DNA of 64,000 nucleotides, from assembly GCA_034620365.1 (NCBI GenBank), contig JAQGEQ010000048.1:682001-746000 (forward strand), in the 5' to 3' direction. Positions 1 to 64,000 of this stretch are shown here, piece after piece (positions within the stretch are counted from its first letter, which is position 1; each line of letters opens with the position of its first letter). The translations under genes were made by a program, and so were the position numbers. Below the pieces are notes generated by a model. The model ran no database searches. It had not been told where the DNA came from and worked only from the letters and a program-made list of their open reading frames with translations. Source of the DNA: Pegea sp. RAD2-039. Taxonomy: Eukaryota; Chordata; Thaliacea; Salpida; Salpidae.

Positions 1-63
1 TATGGTTCTAACAAAAGCTAAATTTAATTATGTTTTAGCTCAAGCCTATCTCAAAAGACATAT

Positions 64-1548
64 TTACCAAAACTTTAAAGTAAGATTAGTAGTATGAAAA
101 ATCCAAATAACTCCAAGAACAGTTGTAGAATAAAACGATAAAATAATTAATGAGAAAAAAGTTGAGACGTGTAAAGTATTGAATAGGAAATTAAAGAAAC
201 CAGTAAAGATATTACTCAACAAGAACATAAAAAGTTGGTTTCTGTTCACTGCACACATTAAACATTTAATTTGAAAATAACTAACAGCTTTTAATCTCTG
301 AAACTTAGATGAAACAACCCATTGGTTTGGCATGCTATAAGAAGGTAAATTGCCTTGAAAGATTAAATATACAATAATGATATCAAACATGAGTAATAAT
401 GCTAATAAAAGTGAGCATTGAGAAGTTATCCAAACAACATAAGATAAGTTTGCCATTCTTCTAGATATGTTTTGAATGTAATGAATAGATAGCAACAGAA
501 AGATCAAACAAACAACTGAAAAGCAAAACATTTTTATACTAAGTTTGGTCCATTCGAAAATACTTTGTTTGTTTTTGAAAATATAAATTCCATGCAGAAT
601 ACCTATAAAATAAATACTCAAAAAGCCCACTGATGAAAAAACGCCTTCTTTGTTTTGCATTAGAAAAGTTTCTCTCCTGTCATTATCTAATATTAATGAA
701 GTGAAATCAAAATAGGGAGAAGTTAAAAAAAATTGATAAGAAGTTATTAAACCAAAAGTTACAAAAAAGAGATTCTTCACTTTTACAGTAAATATAATTA
801 GTTCTGCCATGACTTTAACAACTGATATAGTAAAGAAAAAATTCCAATGAAAACCATATTCTGATGTATGCTGTTGGTAACCGGTTGCTTTTATGGAAAA
901 ATATCGAATTAAACCTAAAATAGTTAAAGGAATTGTACCTTTAAGTTGTTTAAGAAATATATTTTTACTTTTGATTTCAGAAGATACCTTAGAAAAAGAG
1001 CTTATCAATCCATTAATAAATATAAATGTTCCAACACCCAAATCCATGAGACTACAGCCAAAAGTTTCTGTTTTAGCAAACCTTCGAGGGAAGACATTAA
1101 AATCAACAGCTAATATACAAATCATTGTCATCATGTGCATCACGAAAATAAAAGAAGTGATAAAGGGGATGTGAGAAGATGAAAGAACTAAATATTTAAT
1201 TTGTTTTGATTTATGTACAGCTTTATAACTTGAACTTGACTTTAAATTGTTTAGTTTTAAGAAGATGATTATGAAAGTGAAAAGTGCTATGAAACTTGCA
1301 AAATAAAAAATTGATTCAGAAAATAAAGTTATGCCAAATAAAAATGGCCCCACAAGAATAAATACATCATAAATAAATCTAAATATATGAAGTTTTATAA
1401 ATGGTAGATGTTCCCATATTATAGCTCTGAGCAACACCAGAATTGAAGGAAAACAAATGATTAAAGCAGATTCAGATAAAGTTGTTCCACCATGTCCAGT
1501 CACAAAAAGTTCACGTTCTATTTTTACTGAAGAATTAATAATCTCCAT
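64..1548 (-). CDS. PIGW: GPI inositol acyltransferase PIG-W (Gwt1 family), single exon
   Basis: A 494-residue intronless protein of the PIGW/Gwt1 family. The family acylates the inositol of glucosaminyl-phosphatidylinositol in the ER membrane, an early luminal step of GPI-anchor synthesis. Family-specific blocks are visible: AVDFNVFPRRFAKTE near residue 150, followed by a GVGTFIF stretch; EYGFHWNFFFT near 230; SRRMANLSYVVWI near 370; and NRNQLFMFLLSNIFTGFFN near the C-terminus. About a dozen hydrophobic segments run along the protein. The length matches the human protein (about 504 residues). The start at 1548 gives an N-terminus (NSS...FVTGHGGTT) that aligns with the FVSNLNGTT region of vertebrate PIGW. 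Open frames on the plus strand inside it are shadows. Confidence 0.95.
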   Translation of the reverse strand: MEIINSSVKIERELFVTGHGGTTLSESALIICFPSILVLLRAIIWEHLPFIKLHIFRFIYDVFILVGPFLFGITLFSESIFYFASFIALFTFIIIFLKLNNLKSSSSYKAVHKSKQIKYLVLSSSHIPFITSFIFVMHMMTMICILAVDFNVFPRRFAKTETFGCSLMDLGVGTFIFINGLISSFSKVSSEIKSKNIFLKQLKGTIPLTILGLIRYFSIKATGYQQHTSEYGFHWNFFFTISVVKVMAELIIFTVKVKNLFFVTFGLITSYQFFLTSPYFDFTSLILDNDRRETFLMQNKEGVFSSVGFLSIYFIGILHGIYIFKNKQSIFEWTKLSIKMFCFSVVCLIFLLLSIHYIQNISRRMANLSYVVWITSQCSLLLALLLMFDIIIVYLIFQGNLPSYSMPNQWVVSSKFQRLKAVSYFQIKCLMCAVNRNQLFMFLLSNIFTGFFNFLFNTLHVSTFFSLIILSFYSTTVLGVIWIFHTTNLTLKFW

Positions 1549-3317
1549 TCTTCAAATATTAACATCTACAAATTTAAAAAATAATTTTTTATCATTAAGT
1601 AAAACAATAATCATTAATAAAATTAAGATTTTAAAGCAGCTCATATTTATAAAAAATAACCAATAGCAATATATATTTGTTAAATAGCTTTTGATTTAAT
1701 AAACACATGATAGAATGACAAGCAACACAATAAAAATATATAATTAATATAAGTTGATTAAATTAAATTCATAAAAATGATTAAATTATATAAATAATAA
1801 ATAAATTAAATAAAACTTTTCAAATATCAATAAAAAAATAAATAACATCTGTTACCTGAGAATTATTAGTAAGTTGATAGCTATAATATCTGAGAAATAT
1901 TGAAATAAGTTTTCAATAATATTACATGATAATATTAAAAATAATTTTAATTTTGTTAATACTCCAGGAATAATAAAGTTTGTTATTTTCATGTCAAAAT
2001 ACTCTACAGTTTTAATATTGAATAGTAGAAAGGAAATACCCGGTCATGAAAAATTAAATAAGCATTAAAAAGCATGAAAAGACTCCATAGTATTTATTAT
2101 ACAAATTGAAAACTCTGCATTAAAAATCCTTATCTCCTATTTTAATTGAATAATTTGTATCTTTAGGTATTTATTAGTACATAAAATATTCAAAATGATA
2201 TAATAAAGCTACAAAAAGTTGTTATCAGTACTTACATACCCATAAATAACAATTGAATAAAATGCTTTTGTAGTCCTAAGACTCTACTTCTCATAATTGA
2301 TTTTAGATATTCTCTTTCTGCAGGTCAATTATTTCCTTATGATTTACTTAAACTAGTTTTAATATTGATTTTGACATCACTGCTTATCAGAACTTTAATA
2401 AAATTTTTAAGTTAACATAGCAACATAATAATATATTAGTTTTAGAATCCTTATGTTAATTTTTTGTAATCTCTTTCAGGAGGCTAAAATATTAATCTTA
2501 GTAGAAATAAAAACATTTATAGCCTTAAAAATAAGAATTTTTTTTGCAAAAATAGCTAACGTAAATAAAGTTATCATAAAATTTTCTTTTTGCAAAGATC
2601 AAATCTGTTTCGCAAATTTTTGATTACAGCATAAAACTATTTGTTTAAACCTTTTTAAAGTATAAATTGTTCACATATAAAACTTTAAATGTGTTTTAGT
2701 GTTATTTGTTATTTAATAAGCTGTTTTTATTTATGAGATATCAAACTAATCTCGATGGAGATTAGTGATCTACTTAAATTGTATTCTAATTTCAGTTCAA
2801 AACTTCCCTTTTTTATCTATAATCATTTATGTACTTTGTTTTTAACTAGATAAAGATTTCAAAAAGTTTTGATAAGTTAAATCTGAAAATTGATTTATGT
2901 AATGCTTTTTTCTGCCATTTATAAATTTTTAAGGTAAACTTACACAAGGTAAATGTTGCTGGCTTTCCACTTATAGAAATTTGTAAAAACAATAGCTATT
3001 AAAATGAGTTTTTTACTTAACAGTAACAAAATACAACTATAAACTGTTATGTAATCATTATTGTATAATTTAGATAAGCCTACGACTTTTATTTACAATT
3101 ATTTTGCTCTAACAAAATAAATAGTTCTTTAAAGTTATTTCTAATAAATATATAGTTTGATTTTTTAAGGAGATTACAATTTTTTATAGTTAATAATAAT
3201 CATAATTTTTTATTTGAATTATATATTGAGTAATTGACAAAATTTGTATAAACATTTATAAGCTATCAATTAGTTACACGTGAAATAAGGATTAAAATAT
3301 TTTCAATAAGCTTGCAG
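1549..3317. other. Intergenic, no gene seen
   Basis: AT-rich sequence between the divergent PIGW and EGF/kringle genes. I see no long open frame and no repeat. It should hold the PIGW promoter and any 5' exon of the EGF/kringle gene, including its signal peptide, which I could not find. Confidence 0.4.
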
Positions 3318-6247
3318 AATGATGAAAATGTTCAGTCTAGACATGACACAGGCCTTTCGTATGTACAGCCTCAGGCACTTTGTTTTGACTGCTTAAAAAA
3401 CTCAAGCTCATGTAAGTAAAGTTTGTTGTCCTTAAAAACTCTGCTTAATCTTTCCAATTTTAAGTAAATGAATAAACTTTAAGTTTTCAAAAATATTTTT
3501 ATTCGATTTTTTGTGAGAAAATGTCAGGATTATTATTCTATCAGAAAAAATATTTCAGGCAATAGAATTTTATGTAAGCTTCATTAAAACGAATCCTAAT
3601 TTGAAGATTGATTCCGTGTAAGGACTTTATTATAGTTTTAATTTAGGTTTACTTTACAATTAGTCATTAGTTGCAGTTTAGCTCAAGTTATTAGATTTCT
3701 ACAAAACATTCGCTTAGAATTTATCTTTTAAAATAAAGTTCAAAAAAGTTTCCGAAATTTTTAAAGAGTTTGATTAATAAATAAACTTTATTTTTAGTCA
3801 TGTGTTTTACTACATATTTTGAATTTTTTGAAACTACCAGTTTCATCATCTTTTTTTATAAATACTTTGTCAGGTTATATTTTTATAAAACACAACTTTT
3901 TTACTTTTTATTGACTAATATTAACTCACTTCAAATGAAATGTTTAAATGGTGGTTACTGGAATCTGAAAACAGAAAAATGTCTTTGTAATTACAAATGG
4001 AAAGGAAAAAACTGTACCAAATGGCGTAAGTTACCTTTCGAATTGTCAACATATTTTAACAAATATTTCGATTTTGAAATATATGTTTTAATTCTTCTTA
4101 GGAAACCATTATTGCTATTTTAATAATGGGTTTGAATATCGTGGATTTTTAAGTCAAACAAAAACTGGAGGGTCTTGTGCTCCCTGGACCTCTGACCAAA
4201 ATGGGCTTTATCCTGTCGGAGAAAATGGGATTGGACCTCATAACTTTTGTCGAAATCCAGGTGATAAGAGTTTTTATAATATTTCTATTTGTTAAAAACG
4301 TAACGCTACAAGTAAAGAACGGCTCACTATAATTAATTAGATAATAGATACAAATAGTTTTAGTAATGATGAACTTATTTATTGAACAAATGTCAGTTAA
4401 AATTTAAAGAACTATTTTGGATGTCTTTAAATTTTGGAAGAACTTATTCTATAAAGAAGTATTTTAAAATTAACTTTGCAGTCTTATTCACATAAATATT
4501 CTAAAAACAATTATATAAATCATAAAAAAATTCAAACTGTTTTTTAGTTTCATTAATCTTTTAAATGATTTAAACGCAAAACATCAATTTCTTTGCAGGC
4601 AATGATTCAAATGGACTCTGGTGTTATGTTACCAACAATAATTTTTTCGAATACTGCAACATAACAAAATGTCCAGGTAATAAATTCAAACAACTAAATG
4701 ATAGTTATGAATATTAACAAGTAATAAGATAAATAACAACTATCTTACAAAATGTATTCAGAACTAACTAAAAACTTCCAGACTAAAATGTTATACAACA
4801 GAGTTTACTCAAATGTTTTATAAAAGATACGGATTAAAAGATTAATAAAACAGTTTGGTAACATTTTTAAGATGATATTAATTTCTGTGACTAAAAACTT
4901 TACATTTTGAGAAGATTCATTAAAGATCGATCATAAAATTTTGGAAGTGGAGAAAGACACAAGTGAAACCACAGTAACTTTTTTGTATGGTCCACTCATT
5001 ATTGGATTGTGTGCAGGAATGATAAGTCTGATACTTATTATTGGTTAGTTCATTTATAATTATCATAAAATATATTTAACGATTTAAAGTCTTTACAGTA
5101 AATAGATAATCTTTAAGAATAGTTTAATAAATAATAAACATATTTATTGTTTAATTCATGAGCGATCTTAAAATATTCTAGTGTAAATTAAATGTGGTTT
5201 AAACTTTCTAATTGTAATCAAATGATGAACTTTTTTATAGTCTTAGCTGACTGTATTAGAAAAAAAAAGATTTGTGCGCACCAAGAAAATGTAAAATTAT
5301 CCAAGAATAAGACAGGCGAGAACAAAATAGCTCCAGATACAATTAAGGAAAGTAAAAACCCGTAAGTGTTTTCCAATTTAAAATAAATCTACTCTTCGAA
5401 ATAATGTTCAAGACGCCTGTAATATTAAATATAATTTTTTGAGTTGCTGATAAGTTAAATAATGTTGCTCTTCTTGGCTAGCAATTTAAGTATTACTGCT
5501 TTAGCTTGCTTCAAATAATCTGTAACTAGTTGAATTTGTTCATAAAAGCAAGCTGCTTTTACGTGTCGTGAAAGTTTTTGTTTAATTAACAAATCTTTGC
5601 TTAATTTATAAAACAAAAGCTTCGTTAATATTTCTTAAAACGATGCTAAATGAATAAATAAATTGCTGTAATTCTAAATTTTAATCGTAGTAAAATAATT
5701 AAATAATAATCTACTTTATCTGATACTTACGAGCCACTCAAAAAAAATTGTTTTTTATTAAGAGACTCTGAAGTTGATGAAGATATTGATAGCTGTACAG
5801 TCTTAGGAGGAATTGTCACCGTCAATGTGGACACAGGAGAGTATAAACGACAACATCAACCAGAAAAAGTTTGCAAAAATGTTATCAATGTATCATATAT
5901 TTGAAATACAAAATTAATCATGATTTGATTTTCAAAACCAACAAAAAATGTCTTTAAACTTCTTTTCAAATTTCTTATATTTAAAACTATTTCATTTAAA
6001 ACCAAACTAAGCATAGATGTAACTTGCACAGAATTTTAACAAAGAAAAACGACTTGGTGTTGGTTCAAATAGACAAACACTTTCTCAATACGACAATTCC
6101 TCTGTCGCGTCATGCAACCAAAACATATCAAGATATAAGAAGAAAGAAGGGAGAAGAAAAATAAAAGAAGAAACTATGTCCTTACCATCAGATATGAAGT
6201 TGACATATAAATATAATATGCACAGATTACCTGAAACATCAATATAG
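3318..6247 (+). CDS. EGF-like/kringle single-pass membrane protein
   Basis: Eight exons with consistent phases: 3318-3411, 3798-4025, 4102-4260, 4599-4676, 4915-5043, 5241-5361, 5763-5889, 6032-6247, about 383 residues. Exon 2 ends in a short EGF-like motif (CLNGG ... CLC ... GKNC). Exons 3-4 encode one complete kringle: YRG, six cysteines, the CRNPG motif, LWCY, and EYCNITKCP. A kringle split across two exons by a phase-1 intron is usual. Exon 5 carries a transmembrane helix (PLIIGLCAGMISLILIIG). Exons 6-8 form a charged cytoplasmic tail, KEKRLGVGS onward, ending at TAG 6245-6247. A polyadenylation signal lies at 6273-6278. Kringles occur in secreted proteases and in receptors such as ROR, Kremen and PIK3IP1; no kinase, protease or WSC domain is seen here. 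The N-terminus is uncertain: no signal peptide was found and the first part of exon 2 is oddly hydrophobic, so it may be intron or a signal anchor. Confidence 0.75.
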
Positions 6248-8021
6248 CAGTAGTATATTAGTAAATGTGGTTAATAAAGAATTTGTATGACATAACTTTT
6301 TTTGATTGTAACTTTATTATTAGGATTTTATTATAACAATAGATTATTCAAAAATTTTATTTAAGCTAATTCTTCTATAGTTTGTTATAAAGGTAGCATA
6401 TACTTAATATTTGAAACTAGAGTTTAAACTTGAAAGTTTTTTTGTAAATCGTATTAACTAGAAAATCTAAATGTAGTGAACTAAATTTAAACTCAAAACA
6501 TAATATTTTAACTAAACTTGAATCAAATAATTCAATGCGTCACTAAAATTAGAGTTATTTTGATTCATACTTATATAAACTATGATAGCATTATGAAGAT
6601 ATATTCTAAATTATTTATAAGTAAAGTAGTTGTTTGTAAAGTTAAGTTTTGACTATTCATAAAAATTTTCTAATTCATTAAAAAATGTGAAAAACCAAAT
6701 TTTAATTATTCAAAATAATCTCACTTTTTTGGGTTCGTAATTTTTCAAGCTATTTACTCCTTGTGAAAACCAAATCGCTCATTCTAGTTTAATAAAGGAA
6801 ATCTTTTATGAGACTGTAAGACAAAGGTGACCAACAAAGAAAATAAAAACAGTTACTTAAAGCTTATTATCAATCGTTATAGACAGAAGATCTAAAAGTA
6901 TCTACAGAAAACCATTTGTGTTTTTATTCATTATTTTTTAGGTTCAAAAAAGAATTGATCTTGACTTATAAAACTTAAACTCGAATTCCTTGAATTCTGT
7001 TTAAACAGCAATAAAAATGTTTAATGTTCTGTCATTAAAGGCTAAAACATTATCATTTTACACCACTTAAAATGAGTTCATCACGTAAAATACTCACAGA
7101 ACTGGTTCAAAAATACTTTAAAGATGGAGTATTCGAAAAGCCTTCCTTTAATACAATATACTCCTTTCTACATATAAAGACCGTCTCTCAAAGCTTAGTG
7201 TTGAAACTCTGCATATATTGGAACCTTGTCTCTTACCTCTTTAACTGTTCAAAGTTGTTGATAGTTTTTCTCTCCTTAACTCCAATGATTTCTTTAAAAG
7301 TTTTTAAAAGGTATCTTTTTTTATTTCTTTAGAGGTGCTTCATTAAAATTAATCCATTTTAAACTTTAATAATGGGCAAATAGCTTTATTTTCTTCCTGA
7401 GTTCATTATTATACCAAGTTATGTTACTTCTTTGAAAATTAAGGGAAAATGGTAAGGTTTTAGAAACTTTGTTGGTAAGTGATATATCAGGCAGCAATTT
7501 TCTTAACTTTTCAATATTGTTAATTATTTACTAAATATTCTTAAAAGTTATATCTTTCCCTTCGCTATTTTCTGATTGTCTACACAATTTATATTGAATC
7601 GTGGTAGTTGAAACTTTTATTATTCTGTAGGTAAATTATATTGCGTTTACTATAAGATTTGTATGATTTGTTAGCTGTAGCCATGCGTTATTCTGTAAAT
7701 AAAAACGATTGAAACAAAAAATTTATTTGGCATCATTTTCAAAAATTGATTGTGGACTATTTTATAAAGCAAAAGTTTATGATATAATTATTTGTAAGCT
7801 AACTAGAACCAATTTAGAAAAACTCACTTAATTGTACAACAACAAAATGAAAATCAATATAAAAATAATCCAATATTGTATAGTTCCATAATTGGCTACA
7901 AAATACATAACAATTTTTAGTTTAAACTCGATATAGCCTTTCAACCATACAAGTAATTTTTAAATCTAGTTGATTATTGAGATTTTCGGCGTAGATTTTA
8001 AATAAAATATTTATTTTCATA
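6248..8021. other. Intergenic, possible decayed LINE trace
   Basis: Begins with the polyadenylation signal of the EGF/kringle gene (6273-6278). The rest is AT-rich. An 86-codon plus-strand frame at 7072-7332 resembles no family I know. On the minus strand around 7380-7510 a short stretch reads like the region after the endonuclease in LINE ORF2 (WYNNELRKKIKLF), interrupted by stops. Nothing else is supported. Confidence 0.3.
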
Positions 8022-11000
8022 ATGTCAAAGCGAGTCCGATTCGATGAGGAAAATGTTACCCATAAAAAAGCTCGAAGCAGCAAAACGGAATCTTTCAACG
8101 CTTCGGTTTGTCAAAATTATTTGTTTAAGAAAATTAAATAGTTAATATTCACTTTTCAATCGTATTTGTATTTATATCTTAGTAAGATGTTAAATAATTT
8201 ATGTTGTTATTTATAGTGTTTATGTTTAATAAAAGAATTTTTTACTGAATTATTTTATTAAAAAAATTATTTTTTAGGAAAATTTGAAATCAGATGAAAT
8301 TCAAAATTCTTCAAAACCCAGCAGATTAAAAGTTTATATTTTTATATTTTTAATTGTATTTAAATATAAATATTTGTTCTAAAGATCTGATTTATAAATT
8401 TTTGAATATATTGCTCAAATATCATTAAAACATAAATTAATAAAAGCTTTTTTTAAAGAACAATAATACAATTGAAAGTGATGAAGAAGAAGTAGAAGAA
8501 AACAAAAAAGAAAAATTTGATGTTCTGAATGAGGAAGATATTGAAGGTTTTGAGTTTTTCTATAATTGAAGTTCTAAGTTTGAACTTTTATAGGTGCTGA
8601 GGATGGAGAAATTGGAGATAAATTTAAAGATGATATGGGAACACAAATCACCCCATTCAACCTCAAAGAAGAGATGACAGAAGGGGATTTTGACCGTCAA
8701 GGTCATTATCACTTTAAAAAAGATAATGATATAAGAGATAACTGGATGGATGATATTAATTGGGTAATTAGATGAATAGAATTTAATATAATGAAATGAG
8801 TTTATCACTGGTATCATCTACTTTCTATTCAAAGTATGACTGAAGATGATTATAGTGAGCAAAGAGCAAAAATAAATTAATCTTAAGTTTTAAGTATCAG
8901 TTTAGCATAATTTATATAGAAAAAATAAAAACACTGCACAAGCAAAAGTGGTATATAAATTATCAGTCAAAAATACCAAATAATTGAAGAATAGAAAAAA
9001 AAAGTTGAATAGATTTTTTGTTTTTAAGTCTGAAGTTGCCAAAAAATCTAGCAAAAACCCTACAAAGAGTATTAATTTTGATGATGAAGATCTCATCAAT
9101 AAAGATTTTGATGAGCTAACCGTGAGTTTTTCTAATATTGAATTTATTGAAAAATTTATTTTATGATTTTATTATAAAAATGTTACTTTTTTAAAGCAGT
9201 TAATAAAATTATAAAATATATCAATTCATATGTTTACTTTGACTTAAATTTATAAAATAGATTATTATTATTAGTTTTATTATAAATGTATTTATATCTA
9301 TATTACATTATTTACTGATAATTATTCTATTTTCTACAGATTTATAATAATTACAAACATTAAATTTTACATTTGATAGCTATATAAATTAATATGTTTT
9401 AAAGGTTTTACAAAAAATCAAAGAGTATTTGAACCCAAAAGAGTCTGTTCAATCTGCTATGAGAAGATTAGGTGGCTCATCTAGCAACTCTAAATCCAAA
9501 AAACCAAGATCATGGAAATCAGAGAGAGCATATGATTTAGAAGATGATGGTACTTAAACCTTTTTGCATTGCAAGATAAAAATCAGACACTTTTTGAATT
9601 TCTTTTTTCTACAGGAGAAAGTGAAGAAGAAGAAATTGATGATAAGATTGAAGTAATGAAGAAGAAATTTTTAGATTTAACTGAAAAAGTTGATCAAATG
9701 GCAGGGGCTGGTTTTTATGACATTTACACTGATACATATGAAAAAATTAACTTCAGAATTAAAAAAGTAAATTATAGAAGATTTAAAATGAATTCTGTTT
9801 TTTGTAATTAGAATATATATTATTTCTTCCACTTTAAGGCTATCATAATTAACTGTTTTTTTGAAACTTTATTAATTATTTTGTTATTTGGACCACTATC
9901 ATTTAAATGTAATTATAATTACTTTAAATACAGTTTTCTGGAATTTGGATTTTTTCGTCTCTTTCCAAATTTATATTTTTAGATTATTAATTTTTGAATT
10001 AAATCTTTAGAAGCGATGTGACTTTTTCCTTAAAATTTATTCCTAAATTGATAATTCAAACATTTTTGGTGCAAAGAATTAAAGATATGAAAAAACATAA
10101 TCTAAAGTATTTTTGATATTTGTCCATATAGTAATTTATCTACTCGATCAACTATATATGTATTTTCAATGAATAGTTTTTGATTGTGAATAAGTTCCAA
10201 CTTTAATTAAGCATTTTCAAACACCTTGCAATATCTAAAATGATGATTATTTGCAATTACTTTCTCATTCACAACTTCAAATTGTTATTTAGTTGAAACC
10301 AGTTTCTGAGTCATCTGCTGCAGAAGATTTAATGGATATTTTTGCAAATGATTTTGATAACAAGTCTGAGCAGCAGATTTCTAAAGAACAAGATAAATCT
10401 GCATCTTCATCATCAGTGTCAGCAGCAGGAGGTTTTAAAGATTTGTGTCTTTATAGAATACTCAATTTATCAATAATAGGTTTCATAATATCGGATTTAT
10501 TTAACGTTTTAGTCTATCTCATATAATTGACTATTTAAGATCTTTTAAAATAAGTTTCATTATTTTGAAGATGCTGCGGCTTCTATTATGTGGGAGTACA
10601 AGTGGTCCTCATCTCAGGAACAACTTTATGGACCTTTTTCGACCAAGCAGATGATGGTAAAAGCAAATCTCTTGTCAAAATGTTTCTGTTTAGCATCATT
10701 TCTATTAAGTACTTCGATAAAAGTTTGAAGATAAATTTGTGATTACAAATTAACTATTATTAAAATTTAACAATTAATTTTGTATTTATTAAAATTTGCT
10801 AAAATTAGAAGGAGCCCTATTAGCAGCTGCTAGCTAATTTAACTATTGCATTGTGTTTTATATTTCTAATAATTTTTATTTATCTTATCTCATAAAAACT
10901 CAGTAATTGTATTTTAACATTTTTTGCTAAAGTCTGACTTTCAACGAACTTTTAAATTCACAAATTGATTTTTTGGAACATAAAAATTCTTATCATTCTG

Positions 11001-11120
11001 CAGCATTGGAAAGAGAAAAACTATTTCCAGCCGGAAGTAATGGTCCGTAAACTAACTCAGGGAGAAAAAGGGTCTTTTTATACTATTGGGAGAGTCGATT
11101 TTGATCTTTATGATGATTGA
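8022..11120 (+). CDS. CD2BP2: CD2BP2 / U5-52K, GYF-domain spliceosome protein
   Basis: Ten exons: 8022-8105, 8278-8331, 8459-8546, 8594-8763, 9029-9121, 9405-9549, 9615-9766, 10293-10431, 10571-10656, 11004-11120, giving 375 residues. CD2BP2 (yeast Lin1/Snu40) is a U5 and tri-snRNP-associated factor whose C-terminal GYF domain binds proline-rich peptides, for example in SmB and the CD2 tail. Visible landmarks are the basic N-terminus KRVRFDEENVTHKKAR; the conserved block ITPFNLKEEMTEGDFD with DNWMDDINW; the helical ESVQSAMRRLGG region; and the GYF domain in exons 9-10, with MWEYKW, LYGPFSTKQMM and the family's terminal RVDFDLY motif. The start ATG opens the conserved basic N-terminus. The exon 4 to exon 5 joint is the least certain, as a short exon there could be missing. 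Confidence 0.93.
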
Positions 11121-11523
11121 TTCATAAAATGATTCCTTTCCTGATGATTGTTCATTTCTTACATGATTTTAGTTGAAAGCATCTTTTGTATTTTTGGTTT
11201 AAAAATACTTTTTATTATCTTTCTTTAAAGTGAAACAATTAAATTTTAGTTTAATGATTAGACTTTTGTAAAACGTTTGTGACACTATTTCTATTTTTTT
11301 AAATAGTTTACTTAAAATTACTAAATATTTGAAACTAAAGATTTTGTATAAAATATTATTTTTATTAATCAGTCAAAGAAATAAAAGTTTTTTTTTAGAT
11401 AATAAATATTTTAGATTTACAACAACTGGCTGTTTTAATGAAATCTTCCAAAGTGATTTTTTTGCCAAAATCTTTCAAAAGTGTTTCCAAAATTTTATTC
11501 TAACTTTTATAGAAATGAAGTAA

Positions 11524-11588
11524 AATAAAACGTTTTATAATTTTTCAAAAAGTAAAAATTTCATTTGTAACAAACACAATAATTTATT
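11524..11588. terminator. Facing polyadenylation signals of two convergent genes
   Basis: AATAAA on the plus strand at 11524-11529 lies about 400 bases after the CD2BP2 stop. AATAAA on the minus strand (TTTATT at 11583-11588) lies about 75 bases after the stop of the cytokine-like gene. The two transcripts therefore end tail to tail within about 60 bases or overlap slightly. Confidence 0.5.
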
Positions 11589-11661
11589 TCCTTTGGAATG
11601 AAATGCAAAAAATTAATAAATTAAATTATTAAAAACAAAAATGTTGAAAATGTAAGAGAAA

Positions 11662-13004
11662 TTATTCTAACATAGACTGTATGTGACCAGAAATCAAATC
11701 ACTGAAAATCACGCAGATCTTGTTTCTTTTGATTGGGTTCATTTTTAGATACTTTTTATAGTTGCAGCTAATCCTACGGCTAATCTCTTTAAATGTCTGC
11801 AAAGTAAAGATTTTTTAATAAATATGTTATTACCTGAATATTAAGCTTCAAACATAGAAATTAATTAAACCTACCAATTCTGAATTCATAAAAGCAGTTA
11901 ATAATCTTGTTACTTTCAATTTTAGGCTTTCAATACACTTTTTATTCAAGAGTTTTGGGTCACATATTTTCTGCTTATAAAATGTATATTAGCGTTGAAA
12001 GTCTTAAGTAAAAACAATAGCTTACTTTCGGAAGGTTAGTTTTGCTGTTTTGTTTTCTGTAGCAGGTTTTTCCTTTCTATATAATTGATAGAGGAAATTA
12101 ACTTTGAATATCATATTTATTTGTTTAATATTTTGTCAAAAGTCGTTTAAAACTTTTTAAAACTGAATATTTATCTATGTAATTATTTGTTTGTATTACA
12201 ACTTAAAAATTATCTTTTTTTCATCTAACAATTTTTCATCGATTCACAAAACTATAAAATGAATAAAAATTTGCATAAAATATCAAATTTAAAAGTGACA
12301 AACTGTCGCAACATAAACTACTAAACTATCAATTTTTAAACTAAACATAATTCCAGCTTACATTTATAAGTATTTTTAACTAAAATGCAATAATTAAATA
12401 TTTGATAAACTTTTTTATTTCATACTAAATTTAAGATTTTTTTTACTTTTGAAACTTTTTGTTTTGCTAACTCCAACCAGTGGTATAACCGATACAACTG
12501 AATAGATACGAGTACATTACTGTTTCGTGTTTCATTTTGTAAAGTTGACATTTGAACCTTATTCAGCCATATTTGATCAGTAGAGTCTTTACTAGTCTGA
12601 TAATGATAAAGAAGTTCTTTTAATTAAACCATATCTTTGAAATTATTTCAATTTATACCTAGCAAATAAAATTAACTTTTTTAAAGTTACTATAAACAAG
12701 TAATTTGATTCAAGCTATCAATATTAAAAATATCATTTTTCAAATTTTTCTTTATATTTTTTGTTAGAAGAAAATGTTTCACGGCTTTTGCTAGCATCTT
12801 CTGATTCAACACAATGGTTAAGTAAAAACAAAGTGATCTTACCTTGATATTATCATAGTTTCCACCTTGTTTTAAAACCCCACTTGTTCTAACATACATA
12901 TTTTCTAACTCTAGTATATTGTAGTTAAAATCTTCGCATTCTTTACTCAAAGCAATGACCAAGTAGCTACTTAGAAAAAGTGCTATATTTATAAATTGAA
13001 TCAT
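11662..13004 (-). CDS. Secreted four-exon protein, helical-cytokine-like (hypothetical)
   Basis: Four exons, minus strand: 12843-13004, 12447-12596, 11875-11970 and 11662-11796 (stop TAA). All three introns are phase 0 with good GT and AG ends; the model gives 180 residues. Exon 1 opens with a clear signal peptide (FINIALFLSSYLVIALS) and a cysteine at residue 23 just after it. Each exon then carries one probable amphipathic helix: ILELENMYVRTSGVLK; VSIQLYRLYHWLELAKQK; IESLKLKVTRLLTAFM; and ICVIFSDLISGHIQSMLE. There are five cysteines in the mature part (exon 1, two in exon 3, two in exon 4) and one N-glycosylation sequon (NET) in exon 2. A signal peptide, four helices, about 160 mature residues and four phase-0 exons together form the classic layout of short-chain helical cytokines such as IL-2, IL-4 or IL-21. 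I see no sequence motif that names a family, so the fold is inference. The open frames of exons 2-4 lie between correct splice sites, which makes the exon model itself fairly firm. Confidence 0.6.
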
Positions 13005-13084
13005 TTTGGTTATTGTATTTCAGTTTTATTAGTCAGAAAAAGTGTTTTTCGAATTTTAATTTGCATTAATGTAAATTATATGAG

Positions 13085-13092
13085 CTTATATA
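13085..13092 (-). promoter_or_regulatory. TATA box of the cytokine-like gene
   Basis: TATATAAG on the minus strand, about 80 bases before the ATG at 13004. It sits in the right place for a TATA-driven promoter with a short leader. An octamer ATTTGCAT lies at 13059-13066, between it and the ATG. In such AT-rich DNA a chance match is possible. Confidence 0.4.
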
Positions 13093-13627
13093 CAGTTTAT
13101 TTGGAGTTATAAATATCCACGTTTCATTGTTCTTCAGTTTTGCTTATAGATATGGAAATATAATTTTGATATTTAAATGAAACTAACTTTAAATGGACTC
13201 AAATTTATCGAACATATTGTTACAAAACCATTTAAGGAAAATTAAAAATAAATTTATACTAATAATAATTGTTTAATTTATATTTATTCAGGAAATTACT
13301 TTTCTAAACTACTAGATTAAACTTCCTTTTTGAGTATTTACGTCAAACATATATTAATAGTATATATACAAATTTATTTAGGTCACTACAAACTATTTAA
13401 AACTAAGAAAATCGTCATTTGTCTTCCTTTAATTTTATTTTTAGTGTCATTTATTAAACCTTAAAATTTCCATTGTCAAAATTTTCTCCTTAACAAATTG
13501 ATAAGGTTTGGTAAACAAGCTACTGTTACTAAACTTTTTAAGAACTTTGTTTGTAGCCTTATTTATTAGTTTGCAGCAAGTAAAAGTACATAAGAATCCA
13601 TGAAGAATGACTTTGTTAGTCTTTTTT

Positions 13628-13828
13628 ATGACTGTACTTCTAAGATACTTAAAACTCCGAATTTAAAGCCGGAGTTGGAGCTTCGTAGGCAGTTCGTCAC
13701 TACATAGTGTCTGAGCCTAGCCGCATCAGTCCTTTTGTTCTGCTGCATACCTTTTTGCCGTAGAACCTGTTGCATGGGCAATAACTGGATCTCGATAATA
13801 TTTCTCGGCGGTTGTCGGCCGAAACAGG
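13628..13828 (+). repeat. Dispersed GC-rich repeat, copy 1
   Basis: First of three related copies. It starts ATGACTGTACTTCTAAG, contains GCCGGAGTTGGAGC, a GCATCAGT segment and TGCATGGGCAATAACTGGA, and ends TCGGCCGAAACAGG. It is far richer in G and C than its surroundings. It is somewhat shorter than copies 2 and 3 and diverged from both. Class is unknown: it could be a SINE-like element or a fixed part of a larger transposon. The minus-strand frame inside it (to 13832) is not a gene. Confidence 0.75.
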
Positions 13829-14324
13829 TCATTTCTATTAGTTTACAATATTTGTAAAATAAAATTTATATGTAAACGTATAAATAGTAAATAGGAAACA
13901 TTTGTATAAGCTTGAAGAAATTTAAAAAGAGCATTTGATGGTTTTTTAACCATCTATAAAATAATTTTATAAAAAATAGTTAATAAGAGAGGACATATCA
14001 AGTATTTTAAGTATCACAAAAGCTTCACAGTCTTTTTAAATCTGTAATAGATAATATAGGGCTTCACTACCTAAACAATTATTAGTTTATTATTTATATA
14101 CAAAATTAGTTTTGAATATTCACTTTATATGTCACAGTTTATCTCATTTATATTTTAATTAATTATGGTAAGGCATAAAATACTATTTTTCTGATGGTAT
14201 TTGTAAAAACACTTCGTTCTTTTAAGAATGTTACGGTTGACTTCAAACTCACTTGTCTGTGTTCATTGGAGCAATTCAATCTCCGCTACTTTTGCTGATA
14301 AAACTTCAAATGCAGCAAGTGAGT

Positions 14325-15415
14325 ATGGAGTTTAGGGCTGGCATTTTTATAATCTTTTATATATTTGTTTTCATAACTTATTCAGTTGCGACTCCCAGAT
14401 TTAAAGTTGAAACTGTATACATGCCAACAGAATGTGCCAGAAAAAGTGCTTACGGTGACCAAGTGTTTGTTAACTTTATTGGAAGAAAATTGGATTCAGG
14501 AGAAGAATTTGACAGAAGGTTTGATTCAAACATTAATAATTAGTAATGTATGAAAGATAAAATGTTTCAGCCATGATGATAAGCCTTATCGTTTTCAACT
14601 TGGTATAGGAGAGGTTATTGAAGGATTCGAAGAAGGAGTTCTTAACATGTGTCCTGGAGAAAAGCGACTTCTTACAGTGCCCCCAAATATGGCATATGGT
14701 CACAAAGGAGGCAGTAAGTTATTAACGATTGTTAAACAAATAGTAAATAAAATAAGGATTAAAAACTAATTAAGTGATTTTAATTATTTATTAAGCATTT
14801 TAGAATAATATTTGGATTTTTTTATTCATCTTATAACAATTTTTAGTTTTAAAATCTAAATAGTTTTCTCTTTAATAATTTGCTCCTCATAATTGAAAGT
14901 TCTTCATGGTTCAGTGATGAAGTGAATGCTCAAGTAATCTTCTAGCCTACTTGTAGCTTTCCCAAAGTTACTTCTTGAATGAAAATCTGATTTTTTAAAT
15001 AGATTTACCACAAATGCCAGGAGGTACTTTGATATTTGATGTAGAACTTGTCCATGCAGAAGAAGGTCCTAGGCACCCTAAAGTTTTCAAATCGATGGAT
15101 TTAGATGGAGATAAACATTTATCGTCATTTGAAGTAAGCTGAAATCAATAAATCAACAAAAATTTTCTGTTTTTTGCAATTTCTTTAAAAACTTTATTTA
15201 TACAATTTCATTACATTAGTTTTTTTTTAATTCTAAATTTTATTTTATAGTTAATACACTGGGTTCAAAGTGAAATAGATCAGGCGGGGGCTCAACGATT
15301 GTCCCCAGCTGATGAAAAACAGTTCATTGATGACGTCATGATAGGAGAGGATAAAGACAAAGATGGACAAATTTCATTCGTGGAGTTTTGTGGTAATAAG
15401 CATGATGAATTTTAA
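14325..15415 (+). CDS. FKBP14: FKBP14/FKBP7-like ER peptidyl-prolyl isomerase with EF-hands
   Basis: Four exons: 14325-14518, 14571-14713, 15003-15133, 15251-15415; 210 residues, against 211 in human FKBP14. The protein catalyses cis-trans isomerisation of prolyl bonds in the ER lumen, with procollagen a known client. A signal peptide (GIFIIFYIFVFITYSVA) precedes the FKBP domain, which shows DQVFVNFIGRKLDSGEEFD, the active-site run GEVIEGFEEGVLNMCPGEKR and PPNMAYGHKGG. Two EF-hand loops follow: DLDGDKHLSSFE, split by an intron, and DKDKDGQISFVE. The chain ends in HDEF instead of the usual HDEL retrieval signal. Intron 1 is only 52 bases. I chose the ATG at 14325 because it begins the signal peptide directly; an in-frame ATG at 14253 would add 24 residues. 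FKBP7 is the alternative orthologue. Confidence 0.92.
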
Positions 15416-16821
15416 GATTCTTATCTGCGATTGAAGTGCAAGTTTATTTACTATTTACCTTGAATCATCCAACTTTATATTATTCAAATATAAATTAAGA
15501 AATAAAAATCAACGAAAAAGAAAATAAATGAAGTTTTTTAGCAAAGACAATAAAATACAGAACTTAAATTCGAATAAACTGTTCTCAGCTATCAAAATTA
15601 AGAATCAATTATTTTTTTGAGGGAACCAAACTTCTATTCAATGCAATCAGCTGAATAGACTCGTACTGACTTACTTAAATAATATTAGAGTCACTAAAAA
15701 AGCAAATTAATATTTAAAAATTCAAACACAGACTCAAAATACTTTACAGCATACTGCAAAAACAAGCGCTTTTTAGCTCTCAGAGTCTCTCAGAGTCTTT
15801 TTTGACTTTCAGTAGCAATATCTATTTAATCAACTTGTGGATTAAGGTTAGATCTTAATTACTGGATTTATATTTGATAGAAGAACTCGAATTTATTCTT
15901 TGCATTAATTAGCTTTGCTGATATTCTAGATCAAAGTTTGCAGCGAGCTTTCGATTCATTGAAACATTGAAGCCATTTCTAAGTGATTTTTTTTGTTTTA
16001 TTAAAAATTTTGAGTTACAGAAAGTTTTTATTCTAAATGTCTGTTGATGATAAATTTATGTTTTTACTTTATGATTCGTAAAAATCAGATCTAATTAGTT
16101 TAAATTGATATTATGTTTATTCATGAAATTAGCACTTTGTAAAAGAAATATTAAATCATAGAATTATCCAAAACAATTTGCCTTCTGATTTGTTTGAAAT
16201 TTTATTTATAAGAATAATAGTCAAAAGTTTTAATTAAATAAATTTTTATAAACTTTTTTCACATCTTAAGATTCTTCACCGTTTATACAATATTAATTTT
16301 TGACAGTTATTCGATCATTTTTTCTGGTTGCTAAAAATGTTTACATAAAAAGCTTTTCCTCAAACCAAACTTGAAAATATCAATACTTTTTTAAGCAGTA
16401 TGTCACAATGCTTTTAAATCTCTTGTGAGTATTAACCGTTAGAGTACAAATCCTGAAAACTTTGGTCTCCATGTATTAAAACATGATTACCTCAAGAAAA
16501 TGTTTCCTAAAAAATTGTTTCATAATTTAGTAATTCAACTGATTGAAGAAATAAATTTCAATCATGAGATACTTTTTAGATAGCTTCTTTTTGTCGATAA
16601 GTTCTTTTATCTGTACTTCAAGTAGCAGAAAGTTTGTGACATTTTTTATATTTATTATCTACCCACTTTAGGAGAGTTAGAGTTTATCATTTTTAACATA
16701 AACAATTTTTTATTTCTAAGAGATCTTGAAAATTATTTGGATTTTTTTAAACTGTCGTTTAGTCCAAATGACTTAGACAAAAAAATTCCATAAAAACCCG
16801 GGTAGAAGGGACTGTATGTTT
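15416..16821. other. Intergenic, nothing recognised
   Basis: Space between the 3' end of the FKBP14-like gene and repeat copy 2. AT-rich, with no long open frame. A direct duplication of CTCTCAGAGTCT is visible near 15777-15800. No gene is supported. Confidence 0.4.
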
Positions 16822-17062
16822 ATGACAACTCTTCTAGGAGACGCAAAACTCAAATTTAACGCCAACGTTGAAACCTCGTACGCAGTTTGTAACTGTACTA
16901 TCGTTCTGACAGCTCCTGTGACGCCAGTTGGACGTAGCTGCATCAGTACACCTATTCCACTACATACCATGTTGGTGTGGAACCCTGCTGCATGGGCAAC
17001 AACTGGTTCTTCATAATTTCTACCCTGGCTTTTAGTATAGCCGTTCTTGGCCGAATTAGGCC
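16822..17062 (+). repeat. Dispersed GC-rich repeat, copy 2
   Basis: Same orientation as copy 1 and closest to copy 3. It starts ATGACAACTCTTCTAGGAG, followed by ACGCAAAA. It has a GCATCAGT segment and TGCATGGGCAACAACTGG, and ends TTGGCCGAATTAGG with a short A-run just after. The short A-run would suit retroposition. The open frames on both strands here (to about 17078) are by-products of the repeat's GC content. Confidence 0.8.
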
Positions 17063-17991
17063 AAAAAAAATAACTCAAAAATCGATGACAAAACTAGTAG
17101 ATTAATTTCTAATATTCATAAGAGCTGTATTGCTTAGGTAATTAGCGGATAATGTTATTATTCTTAAACTTCTCACTATTGACCACCTTTGGGAATTTTT
17201 AGTACTGCTGGCAAACTATCAATATTTTATTTTTGAGAAGTTTTTTTGATTTTCCATTAATTTTATTAAGCCTTTTATGTTTAAGTAAGTTAAATGTATT
17301 TAATTATAAATCTAAAACTTACAGTATGTAAGGTCTCACTTGATTAAGAGAAAACTTATATAAAAACTTTTAGAATATTTCTTATAATTAGATTAAATAG
17401 CTAAACAAATTAATTTTTAACATTAAGACAAAAGTTTACAAGAAACTGTTTGAGAAAGTCCACCTTAAGCATTTTAACATTTTTGATATTTTATTTTTTG
17501 CTTAGTCAGGCAGCATCAAATGAAAAAATAATTACAAAAAAAAAACTGTAATATAAATATATTTTGAAGCATATATATTATTCATTAAATTGTAGTACTA
17601 ATCACTCTAATTCAAGGAAATTAACTAGTAAAGAGAAAATTTCCACTCTGTCCATATATATTTCATCGCAAAGAAAGGAAATTCATTAATTTGTAATAAT
17701 AATTTCATAAAAAATTAATTTTCTCATTGTTTAAAAGTTACTTAGAAAATAATAAATTGTTTTTTCTACGAGAGTTCTTAAAGATAATAATTTTGTAAGT
17801 TTTACAACAAAACAATTTAGATAACAAATCGATAACAACAAATGCTTATATAGCGTAAAATATCATATAATTGACAAAAGAACTTTTAATGCCCTGGTAG
17901 AAAGGCATGTAAACAATAAATAAGTTCAGTTTCCTTTCTTCAGCTTGTGGATAAAATTTGTTTTAAAAATAGCATGATGAGAAAATAAGCT
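17063..17991. other. Intergenic, 3' flank of the GPCR gene
   Basis: AT-rich, no coding signal. The end adjoining 17992 should be the 3' untranslated region of the minus-strand GPCR. Confidence 0.4.
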
Positions 17992-20900
17992 TCAGTTTTT
18001 GAAACGATATAAACGTTTAAATGCTTCTCGTAAATCCTTATTGAATATAGTGTACAAGATTGGATTCAATACACTATTGAGATATCCAATCCAAAAAAAT
18101 ATTTTGAACAAAGATTTGTTAATGCAACATTGCTTTCCACAGATAGCATATACCATATATGTCTGTTTATTACAAGTTTAACATTTTGGTGTAAGACAAG
18201 TTTGAAGGATAAAGTTTAAAAATTGTTTCTATAAGATCTATAAGATCAAAAGTATCACTAAAAAGACATCTTAAACAATGAATTGTCAACTTGTGATTGC
18301 TATTGATAATTTATTTTTTAAATGATTGTAACGTTTTTTCTTCAATATTTAAATGTGATTAGTTTAATGCATTTGATCAAAATTACATTTTTTCACATAT
18401 AAGCATCATACAAAAATAAATAAAAATTAATAAATATTGTTTATGTTATTGATAAGAACAAAAACCTAATTTCTATTTTATAAATTTCAAGATAGTTTAT
18501 GAATAATAATCAGTTGTAATGTAAAATAAAAAGCAAGATTGCATGTTTTACTGCTAAGAGCAATTCAGCATGACTAAAACGTTTGATATTTTCTTATACG
18601 ACTTTACATAAGATTAAGTTGTAAGCTAAGATTACTTTCTGAACGAAAGAATGTAAAAGTCTATTAACTTAGTTAGTGAACATTTAGTTATTCTTCATAG
18701 TTAAAATATTGTCTAAAATTTATAATTTAATTCTTAAGTTAACCGAACTTAATTCAATAAAAAAATTTGCTAGAAAAATCAATTATAGATTTATTCTATG
18801 GTTAGTATACAAGATTAGTAAAATCTAAGTAAAATTTTATGACTAGTAAAAACAGTTTTTAAATTAATTAAAATCATGTTCAAGAAGTTTATTAAAATTA
18901 GCTATTTTTTCTGCTTTACACTTTAATGCTTTCAGACAAATATCTAAAAATATTAAATAAAATTGAAATATGTGAAATCAATTTAAGATTTACTTACAGT
19001 AAAAAAAGGGGTCCAAGAAATCATGAAGCATCCCATCACAAGACTTATAATGAAGAGAAATCTTCTTTCTCTTAAAGAAAACTTTCTGTTAGAATTTCCA
19101 TCAGCTCGCTTGCTCCTAAAATGTTTCAATTTCAAGTCCACATTAAAGATTGATAGATCAATAGAATAAAACATTACTTACTGGCGCCGATTTTTGTTCT
19201 CATTAAAAGTTGGCACTGTTGTACAAATTGCGATTTTTTTTATAGTTTGAATTTGATCTTTATAAGTACAACCTTTCACAAATCTCTGCTTCTTCGGATC
19301 TTCATATTCATCTATTTTTTCAGAATTGGAGCAACCCGCCAAGTTTTTTTTCGTCGGTTTCTTCAGCTTGTAAATGTTTGTTTAATTTCTTATGAATAAT
19401 TAAATCACATTTAACGACAAGCAAATATTTTCACAACATAAATAAAATCTTTAATACAAAAAATTCACCAGATAAGATGCTTATTAAAAATCTTGTTATT
19501 GTATGTTTTTATTTATTTGCTTTTAATACTTAAGAAGTTTTTTTGATAATCGATAGTTAAATTGCACTCAGGTAGAATTTAAAAAATGCAAGATTAGTTT
19601 CTACAAAAAATAAAGCTTATAATGTTTTAAAAGTATTTTCAATTATTCATAAACTTGAAACTAAAAAGAAGCTACCGGACACTATTTACTCACTGAAATT
19701 TCATGGCTTCTGTTGGCTGAATCTATTTCGCTTTCAAACGCCTTATCTTTTTGTTGATCATCTTTCTTGAGATGAAAATCCTCTAAAATAATTGAAAAGA
19801 TTACTTAATGATAAGTAGGTATCGTGTACAACTATATCAATTTCAATAATTCAAAATAAGTCTTGTACATACTAATGTATAATGAGCTCAATAAAAGCAT
19901 TTTCTCTGTTAGATGTAGGAATTTTAAACAATAAAATTCACTTACTAGTATCATCTTGTTTGCTCCGCTCGATAAATTCTTGTTTACAATCGTTTAAATG
20001 TTGCTCAACAACGTGCTTTAAGGGCTGGGGTTGTTTATCTTTTAACTTACAGCTCATTCTAAAAAGCATCTTTATTTAAAAAAAAGTTTACTGCTGGAAA
20101 CGACTTAAAGGCTTGTACTTAAAATAATCAATTGTCGAGGAATAAAAAAACTTTGACTTTTACATAAAAATAGGAAACGTAAATGCTAGATAATCGAATA
20201 AATACATAATATTTATTGTAGCAGAAGTAACAACCTGAAAACTTCTCTTTCTTTTTTTCTTTTTTCCAATTTTCTTCCAATGAAATAAATATTAACATAA
20301 ACAGGACACATAATAGTTGAAGGAATATAAAAAGAAAGCATAGAAGACAAGATGATATACCTGTCAATATGATAGTTTTACTTCTGAACTTTGCAATGAA
20401 TTATCAAAAACTTAAAAGTTTTACCAAGACGAGTTATTTAGTTGACATTTCATTTCCAGGTTAATTGCTTGTAACCGTGCCATAAAAGGAACTAAACTAA
20501 TAATGGCAGATAGTATCCAAATCTGTAAAAAGTATAATAACTGTAGAGATTAAATCAATTTATATTCTACCTTTTATCTTTAATATGTTCTGTATGATTA
20601 TATTTTACCTTTTAAAATGATGTTCAACAAAATACATTAGATATAAAATGATATTACTAATAAAAATTATTTTACTATACAAAATAATTTGATCATGCAA
20701 GTATTTTAACAATTACAAACTATTTGAGACATATTTTTATGTTAAGTTTTATTATTCTATTAATTATTAAGATATTGATTTGGCCACTTCAGAAAGCTTT
20801 CATGACATCACTGAATGATTGGAAAAATCTTTTAAAATCATTGATTTTCGAAACACAGTCAACAAGATAATCATGGTTTGAGATCAAGTTTACTAAAACC

Positions 20901-21645
20901 ACATGGTATGAACTCTTTGGTGAAGAAACCTTTTTATAAAATATTCACAACCTAGCTTTTACAGAATTAAAAAATGCTTTTATCTATTGCCTCTTGAAAC
21001 CCTTGTACCCGATTTGAGTTCTTAAAACAACTCTTTTTCAAAAATTACTAACAAAAAGAAGCATATGTGGTGTAAGTTTTGATTAAACAGCTTAATTTAA
21101 GCAAAAAAGTATTTGATAAATAAAAAAATAAAGAATAATCGATAAAATTATGTTAAACTTACAGTGGTTATACCAAGACGAACCCTAACCTTGCTACGAA
21201 AAGCACGAAAAGTAAGTGGATACCTTACAGAAAAGTATCTATCCAATCCAATGGCACATATGTTCCAAATTGAAGCAGTACAAAGCAAAATATCAATGGA
21301 AAGGTAGATACGGCAGTAAAACTCGCCAAAGGGCCAGTGGTTCAACAGCTCATTTGTAAGTGAGAAAGGAACAACTAAAACTACAAGACTAGCATCAGCT
21401 ACAGCCATGGATAAGAGATAAAGATTTTGTTGGTGTCGCTTAATGATATCATCTTTACAAATAACTGCTATGACTGAGCAGTTGCCAATCAGGGCAACAA
21501 GACAAAATACTACTGTCAGTAAGGACAGCAAAATTCTCTCAACTATTGTGTAGTTAATAGTAGATGAAACATACGCAGAATTAGTACTATTTTGCGCAAC
21601 AAGATAACCCAAGTTCAAACAATGTTGTCTCGTATTTTCTTCCAT
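17992..21645 (-). CDS. Aminergic class A GPCR (adrenergic/serotonin/dopamine type)
   Basis: Eight exons, minus strand: 21163-21645, 20425-20522, 20235-20360, 19946-20058, 19694-19782, 19182-19366, 18998-19115, 17992-18162; 460 residues. Exon 1 holds TM1 (GNCSVIAVI), TM2 (SMAVADASL), and TM3 with the aminergic aspartate (YLSIDILL) and DRY (GLDRYFSVRYPL). Exon 2 has TM4 and the loop cysteine (MKC) that pairs with the TM3 cysteine (EFYC). Exon 3 has TM5 (MLSFYIPSTIMCPVYVNIY). Exons 4-6 encode a long, charged third intracellular loop of about 130 residues. Exon 7 has TM6 (CFMISWTPFF). Exon 8 has TM7 with NPILY and a short tail (LREAFKRLYRF). The TM3 aspartate and long loop 3 point to a biogenic-amine receptor coupled to Gi or Gs. 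The ligand cannot be named. The lone TM5 serine pair (SSMLSF) would suit a catecholamine, serotonin or octopamine. Two glycosylation sequons (NST, NYT) lie in the N-terminus. Confidence 0.9.
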
Positions 21646-24600
21646 AGTTTTACATTGATTGTTACTAGCAGAACAAAGGCTTCATCTTTTTTATCAAATG
21701 CATCCAAATTAGTTTGATTTTAACTTAATAAAAGTTCTGCTAAAATAATTATTATTTCTATTATTAATCGATTTGTTTTTAGCTAAATCATAACAGAAAA
21801 CCATTAAATGACTCATAATGGTTTATAATACTAAAAGTAACCAGTTTACCAAAAGTTTCTGAGTCTTTAATATATAAAGATCGAAGTTATAGTTTAATTT
21901 TCACTTTTAACAGATAAATATTCTTCATTTAAAAGCTCAAATAGTATTTTATAAAAGAAGTTTAAACACATGTAAAGTTAATTTATTTTTAAACGCTTAC
22001 ATTATTATTCATTAGTTTGTGTATTCTGCTAAATGACGATTACTGCAGACAAATAAAAGAACAGATTAAGATAATTGTAAAATATATAGGTACCTTGAGT
22101 CAAAGCATAAAGATTAACTGTTAATCAACATACGATTTATAAACAGTAAAACTGAACTGGTTTTCGATGGAAAATTGATTCATCAAATTCTTTGATAGGT
22201 CTGGCCACATAAATAAAGATAAAAATGTGAATCATCAAAGTGACTTTTACGATAGTCATCACATAAAATAAACAATCAGCTTTCTTTTAATACTTAAATT
22301 TCCGTTAATATATCATTAAAAAGTTTTACTTCAACTATCAAACAGGTCTCATCACTTTTAGAGTAAATAAAAAGCATCCGCACTGTTTAAATCTAAGAAC
22401 GCTTCGAATTAAGAAAATTGTAAAATGCAGCATAAGTAGTTAAATAGAATCTAATAAATCTAACTAATATATGCAAAAGTTTATATAGTAACAGGCAAGG
22501 CATTGCAAAACTAAAATCGATTTTTTATGGTCTCACTACATAGATTTGTTACTACTCTTGTTTTTATTGCTTTTCCTTCCAAGTTTTATTCATTTATAAA
22601 TAAAAACATGTCGATGAAAACTCAATACAAGATGAAGTGCAACTAGCTAGCTTTAATGGAATGTCATGTTAGAGGAAAGCAGAAGTCAGCTGAAAGTAAA
22701 TCTTGAAGTAATTTCCAAAACCACTGAATAGATTTAAACTTTTCACTTTTAGATAAAAAGAATTTGGCAGCTGCTATTTAAAGATTTATTGTTGTTGCAT
22801 AACACGAAACACAAAATGTGTGATTAATTTTTCTTTTCAGTATCAAACTAAAGAGTGTTTGAACATCTGCCAAATTTATAATGTGTTCATTTTATAGCTA
22901 GGTTTTGAAGTTTATGGTCTAAATGGTTGTAATTAAGTTACATAAAAAACCTAACATTGTGGTGTAATTCTATACAAGAGATTTCAAAAATACAGAGTAA
23001 TTCTACATTTATTATTATTAATTTGTTGCATATTGTTGATTAAGATTTATAACGATGATAGGTTTTTTAAGCGCAATACTATATAAAAATAGATATGTCT
23101 TACAAGCCTTCTAAATGTAGATATTAAACCAACTTGTAACAACAGTGCTATATGTTTGACAGTGAGACTTCAACTTTACATTGTTGTGTACCCGTAACTG
23201 TTAATAACCATTTTTATTACTCTTCTTAATGTGCTAAAAGTCTATTACAAGTGAAGTAAATCAAATAGCTTCGATTACATTTTTATAGCTAAAATAAAAG
23301 TTTAAAATTAATCTAAAAATTATCTACAACTTTATAGTCTAACCAAACGTTTATAGAAAACATTAACGGTGCTTGTTTGGTGACTAAACATATATTTGTA
23401 ATATAGAAAGTCTTTATTGAAACCTACTTGTAAAAAAAAATCTTTGATTTGTAAAACAAACTGTAACAACACTAAATCAAATGAAACATATTACAGGCAA
23501 ACTATGACTTGACGAGTGCTTAAGAGATGTATAATAAAACAACTGTAATAGCGAGTCTGTTATTAAAAATCAAACTTTAGAATAAATAATATTTATTAAT
23601 TTATATTCTTCAAAATGCAGCAACTTTTGTAGAAGTCACAATTGTTGTAATATAATGTTATCATGAAGGGCTGTAAAACATAATATCAATAAATCAATAT
23701 GATAGAGGCTTAATAATAAAAAATATTTCCTTTTAGAAAACTATCTCTCATCATTTTATTATTAAATTACCTAATGATTAAACATTTCTATCTAAAGATT
23801 AAAAAATATTCTTAATTTTTCAAAATTGTCAACTAATTTTGTTGAACTTTCTAAAGTATAAATATAATTAGAACCTTAAAACAAACTTTCTGAACATTAT
23901 TATTTAATAGTCATTACTATTTTCACAGCGCATTTCAGATAAAAGTATCTTGCCGCTTTTCTGCTGAGTTGAAGCTTTCTTTTAATCCGTAAACTTTAAA
24001 ATCAGAACAAGTTGAACTCTGAATAGACAAAACATCTACAGTTGATTTTATTAATTAGATACGACATTACCAACTGACGCTGTTCTCACTACAGCAGTGA
24101 AAGTAAACAAACATCAATTAATGTTCAGGAAAAAATATCATAAAATTCTACTTCTATCTTTAGCTAAAAGATCATTTAACTAAATATTTCGGTGCAACAA
24201 CTTTTTCTCATTCAAATACTTTTAATGGCATCGTAACCAAATACAAAAGTTAAGCTGGCTTACAAAAGAACTCTCTAATCTTCTTCATTAAAACATCAAC
24301 AACTTTATTGTAAGAGAAGTAATTTGAAAAAACTATTTGAAAATGGGCATTAGTGCACGCTGTAATATCCTTTAAAAAGCGCTTTTCAGTGTGAAAAATT
24401 ATGAAACCTTATTGAAATATGATTGTATTTACATTATTATATGTACTAAAATTTTACTTTTTCCTTGTTATTCTAATTTTGTTTTTAATTAGATATAGAG
24501 TTATGACGTAAGCCAAATGTTGATTCGAAAAGTATTATAAAAAATATCATTTATTCTTGATATTTTCGAGAAGGTTGTCAAAACTTGTCAACTAGTGTAT

Positions 24601-27600
24601 CAGCCAGTTCATTCAAAGGCCAGATTAGATATCAATCAACAGTTAGTCGTTGGATATAAACAAATAATTCAAATTTAAATATGAAGTGTATTTTTGACAG
24701 CTCTCAAAGGAATTTGGATAGAACTTCAAAATGAATTATTCATAAGATGACAATTAGATTTTTGAAATTACAAATGAAAAATTTCGCCAATGAAAATTTG
24801 TCATTTCGTTGGCAAAAATGGAAGAAAACTAAAGAAAACATTTTCATTTAAGTTATAAACGAGAAAAATAGATTTTAAAAGAATAAATTGAAATAAAATC
24901 GAAAATCAATCGGCAAATTTCTTATTCGTTTATTTAATTAAAAGTAGTTTGGCAAACTAGATATAAGGAGAGAAAGATTTTTATGATTTGCAGCAAAAAG
25001 ATCCTTTGTTTAAAGTGAGTTATATTTAAGCTTTACTTCCCTTGTAAAATAATTAGGATATTAAAGAGAAAGTAAATTTATTATTAAATTTATAGTCTTC
25101 ATAATAATTAAGAGTCATTTTAGAGTTTCCAGACTTAAGCGCTCGTTCTAAAATTTAGTTCTTATTTAGGTTAATTCCCCAAAATTTATTTGAGGATATG
25201 AATTAGCATAAGGCTATTGATAACAACAATTTCAGTTTTATTTGTCCAGTTATTTGTTTAGTTAAAAGCATTATTTTCTTCCTACTTATTTAAAGTTCTT
25301 TTGTTATATTTCTACCAACAATATGGATCATTAAACTAATATTATTTCAAATGAAGTTCAGGTTAAAGCAATATTATCAATATTTGTGAAAACAGATAGA
25401 AGCGTAGCAACAAAAAATTGAACAATGAACCTTTCAATGTTTTGTTAACATGTAGTATAGATCACAATTATAATGATCCACAGTCAAAAGCATATCAAAT
25501 TTAAATATCTCTAGATGTAGAGTCCAACGAATGTAACTCCGCTAAAAATTTCACCTAGTCATAAACTACATTTTAATAAATAAATTTTATGCTAGACCAT
25601 TTTTTTTGCATAGAGATATTTTCTATAATCAATATCTACATCAAAATTTTCATTAATAATGCAAAAAATTAAAAAAAAAACTTTTATTAGCATATTGATT
25701 ATAGAACAATTTATAAAAAACTAAATAATAAATTAAAGTTTTAAATCTAAAAATAAATTAAAACAGAGTTATTTAAGAAATTATATTGAAGTTTGTTTCA
25801 ATATCTCCAGAAACTTACTTATTTATGTTATTTAAAAACGTCACTTTTATTGAAAGGGTTATAGAATGTTTGAATATAAAAATTATTTAATTTTACTTTC
25901 CATCAAAAGTTAAACTAATAACCATATCTAAATTTAACAAAATATGTTCTAGTTCTTTTTGGAAATTTCTTGGTTTTTGTGTTTAGATCAATCAAAGTAT
26001 TAAGGTTATACAAATTTAAGTTTTATTTGTAATTCAAACAGTAATAAAGAAGAAAGGCCTTTTGTAAGTCAAGTAATTAAAACACTAATTGTCAACCTTT
26101 AATTGACAGGTAGTAAAAGTAACCTCCAGTTGTATACAAAATAGTCTATACATTCAGAAGAAACTTTAATTTAGGAATATTACTGTTTAAAAAGAGTTAA
26201 CATAAATTTTAACTTGGCTATAGATAATTACTTCTTTAATCATATTAAAAATCTTGAAAAAATCCACACATTTAACTTATATCTACTTAGTCTATTTTTA
26301 ATCGATTACTAAAACTTTAAAGGTTTCATGATCCTAAATCTTTTGACAAAACAATTCATCTCTTTAATAGCTTAAGGAAATAATCTATCATTTTATTTGT
26401 CAGATAGTTCTTAATTCTGAGTTATCATATTTAACACTGAGATTCAATCACGAAAATAAACTATTTGTTGAGCTTTCATTTTTAATACCATTATATCGCG
26501 ATTCACGCATCATCGCTAGAAAGTGAATAAGGTAAATGATTAACAGTACTTAAATGTATACTTAGTGTTATCTAGTCTTAGCATTTTAGTTGAAGTAATA
26601 GTGCAGTAATGAAGTACCTTTTTTTGTATTGCTAACTCAAGCAAAAGCTAATTCTCAACATTTTTAGAGTATCTAAATAAATTTAAAACAAATGAAATTT
26701 TCATTATAAAAATTTCTGTAATCATTGCTAAAATTTGAGAACATCATGGAGTGTTTTTACAGTAATGATAATAATGCGTTTGTTTAATTAGTATAAAACT
26801 AGTTTTACATAGATTCTAATCAAGCTCAGCTTTAAATTTGCAAGCAGAAATCATGAAAACTAAATTTTATTCCAATATTTGAAATAAATATTAAAAAATA
26901 AATTTATACTTTTGATATTATCTTATTAGTTTAGAACCAGTCAAAAAGGATAATATTTTTATTTTTCCCGATAAATTATTCAAAACAGTAATTTAAATTT
27001 AAAACATAATATACAAGTATAAATTTAGTAATCAATTTTTATGCGATCAAGAATAGCGGCAAAATAAAACTAACTCAAGAAAAAATGGCAAATCAATTGG
27101 AGTCTCATCAATAAGTTTTACGAAATAATTTCATAAAATTAGTTTCAAATAATTCTATTTGATCGATTTTTCAAAAAATAATCAGCGTAATTATAGTCCC
27201 AATATAAATGTGACCTTTAGTAATGCTAAGAGATATAATTATAGAAGTGATTGAAATTTGTTAAACTCCAGCCATATGTATCTTTTTAATCCGTCAACTG
27301 CTAAAAAGTATTTTTGAATTGAATCTGCAAGTTAACCAACAAAATTAAATTTTTTCCTCATCTTTAATATCAAACAATGAAGTTTTGAAACAATTGAACA
27401 TCTAAAACAGAAAATATTAAAAATTGAATTTTAAAAATAAAACTATATCGGTGACATTTTTCTTAACATTCAAGAACTATTTGAAAAGATTGTTAAAAAA
27501 AGTAAAAGTTGTAAGTGACCAAAAGCACTCGGATTTTTATCGAAAAAAACAAGAACTTTTATTATATAGTTCAACAATTTTATTTAGTAATTACGATGTG

Positions 27601-28837
27601 TTGTAACATTTCATAAAAATTTAGATAAATTTTGTATAAGAAAACTAATGATTAACTACAGGCTATGTAGTGTTTAGATCAATTATAACTACACAATTTC
27701 TTTCTTTTACATAATATTCATCAAGTTCTGTGTTTGTGCAACTTCTATTTATCTATATATTTATATGAACTGTCAGACCTCTACTGCTTTGAAGTTATAT
27801 TTTGAAAGTAGTAAAAAAATCAGTTGGGTTGAAATAATGAAAATTATATTAGTCTAACTTTTCGTTTCGGTACGAAAAAATTTGAGGCTAATAGTGCGAT
27901 TTTGGCGTATCAAAGTATGCTAGTAAAAATGTATTTTTTTATTTGAAATTTTAAAAGGTTTGTGATTTACACGGTTAACAAAAGTTCAAGTGCTGAAAAC
28001 TTTAATCTTTTATCGTTTTGCTTATTAAATGAATAATAAAATTTTAGTGGCCTACTTACTATTTTGCGCTTTTATTTTATTCTTGTTCTTTACTGACTGC
28101 AATTAAATCAATTTATTTACTTTTAAATTTGTAGTGAAACAAATTCTTTCTTATTTTATCTTTATCTTTATGTTATTTTCAACTATTGTAAATTTAGTTT
28201 TAAGTTTTTAAAACCTTTAAATATTTATGCTAGGATATGTATAAAAAGTGCATTGTAATGTTGTTTCTATAAGTAAAAAATTTTATGTAAAAGATAGACT
28301 TTATAATAGTTTATTAATTTGTTTTGGATTTTAATAAATATTTTAAGTTATAATCTTTCTCACTAGTATTTAAAACTTTTGTACATAAGTTTACTATAAA
28401 CAAATTTTATTCAAAGCTGTTTACTTGTTTACAATTGAGCAATGGCAAAATTTAATTCTTTAAATTCTCACAAAAATAATTTAATTTAAATAATAGTTAC
28501 TGTGTAATGATTTTAAATATTTATGACTTTAGATAATTTATGTTTATTTAAATATTTTTCAATGTAGTATTAATGGTCTGTTTTTATATATAAATAAAAT
28601 ATGTAGTACCTTAGATGGTTTGTTATTTTCATATTGATATTAATTTCACAATTTAAGTTTACTATGAAATTCTTGTTTATCATAAGTTTGAAGTTTAAAT
28701 AATCTAATTATTTTATAGTTCCAGCTTTTCAATATTAAATCATTCTAGTTAGAGTATTTTATTAAGTCAAAGCAGTTTATTTTTAATTATATTTTTATCA
28801 TCACTTTTTTGTGAATTCTCTTTCCTAACAATTCAAA
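21646..28837. other. Large gene-poor block between divergent genes
   Basis: About 7.2 kb between the start of the minus-strand GPCR and the plus-strand eIF4G2. It must hold both promoters. I see no exon chain, no RNA gene and no repeat family. The 60-codon frame at 27424-27606 looks like chance. A frame near 24540-24680 (FEKVVKTCQLVYQPVHSK) reads somewhat protein-like but has no recognisable family and no matching neighbours. Confidence 0.35.
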
Positions 28838-31800
28838 GTGGAAGAACTAAGATCAATAAAAGCATCTCACCTTGAGGGGTTTGTAGCTAACTTTACATCC
28901 TCACAGGAGCTTAGGTATATAGTCTTCTGTTTTATATTTTTTAATCAATTTTGAATACTTGCATTTAAAATAAAACTTGCTTGTAGATTTCATATCTTTT
29001 TTGTTAATCTCAAACTAAAATAACTTTTTTGAATTTTTAGTCCATGTCCTAGACCAGTGATAGAGAATCAAAGATGGGACTATCAAGAAACTTATTTTCA
29101 GAACCAAAACAACGATTCTGATGCAGTTTTAAGAAAATTACGGGGGTGAGTAGATTCTATCTATTCTTTGATATATTTCTTAATGTTTGAAAAAACTTTG
29201 TAATGTTTACAGTGTTCTTAACAAGATTACTCCTGAAAAGTTTGACCGCCTTTGCCAGGAGATAATAAAGATAGGGATAAACTCAGTATCTTTGTTACAA
29301 GGCCTTGCATTCTTAGTAAGTTTTATTTCTTATTTGATGAGTTAGATGATATATTAAAACTACAGTTGTTGTACTAGTTACTGATGATTAAGTAGAAGCT
29401 GTTGAAACAATGAAACAGTTTTAATAACAATTTCAGATGCAACAGATCACTTAATGTTTTTTATACTTTCCAAAGAGTTTTCTTAAACATTTTCTTGATT
29501 AAGCTCTTGTATCAAAACCTGTTATTTTGTCTTAATACATTTTTTGACTAAAATGATTTAATTTAATTATTTTTGTATCTTGATTTTCTTCTTGAAATTC
29601 TGAATATGACTTTTATTTAAACTTTGTCTATTGATAAACAGTTTTTGCGAAAAGTTCTTTGTGCAGCTTCATTCATGATTTGAGTATCATTCAGCCCTAG
29701 GCATTAAGCTAACAGATTGTAAAATGTTCTTCTCTGCAAGTTTAGTAGCTTACCAAGTGAATTTAAAATCTTGCTGCTATTCTATTCTTTATCTATTCAT
29801 CTATTTGTTTAGATATACGAAAAAGCCATTGATGAACATAGGTACAGTTCATTGTACGCAAATTTGTGCCGTCGTCTTTACTACGAAGCTCCAAACTTTG
29901 ATGTCGTAACTTCTACTGATCGTAACCTTCCTAAACCAAATGTAAGTTTTAGACTTCTAAAAAACTCCTAGCTCAATTTTTGAAAGTTTTAAATCTTTAT
30001 AAACTTGTTTTTTTGTTATTAGACTTTTCGTCGTTTATTGATTGTTAAATTGCAAGAAGAGTTTGAAAATCGTGATAAAAATCTTGATATTTACAACGGA
30101 AAAGAAGACCTTACCAGTGATGAAGAAGAAGAGAAGAGCAAAGCAAAACATCATGTACTTGGCAACATCAAGTTTATTGGTATGTAGAAAATTGTTGTGA
30201 ATAATTCATTTGCAACCAGTTACTTTCCGCTTTAGACAGTTTATCATCAGTTAAGATAAACATAAGAGTTGGCTTGAAATTGTTACAAGCATTAGTCAGA
30301 AAATAATTATTTCTCACTCAGAGTTTTAACTAAATTCTTTACTTTACTTAGCAGCACAGACTGATAGTAAAATGGATATATATCATGTTACTGTTGAGAT
30401 ATTTATTAAATTTTAAAATTTGAATCACAATTAATTTTCTTTATAACTTCATTAAATTTTACAAACACAACTCTAATGCATAACAGCAATTGTAAAAGAA
30501 AATGAGTTGAAACGAGTTGTAATTTTGTTGGTTCCACTTTTCATACCTCTATGTTTGGTTTAGAAATGTTCACGCGTGATCAAACTTTTTGTGGGTACAA
30601 CAGATCCAATGCAGAAAAGTTTTGTTTGTCAAGTTATCTTTTAAGATAAAATGTTCAGCTTGAAATTTCTCTGTAAGCTTTCTTGATATCAAAGCAAACT
30701 TTTAGGTTTCACATTGTTCTTACTTTAATCCAATTCTTTTGAAGTCTTCTTTGTGCCAAATGCTGTAGTCTAAGCAGAAGTTAATTGATAAAATTACTTA
30801 TTTTAACATCAATGTTTGTTTATTAAAATATTTAACAATGACATCATATTTATAAGTAATGCCCAGAAATAGATAAGAAAATAATTAACTTCTATTAGAA
30901 AGCCTCTGACTTATTCTATTGTTTAATTTCATAGAAATTCCAGGAAATTTAACTTCATTAAAATAAATTTTGTTCAGGTGAACTTTATAGATTGGATCTT
31001 CTTCCAGAGAGTATTTTGCATAAGTGTATCAAACAGTTGATCAAAAGTAAGACATCAAATGACTCTGATCTCTCTAAAGATCTGGAATGTCTCTGCCAAA
31101 TTCTGACAACATGTGGTCGTAAATTAGACCACGAAAAAGCAAAGGTGCCAATCAAACATAACTGACTAAATTTGTTTTTCAATCTTCCATTTGTTCAGTC
31201 TTTGATGAATCAATACTTCAAGCGAATGCAGTATTTATATGACAAGAAGAACTTGTTGTCTCCTCGCATTCGGTTTATGTTACAAGATGTCATCGAACTT
31301 CGATCAGCAAATGTCAGTTGTCTTTCAAAGTTTGTTTCAAGTTTTGACAACTTTGTTTGACTTTTAGTGGACGCCTCGACGGCCTCAAAGTAGCCAGGGA
31401 CCAAAGACCCTTGGTCAGATTCGCTCAGAGGTCGGCCTAGAAAATCCTGGGCTGTTGTTTGATCCTCATTTTATGCGAGTACCAAATACGTCTTTGGACC
31501 GTGGATATCATTCTAATGTCAATGACACAAATTCTTACAGTTAGTATTTTCAGGAAAGTTTCTACTTCATGTTCATTCAACTTTTTACAGAAAGTGGTTC
31601 TTACTATAGGTCCGATTCAACATTTTTAAATTCAACTTACTGTCCCAACTCCAGACAAACATTTGATTTTTTTGGCTCGCAGACTAAAATCGAAAGTAAT
31701 GGAAACGATACCCAGAAAAAAACAGGTTCAATGATTTTCAACTTGATAATTTTCTGTTACTTGATTGAAGTCATTCAGCAGTTTTGAGAAAATCCTGATA

Positions 31801-34677
31801 AAGTATTGCCATCCTGTCTACTTTACCGTTTCATGGATGTTGTTGTACTTTTTGCTTCAGTACCTACAGAATTTTATAAATTCTATTATATCCAACTCTT
31901 TGATATTTTGCTAGTAAAGCTTCTTCAGCTTTTGTTTTTTCAACTCAAGCGGCTTGCTAATATAATTAGATTAAAATCTTCTTCTAGTTTTTGTAACATA
32001 ATCCTTGAAGTAAATATTCGATTCTTTTGTAGAAAATAAAAATCCCCTAAAAGCAACCTCAATCAAAACTACTGAACGAATTCAGACTGGAGATGAAAGA
32101 GATTATATCTCCTCTGCATCTTCATCTTCGTCAACATCTTCCTTTTCTAATCACGATTCACGACAACCAATCAAACCTATTCGCAAGAATAGTTCATCAA
32201 ATAATTTCTGCAAAAGTTCCGCTTTCGACCCATTCCCAGAATGGAATAAAAATGGTGAATTTTGGTTGAGAATCGATCAGCTCATTTGAAGTTCTCGATG
32301 TTTTCTTTGTTGTAGGTCACCGAAGAAACTCTTCAAGCGGAAACAACTCGTTCCACACTGACCGCCAGTTCACGGGAAGCGGACCTGATCCTCTAGGTGG
32401 GCCGCAAATATTTCATTATTTTGCCAACAGCTTGTTTTATCAGACTAACTGGTCGTGAAGTTATTTCAGAAATTTCTTTTTACTAAAAAACTTTTCAGAA
32501 AATCATAACTATACCAAGTTGGGAATAAATCCACCTAAACGAGTTTCAATCCTTCCTTCAAACTCGTGTGTTGATGCGTTCCAGCCAACTTTTCAACATG
32601 TCATTGATAGTGCTCAGGTAAATACACACTACTTGCTTTCCTTCTTGCTTTTATGCACAGCTCTTAACATTTAGTTAATTACTTTTTTGCTGACTTTCTC
32701 ATTTCGTTTATTTATAGAATAATTAGAGATTTTCATTCAAATTTTCAAACAGTTTTACTCATCAAGTCTGCATCAATCAATCAATCCTATTTTAACTACA
32801 CTTTACCATCTTTCTATTCCTATTAACTCGATTTTTTATTGAATTTGATGTCAACATGTAATCTTGTTGCTCACCTCAAAAGTAACTGGTGAAGCTATCA
32901 ACAGTAAATCAACTTTCTTTTTTACTTTTTAAAAATCTTCAATTCCATGTTTGCTACTTCTTATTTGAAACAAATTTATTTCTTTATCGATTACTTCAAA
33001 GCGTTTTCTTCTAGCATAATGTCGTAAGAAAGAAGAATATCCAAAACCTGGCTGAGAAGCAAGATAGAAGTAAACAGAAGTTGGTGACAACACAGCTTGT
33101 AACAGCTCCCCAAGAAATTAATGAAATCATTGAACAAATTGCTCGTCAACTACTAGTTGCAAATTCAAAAACAAAAGAATACCAGTATCATTTTGATCGT
33201 CTTTCCAAGCTTACTAACGAGTAAGACCAATTTTCAAAATCTTTAAATTTGTCTGATTTAATCGAACTGACTTTTCCAGTTCAATTTGTCAATGTTGGAG
33301 TAAAATGCTTCAAAAATCGTTAATAGAATCTGATGAAAAGAAGATCAAAGCATGCCAAGTGCTCCAGCAGGCTTGCGATAAACATTTAGTACAATTAGAA
33401 ACTATCAAAGAGGTAAATAATTGTTTCCAAAAGTTCATTTGTAATTTACTACATCTGAAATTCATGAGAGTTCTTACTTTCACATTTGCATATAACAATT
33501 TGTAATTTGTTCAAAACTCTCTCCTGCCAACTCAATTGTGAATATTTGTATCGCTTCCACTTAACTCTATTTAATTTACTGAGCATTTTTTATTCTATTA
33601 AAGAAAAGAAATTGTTGAAATAAAAAAAGTGGAATAAAAAATTCATTTTTCAGATTGCCGTAAAAATCGTTGAGGTTTATAAAAGTGGTCCACAAGCAGT
33701 GGACTTTCTACCTCTTACCAAACTCTTGTCGTCATTGATCAACTACAACTTCTTAACTTTAAAAGATTTAAAGGATGTTGTTGGAGTCGACAACTCCTTA
33801 CATATCTTTCTACTTACAATTAAGCAGGTAGCAAATGGTGATCAACTCAAAGTTACAGAGGATTTTAAGAAGAGTCGAATCGAGTTGTTAAAAATGTTGC
33901 CAGGTAACCACCACCATCAATCTCTGCTCCATGATATTTTAACAATTCTCTAACAGTTGGATCGGATACAAGCGAGTATTTGTTGAGACAGCTCCAGCAA
34001 CTTCAATTAAGTTTTCTTCTTCCATTTCTAAGCTTGGAGATTGAACTCTCTGCACAGATTGAACAAAATCCTGATTATTTTCATCTTTATCCGTGGTTAT
34101 GTGAAAAGAAATCCTCCAAAGATCTCAAAGATCCTCAATTTATCCAAATCCTCATCAAATGGTCAGATCTCGATCAACCTAATACTTTTCTAACCAACTT
34201 TTCCCGCAGCTTTTTAAATAATATTTTTCATTCAAATCTTTATTTGAAACAAGATGGAAAAACCTCAGAAGAAGAGAAAAACTCTCTTCTCAACTTGTTC
34301 TCTCTACTCCGGAAGTTTCTTCATGATAATCCTGACTCACAACTGGCTGCTCTGTATGCTATTCAGACGTTTTGTTACCAGAAAGATTTTCCTAAAGGTC
34401 TTCCACTCAACAACTTTTACTTCAACTTCTAATATCAACTTCTCAGGATTACTTCGACGGCTCTTCACCTATTTCTATAATGAAGATGTCATTGATGAAG
34501 AAGTCTTTTTGAGATGGAAAGATGATGTGAATGATGATTATGAAGGCAAGCAGAAAGCTCTTTTTCAAGTAAACAGTCCAGCTAGGTTGAATAAGATTTA
34601 GTAGTTAGTAATTTCAGGTCAATTCTTGGTTAGTGTGGTTGCAAGAGGCTGACACTGAAGATGAAGATGATAGTTAA
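28838..34677 (+). CDS. EIF4G2: eIF4G2 / DAP5 / NAT1 translation factor
   Basis: Eighteen exons: 28838-28914, 29041-29145, 29213-29315, 29813-29941, 30023-30179, 30978-31144, 31199-31312, 31368-31539, 31591-31725, 32033-32254, 32316-32396, 32499-32617, 33015-33220, 33280-33412, 33654-33903, 33957-34397, 34447-34568, 34618-34677; 930 residues if started at the GUG. DAP5 is the eIF4G relative without an eIF4E site that supports cap-independent initiation. The MIF4G domain spans exons 2-8 (LNKITPEKFDRLCQE, TFRRLLIVKLQEEFENR, HVLGNIKFIGELYRLDLLPE). A serine-rich linker fills exons 9-12, exons 13-15 cover the MA3 region and exons 15-18 the W2 domain, with FLHDNPDSQLAALYAIQTF and an acidic end (WLQEADTEDEDDS). 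The frame has a TAA four codons upstream of GTG 28838 and no in-frame AUG between; the GTG sits in AAA-GTG-G, a strong context. Alternatively, AG at 28836-28837 is a splice acceptor and a first exon lies upstream. A polyadenylation signal is at 34774-34779. Confidence 0.93.
29329..29392 (+). ncRNA. Possible C/D-box snoRNA in an eIF4G2 intron
   Basis: Inside the intron 29316-29812. A C-box-like TTGATGA (29334-29340) and a D box CTGA (29381-29384) are flanked by a short pairing stem (CTTA at 29329-29332 with TAAG at 29389-29392). A second GATGAT-like C' sits between. Vertebrate EIF4G2 introns host a C/D snoRNA (SNORD97), but I cannot align this to it or find a convincing rRNA guide, so a chance match is quite possible. 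Confidence 0.25.
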
Positions 34678-37124
34678 AGTATCTAATAGAAGAAATGTGC
34701 ATCAACTAAACTTAATGTTTCTGCTTCTAACTTTTTCAAATTGATTTTAATGCGCTTTAAGCAACAGTTAACTAATAAACCTGTTGTGTTGTCTTACTAA
34801 TTATACGTCCAATTTTGTTTGCAAATTGTTTATTTTCTGTGTGGATAGAACGAATATTTATTGTGGTAATCTGAATTTGTAATCTATATGTAATCAAATC
34901 TTCATTTTTAAGCATTTGCAACTTATTTCAGTATCTCGTTATTCATCTACCAATAACAAATCAGTAATCTTCATTACTATTTTAAAGTCTATAAATATTA
35001 CATCGTAGTATTGGCATCTAATAGTGGTAGTAAGGTAGCTATTCAAAATTTGTGAGCTATTTTACTTTGCACATTTGAACATGTTTGTTAAATTTTATCT
35101 TTTTATATTTGGTTATGATTGGTTTTTGCTTTTCTCATTTGAAGGGGTGTAGCTTGATGTAAACAATTATTATCATCTATTTTAGTAAATATCTTTTAAA
35201 GATCGATTTGTTTTTATGTACTTTTGAAAATAGAGATTCTACTGATGTTTATTTAAAACTTGTTATAGGAGATTTTTCTGTTAGCCTGCTTTGTGCACCT
35301 TGTCTTACCGCCTTTTCATCATCTTAGTAACCAGTTGAAACTACACTTGCATTTGACAGATCTTGAAACATCTAATCACTCAAATTTCTGCTCTCAACAT
35401 TTTGTCTAATCGATTTATTTAAAACTTTTTATTCAAAATTAATTCATTAACTATTATGGAAGTAATTAAATGTTGTAAACGAGTTCGTCTTTAACCTTTT
35501 TACATCAGATTCGTTTGTAATACAGCAAAATATGAGGAAATTATCATTTGGTGTTTTATAAAAATCTCTTTGTACTGTATACCAGAAATCTTAAATTCTT
35601 TCAATGTTTCGGTTTAGAGCTCGAAAATAAATAAACAAATATTTTGACATTATCAGAAGACTCTACCTTTTTCAAAACTTTACTTTGTTGTGATTCTTCA
35701 ATTTAAATTTTTTTGATTCATAATTTCTACAATTAGATTTAGGCGAAAAATTCTTCGATTTATGTGAAAATTGTCAAAGGGATTTTTTTTAATTACCTCA
35801 GATAATTTTCTAGCTTATTTCTTCTTCTACATATCCAATTTGCTCAATGAATAATTGAAGTTTTGTTTCGATCTTTTCAAACAATTGGCCAAACCAACAT
35901 TTTGTTAAAACATTTCGAAAGTAGCAAACTACTGAAAGTTCGAATTTTTTTATTTCTCTGCATAATTTAAATATTCTCTACAAGTAATCTTTTACAAATA
36001 ACAGCTAATCCATGCCAGCTAACATCTGCCAAACTTGCTTACCAATAAAAGGTATTTTTAGTGACTTCTTCAAGTTTTGCTAAACATAATTATCTTCAGT
36101 TATTGCAACTTTATACAAGTGTATGTGAGTTTTTCTACCATCTTTCAGCAAGTCTCAAATGTATACTATTTCTAATAACCACTTTTTACAGTCTTATTCA
36201 GTTCATACATCATCAATTTCGTATGAAAAATCGTTAAAGATAAAAAAAAGTTGCCATTTGCTTAATATCAACATTTCGTGTCAGAGTTTGTTTTAGCCTT
36301 CTAGCCCCTTTGACTCAGTTTTCAAGTCACTTTCTAAGGTTTATGCTTGTGGACAGTGGTTGAAGGTAGGACTTATAGTACTTAAACTTCGATTTGAGGG
36401 GAAATCAGAATGGGTTTGTTCACCTAAAAACTAACCACATATTTTAGGCGCGTTTACTATTGAGCTTCCCACTTAACAATATCTAATGCGCTCTTTTTGA
36501 CCTACTTATCAATCCCACTTCGTTCTAATAATATCTTGAATATGTAAAATGAATTATGATAAAAACTATATCAAGTAATCTAGGAGGATATGAACAAGCA
36601 AATTGGTTTCCTGTCCAGAATTCAGATCAATAATATTAGAAGAGATATTATTTTTGTTTTTCTGATTTCTATCTTGTTTAGTAAAATAATCACCATTTTC
36701 TTAAATAAATGTTGAGTAAGCTAATTTTGATAGAAAAAGCATTTTACGCTAAACATTTCACAAAAAATATTTGCATTAAAATATAACTTTACAGTGAAAT
36801 AGTTCGATATGTTGCATAAACTATCAATTAATCAAACAACAATCAGTTGAAACATCTTGTTATTGGTTACTTTAAAAATTTTTTATTGTAATTTTAAACA
36901 AAGCTATTGAATGAATCATAATAAATATACAAGCAAATAAAACACAGCTTATTCGATGGAAAACTAAGAAAAAGAGAAAAAGTAGTGTTTTAAGAATATT
37001 AAAAAGTTTGAATAAAAAACTTTATTTCAATAAAAGTATTGCGTCTCGCAAGCTTATTAAAAATGTGAATAATTTGACAACTCAATAGCGCTGTATGAAT
37101 TCTCATAAAACTGAAATCCTAATG
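34678..37124. other. eIF4G2 3' UTR and convergent intergenic space
   Basis: Starts with the 3' untranslated region of eIF4G2 (AATAAA at 34774-34779, further AATAAA near 35628). The right end is the 3' flank of the minus-strand LIAT1-like gene. No open frame or repeat of note lies between. Confidence 0.4.
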
Positions 37125-37934
37125 CTATGATGCTACTTTCAGACCTGAGTTTAATAAGCAAGGATTCTTCTGTGTAATATTACATATCAAAAGTTTTGAA
37201 GCATTTTTATCATCAGATACTATTCTTTTACGTTCTTGTAATTTTTTATCTTCCATTTGCATCAACAGCAGTTGTTGCTTAGCCATATATCGCTTCCTTC
37301 TATCTAACTTGTACAAAACAAGACGTTCTTCTTCATCGCTAGGACTTTCAACCATCGAAATCACCGATTGAGCAAGTTTTGTGGAAATATGATTGTTTGG
37401 AGATATTGAAAATGATTTTGTGGTAGACACGACATTTGACTTGGCTGCTATCATACTTAGCCACCTCAAGTTTTGGTTTAACTTTGTCAATTTATCATCT
37501 TCAGCAATGTGAACTAAATTTGTAGATTTAACTTTATGAGTTTCTATGAAAGGTGGACAGGATGCAATTGAGCGTGTGCTACCTAAAGAGAAGAAAGAAA
37601 ATATTTAAACAATCGAAAATTGAAAGTGTTTATTGTAACTAGATATAAAAAAAATATTTTTTAAAGAATTTTGAATTTTCCAGACATAATTTAATTATTT
37701 CAATAACTTGAATCAAATATCATGTTATGAACTAATTGCTAGAAAACTTACTTCTAAAATTACAAAAGATTGTAAATGTTGAAATGTTAATTTCTGAATA
37801 TTACCTTTTGTAGTTTTATCAAATCCTGCATCAGAAGATGATCTTTGCTTAGATTTTTTCTTCTTCCTCCTCTTTTTCTTTTTTTCTCCTTCAGAAGCAA
37901 CACATTTAGTTTCATTTAAAATCTTACTAGGCAT
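37125..37934 (-). CDS. LIAT1: LIAT1-like lysine-rich protein
   Basis: Two exons, minus strand: 37805-37934 and 37125-37582, joined in phase 1; 195 residues. The N-terminal third is strongly basic (GEKKKKRRKKKKSKQRSSS), a likely nuclear or nucleolar signal. The C-terminal half has LNQNLRWLSMIAA and a block SPSDEEERLVLYKLDRRKRY followed by a helical, glutamine- and lysine-rich stretch. This order of a lysine-rich N-terminus, then LRW, then EEERL-x-x-YK-x-x-RRKRY matches my memory of LIAT1 (C17orf97), the ligand of arginyltransferase ATE1. I could not check an alignment, so the name is tentative; the two-exon model itself is secure (donor GTAATA, acceptor TCTTTAG). Confidence 0.6.
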
Positions 37935-40502
37935 TTTTGGTGAATTATCTATAGATGCAAAAATTAATTAAATAGTTGAAATAAACCAATCTAAACATCA
38001 AGTTAAATTATTAGATTATTAATAATTATAAATTATTAAAATTCAACCACATTGAAAAAATTATTAATTTAATATTAGGTAGTTATTCAAATTAACAAAC
38101 TTGGATTAAAATTGTGGTTAAGCAGAAATATTGATTTAGTTTGACTATTTTACAATAGAAATAAGCAACTTAAAAGATTACACCAAAATAAAACAAATTA
38201 ATTTAATTCAGTTAACAAACATAACAATTTTAAATTTATTTCATAAAATAAACCAAAAACTCTGTAAGAATAAACATGCGAAAAACAGTTCACAACTCAA
38301 ATTAGAATATATGATTAAGATATTGATAATCACCAAAGACTGATGTTGAATGCTATTTATTTATTTTTATTTAATTAATTAATAACTTTCTTTAGCTTAT
38401 AAACAAACTTACCAAGTTCACTTAACAACAGTCTGATTACTTAGTCAAGATGTTAATAACCAGGCAACAAGAGCTGCCAAATATATTTTTTTAAATCTCA
38501 TTCTTCTAATAAAGTTCATACAAAAATATTTACTTTATTAAATCTTCATAGTATTAAGTAAATGTAAGCTATGAAACAGATTATTATTAATCTTAAAAAA
38601 GAACTTGTAGTGTTGCACAATTTTTGTTTACTTGACATTTGATTATTTGTGTAACTTTTTAAAACAATTTTTTTATGCATTAATCTATTTCCTTAATTAA
38701 AGTACTGATGCTTCTACAAAAGGAATAAGTAAAATCATACTTTTTCGGTTTAGATTGAACTAGTTACTTATAGTCATTCGGTTTTGTAATTAATATTAGG
38801 TTTAAAAATGCACTACAAAGATAGCTTTTAGCATTTATAAGTTTGTAATAAGCTTCTTTAATCAAAGTAACAAAAAATGAGTTGATTAATAAAAACTATG
38901 TAAAAATGTCTAGAATAATGAAAAACACATTTTTATAGTATTTTCCTATAGTTTTTTAGTAAGTTTGTTTTATAGCGTTGTTTAATAAATATAAAAAAGA
39001 AAATATCGTTTTATCTTTAATTTCAAAAATTAGAATGAACAAAAATTAAACTTTTGATGTTGAGATAATTATTTGATATATTGATATACCATTATTTTTC
39101 TGCAGTCATATTGTTTTGTGTTCGCTATAAGAGCTGTATAAATTTTTATCTGCAGCCATCGAATGAAATAAATAAATTTTATTATTTTCATCCATAAAAA
39201 ATCATATAAAAAATAATTTTTTGTTAGTGTTATCAGTGTATTATAATGTAATTATATAAAAGTTTATTTTGCATTAAATATATGCTTAAGCTATTTGGAA
39301 AATAGCTGTAATTTTTCTAATTGGTTAAAATATAATTTTTGCCCGGTTATAACAACTTATAACCGCGTTTTGCTTTAAATTTGATCTTGAAAAGATAAAA
39401 AACATTTACGTGCTTTTTCTTGTCAATAATGTTTTGCAAACAAGACCTAAATTTGGGTGTTTTAACAAAGCAAATACTATTAAAAGATATAAATTTTTTA
39501 ATTATTATTTTTCCTTTATAATTTTTCCTGGCGTCTTTGCGTCATAAATTTTAATTTATTTTCTAAATTATATTTAAGTTATTATCTAAGTTATTTAAAA
39601 AGTCCAAAATGTGCAAAAAAAATTTGCTTGACAGCGCTTTGTGCGGTAGATTCTGTCGCTAGGTTACCCTCTCGCTTGTTTCATGCTGTTATTAATGAAT
39701 GAAAATGTAAAACCATCACACAAAACTAAATTATACCAAGACTGCAAGTAAAAAAAAATCAACTGAATATTAAGCTATTTTAACTGCATTTTAAAGTGAG
39801 TCAAGTCTTGTTAGATTGATTTCAAACTATGAAGTTTGTTTAAATTTTTATTTATATCAAATTTTAGCTATAAAACTAAATTTATTTAAACATTTTCTTT
39901 AGTGTTTTTAGTAGATAGTATAAATTAGTTAATTAATTTATGAAATTTAATTTTAATAATTGTAATTCTATTTTTTCAATGTAATTATTTTTATTATTAA
40001 TTGTAACAATAGCATTAATAATTAATTATTAGTTAAACAATAATACAAAATAGTTTTGGTTATGTTTTTGAAATCGTTCCTCTTGTTTTTTTTCTTATTA
40101 TAAGTCAAGTTTTCTTTTTTTTATTTACTTTTTTCCATATTTCCTTAAGTTTATTTTATAAATGGCATTTTATTCATCTCACAAAATAAAGTACTCAAGA
40201 AATACTTCTTTTACTGAAATGATTTCTATCATAACTATTTTTCAATTTACTTTTGCTAATTAGTGTTCATTAAACATTTTAAGCTATTCACTATAATTAG
40301 TATTTATTTATTGACATTATTTTTGTGGTTATTAGATAATTATATATTTTCTTATTCTTTATTCTACTAGTATAAGATGACATTAAGAAGATTTTAAAGT
40401 TCAACTGGTTTGAAAAGTTCTACGCAATTAACTTCAACTTTTAAGGTTAACACTTTTAAGCTTGAAGAGATAATTTTTTCAACTTATTTGAGCTTTTCTT
40501 AG
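37935..40502. other. Divergent promoter region, LIAT1-like and QRICH2-like genes
   Basis: About 2.6 kb of AT-rich DNA between two divergent genes. The most GC-rich part is near 39620-39700, which may mark a promoter or an untranslated exon. Within it, 39655-39667 (GTCGCTAGGTTAC) is one base off an RFX X-box. No coding sequence is seen. Confidence 0.35.
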
Positions 40503-43500
40503 ATGACTGAAGAGACTGATAATTTTCTTAGTTTCATCACTGACACAAAAGCTACAGAAGATCAGTCTGGAGGCACTCAAAAGACTTTGACTGAGTTATT
40601 AGATTTATCTTTAAGAACACCAGAGGTAAGTTGCATAAAAATCAAAATCAAATGTTTGAATTTTACTAAATTTTTCTTTTTAGATCGGCGCTGTAAATTT
40701 TAACATATTGCATAGACTACTATCTCATATTTTACAACATATTGGTTTGGCTGACAAAGTTACAGTAATAGAAAAAGGTTTAATTTTGTCTATTTTATAA
40801 TCAAATCATCCATTAATTGATTCTTTAGTTCATCATATTCAATGTCTGATATTTTGAACCTTAATTTAGTTTATTGTTAAGCTTATTCAAGCCAAGTAAC
40901 AGAAAATATAAGTTATTGACATAAAAAATGTTAAACTAACAACTGTATTTTAATATTTATTTTTAAAGAAATTATTGATCTTAAAATGTTTGGTATTCTT
41001 GTTTAATTTTCCTGTTCACTATATTTTAAACATTTTTAGGTTTACCATTACCTAGATTTGGGCCAGATGTACTAAATTTAGAAAAAAAGGTGCTAGTTTT
41101 GGAGGATCAAATAGGAGTGTTAAATGAATATCCTACCAATCAAGATGTATTTGCACAATCAAAGTTAGTTTTTCAACTTTTTAAGAAAACAGATTTAATG
41201 TAAATTGCAACATTTGAGATTATATTGACTCAAGCCAAAAGTCAAATCCTCTACAATAAGTAATTAGTTTGTTTTAATTCTCAAATTGCTCTGCAATAAA
41301 CAATTGACAAGTTTTTTCTTGAATTAATGTTTATAATAATAGTTATATATCAATTATTATAATTACATAAATTTTAAAGCTTAATTTTTTGTCTTTCTCA
41401 TTGCTTTAAGAAATTATTCTTAAGCGAATTAACTTGTATATAAATACATCATCTTATAAAGAGCGGAAACTGCTATCAATCCTGCTGCGACGGCCTGGCA
41501 AGCTATTCAGATTCGAAAACGAATTGAAGCCAATGAAACTGGCGTCACAAAGGTTCATAGAAAAATCAAACTATCTGGCTTTTTACAAAATAGTTTATAA
41601 AATTAACTATTTTTATCATAAGTACTCTTATTTTATATAGTAGATGCTTTTACTGACAAAGTAGTATTAGTGATAAATGTCAGTTAAAATTTGTCATTTT
41701 TTAAAGTCATTGGGACTGATTGATGAAATTTTGAGAGAGATTAATGTTATTCAAAAGTTTCAAATAAAATTGAAAGAAGAAATTGATGCAACCAACACCA
41801 AGGTAATTTTGAATAGTAAGCAATAAAAAAATGTCAAGTCATAAATGAACTGAGAGAAATAATTTGGTACAATTTCTAAATTTTTATCTTAAAAAAGTAA
41901 TAGACAACTTAAAGTTGTTTTTTCATACTTTTAGCTCGACGAATCAATCTCTTTAAATGAGAAGAGGCATTTAGAGTATCTTGCAATGTTTGAAAATCAT
42001 GATAATGAGATTGTAAGTTGACAATTTTACATGTATCTCACGTATTAGGTTGCTTGTTCTCTTTTAAGAAAACAATCAATGATTTCATTGAAGAATTGCC
42101 TCCAATAGAAGACTTTGCTCAATTTGTTACTTGGCCAGTAGTCTCACAAGCTCTTCTGCAAAAACCAGAAAAACACGCTCATGCCACTGCTAAAGAAAAG
42201 GTTTTAATTTTCCTCATTATTTTCATGAAATTTCAAAAATTAAGAGTTTCTAGTTTGAGGATTTTTGTATCAGACCCATTAGTGTTAGTAACAGTTCGCT
42301 TGATGAGGTTTTAGTCAGAAGTTGAAGAGATCATCTTCGCAGATTCTTTGTTATTATAATTAAAATTTACAGAAAAAAAGGAAAGAAATTTCAAGAAAAA
42401 AATCAACTCATAGTAGTTCACGGAGTAGTTCACGAAGTCGTAGATCAACGAGTCTTCATCGACTGAAGAAGAAAACTTCTTCATCTTCTCGGAGCGGGTC
42501 AACTTCTAACTCAAGCGCAGATGTGAGGCAGAAGACAGAACCTCCAAGAAGTCGATCAATTACTAAAAAGAGCTACAAGAGACTTGATAGTAGAGATTCA
42601 ACAGAAGAGCGAGAGATTAGAAAGAAAATTAGAGCTGAGAAAAATAGTTTTAAAGATGATCAAAGTAAAGTCAAGAGTAAAAAGAAAAAGTTGAAAGAAA
42701 TTGAAAAAAAACCAACTCGTTTGTCTGCCAATAAAACAGAAGTTAAAGTAGAGCGAAAAGTTTCTCCGGTGAGGAAACTTGGTAAAAAGGTTCTTGATGG
42801 AAGTTTTCGAGAAAAAAATACGAAGCCCCAAGATAAATATAGCTCTGATAATGACAGCTCCGCTGAAAGTCTGGTCTCTAACATCAAATCCAAGAATTTC
42901 TACAATGAAATGAAAAATAAAAAAACAAGTAGTAAATCTCCTAGTAAGAACAACTTTGAACGCGAGACTCGAAGATCGAGAAGAGGTTCTTTTGAAGATT
43001 CAAGAACATTAAAACTGGGATCAAATACAGAGATAGCATCTAGTATATCGGTGATAGATATTAGAAATAGTTTGTTAAAAAAGAAGAACAGCAGTGCCAT
43101 GAATTTAGCAGAAGCCCGAATGAAAGCACCTTCAGTGAGTTTGATGTTTGCTGTAAATAAGAACTAGTTAGTACTAGAACCTTTAAATTTAATAATAGTT
43201 AAGACATAACTAATCAGAAACTTAATTCTAGGGAGCTTTTGCTCTGGAAAAAGTTGGGGGAGTTTTTGATCGTATTGATGACTTGGAAAGCAAATTAAAA
43301 GAAGCAGAGGTAGTTGAAGATTTTTGTTCTGCTGTAAATAAAACTAAATAAATTTATCAATTTATAGAACATTTTAAATGAAAAAGCAAACAAATTTGAT
43401 TTAGATGAAATTAAAGATTTTGGTAAGTATCAAATTAATAATTTTCTAAAAAAGTCTAATCCAAAATAACCGGTGAATATTCTAGTTGACTCACAATTCA

Positions 43501-46500
43501 GCTATCTTCAACGAGGCCAAAACATTTCTATTTATGATGAATTGGAACGTTTAAATAACAGCGTGATGGAACTTCAAGGAAGTAAATCTCAGGTAAATGA
43601 ATTGGTTTTATTAAAGTAGACGTTTTTTTGCATCTCTTTAAGTTGTTTCATTTAGTTTGAAAATTCTTCCATGTATGGTGGTGCTGGTGGTTTTGGTGGA
43701 GCTATAGATATTGGAGGTTTAAATTTACAAAAGCTGTTATCTTTACCCCACGAAAATATACTAGTTGATGGGTCAGGTTATGAAACTACAAGCTCTTTGC
43801 GGGCATTAACTAGAGAGCTGGTCAAGTTAGACTATTTGTTTAAGCAGCTTAGCAGAAAGCTTAGCGTCCATTTTCAGTAAGTTTTATTTGAGTCATCAGA
43901 TTACATATGAATTTTAGTTTAAAGTTGTTATTTAGTTTAGACGTAAAAATTTAGAAAATGATTTTTGCTGTAAATGTAATAGTCACAAAAAAAGAGTTTT
44001 TGTAGATGCTATGAAAATAATTCAATTTTAATCTTGGCAATTATAGAGAGGTACAACATGCAAACGAAAGATTAGATGAAAAAACAGCAGAACTTACCCA
44101 ATCGATGGAAGAAATAAAAACAGATGTTGTAGAAGTAAAAAGATTTACAAAAGAACTAGAAGGAGGGAACTTGTTAACTTTGATGAAAGCGTTAGGTTTC
44201 TCTACAGAATCAGATCTTTGTGATGATCCAAAAACTATTAGTAACTTACCAGCAATCAATAATATAGCCAATAGTTTTGGTATAAAAGGTTTTAACAAAG
44301 TCAACTTAGATTCCTTTTCAATATTTTCTTCTCCCCATTTATCAATTGCCTCCAAATTGAGCTTACACAGAAAGATTATGGTAACCAATTTGAATGAAAT
44401 CTTAAATAAAACCATAATTTTATTTGGATTTATTTTAGGAATCCAACGCTCTTACAAGCTTACAAAATGGTTTGGTGGGATTACAAGCAGAAGTTAAGAA
44501 GTTATCTGAAAACATCAACATAGCTATGAAGAAAAACCAAAATAATTACCAACAGATGCAGGTTTGGTTTCAAATACAGATAAATACTTTGTGTTCTTTT
44601 ATATCATTTTGGTCTTTAACAGAAATTGCAGAAAAATGTTGAAGTTTTGGATGAAGTTAAAGCAAGTAAAGAGCTTGTGAAAAGAGATATTGAAATTGTA
44701 AGCTGGTATTTCACATTTGACGAAATACAATTTGTATTGGGTATAGATTAGATGCTAGAGCTTTTTAAATAAGTCTCATACTTATAAGATTCAATGTCAA
44801 TAATACTATGCTCATTATTAGAGTATTTTATTAATCTTTTTAACATTTGTGTTTGTAGAAAGCAGACAAAAAAATGCTTAGTACAAAAGTTGACAGAGCA
44901 GATTTTGATTTAAGTACACAGCATGTGACAGATAAGTTATCAGAGTTTTTAGATCAATTCAATTCAAAAGTGAGTTCCAAATTTGTTTAATCACTTTCTT
45001 GACTTATGCTGGCTCAGAAGTTAAAAAGAGAAAATGTTTTTAGGATTCTGAATGGCAAAATATGATGGAGAAATTAGCTGCTGATTTAGAAAGCAAATTA
45101 GATCGTATTGAATTGGACTCTATAAAACAACAGTTGGAAAAAAGGTTTGACTTCAGTTTTTTTCAACTTATAAATTTATTTGAGTGCTACTTAAGTTTTT
45201 TTTGAAAGCATTACACATTTTATATTTAGTTCAACAGCAATTGTTAATTTTATTAAGGAGCTATCAGCTTAAAACACTTACAATTCAGTTCATTTTATAT
45301 AAAACAATCAATTAATTTATCATTTTACCAAAAAATTTGTTGTGTTTCTAAATTATATTTAGAAAAAGGATATTTTGATGATAACATTTTCATCTTACGT
45401 CTATTAGGTTGAGTTTGTTACGAAAATTGATGAATGAACGACCGACAAGATACTCAAAAGAAATAGAAATTGATGGAGATGATGCAGCTGGATTCCGTAA
45501 ACAATTAATCCCTAATTACAATTGTATCTCATGTAATCGACCCTTAGAACTAACACCATCTGGGTTGGTTTATCTCTGCTTAATGTTTACTTTTATTTCA
45601 ATAAAACTAATTTGTTGTTTCAGTCCGTACCCTACAATACCAGCAAATTCAAATTTGCCTGTTACAAGATCTGTCCGACCTTACACTACTTTTGAGTTAG
45701 ATCAAATACGACAGCAAGCACGAGGGTTTGTAAAACTTGATATTTTATCACTAAGTTTAATCACAATGCTGAAAATCTATATTTAGTGAAGCAACTTTCA
45801 AAAAATCTAAATATTAGCGAGCAAAGTTCTTTCATATAAAAATCAAAATTATCAATTTTCTTTGTCTTTAGTCTAAATGTGAGGCAGAATCCTTCGTGTT
45901 ATGCATGCGCTGTAGAAGCAAAACAACAAGCCAGAATGAGAACTATTGAACATCTAGCTGTAGAAATTGATATAGCTAGTCAAATATATCTCGATAAAAA
46001 GTTACCAGCCAATCAGATAGTCGGACAGAAACAAAATCAGTCAGAATGACCTGAAGAAATGTTACAAGAGTTTTAGATTGTTCATTTTGTAGATATGAAT
46101 CAAGTGATGTTCTTGGAAGAGCTTGCGGAGGGAATTATACGATGAATCTTCCACATCGGAAATACACGAAACTTACCCACATCAGGTTTTCAGTTTGTTC
46201 TTTTTCGAGTATCTTCAACTTAAAGTTTGTTTGATTTCTAACATCTTCTTTTCCAGTGATCTTTGGCACGAAGAACCAGTTGTTCCGGTTGATTCTAATC
46301 CTAGTGAAGTAGACATCCAGGGGCACGATGGTCAAATATATAAAGGAAGATTACCAGCAATAGCTGTGCCTGGGACTGCTCCTTCCATTTCTGTATTCAG
46401 ATTTTTTTTCATAAAATCGATAATCAAAAATCAACTCAGTTTTTTTTAAACTTGATTATAATGAATAAAAAAGTTTTTATTTGATAGAATGAATATAAAA

Positions 46501-46811
46501 AGACATTGTTGATCAATTCTAATCATATTTTCAGCAGATGAAACCAAATAAAAGTTCTAGTTATCCTTCGCCACAACGTTCAAACTCTGCTAGAAGTGGA
46601 AGACATTCGGCAAATATGATGGAGAGACTCAGTCCTGCTTCATCACCGGGTCTTACAGAAGGTTTTTCATATTGCTTTTTTGGCAGTTTTATATAATATA
46701 ATCAATGACATCCTTAATAACTATCATTTTCAATTATTATTGAAGTATTATTAAGCTTTTATCTGAAATATGAAATTTATATTTCCAGAAGTTAAAAATG
46801 GACTCGAATAA
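40503..46811 (+). CDS. QRICH2: QRICH2/C16orf96-like sperm-flagellum protein (DUF4795)
   Basis: Twenty-four exons with matching phases: 40503-40625, 40684-40777, 41040-41163, 41462-41552, 41707-41802, 41935-42012, 42069-42200, 42373-43134, 43232-43309, 43368-43422, 43486-43592, 43656-43876, 44047-44380, 44439-44561, 44623-44697, 44859-44969, 45044-45144, 45408-45563, 45624-45725, 45872-46039, 46093-46185, 46257-46392, 46535-46661, 46789-46811; 1,169 residues. The N-terminus ([29 protein letters not shown]) and [14 protein letters not shown] match C16orf96/QRICH2. Exon 8 is long, basic and Ser/Arg-rich. Coiled-coil exons 13-17 lead to the DUF4795 end: [66 protein letters not shown] and [22 protein letters not shown]2 is needed for sperm flagella in mammals. 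The acceptor TTTTCTTAG ends directly at the ATG. Exon 20 leaves by a weak donor (CA|GTCAGA); read through, it would stop at TGA about 10 bases later. Confidence 0.85.
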
Positions 46812-49800
46812 TTTGATTTCAATTCAAGTAAAGTATCTATAAGAAGCATGTTTTTACTTTAAAAAGAAAACAAAATATAAATGCCATCCTATAAATCGCA
46901 GTTTTCAGTTTTTTTTTGTCATCAAACAATTTATGCATTACTTTCCGAGCCTTTAATTATGGAACAATCAGTTTTCCGCTATTTCCAAATGTGAAGAACG
47001 GCTTCTTTGTCTCCTTATAAATGTACAAAACAAACATGATTAGACATATTCGCAATGTATTTTGTTTTCTAATTAAACTGCCCTCTCAAATCTTTTTTAG
47101 TAATTGCACTTTCAAACACTAAAAAATACTTTTAATTTAATAAGCCGCCAGCATTTAAAGAGTAGTTGTTCCGGTTTTGAAAGCCATGTATTGTAAAATA
47201 TAAGCTCCATGTCATAATTATATTTCTTTCACTTTAAACTCATTGTTTAGTCACTCTTATCTGTTAGAACTTTTGCAATAAGTTGATTTTAATAATGTTA
47301 TAAAAACCAAATTTTTATCTAATTAAATCTTTTTGTCGGTAATATTGAACTCGTTACGAATTTCAATAATTTTTTAATTGTAACTTTTCAGTTTTCTTAA
47401 TTAGTGAAAATATAAAGTTTAAATTCGAAAAATAACTGATGAAATAATTTTTTGCTGTTTCATTTCCATAAAATAAACTGAATTATATTTAAAATAATCA
47501 TTTGATTTATTACTTACATTTATATTAAACTTTTAATAGACTTTTTGCTGTTAGCTTTTTCAGTTTTAATGAGCTGTATGTAGATGATTTACGATTTACA
47601 ATATTTTTAGGATGCTTATTTTTTGTCCAAATTGTTTGTTATAGATAATGTTATTAATAATAAATCCGAACAGGAAATAATAATCGTGTTTTTATGAGCA
47701 TTTTTTAACAGTACAAAAAAAGTTATCAATATAAGTCCATAATAATTCAAAAGATTCAGCTTGTGGTTTAAATGTTGTTAAAAACTTAAAGCTACGAAAA
47801 AAACATTAAGTTGAATCTAATAAAAAATATTTATAATTAAAAACCAGGGGCTTAGGGATTCTTGTGATTATAACAAAGCTGGGCTCCTATTAGTGAGAAA
47901 CATTTTATTAAAAAAATGGTTCAATTAGTTATTGCGCAGAACAAAGCATCTACGCTAGCATTTATAAAAAAATGTAAAACAATTTTTATTTGAATTATCT
48001 ATTCATTAATTTCAAAAACAGTTAACGTACATATAAGAATAAATAATATTAATAAATTTATTGATAATATCGCAACCCTGCAGCAGTTATGGAAAGTAAA
48101 AATTACACGAGACTCTGGAATTTCGCAACAATACAGACTGATAAATTAGATCAGATATAAGAAGGCAGAAGTTCAAGAATCTGTAAGAGAATCAATGTTC
48201 GGTAAATTGTAAACATCAAAATACTGAAAAGTGACATAAAGCAAAAAAATAATTAAAAACGTTTTACTTTTAAAACCATACAAATAATATTTCATATACT
48301 TTTCAAACTCAGAAAATTTAACATATCTACCTAACTTATTCAGCTGTGGAGTTCTTCAAGTTAAGTAGCCCTACTCTAAGAGATTACATAATATTCACAT
48401 AATATGTCTAGCTTTTAGAAAATTTTTAATCATGGTTAGTTGACCCTGTAACAGTTCTTATAACTTTTTTTCTATTTTATGTATATAAATACTTTTTATG
48501 ACTACCAATCACAAAGCTCTGAAATTTTATATTTTATACTTATGTATCACAAATTATTTTCTTTCATAAAGTTTTATAATATGAAAAAATTATAATTTTA
48601 GAATGTTGATAAAAGCTCGCATAATAAATATAGGATTAATGAAATTTTACTCAAGTAAAATGTATGATTTGAAAAAACATAATTTGGTCAAAAATATTTG
48701 GTTTACACGAAAATATGCCAAACTCTAAGATATCAAAACTTAAAAATAAGATCAACATAAACTTATTTTTATAAACCCGAAAATGGTTCAATACTTATTT
48801 GGCTCCGAAACTATTTTCACATTTGTTCTTGAAAAGTTGTCATTGAATTTTGTGTGTATCACCGGTGTAAATTTTTATAGAAATTGTAATTTCTATAAAA
48901 AGTATCTTTAAACAATTTAAATTAATTCAAATTAAAAAGAAATTCTTTACTTTTATTTTATTCAGCATTATCGTTATTGTTTATAAATGATAATTTTATT
49001 ATAAGATTTTAAAGTAATATGCTTTAATTTGTTAATTTAATGAGCTTTGAGAACAATTTAGTTTAGAAGTTTAAGTTTATTTCTTTGTAAAAGTTTTCTT
49101 ATTTATTGATATTTTTTATTTTATTTAGTAATACTTATAAACTAAGTTATCTCCTAAAAAAATGATTTTTGTTGAAATGTAATTTTAATGAATAATTATT
49201 TATTCAGTTTTTTAATTATTTAATAAGTAAGAGTGGATCAACTTTATATTCCTCAGATGTAATAATACTTTTTTTTTATTTATAGTTAAAATGAATTTAT
49301 AATTTTTCTGATTTAATCTTTTTAAAGATATTTATAGTTTTTTGTATAATATTTTTCATTATATATAGTTTAGTTATTTATGAATGACTTTATTTGATTA
49401 GAGTTTTACATAGAAATAAACTAATTTAAAGATATAAAGTTTAATTAATATCAAATTTTATTATTAATAACATGTTATAAGGCAAATTTTTTAGCTCATT
49501 GATAAATTTGTTTTGATTAAATTAGATTGTTTGATTTTTACATTAGAAACTAAATAACAATAAATATTAAATTCAGTTATATTGTTAAATTTATAACAGA
49601 TAGAATTATTTTTGATATATGTTAAAGGCAACCCAAAATTATAATATACAAAATTATAATACAAAATAGTTTGTTTATTAATTTATTTTAAACTTAAATA
49701 TATTGATAAACATTACTAGTTTTAAATTATTTAAAAGATTTATTCTAGTGTTCTAAAAGTTTTAAAATACAATTTTCTTAATTTTTTCTTTTAATTTAAT

Positions 49801-50030
49801 TTTTTAATAAAAAATAGTTTTGTAAAAACTAATGATGTTAAAATGACAATATTTTATACTTCATATATAATTCATCTTTTATTTTATATTAATGTTTTTC
49901 AAGCTAATTTATATTTTAGCCAAACACTTGTTGGTGATATTGTACATAGTATGTTTTTTAATAATATCATTTTTTTATAATTGTTTTTTAGAATCTTATA
50001 TATAACAAATTATCCTTAAAAATCCACATT
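46812..50030. other. Intergenic, AT-rich
   Basis: About 3.2 kb between QRICH2-like and UQCRH. Most of it is very AT-rich. A possible isolated exon or gene remnant with ubiquitin-like character is at 48022-48149 (see findings). Otherwise no coding signal. Confidence 0.35.
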
Positions 50031-50875
50031 ATGACAATTGAAGAAGAAAAGATTTTACTTGAAAATTTACCTGAAGAGGTTTCCCATTTTACTTTACTAG
50101 AAATTTACACCATATCAATACAATAAATAAACATAAATAAATATATAAATATACAATTGTGTTGAATTTGCAATACTCTCTATACATAGCTAAAATAAGT
50201 ATTTTTTGGATGATAAATTTTATTTTAAGTTTGTTTATATTATTATTTAACTTCTATGTAATGTCAGCGATTATATTTTTTGTTGCTGATATTTTAAAAT
50301 ATTTCTTTGTGATTTAATAGGAAGATGAACCTGAAGATGAAGAAGCTCAAGAGGAAGAAGCTGAAAATGATGATGAAGAAGACGATGAGGATGATGATGA
50401 CGAAGATGATGATGATGATGAAGAAGAAGAAGAAGAATTAGTTGTTTGTTGATTTAGATAATAATTTACTTTTTAGTTGATATAATATTAACGTATATTT
50501 ATTTCCATTCACAAAAAAATTAAATGAAAAAAATTGTTTTGAAACTTTTTATATCTTAAAGTTGATTTTATTTTTCTAGGATCCTTTTGAAACTGCACGT
50601 GACTCTTGTAAGAACACACATGAGTGTACAAAGCTAGCTGATATACTGGAATCTTGTAATGACCGTGTAACTGGTCGTTCTAATACTGAAGAGAGTTGTG
50701 TTGAAGAAATGATGGATATGCTACATTGTGTTGATCATTGCGTGAGTTTATCTATTTACTAATTCATAATTCTGTTGATATAAGAAAAGTTCTATTTTTA
50801 TCTGTATTCTGACTTGTTTTAAATCTTTAATTTTATTTTTAGGCTACAAAAGCTTTATTTCAACGCCTAAAATGA
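50031..50875 (+). CDS. UQCRH: UQCRH, cytochrome bc1 complex hinge protein
   Basis: Four exons: 50031-50078, 50321-50443, 50580-50741, 50843-50875; 121 residues. This is the acidic hinge subunit (subunit 6) of mitochondrial complex III, which helps cytochrome c1 meet cytochrome c in the intermembrane space. Exon 2 is almost only Glu and Asp (about 40 residues), an acidic run longer than in the 91-residue human precursor. Exons 3-4 carry the conserved part: DPFETARDSCKNTHEC, ESCNDRV, EESCVEEMMDMLHCVDHC and ATKALFQRLK, with the cysteines of the two disulfides that hold the helical hairpin. The leader contains TTTTTTAG at 49984-49991, a likely splice acceptor in the 5' UTR. ATTAAA at 50987-50992 may be the polyadenylation signal. 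Confidence 0.95.
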
Positions 50876-52133
50876 ACAAACAAACATGTACTATCTTGGA
50901 ATTAATGTTAAAGTTTAATTTTATTAGTTCTAGGGATGTTGGTTGAAAATATTTCAATTGTGTTCATTTAATTTTCATTAAACCATTTCAAGTATTTACT
51001 GGTGTTTGTTTACATTTTCTATTAGCCAAGTTTAATAATTTAAATTATTACATACTTCAGTTTTTAAGAACTTAAAACTTTCAAGTTTTTAGCTTAGTTC
51101 TAGAAAGATTTTATAAAGATGTTTGTATTAAAGAGTAACATTTTTATGAAGTTACTAGTCGGTGCAGTGATTTTTCAATTATGAATGTCTTGGTCTGTGT
51201 AGTAGCAAAAAAAATCAGAAAGTTTGAAATTGAGAATAATAAATAATGAACCGCTTTGGTCGAGAACAGATGACTAGTTGTGCCTCAGAAGTGTTGTCAA
51301 AAACACAGCGAAATGTAAAAGATCTTAAAAAGTTTTTAGAGTTTCTTTCTTGAATCCTGAATTTTATTCAAATTATGCTAACAACAATGGTGAGTAAACT
51401 AACGATACAGTTTATACGAGAATGACGTTTAATACATTTACGTCAGCGGCAAAATATTTTACTGTTATACCACACTACTAAAAGCAGATTCCTCTTAAGT
51501 TAGCTTTCCTCTTAATACTGTTTATATATTTTAAAAATCCAACATCCTTAAATTTGTCCTATTGATTACGATTCCCAAAGATTCAATAAAGTTGGGATGA
51601 ACTATTTTAAGTAATATATTATTTGTATATATTAGTAATATAATATATATTTTATGTAATCCTTTCATCTTAAGTCCACGAATTTGATTTAATAATCTGT
51701 TCCTTAATTTGTGTGATGATAACGGTTTTGGCTTATAATATCAGCGACATTAATCTAAATCATGTCTAGAGCACACATATACTAACTGATTTATTCATAT
51801 TTTATTCGGTAACAGATACAAACATGAAACTATAACTACAATAAATTTTTATGATTTCAGTCTAATTGTGCTTTTGCATCATTCATAAGATACATCAGTT
51901 GTTTAAAGAAATTAAATAAACAGAATCTATGAGTTTATACAGAATCAAAGAAGAGATTTATGAAAGATGTAATATATCAAGCACATTTCTACAAAAGACA
52001 TAGAAGAGGGGATTGTAAGAACAAAATGTTACTTTGATACAATCAGTACTTATTGCAAACTAAAAGCTTTTTTGAAAGAGAAATAAACACAGAAATGCAA
52101 GAAAATAGACTTTTACTCAGACATTCTAGACAT
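50876..52133. other. Convergent intergenic space, UQCRH and SELENOK 3' ends
   Basis: Holds the UQCRH 3' UTR on the left and the SELENOK 3' UTR on the right; minus-strand AATAAA motifs (TTTATT near 51790-51810) could end the latter. A 35-codon plus-strand frame lies at 51246-51353 (MNRFGREQMTSC start, KKFLEFLS end). It reads protein-like but is too short to name. Confidence 0.35.
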
Positions 52134-52196
52134 GGATTATGTTCAAGAGAAACACTTCACAAAAGGATTTTATGTAACTCTGTCATAAAAATCAAA
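52134..52196 (-). promoter_or_regulatory. SECIS element in SELENOK 3' UTR
   Basis: On the minus strand, AUGA (52186-52183) is followed by 11 bases, then AAAA in the apical loop, then 22 bases and UGA. The flanking strands AGAGUUACAU and GUGUUUCUCU pair at eight of ten positions, the two misses being U-U. Below the AUGA/UGA quartet, GAUUUUU and CAUAAUC give a partial helix I. This matches the eukaryotic SECIS plan, which recruits SBP2 and the selenocysteine elongation factor. It lies about 155 bases after the stop codon. Confidence 0.8.
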
Positions 52197-52250
52197 GACT
52201 GATTGAACATTTTCAAACAACAAATGATAATAAACCACATAAAGAATGTA

Positions 52251-52306
52251 TCACGTGACATTAACATAGCAAACTTGAGCTAAAGTAGCTGATTGATGTC
52301 ACGTGA
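52251..52306. repeat. Inverted repeat in SELENOK 3' UTR
   Basis: TCACGTGACAT at 52251-52261 is repeated in inverse as ATGTCACGTGA at 52296-52306, a perfect 11-base stem around a 34-base loop. Each arm contains the palindrome CACGTG. It lies between the recoding hairpin and the SECIS element. Confidence 0.6.
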
Positions 52307-52308
52307 CT

Positions 52309-52343
52309 AAACGCTTGCTTCATAAAACTAGAAGCAAGCGTTT
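52309..52343 (-). promoter_or_regulatory. Hairpin just after the selenocysteine UGA
   Basis: A perfect 13-base stem (AAACGCTTGCTTC with GAAGCAAGCGTTT) and a 9-base loop. On the SELENOK mRNA it begins 7 bases after the UGA and overlaps the final UAA stop. The position fits a selenocysteine redefinition element, the kind of stem-loop known downstream of the UGA in SELENON mRNA. A role in recoding is inferred. Confidence 0.6.
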
Positions 52344-53062
52344 ACCTTCCTCATCCGCCACCTACAGCCATAGAGGGTAACTTTCCACCTTGTCTTATGC
52401 GACCCATTCGTCTTCTGGAGTTGTCATCATCATCATTACTAGAAAAGATCTCATTTCAACCAGGAGTGACTAGAAGAAAAGAATTTGCTTACCGCCTGTT
52501 ACTACTGCTGCTACGAGCAAATGAACTTCTATCCAAAGCAGGCTGATATAAAGTTTGGAAACTGCAATATGTGAAGAGAAATTATAAAAAAATTACAAAG
52601 ACAACTTTTTGCCTAAGATAAGAAATTTTCTTTAATTGGTGCTTAGTTTTATTTATCATCAAATATTTTAGAAAAATTTTAATTTTTTTACAAAGTAAAA
52701 CAAGTAATAATAGAAATTTCTCCAAGAAATTAATAACATATATATTTATGGAAATATAATTAAATGTTGAATTAAACATTATGAAAGCCAAGTAAACAAT
52801 CTGTTTTTTTTATTCAACTAATACTTAAATTAGAATCAAATCAGTTATAAAAAACATTTTAAAATACAAATTGCTGATTAAGTAATCTAATAAAGAACTC
52901 ACAAAAGTGTAAAAAAAGTGATAAAACCCCAGAACATATCAGTAAACCACTTTAGAGACCATTTTGATCTATTTTGTTGCAAGGAACCTAAAAATCAAAT
53001 TTGTTTCTTAGTCATTCCTAAAAATACGAAAATTACTTACCACTTGCTGATATATATGCCAT
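52342..53062 (-). CDS. SELENOK: Selenoprotein K with in-frame UGA (Sec)
   Basis: Four exons, minus strand: 53041-53062, 52903-52987, 52493-52561, 52342-52438; 90 residues including selenocysteine at 88 (TGA at 52353-52351), stop TAA 52344-52342. SELENOK is a small ER membrane protein linked to ERAD and, with DHHC6, to palmitoylation of ER clients. Landmarks are the start MAYISASG (human MVYISNG); WSLKWFTDMFWGFITFF, the single transmembrane helix; FFQTLYQPALDRSSFARSSS; and RRRMGRIRQGGKLPSMAVGG followed by G-Sec-G-R. The C-terminal GG-Sec-GR is the SELENOK signature. All exon ends are good GT/AG with matching phases. Naive translation stops three codons early and each exon is short, so the gene is easy to miss. 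An unrelated 69-codon frame (52582-52791) lies in intron 2. Confidence 0.94.
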
Positions 53063-54622
53063 CTTCTAGTTTAAATATTAAAGATGTAAAAAAAGTTATT
53101 TACAAATAACTGGTAACAAAAAGATTATAACTATTTATTTCTTAGCGACTAAATTTTGTCAACTTTAAGTTAAGTTATAAAATAAATATGGAGTAAACAA
53201 TACAAGTGAAAAAAAACTTTTAATGAAATAACTTCAACAAAAATTTAAAGAGTTATTTGATACAAAACTATTTTAATACAGTTTTTAGAAGTTTCTATAT
53301 TATTAACTATTAACCGCTTTTATAACAATCTATAAAGTTTTTTTAATATTTATATTTCTTAATATAACTTTAAGATAGCAATATCTGAGCAACAAAAGAT
53401 TTTAATTAACAGAATATTGAAGAAGACCATCCAAATAGTGAAACGTAGATTTACTTTGTTGTTTATATATGTAAAGCACAAAATGGCTTTTTATAATTAA
53501 AAGATTCTAAGAAATCTTATTTTGCCTTAAAAAGTACTTAGGCTTCAACTAAAGTTATATTGTATTTTGTGGTCAGATATAAGGTCAATAGTATGCAGAC
53601 ACAAACTAAAACTCTTTTAGCTAACATTTTTATTTAAATTGTATCAATAAAATTTAACCCTGATTGTTGTAGAACTACTTTTTAAAGGTTCTTTAAATTA
53701 GTTTCAACTGATTAGAAAAGATTATGATAAAGTTTAATAACACTACATATTATTATATTTATAAAAACATGAAAGTAAAGTAGTTATCCATTATTTACCA
53801 TCCGGATTTTGCTAAATCTTTTTCCTATAATGTTATCAAAATGATGTGTGAGCTAACATACGTTATAAGCAAATCCCAAAATGTTAGACTCTATTTCAGG
53901 TGTTTTATAACGTCCTAAAAAACTTTAATTTTTAAGTTAAAGATTTTCCAATTTTTTCAGTTGCCATATTTGCAGAAGTCTTAAATAGTTTATTTTTTAT
54001 TCGTTGAAGTGACTGTGTAAGTATGCTACTGATTCACTACTGTCAGTGTTAGAGAAACACTACTTGGAGCCGATTTTTATTTGCAACTTACCACATATGG
54101 GAATCCATTTTTTCTTCTTATATTCGATTTTTCATAAACATTCAGACTGATTTGTATGCAGTAAAAAATGACATATTGTATCATAAATAATTTCATCATA
54201 ATTTCATTCATCCACGGTAGTTTTTTTAATATCAAATAAGCATATAAGAGGGATGCTTATTTTCATAATATTAGTTATTGCTTTCTTGTGCATTGACAAT
54301 AAACATTTTTGTGACAAATATATTTTTTAATTCCTTCAAAAATTATTTTTATTACCTGATTAGTACAATGTTATACAAATAGTACAACCCCGAAATAAGT
54401 TCCCAATAATTAACAAAATGAGGTTCGGTAATAAATTCAATTGTATTTTCTATCAGTTTACATCATATGATAAGAATAGACGAAATTAAAGTTAAAAGTT
54501 AAATAAATTAAATAGCTTAAATTAAGGTCGCCTACAAAAACTCTACAAAATCATACTTTTTTAATTCTAAGAAAAGTTTATTATTTCTGCTTAGTCTAGC
54601 TGCTATTGTATTTTTACGATTT
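53063..54622. other. Intergenic, upstream of SELENOK
   Basis: AT-rich with no coding chain. It should hold the SELENOK promoter. A short ATG-plus-donor motif near 54095-54110 on the minus strand (MDSHM, then GTAAGT) could be a first exon of something, but no partner exon was found. Confidence 0.35.
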
Positions 54623-54870
54623 GCTTCGGCCGAGAACAACTATGCTATATGCCAGGGCAGAAATGCTAGAGATCCAGTTGTTGCCCAGGCAACAGGATTC
54701 TATTCTCCACGCCAATAAAGTTTACAGCGGCACAGAAGAACTGATGCAGAACCACCTAGCTAGCGTCGGAGGAGCTGCCTAAATGACACTGAGTAGAGTG
54801 ACAAACTGCCTACAAGGTTCCACTTCCGGCTTTAAGTTTGGATTTTTGCGTCTCCTAGAAGTATTGTCAT
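54623..54870 (-). repeat. Dispersed GC-rich repeat, copy 3
   Basis: Same element as at 13628 and 16822, in inverse orientation. Read on the minus strand it starts ATGACAATACTTCTAGGAG, has TAAAGCCGGAAGTGGAACC and TGCCTGGGCAACAACTGGA, and ends GTTCTCGGCCGAAGC. It is the longest copy (about 248 bases). Confidence 0.8.
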
Positions 54871-55948
54871 TAACCAGATAAATGAGTTTCTTTTACTCGA
54901 GCTTTACTCCGGGTTGTATGTTGGGTTGTATAAGCCCTTGTCGCAAATATTTGTCCGCCTGGTCTTGAACAAAGGACCTTTCGCGGGCAAAATAACCGAA
55001 ACTGGCTGTAACTGTATGCACGATTGTTTTTTGATTTGTGTATAAAAAAGAATTGACAGTATTCTTGTTACATTTTTGAAAGATTATGGTAATAAGTTCT
55101 GATTATACATTTTAGTAATTTCAACATTTAACTTATTAGCTAATTATAGATGAAGTTTAATATAAATTTAAATCATCTGCTTTAATATTTTACTATAGTA
55201 TTAGTAACGTTTTTAAAAATTTTATTTTAATAATTCTTTTATTCTTTATCTTTATACAAATTGTTATTTTTAGATGAATTTATAAAATTGTTCCTTAACT
55301 GATATCATTAATGTTTATATACCTAGTTATTTCTAAATCAGTTTTCCATATATATATTTATATTGACTGCTCGAAAAAGTAATTAAAACATAATATTTTG
55401 ACATAATTCAAAATTGATATCTGCAGACTTTGACCTTACACTTTTTTCTTTTGCAAGTAGTTTTTTAGCAAGCAATGATATCAAGAAGCAATAAATTGAT
55501 GCTGTTGAATAAAGCTATTTAAGAAAAAAAAATTTATGTTTTCGACACATAGTCATGTTTTATAAATTTGTTGTTTAAATTATTAGTAACTTTTGGGCTT
55601 CATCCAATATTTAGTTGTAATTTGTTTCTGAGGAAACGTTAATCATGATTAATTTTTCCTGTTAAAAATTTTAGTTTAAAATTTGTTTTCTGTATTTAGT
55701 TACTTACTTGGTTATGGCACTAATATTTCTAAAAGAAAATCAATAGTTATATCAAGTTAACTTGTTTATCATATATGTAACTAAAATTTAAAGAAGTTGA
55801 TAACCTAAATAAATAAGTTTTATTAGTTAGTTAATTTTCTATTTAAAAAAATATATTTTATCTATTAACATTTTTGTGGTATAGTTATCATGTTGAAGAT
55901 TAATTTAATTGATTTAAATTTTTTTAAAGAGAATTAAAGATATAATTT
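54871..55948. other. Intergenic, upstream of the secreted-protein gene
   Basis: A further GC-richer patch follows the repeat to about 55020 (around TCCGCCTGGTCTTGAAC), perhaps part of the same or another element. The rest is AT-rich and should contain the promoter of the gene at 55949. Confidence 0.3.
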
Positions 55949-56440
55949 ATGATGAATAATTATCTCTTTTGTTTACTGATTATTTTCATTTTTGTTGTTG
56001 CAAATGTGAGTTCTTATCCTTGGCATGCATCTTGCAAGGTGATCTATCAGTTTAATGACATTAATTGTCAATCAGTTCATTCATCACTTGTCAAACAATT
56101 TGGATTATGGAATAACACTAATTGTGGTTCTGATAAAAATATTCATCAAAGATGCCGTTATGATCTTAAATCCCAAAGTAGCAATTTAATTACTGCTACT
56201 CATACAACACCACTTAAGCTTTATGTTGATGATATGATGTTTAAGTTTTCTGATGCTGGTGATAAATGTATTATAAAAGCATTTTCAACTTCTACAGTTT
56301 GGTATGCAGTTCTTGATTATGGCACAAATTATTGCAATATTCATAATATTGTATTTGGAACTGGATTGACTAATTTTACTGAGTCAACTTCTAATAGCGT
56401 CTGTACTCAATATTCAACTGCTGATTGCAACCGTTATTAA
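55949..56440 (+). CDS. Secreted eight-cysteine protein, unnamed family
   Basis: An intronless 163-residue protein. A signal peptide (LFCLLIIFIFVVANVSS) is followed by YPWHASCKVIYQF. The mature part has eight cysteines, enough for four disulfides, two Asn-x-Thr sites (NNT near residue 56, NFT near 143) and a conserved-looking core WYAVLDYGTNYCNIHN. There is no transmembrane helix and no GPI signal. I have a vague memory of unnamed secreted proteins with a WYAVLDYGTNYCN-like motif in aquatic invertebrates, but give no function. The ATG at 55949 is followed by a second ATG, with no upstream in-frame start. Polyadenylation signal AATAAA lies at 56599-56604. Codon use is typical of the window. Confidence 0.8.
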   Translation: MMNNYLFCLLIIFIFVVANVSSYPWHASCKVIYQFNDINCQSVHSSLVKQFGLWNNTNCGSDKNIHQRCRYDLKSQSSNLITATHTTPLKLYVDDMMFKFSDAGDKCIIKAFSTSTVWYAVLDYGTNYCNIHNIVFGTGLTNFTESTSNSVCTQYSTADCNRY

Positions 56441-57813
56441 TTAATATTTTAGAGTCTTTATATTATATACAAATGTAGTATTAATTTGTACAAATGCAGT
56501 ATTGATTTATGTAAATGCAGTGTTGATTCAGTGTAGATTTAATTTTTTCTGAAAAATTGAAATGTTCTTGCTATATAAAAGCACTTAATACTATTTGGAA
56601 TAAACGTTTTTTGTCTTGATTACTTTATTTTATTTATTATTATCAAAATTGAGTTGAAACAGATTTTTAGAATCATTAAATAAAATATTTATTCAAAATC
56701 GTTTTTTTTAAATCAAAAACATTTATTTTTATTCTTTTGGTCAATAATTTCAAACGCGAATAATATAAGTATTAATAATAATTAAGCACATAATTGAGTT
56801 ATAGATTTTATATAAATATGGGACTTTCCCTTAAGCGAGTCTTATAGTTCTAAGAGCTACTTTTCGCTATCTAAAAAATATTGAATACAAAAATAAATTT
56901 CTAAGTACCATGAGGCTGATTACAACAACAATACTAGTTGAAATAGTATGCTGGTTCTTGTAATGATATTATCTAAATCGTGTATCTGCTCAGCAGCTTA
57001 ACAAGAGTTTTTAAACTAACAAAGTTATCTGGAATCCTGAGTTGAGTTCAAAGATTAACAGATTTTGTTTTTCGAATTTCAATATCTTTTCGACTTTGAT
57101 AAGATTGCTTAAAGGTTTTTTTCATTTACCATAAAGATTTATGATAAAAAATGTTTGTATTAGTACAAGCATATAAATGAAGTCAATATTTTATTGTGAT
57201 ATTAATATAGTATTTCAAAAGTTACTATTCCTAAATTATCAATAAGTTTTCTTGAAATATTTTATTTATAAAAGCTGTAAAAAATAGTTGGAATAGAAAT
57301 ATTGATTTTTTTGCACTATTTTCACATGTATTTTTTATATTATCAGAAATATAAACTTAATGATTGGTTACATCTGTTAGGTTATCAATTTGGTTTTATA
57401 AATCTGTAAAAACTTCAGCTGTTAAACAAATTAGGTTATAGAAAAATACAAATTGTAAATATCAAAGTTTCAATTCTCCTTTTCAATTATTTAACTGTCT
57501 TTTTTTAGTTTTAATGACATAAATATTCTTTTTCATAGCAATATTGTAGTTCTTATGATATAATAGTTTTTATCTTACTAATTATCATGAGATTTAAAAA
57601 CTGTTTACAAAGTTAGAAAAAATTTTAATCTTAATTTTCTAATAGATTTTCCGATATACTGTTTAAATTTTTGATTTATATCGATTATTCTTTGATAAAC
57701 AAAACTCAGTTTTTAATAATCAGCAAGTTTAATTGCACAAGATAAGATTAATTGCTCTCGTTTAATATTTTGATTTGTTAAATATTTGAGCTCCAGTAGA
57801 GTAAAATTCTTTT
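56441..57813. other. Intergenic between convergent genes
   Basis: 3' UTR of the secreted protein to about 56620, with the short phrase GCAGT(A/G)TTGAT and its flanks repeated about 30 bases apart near 56475-56530. The remainder is AT-rich with nothing recognised. Confidence 0.35.
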
Positions 57814-59253
57814 TCAAAAAATATCGAAAAAATTTCTTGATTCAAGTCTGCATTAAAAGACTACACTGATAAAGCAAACAAAAAATATCTGTGCTAAACA
57901 ATTTATGAAAAAAAATCATTGCTAAACAACTTATTTTTCTAGATATTATCTTTTAATTAATAACTTTAAAAAAAATTAGAATTTTTTGGTTAAAAAAAGA
58001 TTAATTGTCTGAAGCAGTTTAATTATCTGATCAATATATTATTGAATTTAATAAATCGTGATTTTTCTACATATTTTATTCACTCACCCATACATATTGA
58101 GCACATAGTGACTAATTATTGAAAACATGTTCATACTAAGTTCAAAAACTATTGATAGAACTGGAGATATCAACCGAAATATCTGATCTGCCTGAATAAG
58201 TAGTTAGAGTAATTGATAGCTAAATAAACAAGAAGTTCTTACAGGGCCTACAACTGAGTCTCCTAGTATTGATTTCAACCTTTCAATCACTTGTTCATAC
58301 CAAGATTGAGATCTCCAAGTTAATGGATTGTACCATTTCCATGTTTTTAATGGTACATTTCTAACAATTAATCTGTAATATTTTTTGTCAACTAACAAAC
58401 CTAACTACTTAAACATTTTGGTTATATTAAATATTTATTTATAGAAAATATTACCCGTATATTTCTACAACCGATATTTTGATGGCTGATAGAGTCGATA
58501 AAATTAAATATTGTAAGCCAGTTCTGCGCAAAAAGCAACCAGTACAGCTATGATACCAAACACCATAATTTTTCTGAACGTCAACTAATACTGCAAGTGC
58601 AACCAACAAAAACAAAGAAACTTTCTTGTATCTGATAATCAAAGCACATAAAATAAAAAAAGCCGATTGTTGCTGTGTATCGATTTGTCGATATTTATTA
58701 TATCTTCGATCCTATTAACATTAAAATTTAAGCATTAAACTTTTATTCTCAACTCTTTATATATAAATATTGACATAAAATACTTCAAAGTTCTAAAAGT
58801 TCTATCTTAACAACTATTTTCTTAGTACACAGTCTTAAAAAGATAGTTATATCAAACGAATCTAAACTTGTTCATAAAAATTAACTAAGTAAATTTGTTT
58901 ATGCATATATTACAGATAATTATTTACATATAATTTTTGTACTGTTACCTAATCTCAAGTATTATCTACAAATTAATTTAATCAAAAATTCTTTAAAACA
59001 ATTTGCAAATTAAATTATATATACAAGAACTAAAATTAAATTTTTTGACCTGTTTAGAGTTATATGAATGACATGCTGATTTCTCTTCAGAACCTACACA
59101 GGATAAGTTTTTCCTGCTCCACATTTGACTATATTTGCTACTACATGAACTATTACAGTCATTATTACGCTTTCGTTCTTGGAAGGGCTCACTACATTTA
59201 GCTGTATTTTGCTGCCTATTGACTTTTGAACATTTAATTTTACTGCAACTCAT
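57814..59253 (-). CDS. Six-exon membrane protein, unrecognised, with a 17-base microexon
   Basis: Minus strand, phases consistent: 59050-59253, 58949-58965 (17 bases), 58455-58631, 58243-58372, 58088-58191, 57814-57847; 221 residues. The N-terminal 68 residues are polar and cysteine-rich (ten cysteines, for example MSCSKIKC, NDCNSSCSS). Next come a hydrophobic segment, VSLFLLVALAVLV; YGVWYHSCTGCFLRRTGLQY; a second hydrophobic stretch (LILSTLSAIKISVVEIYG); a tryptophan-rich amphipathic part (LKTWKWYNPLTWRSQSWYEQ); and a third hydrophobic segment in exon 5 (VLSIVFELSMNMFSIISHYV). I do not recognise the family. Exons 3-5 are well supported by open frame and splice sites. The microexon restores the frame between exon 1 (phase 0, weak donor GTCAAA) and exon 3. 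The last exon (12 codons to TGA) is the weakest part. Confidence 0.55.
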
Positions 59254-59429
59254 TAAATTTACTCTATTTTTATTTATAAAATGAATTTCCTTCAGAGTTT
59301 ACGGTTTATCGCAAAATAAGTTACAACGCACAGGCAACTAACGATTATCATGATGATTAGATATTCTTACGTCATAAACGAGTAAATAAATGAAATAATT
59401 TTATATTCAAGCTATTTATCAAAACTAAG

Positions 59430-60040
59430 GCTGCCATCTATAGAGCCTTTGTTTGCAGTACGCTATTATACGCCAGCTAAACCAGCACTTTGTCGCAAAC
59501 TAACAAAAGTAAACTTAAAAGGTTTCGTCTTCGTTGTCTTTGTCACATATTATATGACATAATAAGATCTCAAACAAGGAAGTCTTAAGGCGCTCTGGTC
59601 TGACAACAAAGTACAGCATGCTAAGCAAGCAAAGGCTTTGCTGGCTCGGACACGTCCGTCGAATGGACTGTTCCAAAGGATCTATGGTACAAGAAGCTAC
59701 ATAAAGGCAAATTCAACACCGGCCGTCTCCGTTTTAAAGATACTTGCAAGCGCGATATGAAATCGCTCAACATCAATGCCAGCAATTGGGAGGATATCGC
59801 AGCAGATCGCTCCGAATGGCGATCTCTACTTTGCAAACTACTGAAAGAGAGAGAATAAAAACCAGCTTTAAAGAAAAGAAAGAAACCCCATAAGGCTTTC
59901 GATTTCACTGTGTCTAGCTCGATTAGTTCCTCTGCATTTCACTTTGTTTTGCTTTATTCTTAATATCATCCCTCAAAGCACATCCTATCCCTTATATCCC
60001 ACATGGCTTTTCTCGGCCAGAGCTGGCTTTTATTATAAAT
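59430..60040 (+). mobile_element. 3' end of a non-LTR retrotransposon (LINE), decayed
   Basis: GC-rich block encoding the C-terminal part of a LINE reverse-transcriptase protein. The typical phrases are QRLCWLGHVRRMD, then GRLRFKDTCKRDMKSLNI and NWEDIAADRSEWR, ending at a TAA near 59860. The reading frame is broken at least once between the first and second phrase, and the upstream part (from about 59430) is also degraded. The rest of the element is missing on the 5' side, as expected for a 5'-truncated insertion. A 3' UTR of about 150 bases follows, ending near CTTTTCTCGGCCAGAGC. The CWLGHV region is common to several LINE clades, so I do not assign one. Confidence 0.85.
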
Positions 60041-60344
60041 ATACAATTATATAAAAATATATATAATTAAAACATTTTTGTAGGATCTATGATATACACG
60101 GCTAATTTTACTGTCAGGTGCTTCCGTCATCTTTGCGTCAACAGCAAAGACAACCAATACAGAAAATTCTGGATCGCTTATTAGCAAAATTGTGACATGA
60201 CTTCCAAATGCTGTCTTCCACCACCATCGCTAACTGACTGTTACAGCTAACTATACGGTAGTGATATTGCTTAATAATAATTAGAGAAGATACTTTTCGC
60301 ACTCGATAGGTGGCATTTTATATTTCCATATTTTTGACATTGAG

Positions 60345-60410
60345 ATGGGGTTCAAACCCTCACATTTAAAGCACAATAGTTTAGCAGCTAATCGACCTAA
60401 CTACTCGTAT
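60345..60410 (-). repeat. Degenerate tRNA-like / SINE-like sequence
   Basis: On the minus strand a B-box-like GGTTTGAACCC (complement of 60348-60358) follows, 35-45 bases later in plus coordinates, an A-box-like TTAGGTCGATTAGC. The intervening sequence could form a poor anticodon arm. The B box differs from consensus at the C56 position and the arms pair badly, so this is not a working tRNA gene. It is more likely a tRNA pseudogene or SINE head. Confidence 0.35.
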
Positions 60411-62673
60411 ACTTGCTGACGTGAGATAAGTGTGAAGCACCTAAGACCATCAAGTGCGAAATTGTTAAATAAAGTTCATGAAGTAGGTTTCGTATAGATC
60501 AAGGCTTTATTTTAAAGTGTAAGAATTTTCACTCTTCAAAGTGCTGAACCGACCTCACTCTTAATTATATTTTCCCTTGCGCAGTCTAAACTTTGCACTT
60601 AGGTTTTTTTGATACAAAAAAGTTTTAGTAAATTTAAACAAATCGAATTATTTTTAACAATGAATAATGACAGTTAAGTATATAGATTTACTTCATCAAA
60701 TCTATGGGACTAACCTTTTATTAGCTCTTATCAAGTTTTTCAATACCATAAGACCAAAATTTCATCTTTATTAAATTTTGTTATTTGTTATATATATTAT
60801 TATTATATATATATTTTTATTAGTTTTGAGTTGATGGTCTTTAAAAAATTTATGTTTTGCTGTAAGTGGTTTTGTTTTCGATTGGGTTTGAAATAAAAAT
60901 ATTTTTAGAGATAGCATCATCATCAGCTTCAATGTATGATTAAAATTTAAATTTTCACTACTATCGCAAGTGAATTTAACCTCGTTTATAACACAAAAGT
61001 GATAAAAAAAATTACTTGTTCGACTTAAAACGTTGGTTCATAATATTCCTCAACCAATACAAAATAATCCAAAAATTGTTCCTATATAAGTTTATGTATA
61101 TCATCAGTCTAGATAATAGCCTAGAGTCTGCGGATCTTAACCTATCTTACTTAATATTACCAATAATTTAAATGATTCAAATTTTTGTTACATGTGATAT
61201 AAGATAGAAAAAATGTTGTAAGTTACATTTATGTTTTAGATCCACAACTTTACTTATATAGGTACAAAATTATGATCTCTTACTTTTGATTTTATGCTTT
61301 AGAACTGTTGCATGGAGAAACTGTACAATTAAACTTAAATGATTTTTTTTATAAATTTGTACAACAGACTTTAAAATTTTTTACTAGGCTGTACGTGTTT
61401 TCTCACTTGAATCTTCGGTTTTGAACACCTGGCGCGATAGTCTTATACATAAGATTAAAATGTTGTATTTACGATAATAACTTTTTCTGAATCACTTCAA
61501 TTAAAAATACTATAAATGCAGTTTTTTCTAATTTGTCTTGTCTACCACTTCTGCCATTTTTACCCTAGTTAACGTCTGTAAAAAATATACTGTAAATAAA
61601 GTAGATTAGTATAAGATGTCTCGGAAATCAACTTAGTTTACTGCAACCAATTTAAAACACCCTAAATTAGTAGAAATAGTAATTCAAAATTTAGACCATT
61701 TTAATCTAATCGCTAAACATTTTTTAATGAGTAAAAAGTGTTAAAAAAAAATGAATGCAAATTTAACTAACTTATGTTTATTATAAAATTTAATATTTTT
61801 TTGTCTAGTATTTTAATATATAACAAAAAAGTGTAGTTGAAATGTTTACCAATTTTTTAAGTGTATCTTTATTATCTTGCTTTTTCATTAAGTTTTTCAA
61901 GTACTTATCTATGTTTTTAAATAACTATATTTCTGATAATTTATATTAATCATTACGATTTTGAATACCAATATTTTAAGTATTTATAAAATTTTATTTT
62001 TTGCAAAGACAGCATTTTATTACCTAGTATATTTCGAAAAATATAGTTGTTAAACATATTTTGATATATTTTTTATCTATTTAAAATAAAAAAGTATAAA
62101 TGAAAATAATTAATTAAATAATAATGAAGTTATAACTTATAGTTATTGATAAATTGTATGTAAATTTGTATATACAACATTATATATATGTTTTAAGTTT
62201 GCTGATATGTTTAACTTGTTTTCATCCTAATACTATTTTAGTTTTTTTGATACAACCTTGTTTAAGACTTTCTTTATATTTCTGATTTATGTTTAAATAA
62301 TTGATTTGAAATTTTAGTTTATTTTTTTAAGAAATATACCAAGTTTAATTGTGTTTAAGTTTTAATTCTAAATTTCTATGTCTTAACTGCATACAATTTT
62401 TATTTATTTTAAACAAATAAATGAATTTTATTATTAGCAAATAATTTCATATAGACTTTATATATTTTATGCAAGTTACTGACCGTCCAACAAAATGTAA
62501 AAAAAATTCAACTAAATAAAAAATATATTATACTTTAATTTATTATGTAAAGAAAATTTTTCAAAATATATTTATTTAACATTAAGGTTTACTAAACATT
62601 TTTTTATTTGTCAGTGTTAAAATTCTGAGCTTATGTTTATGGATCTATGAAATTGACCAAGTAACACCATAAA
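60411..62673. other. Intergenic upstream of U2SURP
   Basis: AT-rich, with a TA-rich low-complexity run near 60789-60820. No exon or repeat recognised. Contains the promoter of U2SURP and any non-coding leader exon. Confidence 0.4.

Positions 62674-64000
<1,327 letters not shown>

Follow-up and report, generated by a model that had tools for sequence, protein, structure and literature searches.

Introduction

The genes of IL-2 and of IL-4/13 are composed of four exons separated by three phase-0 introns according to the available parts of two reports (PMC6070626; PMC4905449), in agreement with an earlier note on the DNA analyzed here, which had taken this arrangement as typical of vertebrate short-chain cytokines. 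In the short-chain layout set out in the available part of PMC6070626, exon 1 carries the leader and helix A, exon 2 the AB loop, exon 3 helices B and C, and exon 4 the CD loop and helix D, and the exon and helix layout of human IL-4 is described likewise in the available part of PMC4905449. The AB-loop exon 2 of the salmonid IL2 genes is 36–48 bp in length (PMC6070626, same part). With respect to invertebrates, Domeless is presented as a classical receptor in the accessible part of PMC9251315, a putative helical cytokine of Drosophila is attributed to Malagoli et al. 2007 (as cited in the accessible part of PMC2248247), and CRLF3 was still without an identified endogenous ligand, whatever the organism, in 2021 (PMC8063046).

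The present study concerns a spliced gene in a stretch of DNA of 64,000 nucleotides, referred to as the window, and its single paralogue found elsewhere in the same genome. Many invertebrates are known to possess class I receptors, JAK, and STAT, but few of the corresponding ligands have, to our knowledge, been described. A two-gene family with a gene structure and conserved residues, in a genome that has a JAK and a STAT, represents a concrete and cheap candidate for such a ligand. Confirmation of its fold would support the view that helical cytokines had a gene plan of four exons and phase-0 introns before vertebrates arose.

Results and Discussion

Gene structure of copy A

The copy of the gene in the window (copy A) lies on the minus strand, which had been absent from the earlier note, and spans 13004..11662. 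The four exons, the three phase-0 GT-AG introns, and the product of 180 residues described in that note were reproduced, with the following parts in window coordinates.

13085..13090, minus strand: TATA-like hexamer, start at 13090, 86 bp 5' of the ATG; weak evidence
12843..13004, minus strand: exon 1, 162 bp; hydrophobic leader at about residues 1–22, Cys23, phase-0 end
12597..12842, minus strand: intron 1, 246 bp, GT..AG, phase 0; 264 bp in the paralogue
12447..12596, minus strand: exon 2, 150 bp, 50 codons; conserved QIWLN and QLYRLYxWLxLA
11971..12446, minus strand: intron 2, 476 bp, GT..AG, phase 0; 141 bp in the paralogue
11875..11970, minus strand: exon 3, 96 bp, 32 codons; CxPxxLNxxC, then an amphipathic stretch
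11797..11874, minus strand: intron 3, 78 bp, GT..AG, phase 0; 45 bp in the paralogue
11662..11796, minus strand: exon 4, 135 bp, 44 codons and stop; conserved C-terminal ICxIFxDxISGHIxSML
11583..11588, minus strand: AATAAA, start at 11588, 74 bp past the stop; weak evidence

The TATA box that had been placed about 80 bases upstream and the AATAAA shortly past the stop were thus both located, although the two words are weak evidence because the local DNA is approximately 73–76% A+T (mean GC of the window, approximately 27%). The product contains five cysteines, at residues 23, 107, 116, 147, and 164, and the one glycosylation site noticed earlier corresponds to the single N-glycosylation sequon, N75-E-T.

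Paralogue and chance test

For practical purposes, it is certain that copy A is a genuine protein-coding gene and one of a dispersed pair. What settles its reality is a second copy, built from the same parts, at another place in the genome, which was searched with the spliced protein over 105.7 Mb in 387 contigs. The paralogue (copy B) was found on another contig, on the minus strand at C293:661957-660965, and has three stretches that match copy A (E 3.7e-11, 4.5e-8, and 0.0068) and between them cover every exon. Its product is also of 180 residues, and its exons are as follows.

C293:661957-661793, minus strand: exon 1 of copy B, 165 bp
C293:661528-661385, minus strand: exon 2 of copy B, 144 bp
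C293:661243-661148, minus strand: exon 3 of copy B, 96 bp
C293:661102-660965, minus strand: exon 4 of copy B, 138 bp

The introns of copy B (264, 141, and 45 bp) are of the GT...AG type, all in phase 0 and in places matching those of copy A, and the splice choice for copy A is fixed because the paralogue keeps every exon and phase. The gene model might otherwise have been regarded as a chance artefact of AT-rich DNA, in which GT and AG dinucleotides and AATAAA words are abundant, but this explanation, whose probability we consider negligible, is refuted by the paralogue, whose exons and phases agree with those of copy A, and by its three matches. It is also at odds with a chance test under permissive splice rules, in which a four-exon, all-phase-0 model of at least 180 codons occurred in none of 60 first-order Markov sequences (median best, 0) for the same 1.7 kb. 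In the real 1.7-kb region, such a model was possible from one start codon; its longest variant, of 207 codons, differs from the 180-residue splice choice.

When the genome was queried with copy A and with copy B, no third family member appeared at E up to 10 among the best 8 and 4 candidates scored, respectively. C125:179159 (E 0.35) and C35:94531 (E 1.58) were considered as paralogues and dropped, being in the frames of other genes, which we take by eye to be those of an MBT-repeat protein and a kinase. A blastn comparison of 21 kb around copy A with 9.9 kb around copy B gave short matches only (15–53 bases; best E, 0.004), and the two copies are therefore an old dispersed pair.

Secretion and divergence of the two copies

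The signal peptide proposed in the earlier note was reproduced as a predicted hydrophobic leader in both copies, in which the 9-residue hydropathy maximum lies at the N-terminus with a value of 2.2 in copy A (2.22) and 2.1 in copy B. By the same hydropathy analysis, no second membrane segment of transmembrane strength was found in either copy (best 19-residue means, 0.87 and 1.35). On the hydropathy of both copies, the product of copy A is very likely secreted, with a predicted mature protein of about 158 residues. As the leader was judged by hydropathy only, the N-terminal stretch could in principle be a signal anchor, making the product a small type II membrane protein and not a soluble ligand. 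We consider this to be very improbable, since the hydrophobic segment occupies the very N-terminus and is followed in both copies by a conserved Cys at residue 23, and since only 2 of the first 20 alignment columns are identical between the copies, as expected of a cleaved leader.

Over the whole alignment, 74 of 178 residues are identical between copies A and B, and all five cysteines are aligned. The nucleotide differences by codon position 1, 2, and 3 amount to 78, 56, and 94, and dN and dS were estimated as 0.49 and 2.0 by NG86 and as 0.53 and 2.97 by maximum likelihood, the ratio being rough because dS is near saturation. Purifying selection on the pair is strongly supported. The glycosylation sequons are at different places in the two copies, and the net charge is +11 in copy A vs −2 in copy B, indicating that the copies have diverged.

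A secreted and helical protein of which one copy is basic (+11) and the other is not (−2) could also be a reproductive or mating protein acting on eggs, sperm, or mate recognition, in kind comparable to abalone lysin, which is a secreted helical protein. The whole-gene dN/dS well below 1 argues against this role, although selection at individual sites would escape a comparison of one pair, and we regard it as a distinctly improbable explanation.

Searches for relatives

With an E limit of 10, neither copy matched a Pfam cytokine model, and no PDB chain was matched by the two-sequence profile. Known divergent members of the short-chain class I family can also fail similarity searches. The sole PDB match of the single sequence, a kinesin-5 at E 1.4, was taken as chance. 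The Pfam matches to Phage_int_SAM_5 (E 0.0029), SIR3_C (E 0.019), and DUF6658 (E 0.073) were rejected because they were below the curated cut-offs and each was present in only one of the two paralogues. Among viral contigs, 156 stretches fitted one of two short peptide patterns, and among prokaryotic genomes, 53 stretches fitted the peptide patterns; none in either set was confirmed as a relative. No rotifer helical cytokine was found described in the available parts of the literature on rotifer JAK/STAT, domeless, and invertebrate or lophotrochozoan helical cytokines; in those of PMC9251315 and PMC8878817, rotifers appear only as fish feed, or Domeless and JAK appear only in the reference list.

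These searches bear on the possibility that the secreted protein is a defence or venom-like effector and does not signal to cells of the animal itself. Its being a small, secreted, cysteine-bearing orphan with two copies so divergent in net charge would be in line with such a function. The absence of any Pfam match over the cut-off and of a confirmed relative in viral or prokaryotic contigs speaks against it, and we consider an effector function to be improbable.

Predicted helices

Structure prediction by AlphaFold2 covered exons 2 and 4, each folded singly and without an alignment. Exon 2 was predicted as a single continuous helix over residues 2–49 of 50, with a mean pLDDT of 93.8 for the best model (85.1–93.8 for the five models), and exon 4 as two helices, at 2–17 and 21–43, with a mean pLDDT of 92.8 for the best model (64.8–92.8 for the five models). 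Since alignment-free folds may lengthen helices, these predictions support a helical nature but not exact boundaries. A crude Chou-Fasman-type scan predicted strand, not helix, in several places.

The hydrophobic moment at the helical angle, evaluated on the two-sequence alignment, was significant at p 0.046 for exon 3 and at p 0.007 for the first half of exon 4, with p values uncorrected for multiple tests, so that two of the six segments carried a significant amphipathic signal. On the same alignment, it was not significant for exon 1 (p 0.82), for exon 2 (halves, p 0.78 and 0.22; whole exon, p 0.24), or for the last helix of exon 4 (p 0.20). The conserved and the hydrophobic faces of the first exon-4 helix are 122 degrees apart. 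When the copies were shuffled separately, the observed moment was reached in 152 (copy A) and 3 (copy B) of 1000 shuffles for exon 3, in 49 and 25 for exon 4, in 337 and 303 for exon 1, and in 417 and 133 for exon 2.

The earlier note had assigned one amphipathic helix to each exon. The helix predictions and moments being mixed, this assignment is only partly supported: it probably holds for exon 3 and, with respect to amphipathicity, for the first half of exon 4, but exon 4 is predicted to form two helices, and exons 1 and 2 are without a significant signal. The helix layout is probably one in which exon 1 is unproven, exon 2 forms one long or two shorter helices, exon 3 one, and exon 4 two. 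Taken together, the models suggest that the protein is likely to be mainly alpha-helical.

Comparison with described helical proteins

Like the IL-2 and IL-4/13 genes, copy A encodes a predicted secreted protein of about 160 mature residues in four coding exons separated by three phase-0 introns, with the leader in exon 1, and exon 4 could, in outline, likewise hold the CD connection and the last helix. It is unlike IL-2 and IL-4 in that exon 2 is 150 bp in length and predicted to be helical, instead of being a short AB-loop exon, and in that an intron parts the exon-2 helix from the exon-3 segment, whereas helices B and C are in one exon in those genes. It is also unlike IL-2 and IL-4/13 in that no sequence similarity to them was found for copy A or B. 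When the gene is set against the short-chain class I family as a whole, the N-terminal leader with no other membrane segment, the four exons with three phase-0 introns, and the JAK and STAT in the genome agree, whereas the exon layout (exons 2 and 4 folded singly) and the sequence or profile similarity do not. Because the latter two features failed, the gene is not filed as a member of that family, although it may work like a short-chain class I cytokine despite them.

The class II cytokines, of the IL-10 and interferon type, have a layout of four core helices and two crossover helices, and exons 2 and 4, if each held two helical stretches, would suit such a six-segment layout. Class II cytokine genes, however, usually have five exons, vs four in copy A, and neither copy showed Pfam similarity to class II cytokines at E up to 10. 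Unpaired of Drosophila and other proposed helical cytokines of invertebrates are likewise divergent secreted ligands in animals that have a Domeless-type receptor, JAK, and STAT, a comparison made with copy A by description and Pfam scan only. Any link between copy A or B and the missing endogenous ligand of CRLF3 would be speculation.

As for helical proteins without a signalling role, apolipophorin III and abalone lysin are small and secreted with several helices, as copies A and B are predicted to be. A close rival to a ligand is a secreted helical protein, specific to the lineage, whose job is not signalling but, for example, the transport of lipids or small molecules in the body fluid or the formation of part of a gland secretion or coat, and we regard it as quite possible. 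The helices and disulfides may be just a stable scaffold, the predicted helices of exons 2 and 4 with a short linker also suit a helical carrier, and no cytokine family was matched. A carrier of the apolipophorin III type has five amphipathic helices and no disulfides, and carriers of this kind are mostly without cysteines, whereas copies A and B have five conserved cysteines, a significant amphipathic signal in two of six segments, and no Pfam match over the cut-off. In addition, the strongly conserved segments contain polar residues (QLYRLYxWLxLA and DxISGHIxSML), which points to a binding surface more than to an amphipathic carrier of a general kind.

JAK and STAT in the genome and the candidate ligand

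A JAK gene was found on C46 at approximately 407–410 kb as one open frame, with FERM_F2 over the cut-off and two kinase-domain stretches; FERM_F1 (E 1.4e-4) and SH2_1 (E 2.3e-5) were both below their cut-offs. A STAT was found on C18 at approximately 578–580 kb, with the DNA-binding domain in one piece and the linker in another, both over the cut-off, and no domain match in the third of the three pieces scanned. Since JAK needs receptors and receptors need ligands, some ligand of the cytokine kind is expected in this genome.

In the search for a receptor, EpoR_lig-bind had no match in this genome and had matches in 2 of 14 control genomes, none over the cut-off, and IL6Ra-bind had no match in this genome or the controls. 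The WSxWS DNA pattern was unspecific, with 3788 matches vs 2347 for the reversed pattern, and the fn3 search, in which 150 of 438 candidates were scored, gave mostly giant arrays and singled out no receptor. These results are no proof that a receptor is missing. Nothing was found that ties copy A to the JAK of this genome, and the lack of any found evidence tying the gene to a receptor also favors a non-signalling job. Of the helical-cytokine reading in the earlier note, the splicing, the very likely secretion, the four phase-0 exons, and the predicted helicity of exons 2 and 4 were upheld, in a genome with JAK and STAT, whereas no cytokine similarity, an exon layout unlike that of IL-2 and IL-4, no amphipathic signal in exon 1, and no singled-out receptor were obtained.

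On balance, the best single reading, which we favor tentatively from these models, is that copies A and B form an orphan family of two genes for secreted helical proteins with cysteines, which would act as cytokine-like ligands. The protein would serve outside the cell as a helical ligand comparable to cytokines or growth factors, and its helix A would come from exon 1, a helical AB crossover and helix B from exon 2, a short turn (CxPxxLNxxC) followed by helix C from exon 3, and a helical CD crossover and helix D from exon 4. The four-helix core would bridge receptor chains, and the signal would run through the JAK and STAT of the genome. The linkers would be long between A and B, short between B and C (residues approximately 105–111), and long between C and D (residues approximately 135–159), the long ones being helical themselves. 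Provided that helix B lies in the second half of exon 2 and helix C in exon 3, this long-short-long order would be the loop pattern needed for an up-up-down-down bundle. Disulfides are predicted from the cysteines, although their odd number, five, is a point against a cytokine-like ligand, as are the differing sites of the glycosylation sequons in the two copies, the angle between the conserved and hydrophobic faces in exon 4, and the strands given by the crude scan. It is doubtful that copies A and B are, more specifically, the founding pair of a helical cytokine family of protostomes, probably rotifers, that is, endogenous ligands of the animal's JAK/STAT receptor that would have kept the four-exon, all-phase-0 plan with the similarity gone and the second intron between helices B and C. 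True homology to the helical cytokines is likewise rather unlikely.

Other observations in the genome and the window

The JAK frame (C46:407000-410197, minus strand) is free of stops over 1144 codons in all, 1066 of them within the 3198-bp stretch, and takes in the FERM, SH2-like, and kinase stretches; almost the entire protein can be encoded without an intron. The fn3 arrays at C1:737623-836319 contain open frames of up to 6547 codons without a stop, with some blocks recurring approximately 4.2 kb apart, and are perhaps titin- or twitchin-like.

Four other genes or gene pieces were observed in the window.

14241-14769, plus strand: FKBP-type isomerase adjoining copy A in divergent orientation, with FKBP_C on the second of two pieces
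21148-21645, minus strand: piece of a rhodopsin-family GPCR (7tm_1, E 6.1e-27)
55949-56440, plus strand: single-exon, secreted-looking protein of 163 residues with several cysteines
64-1548, minus strand: intronless gene for a multi-pass membrane protein of 494 residues

The 163-residue protein had neither a Pfam match nor a second copy in the genome, both at E up to 0.001. The 494-residue protein is, by eye, presumably like the GPI acyltransferase PIG-W.
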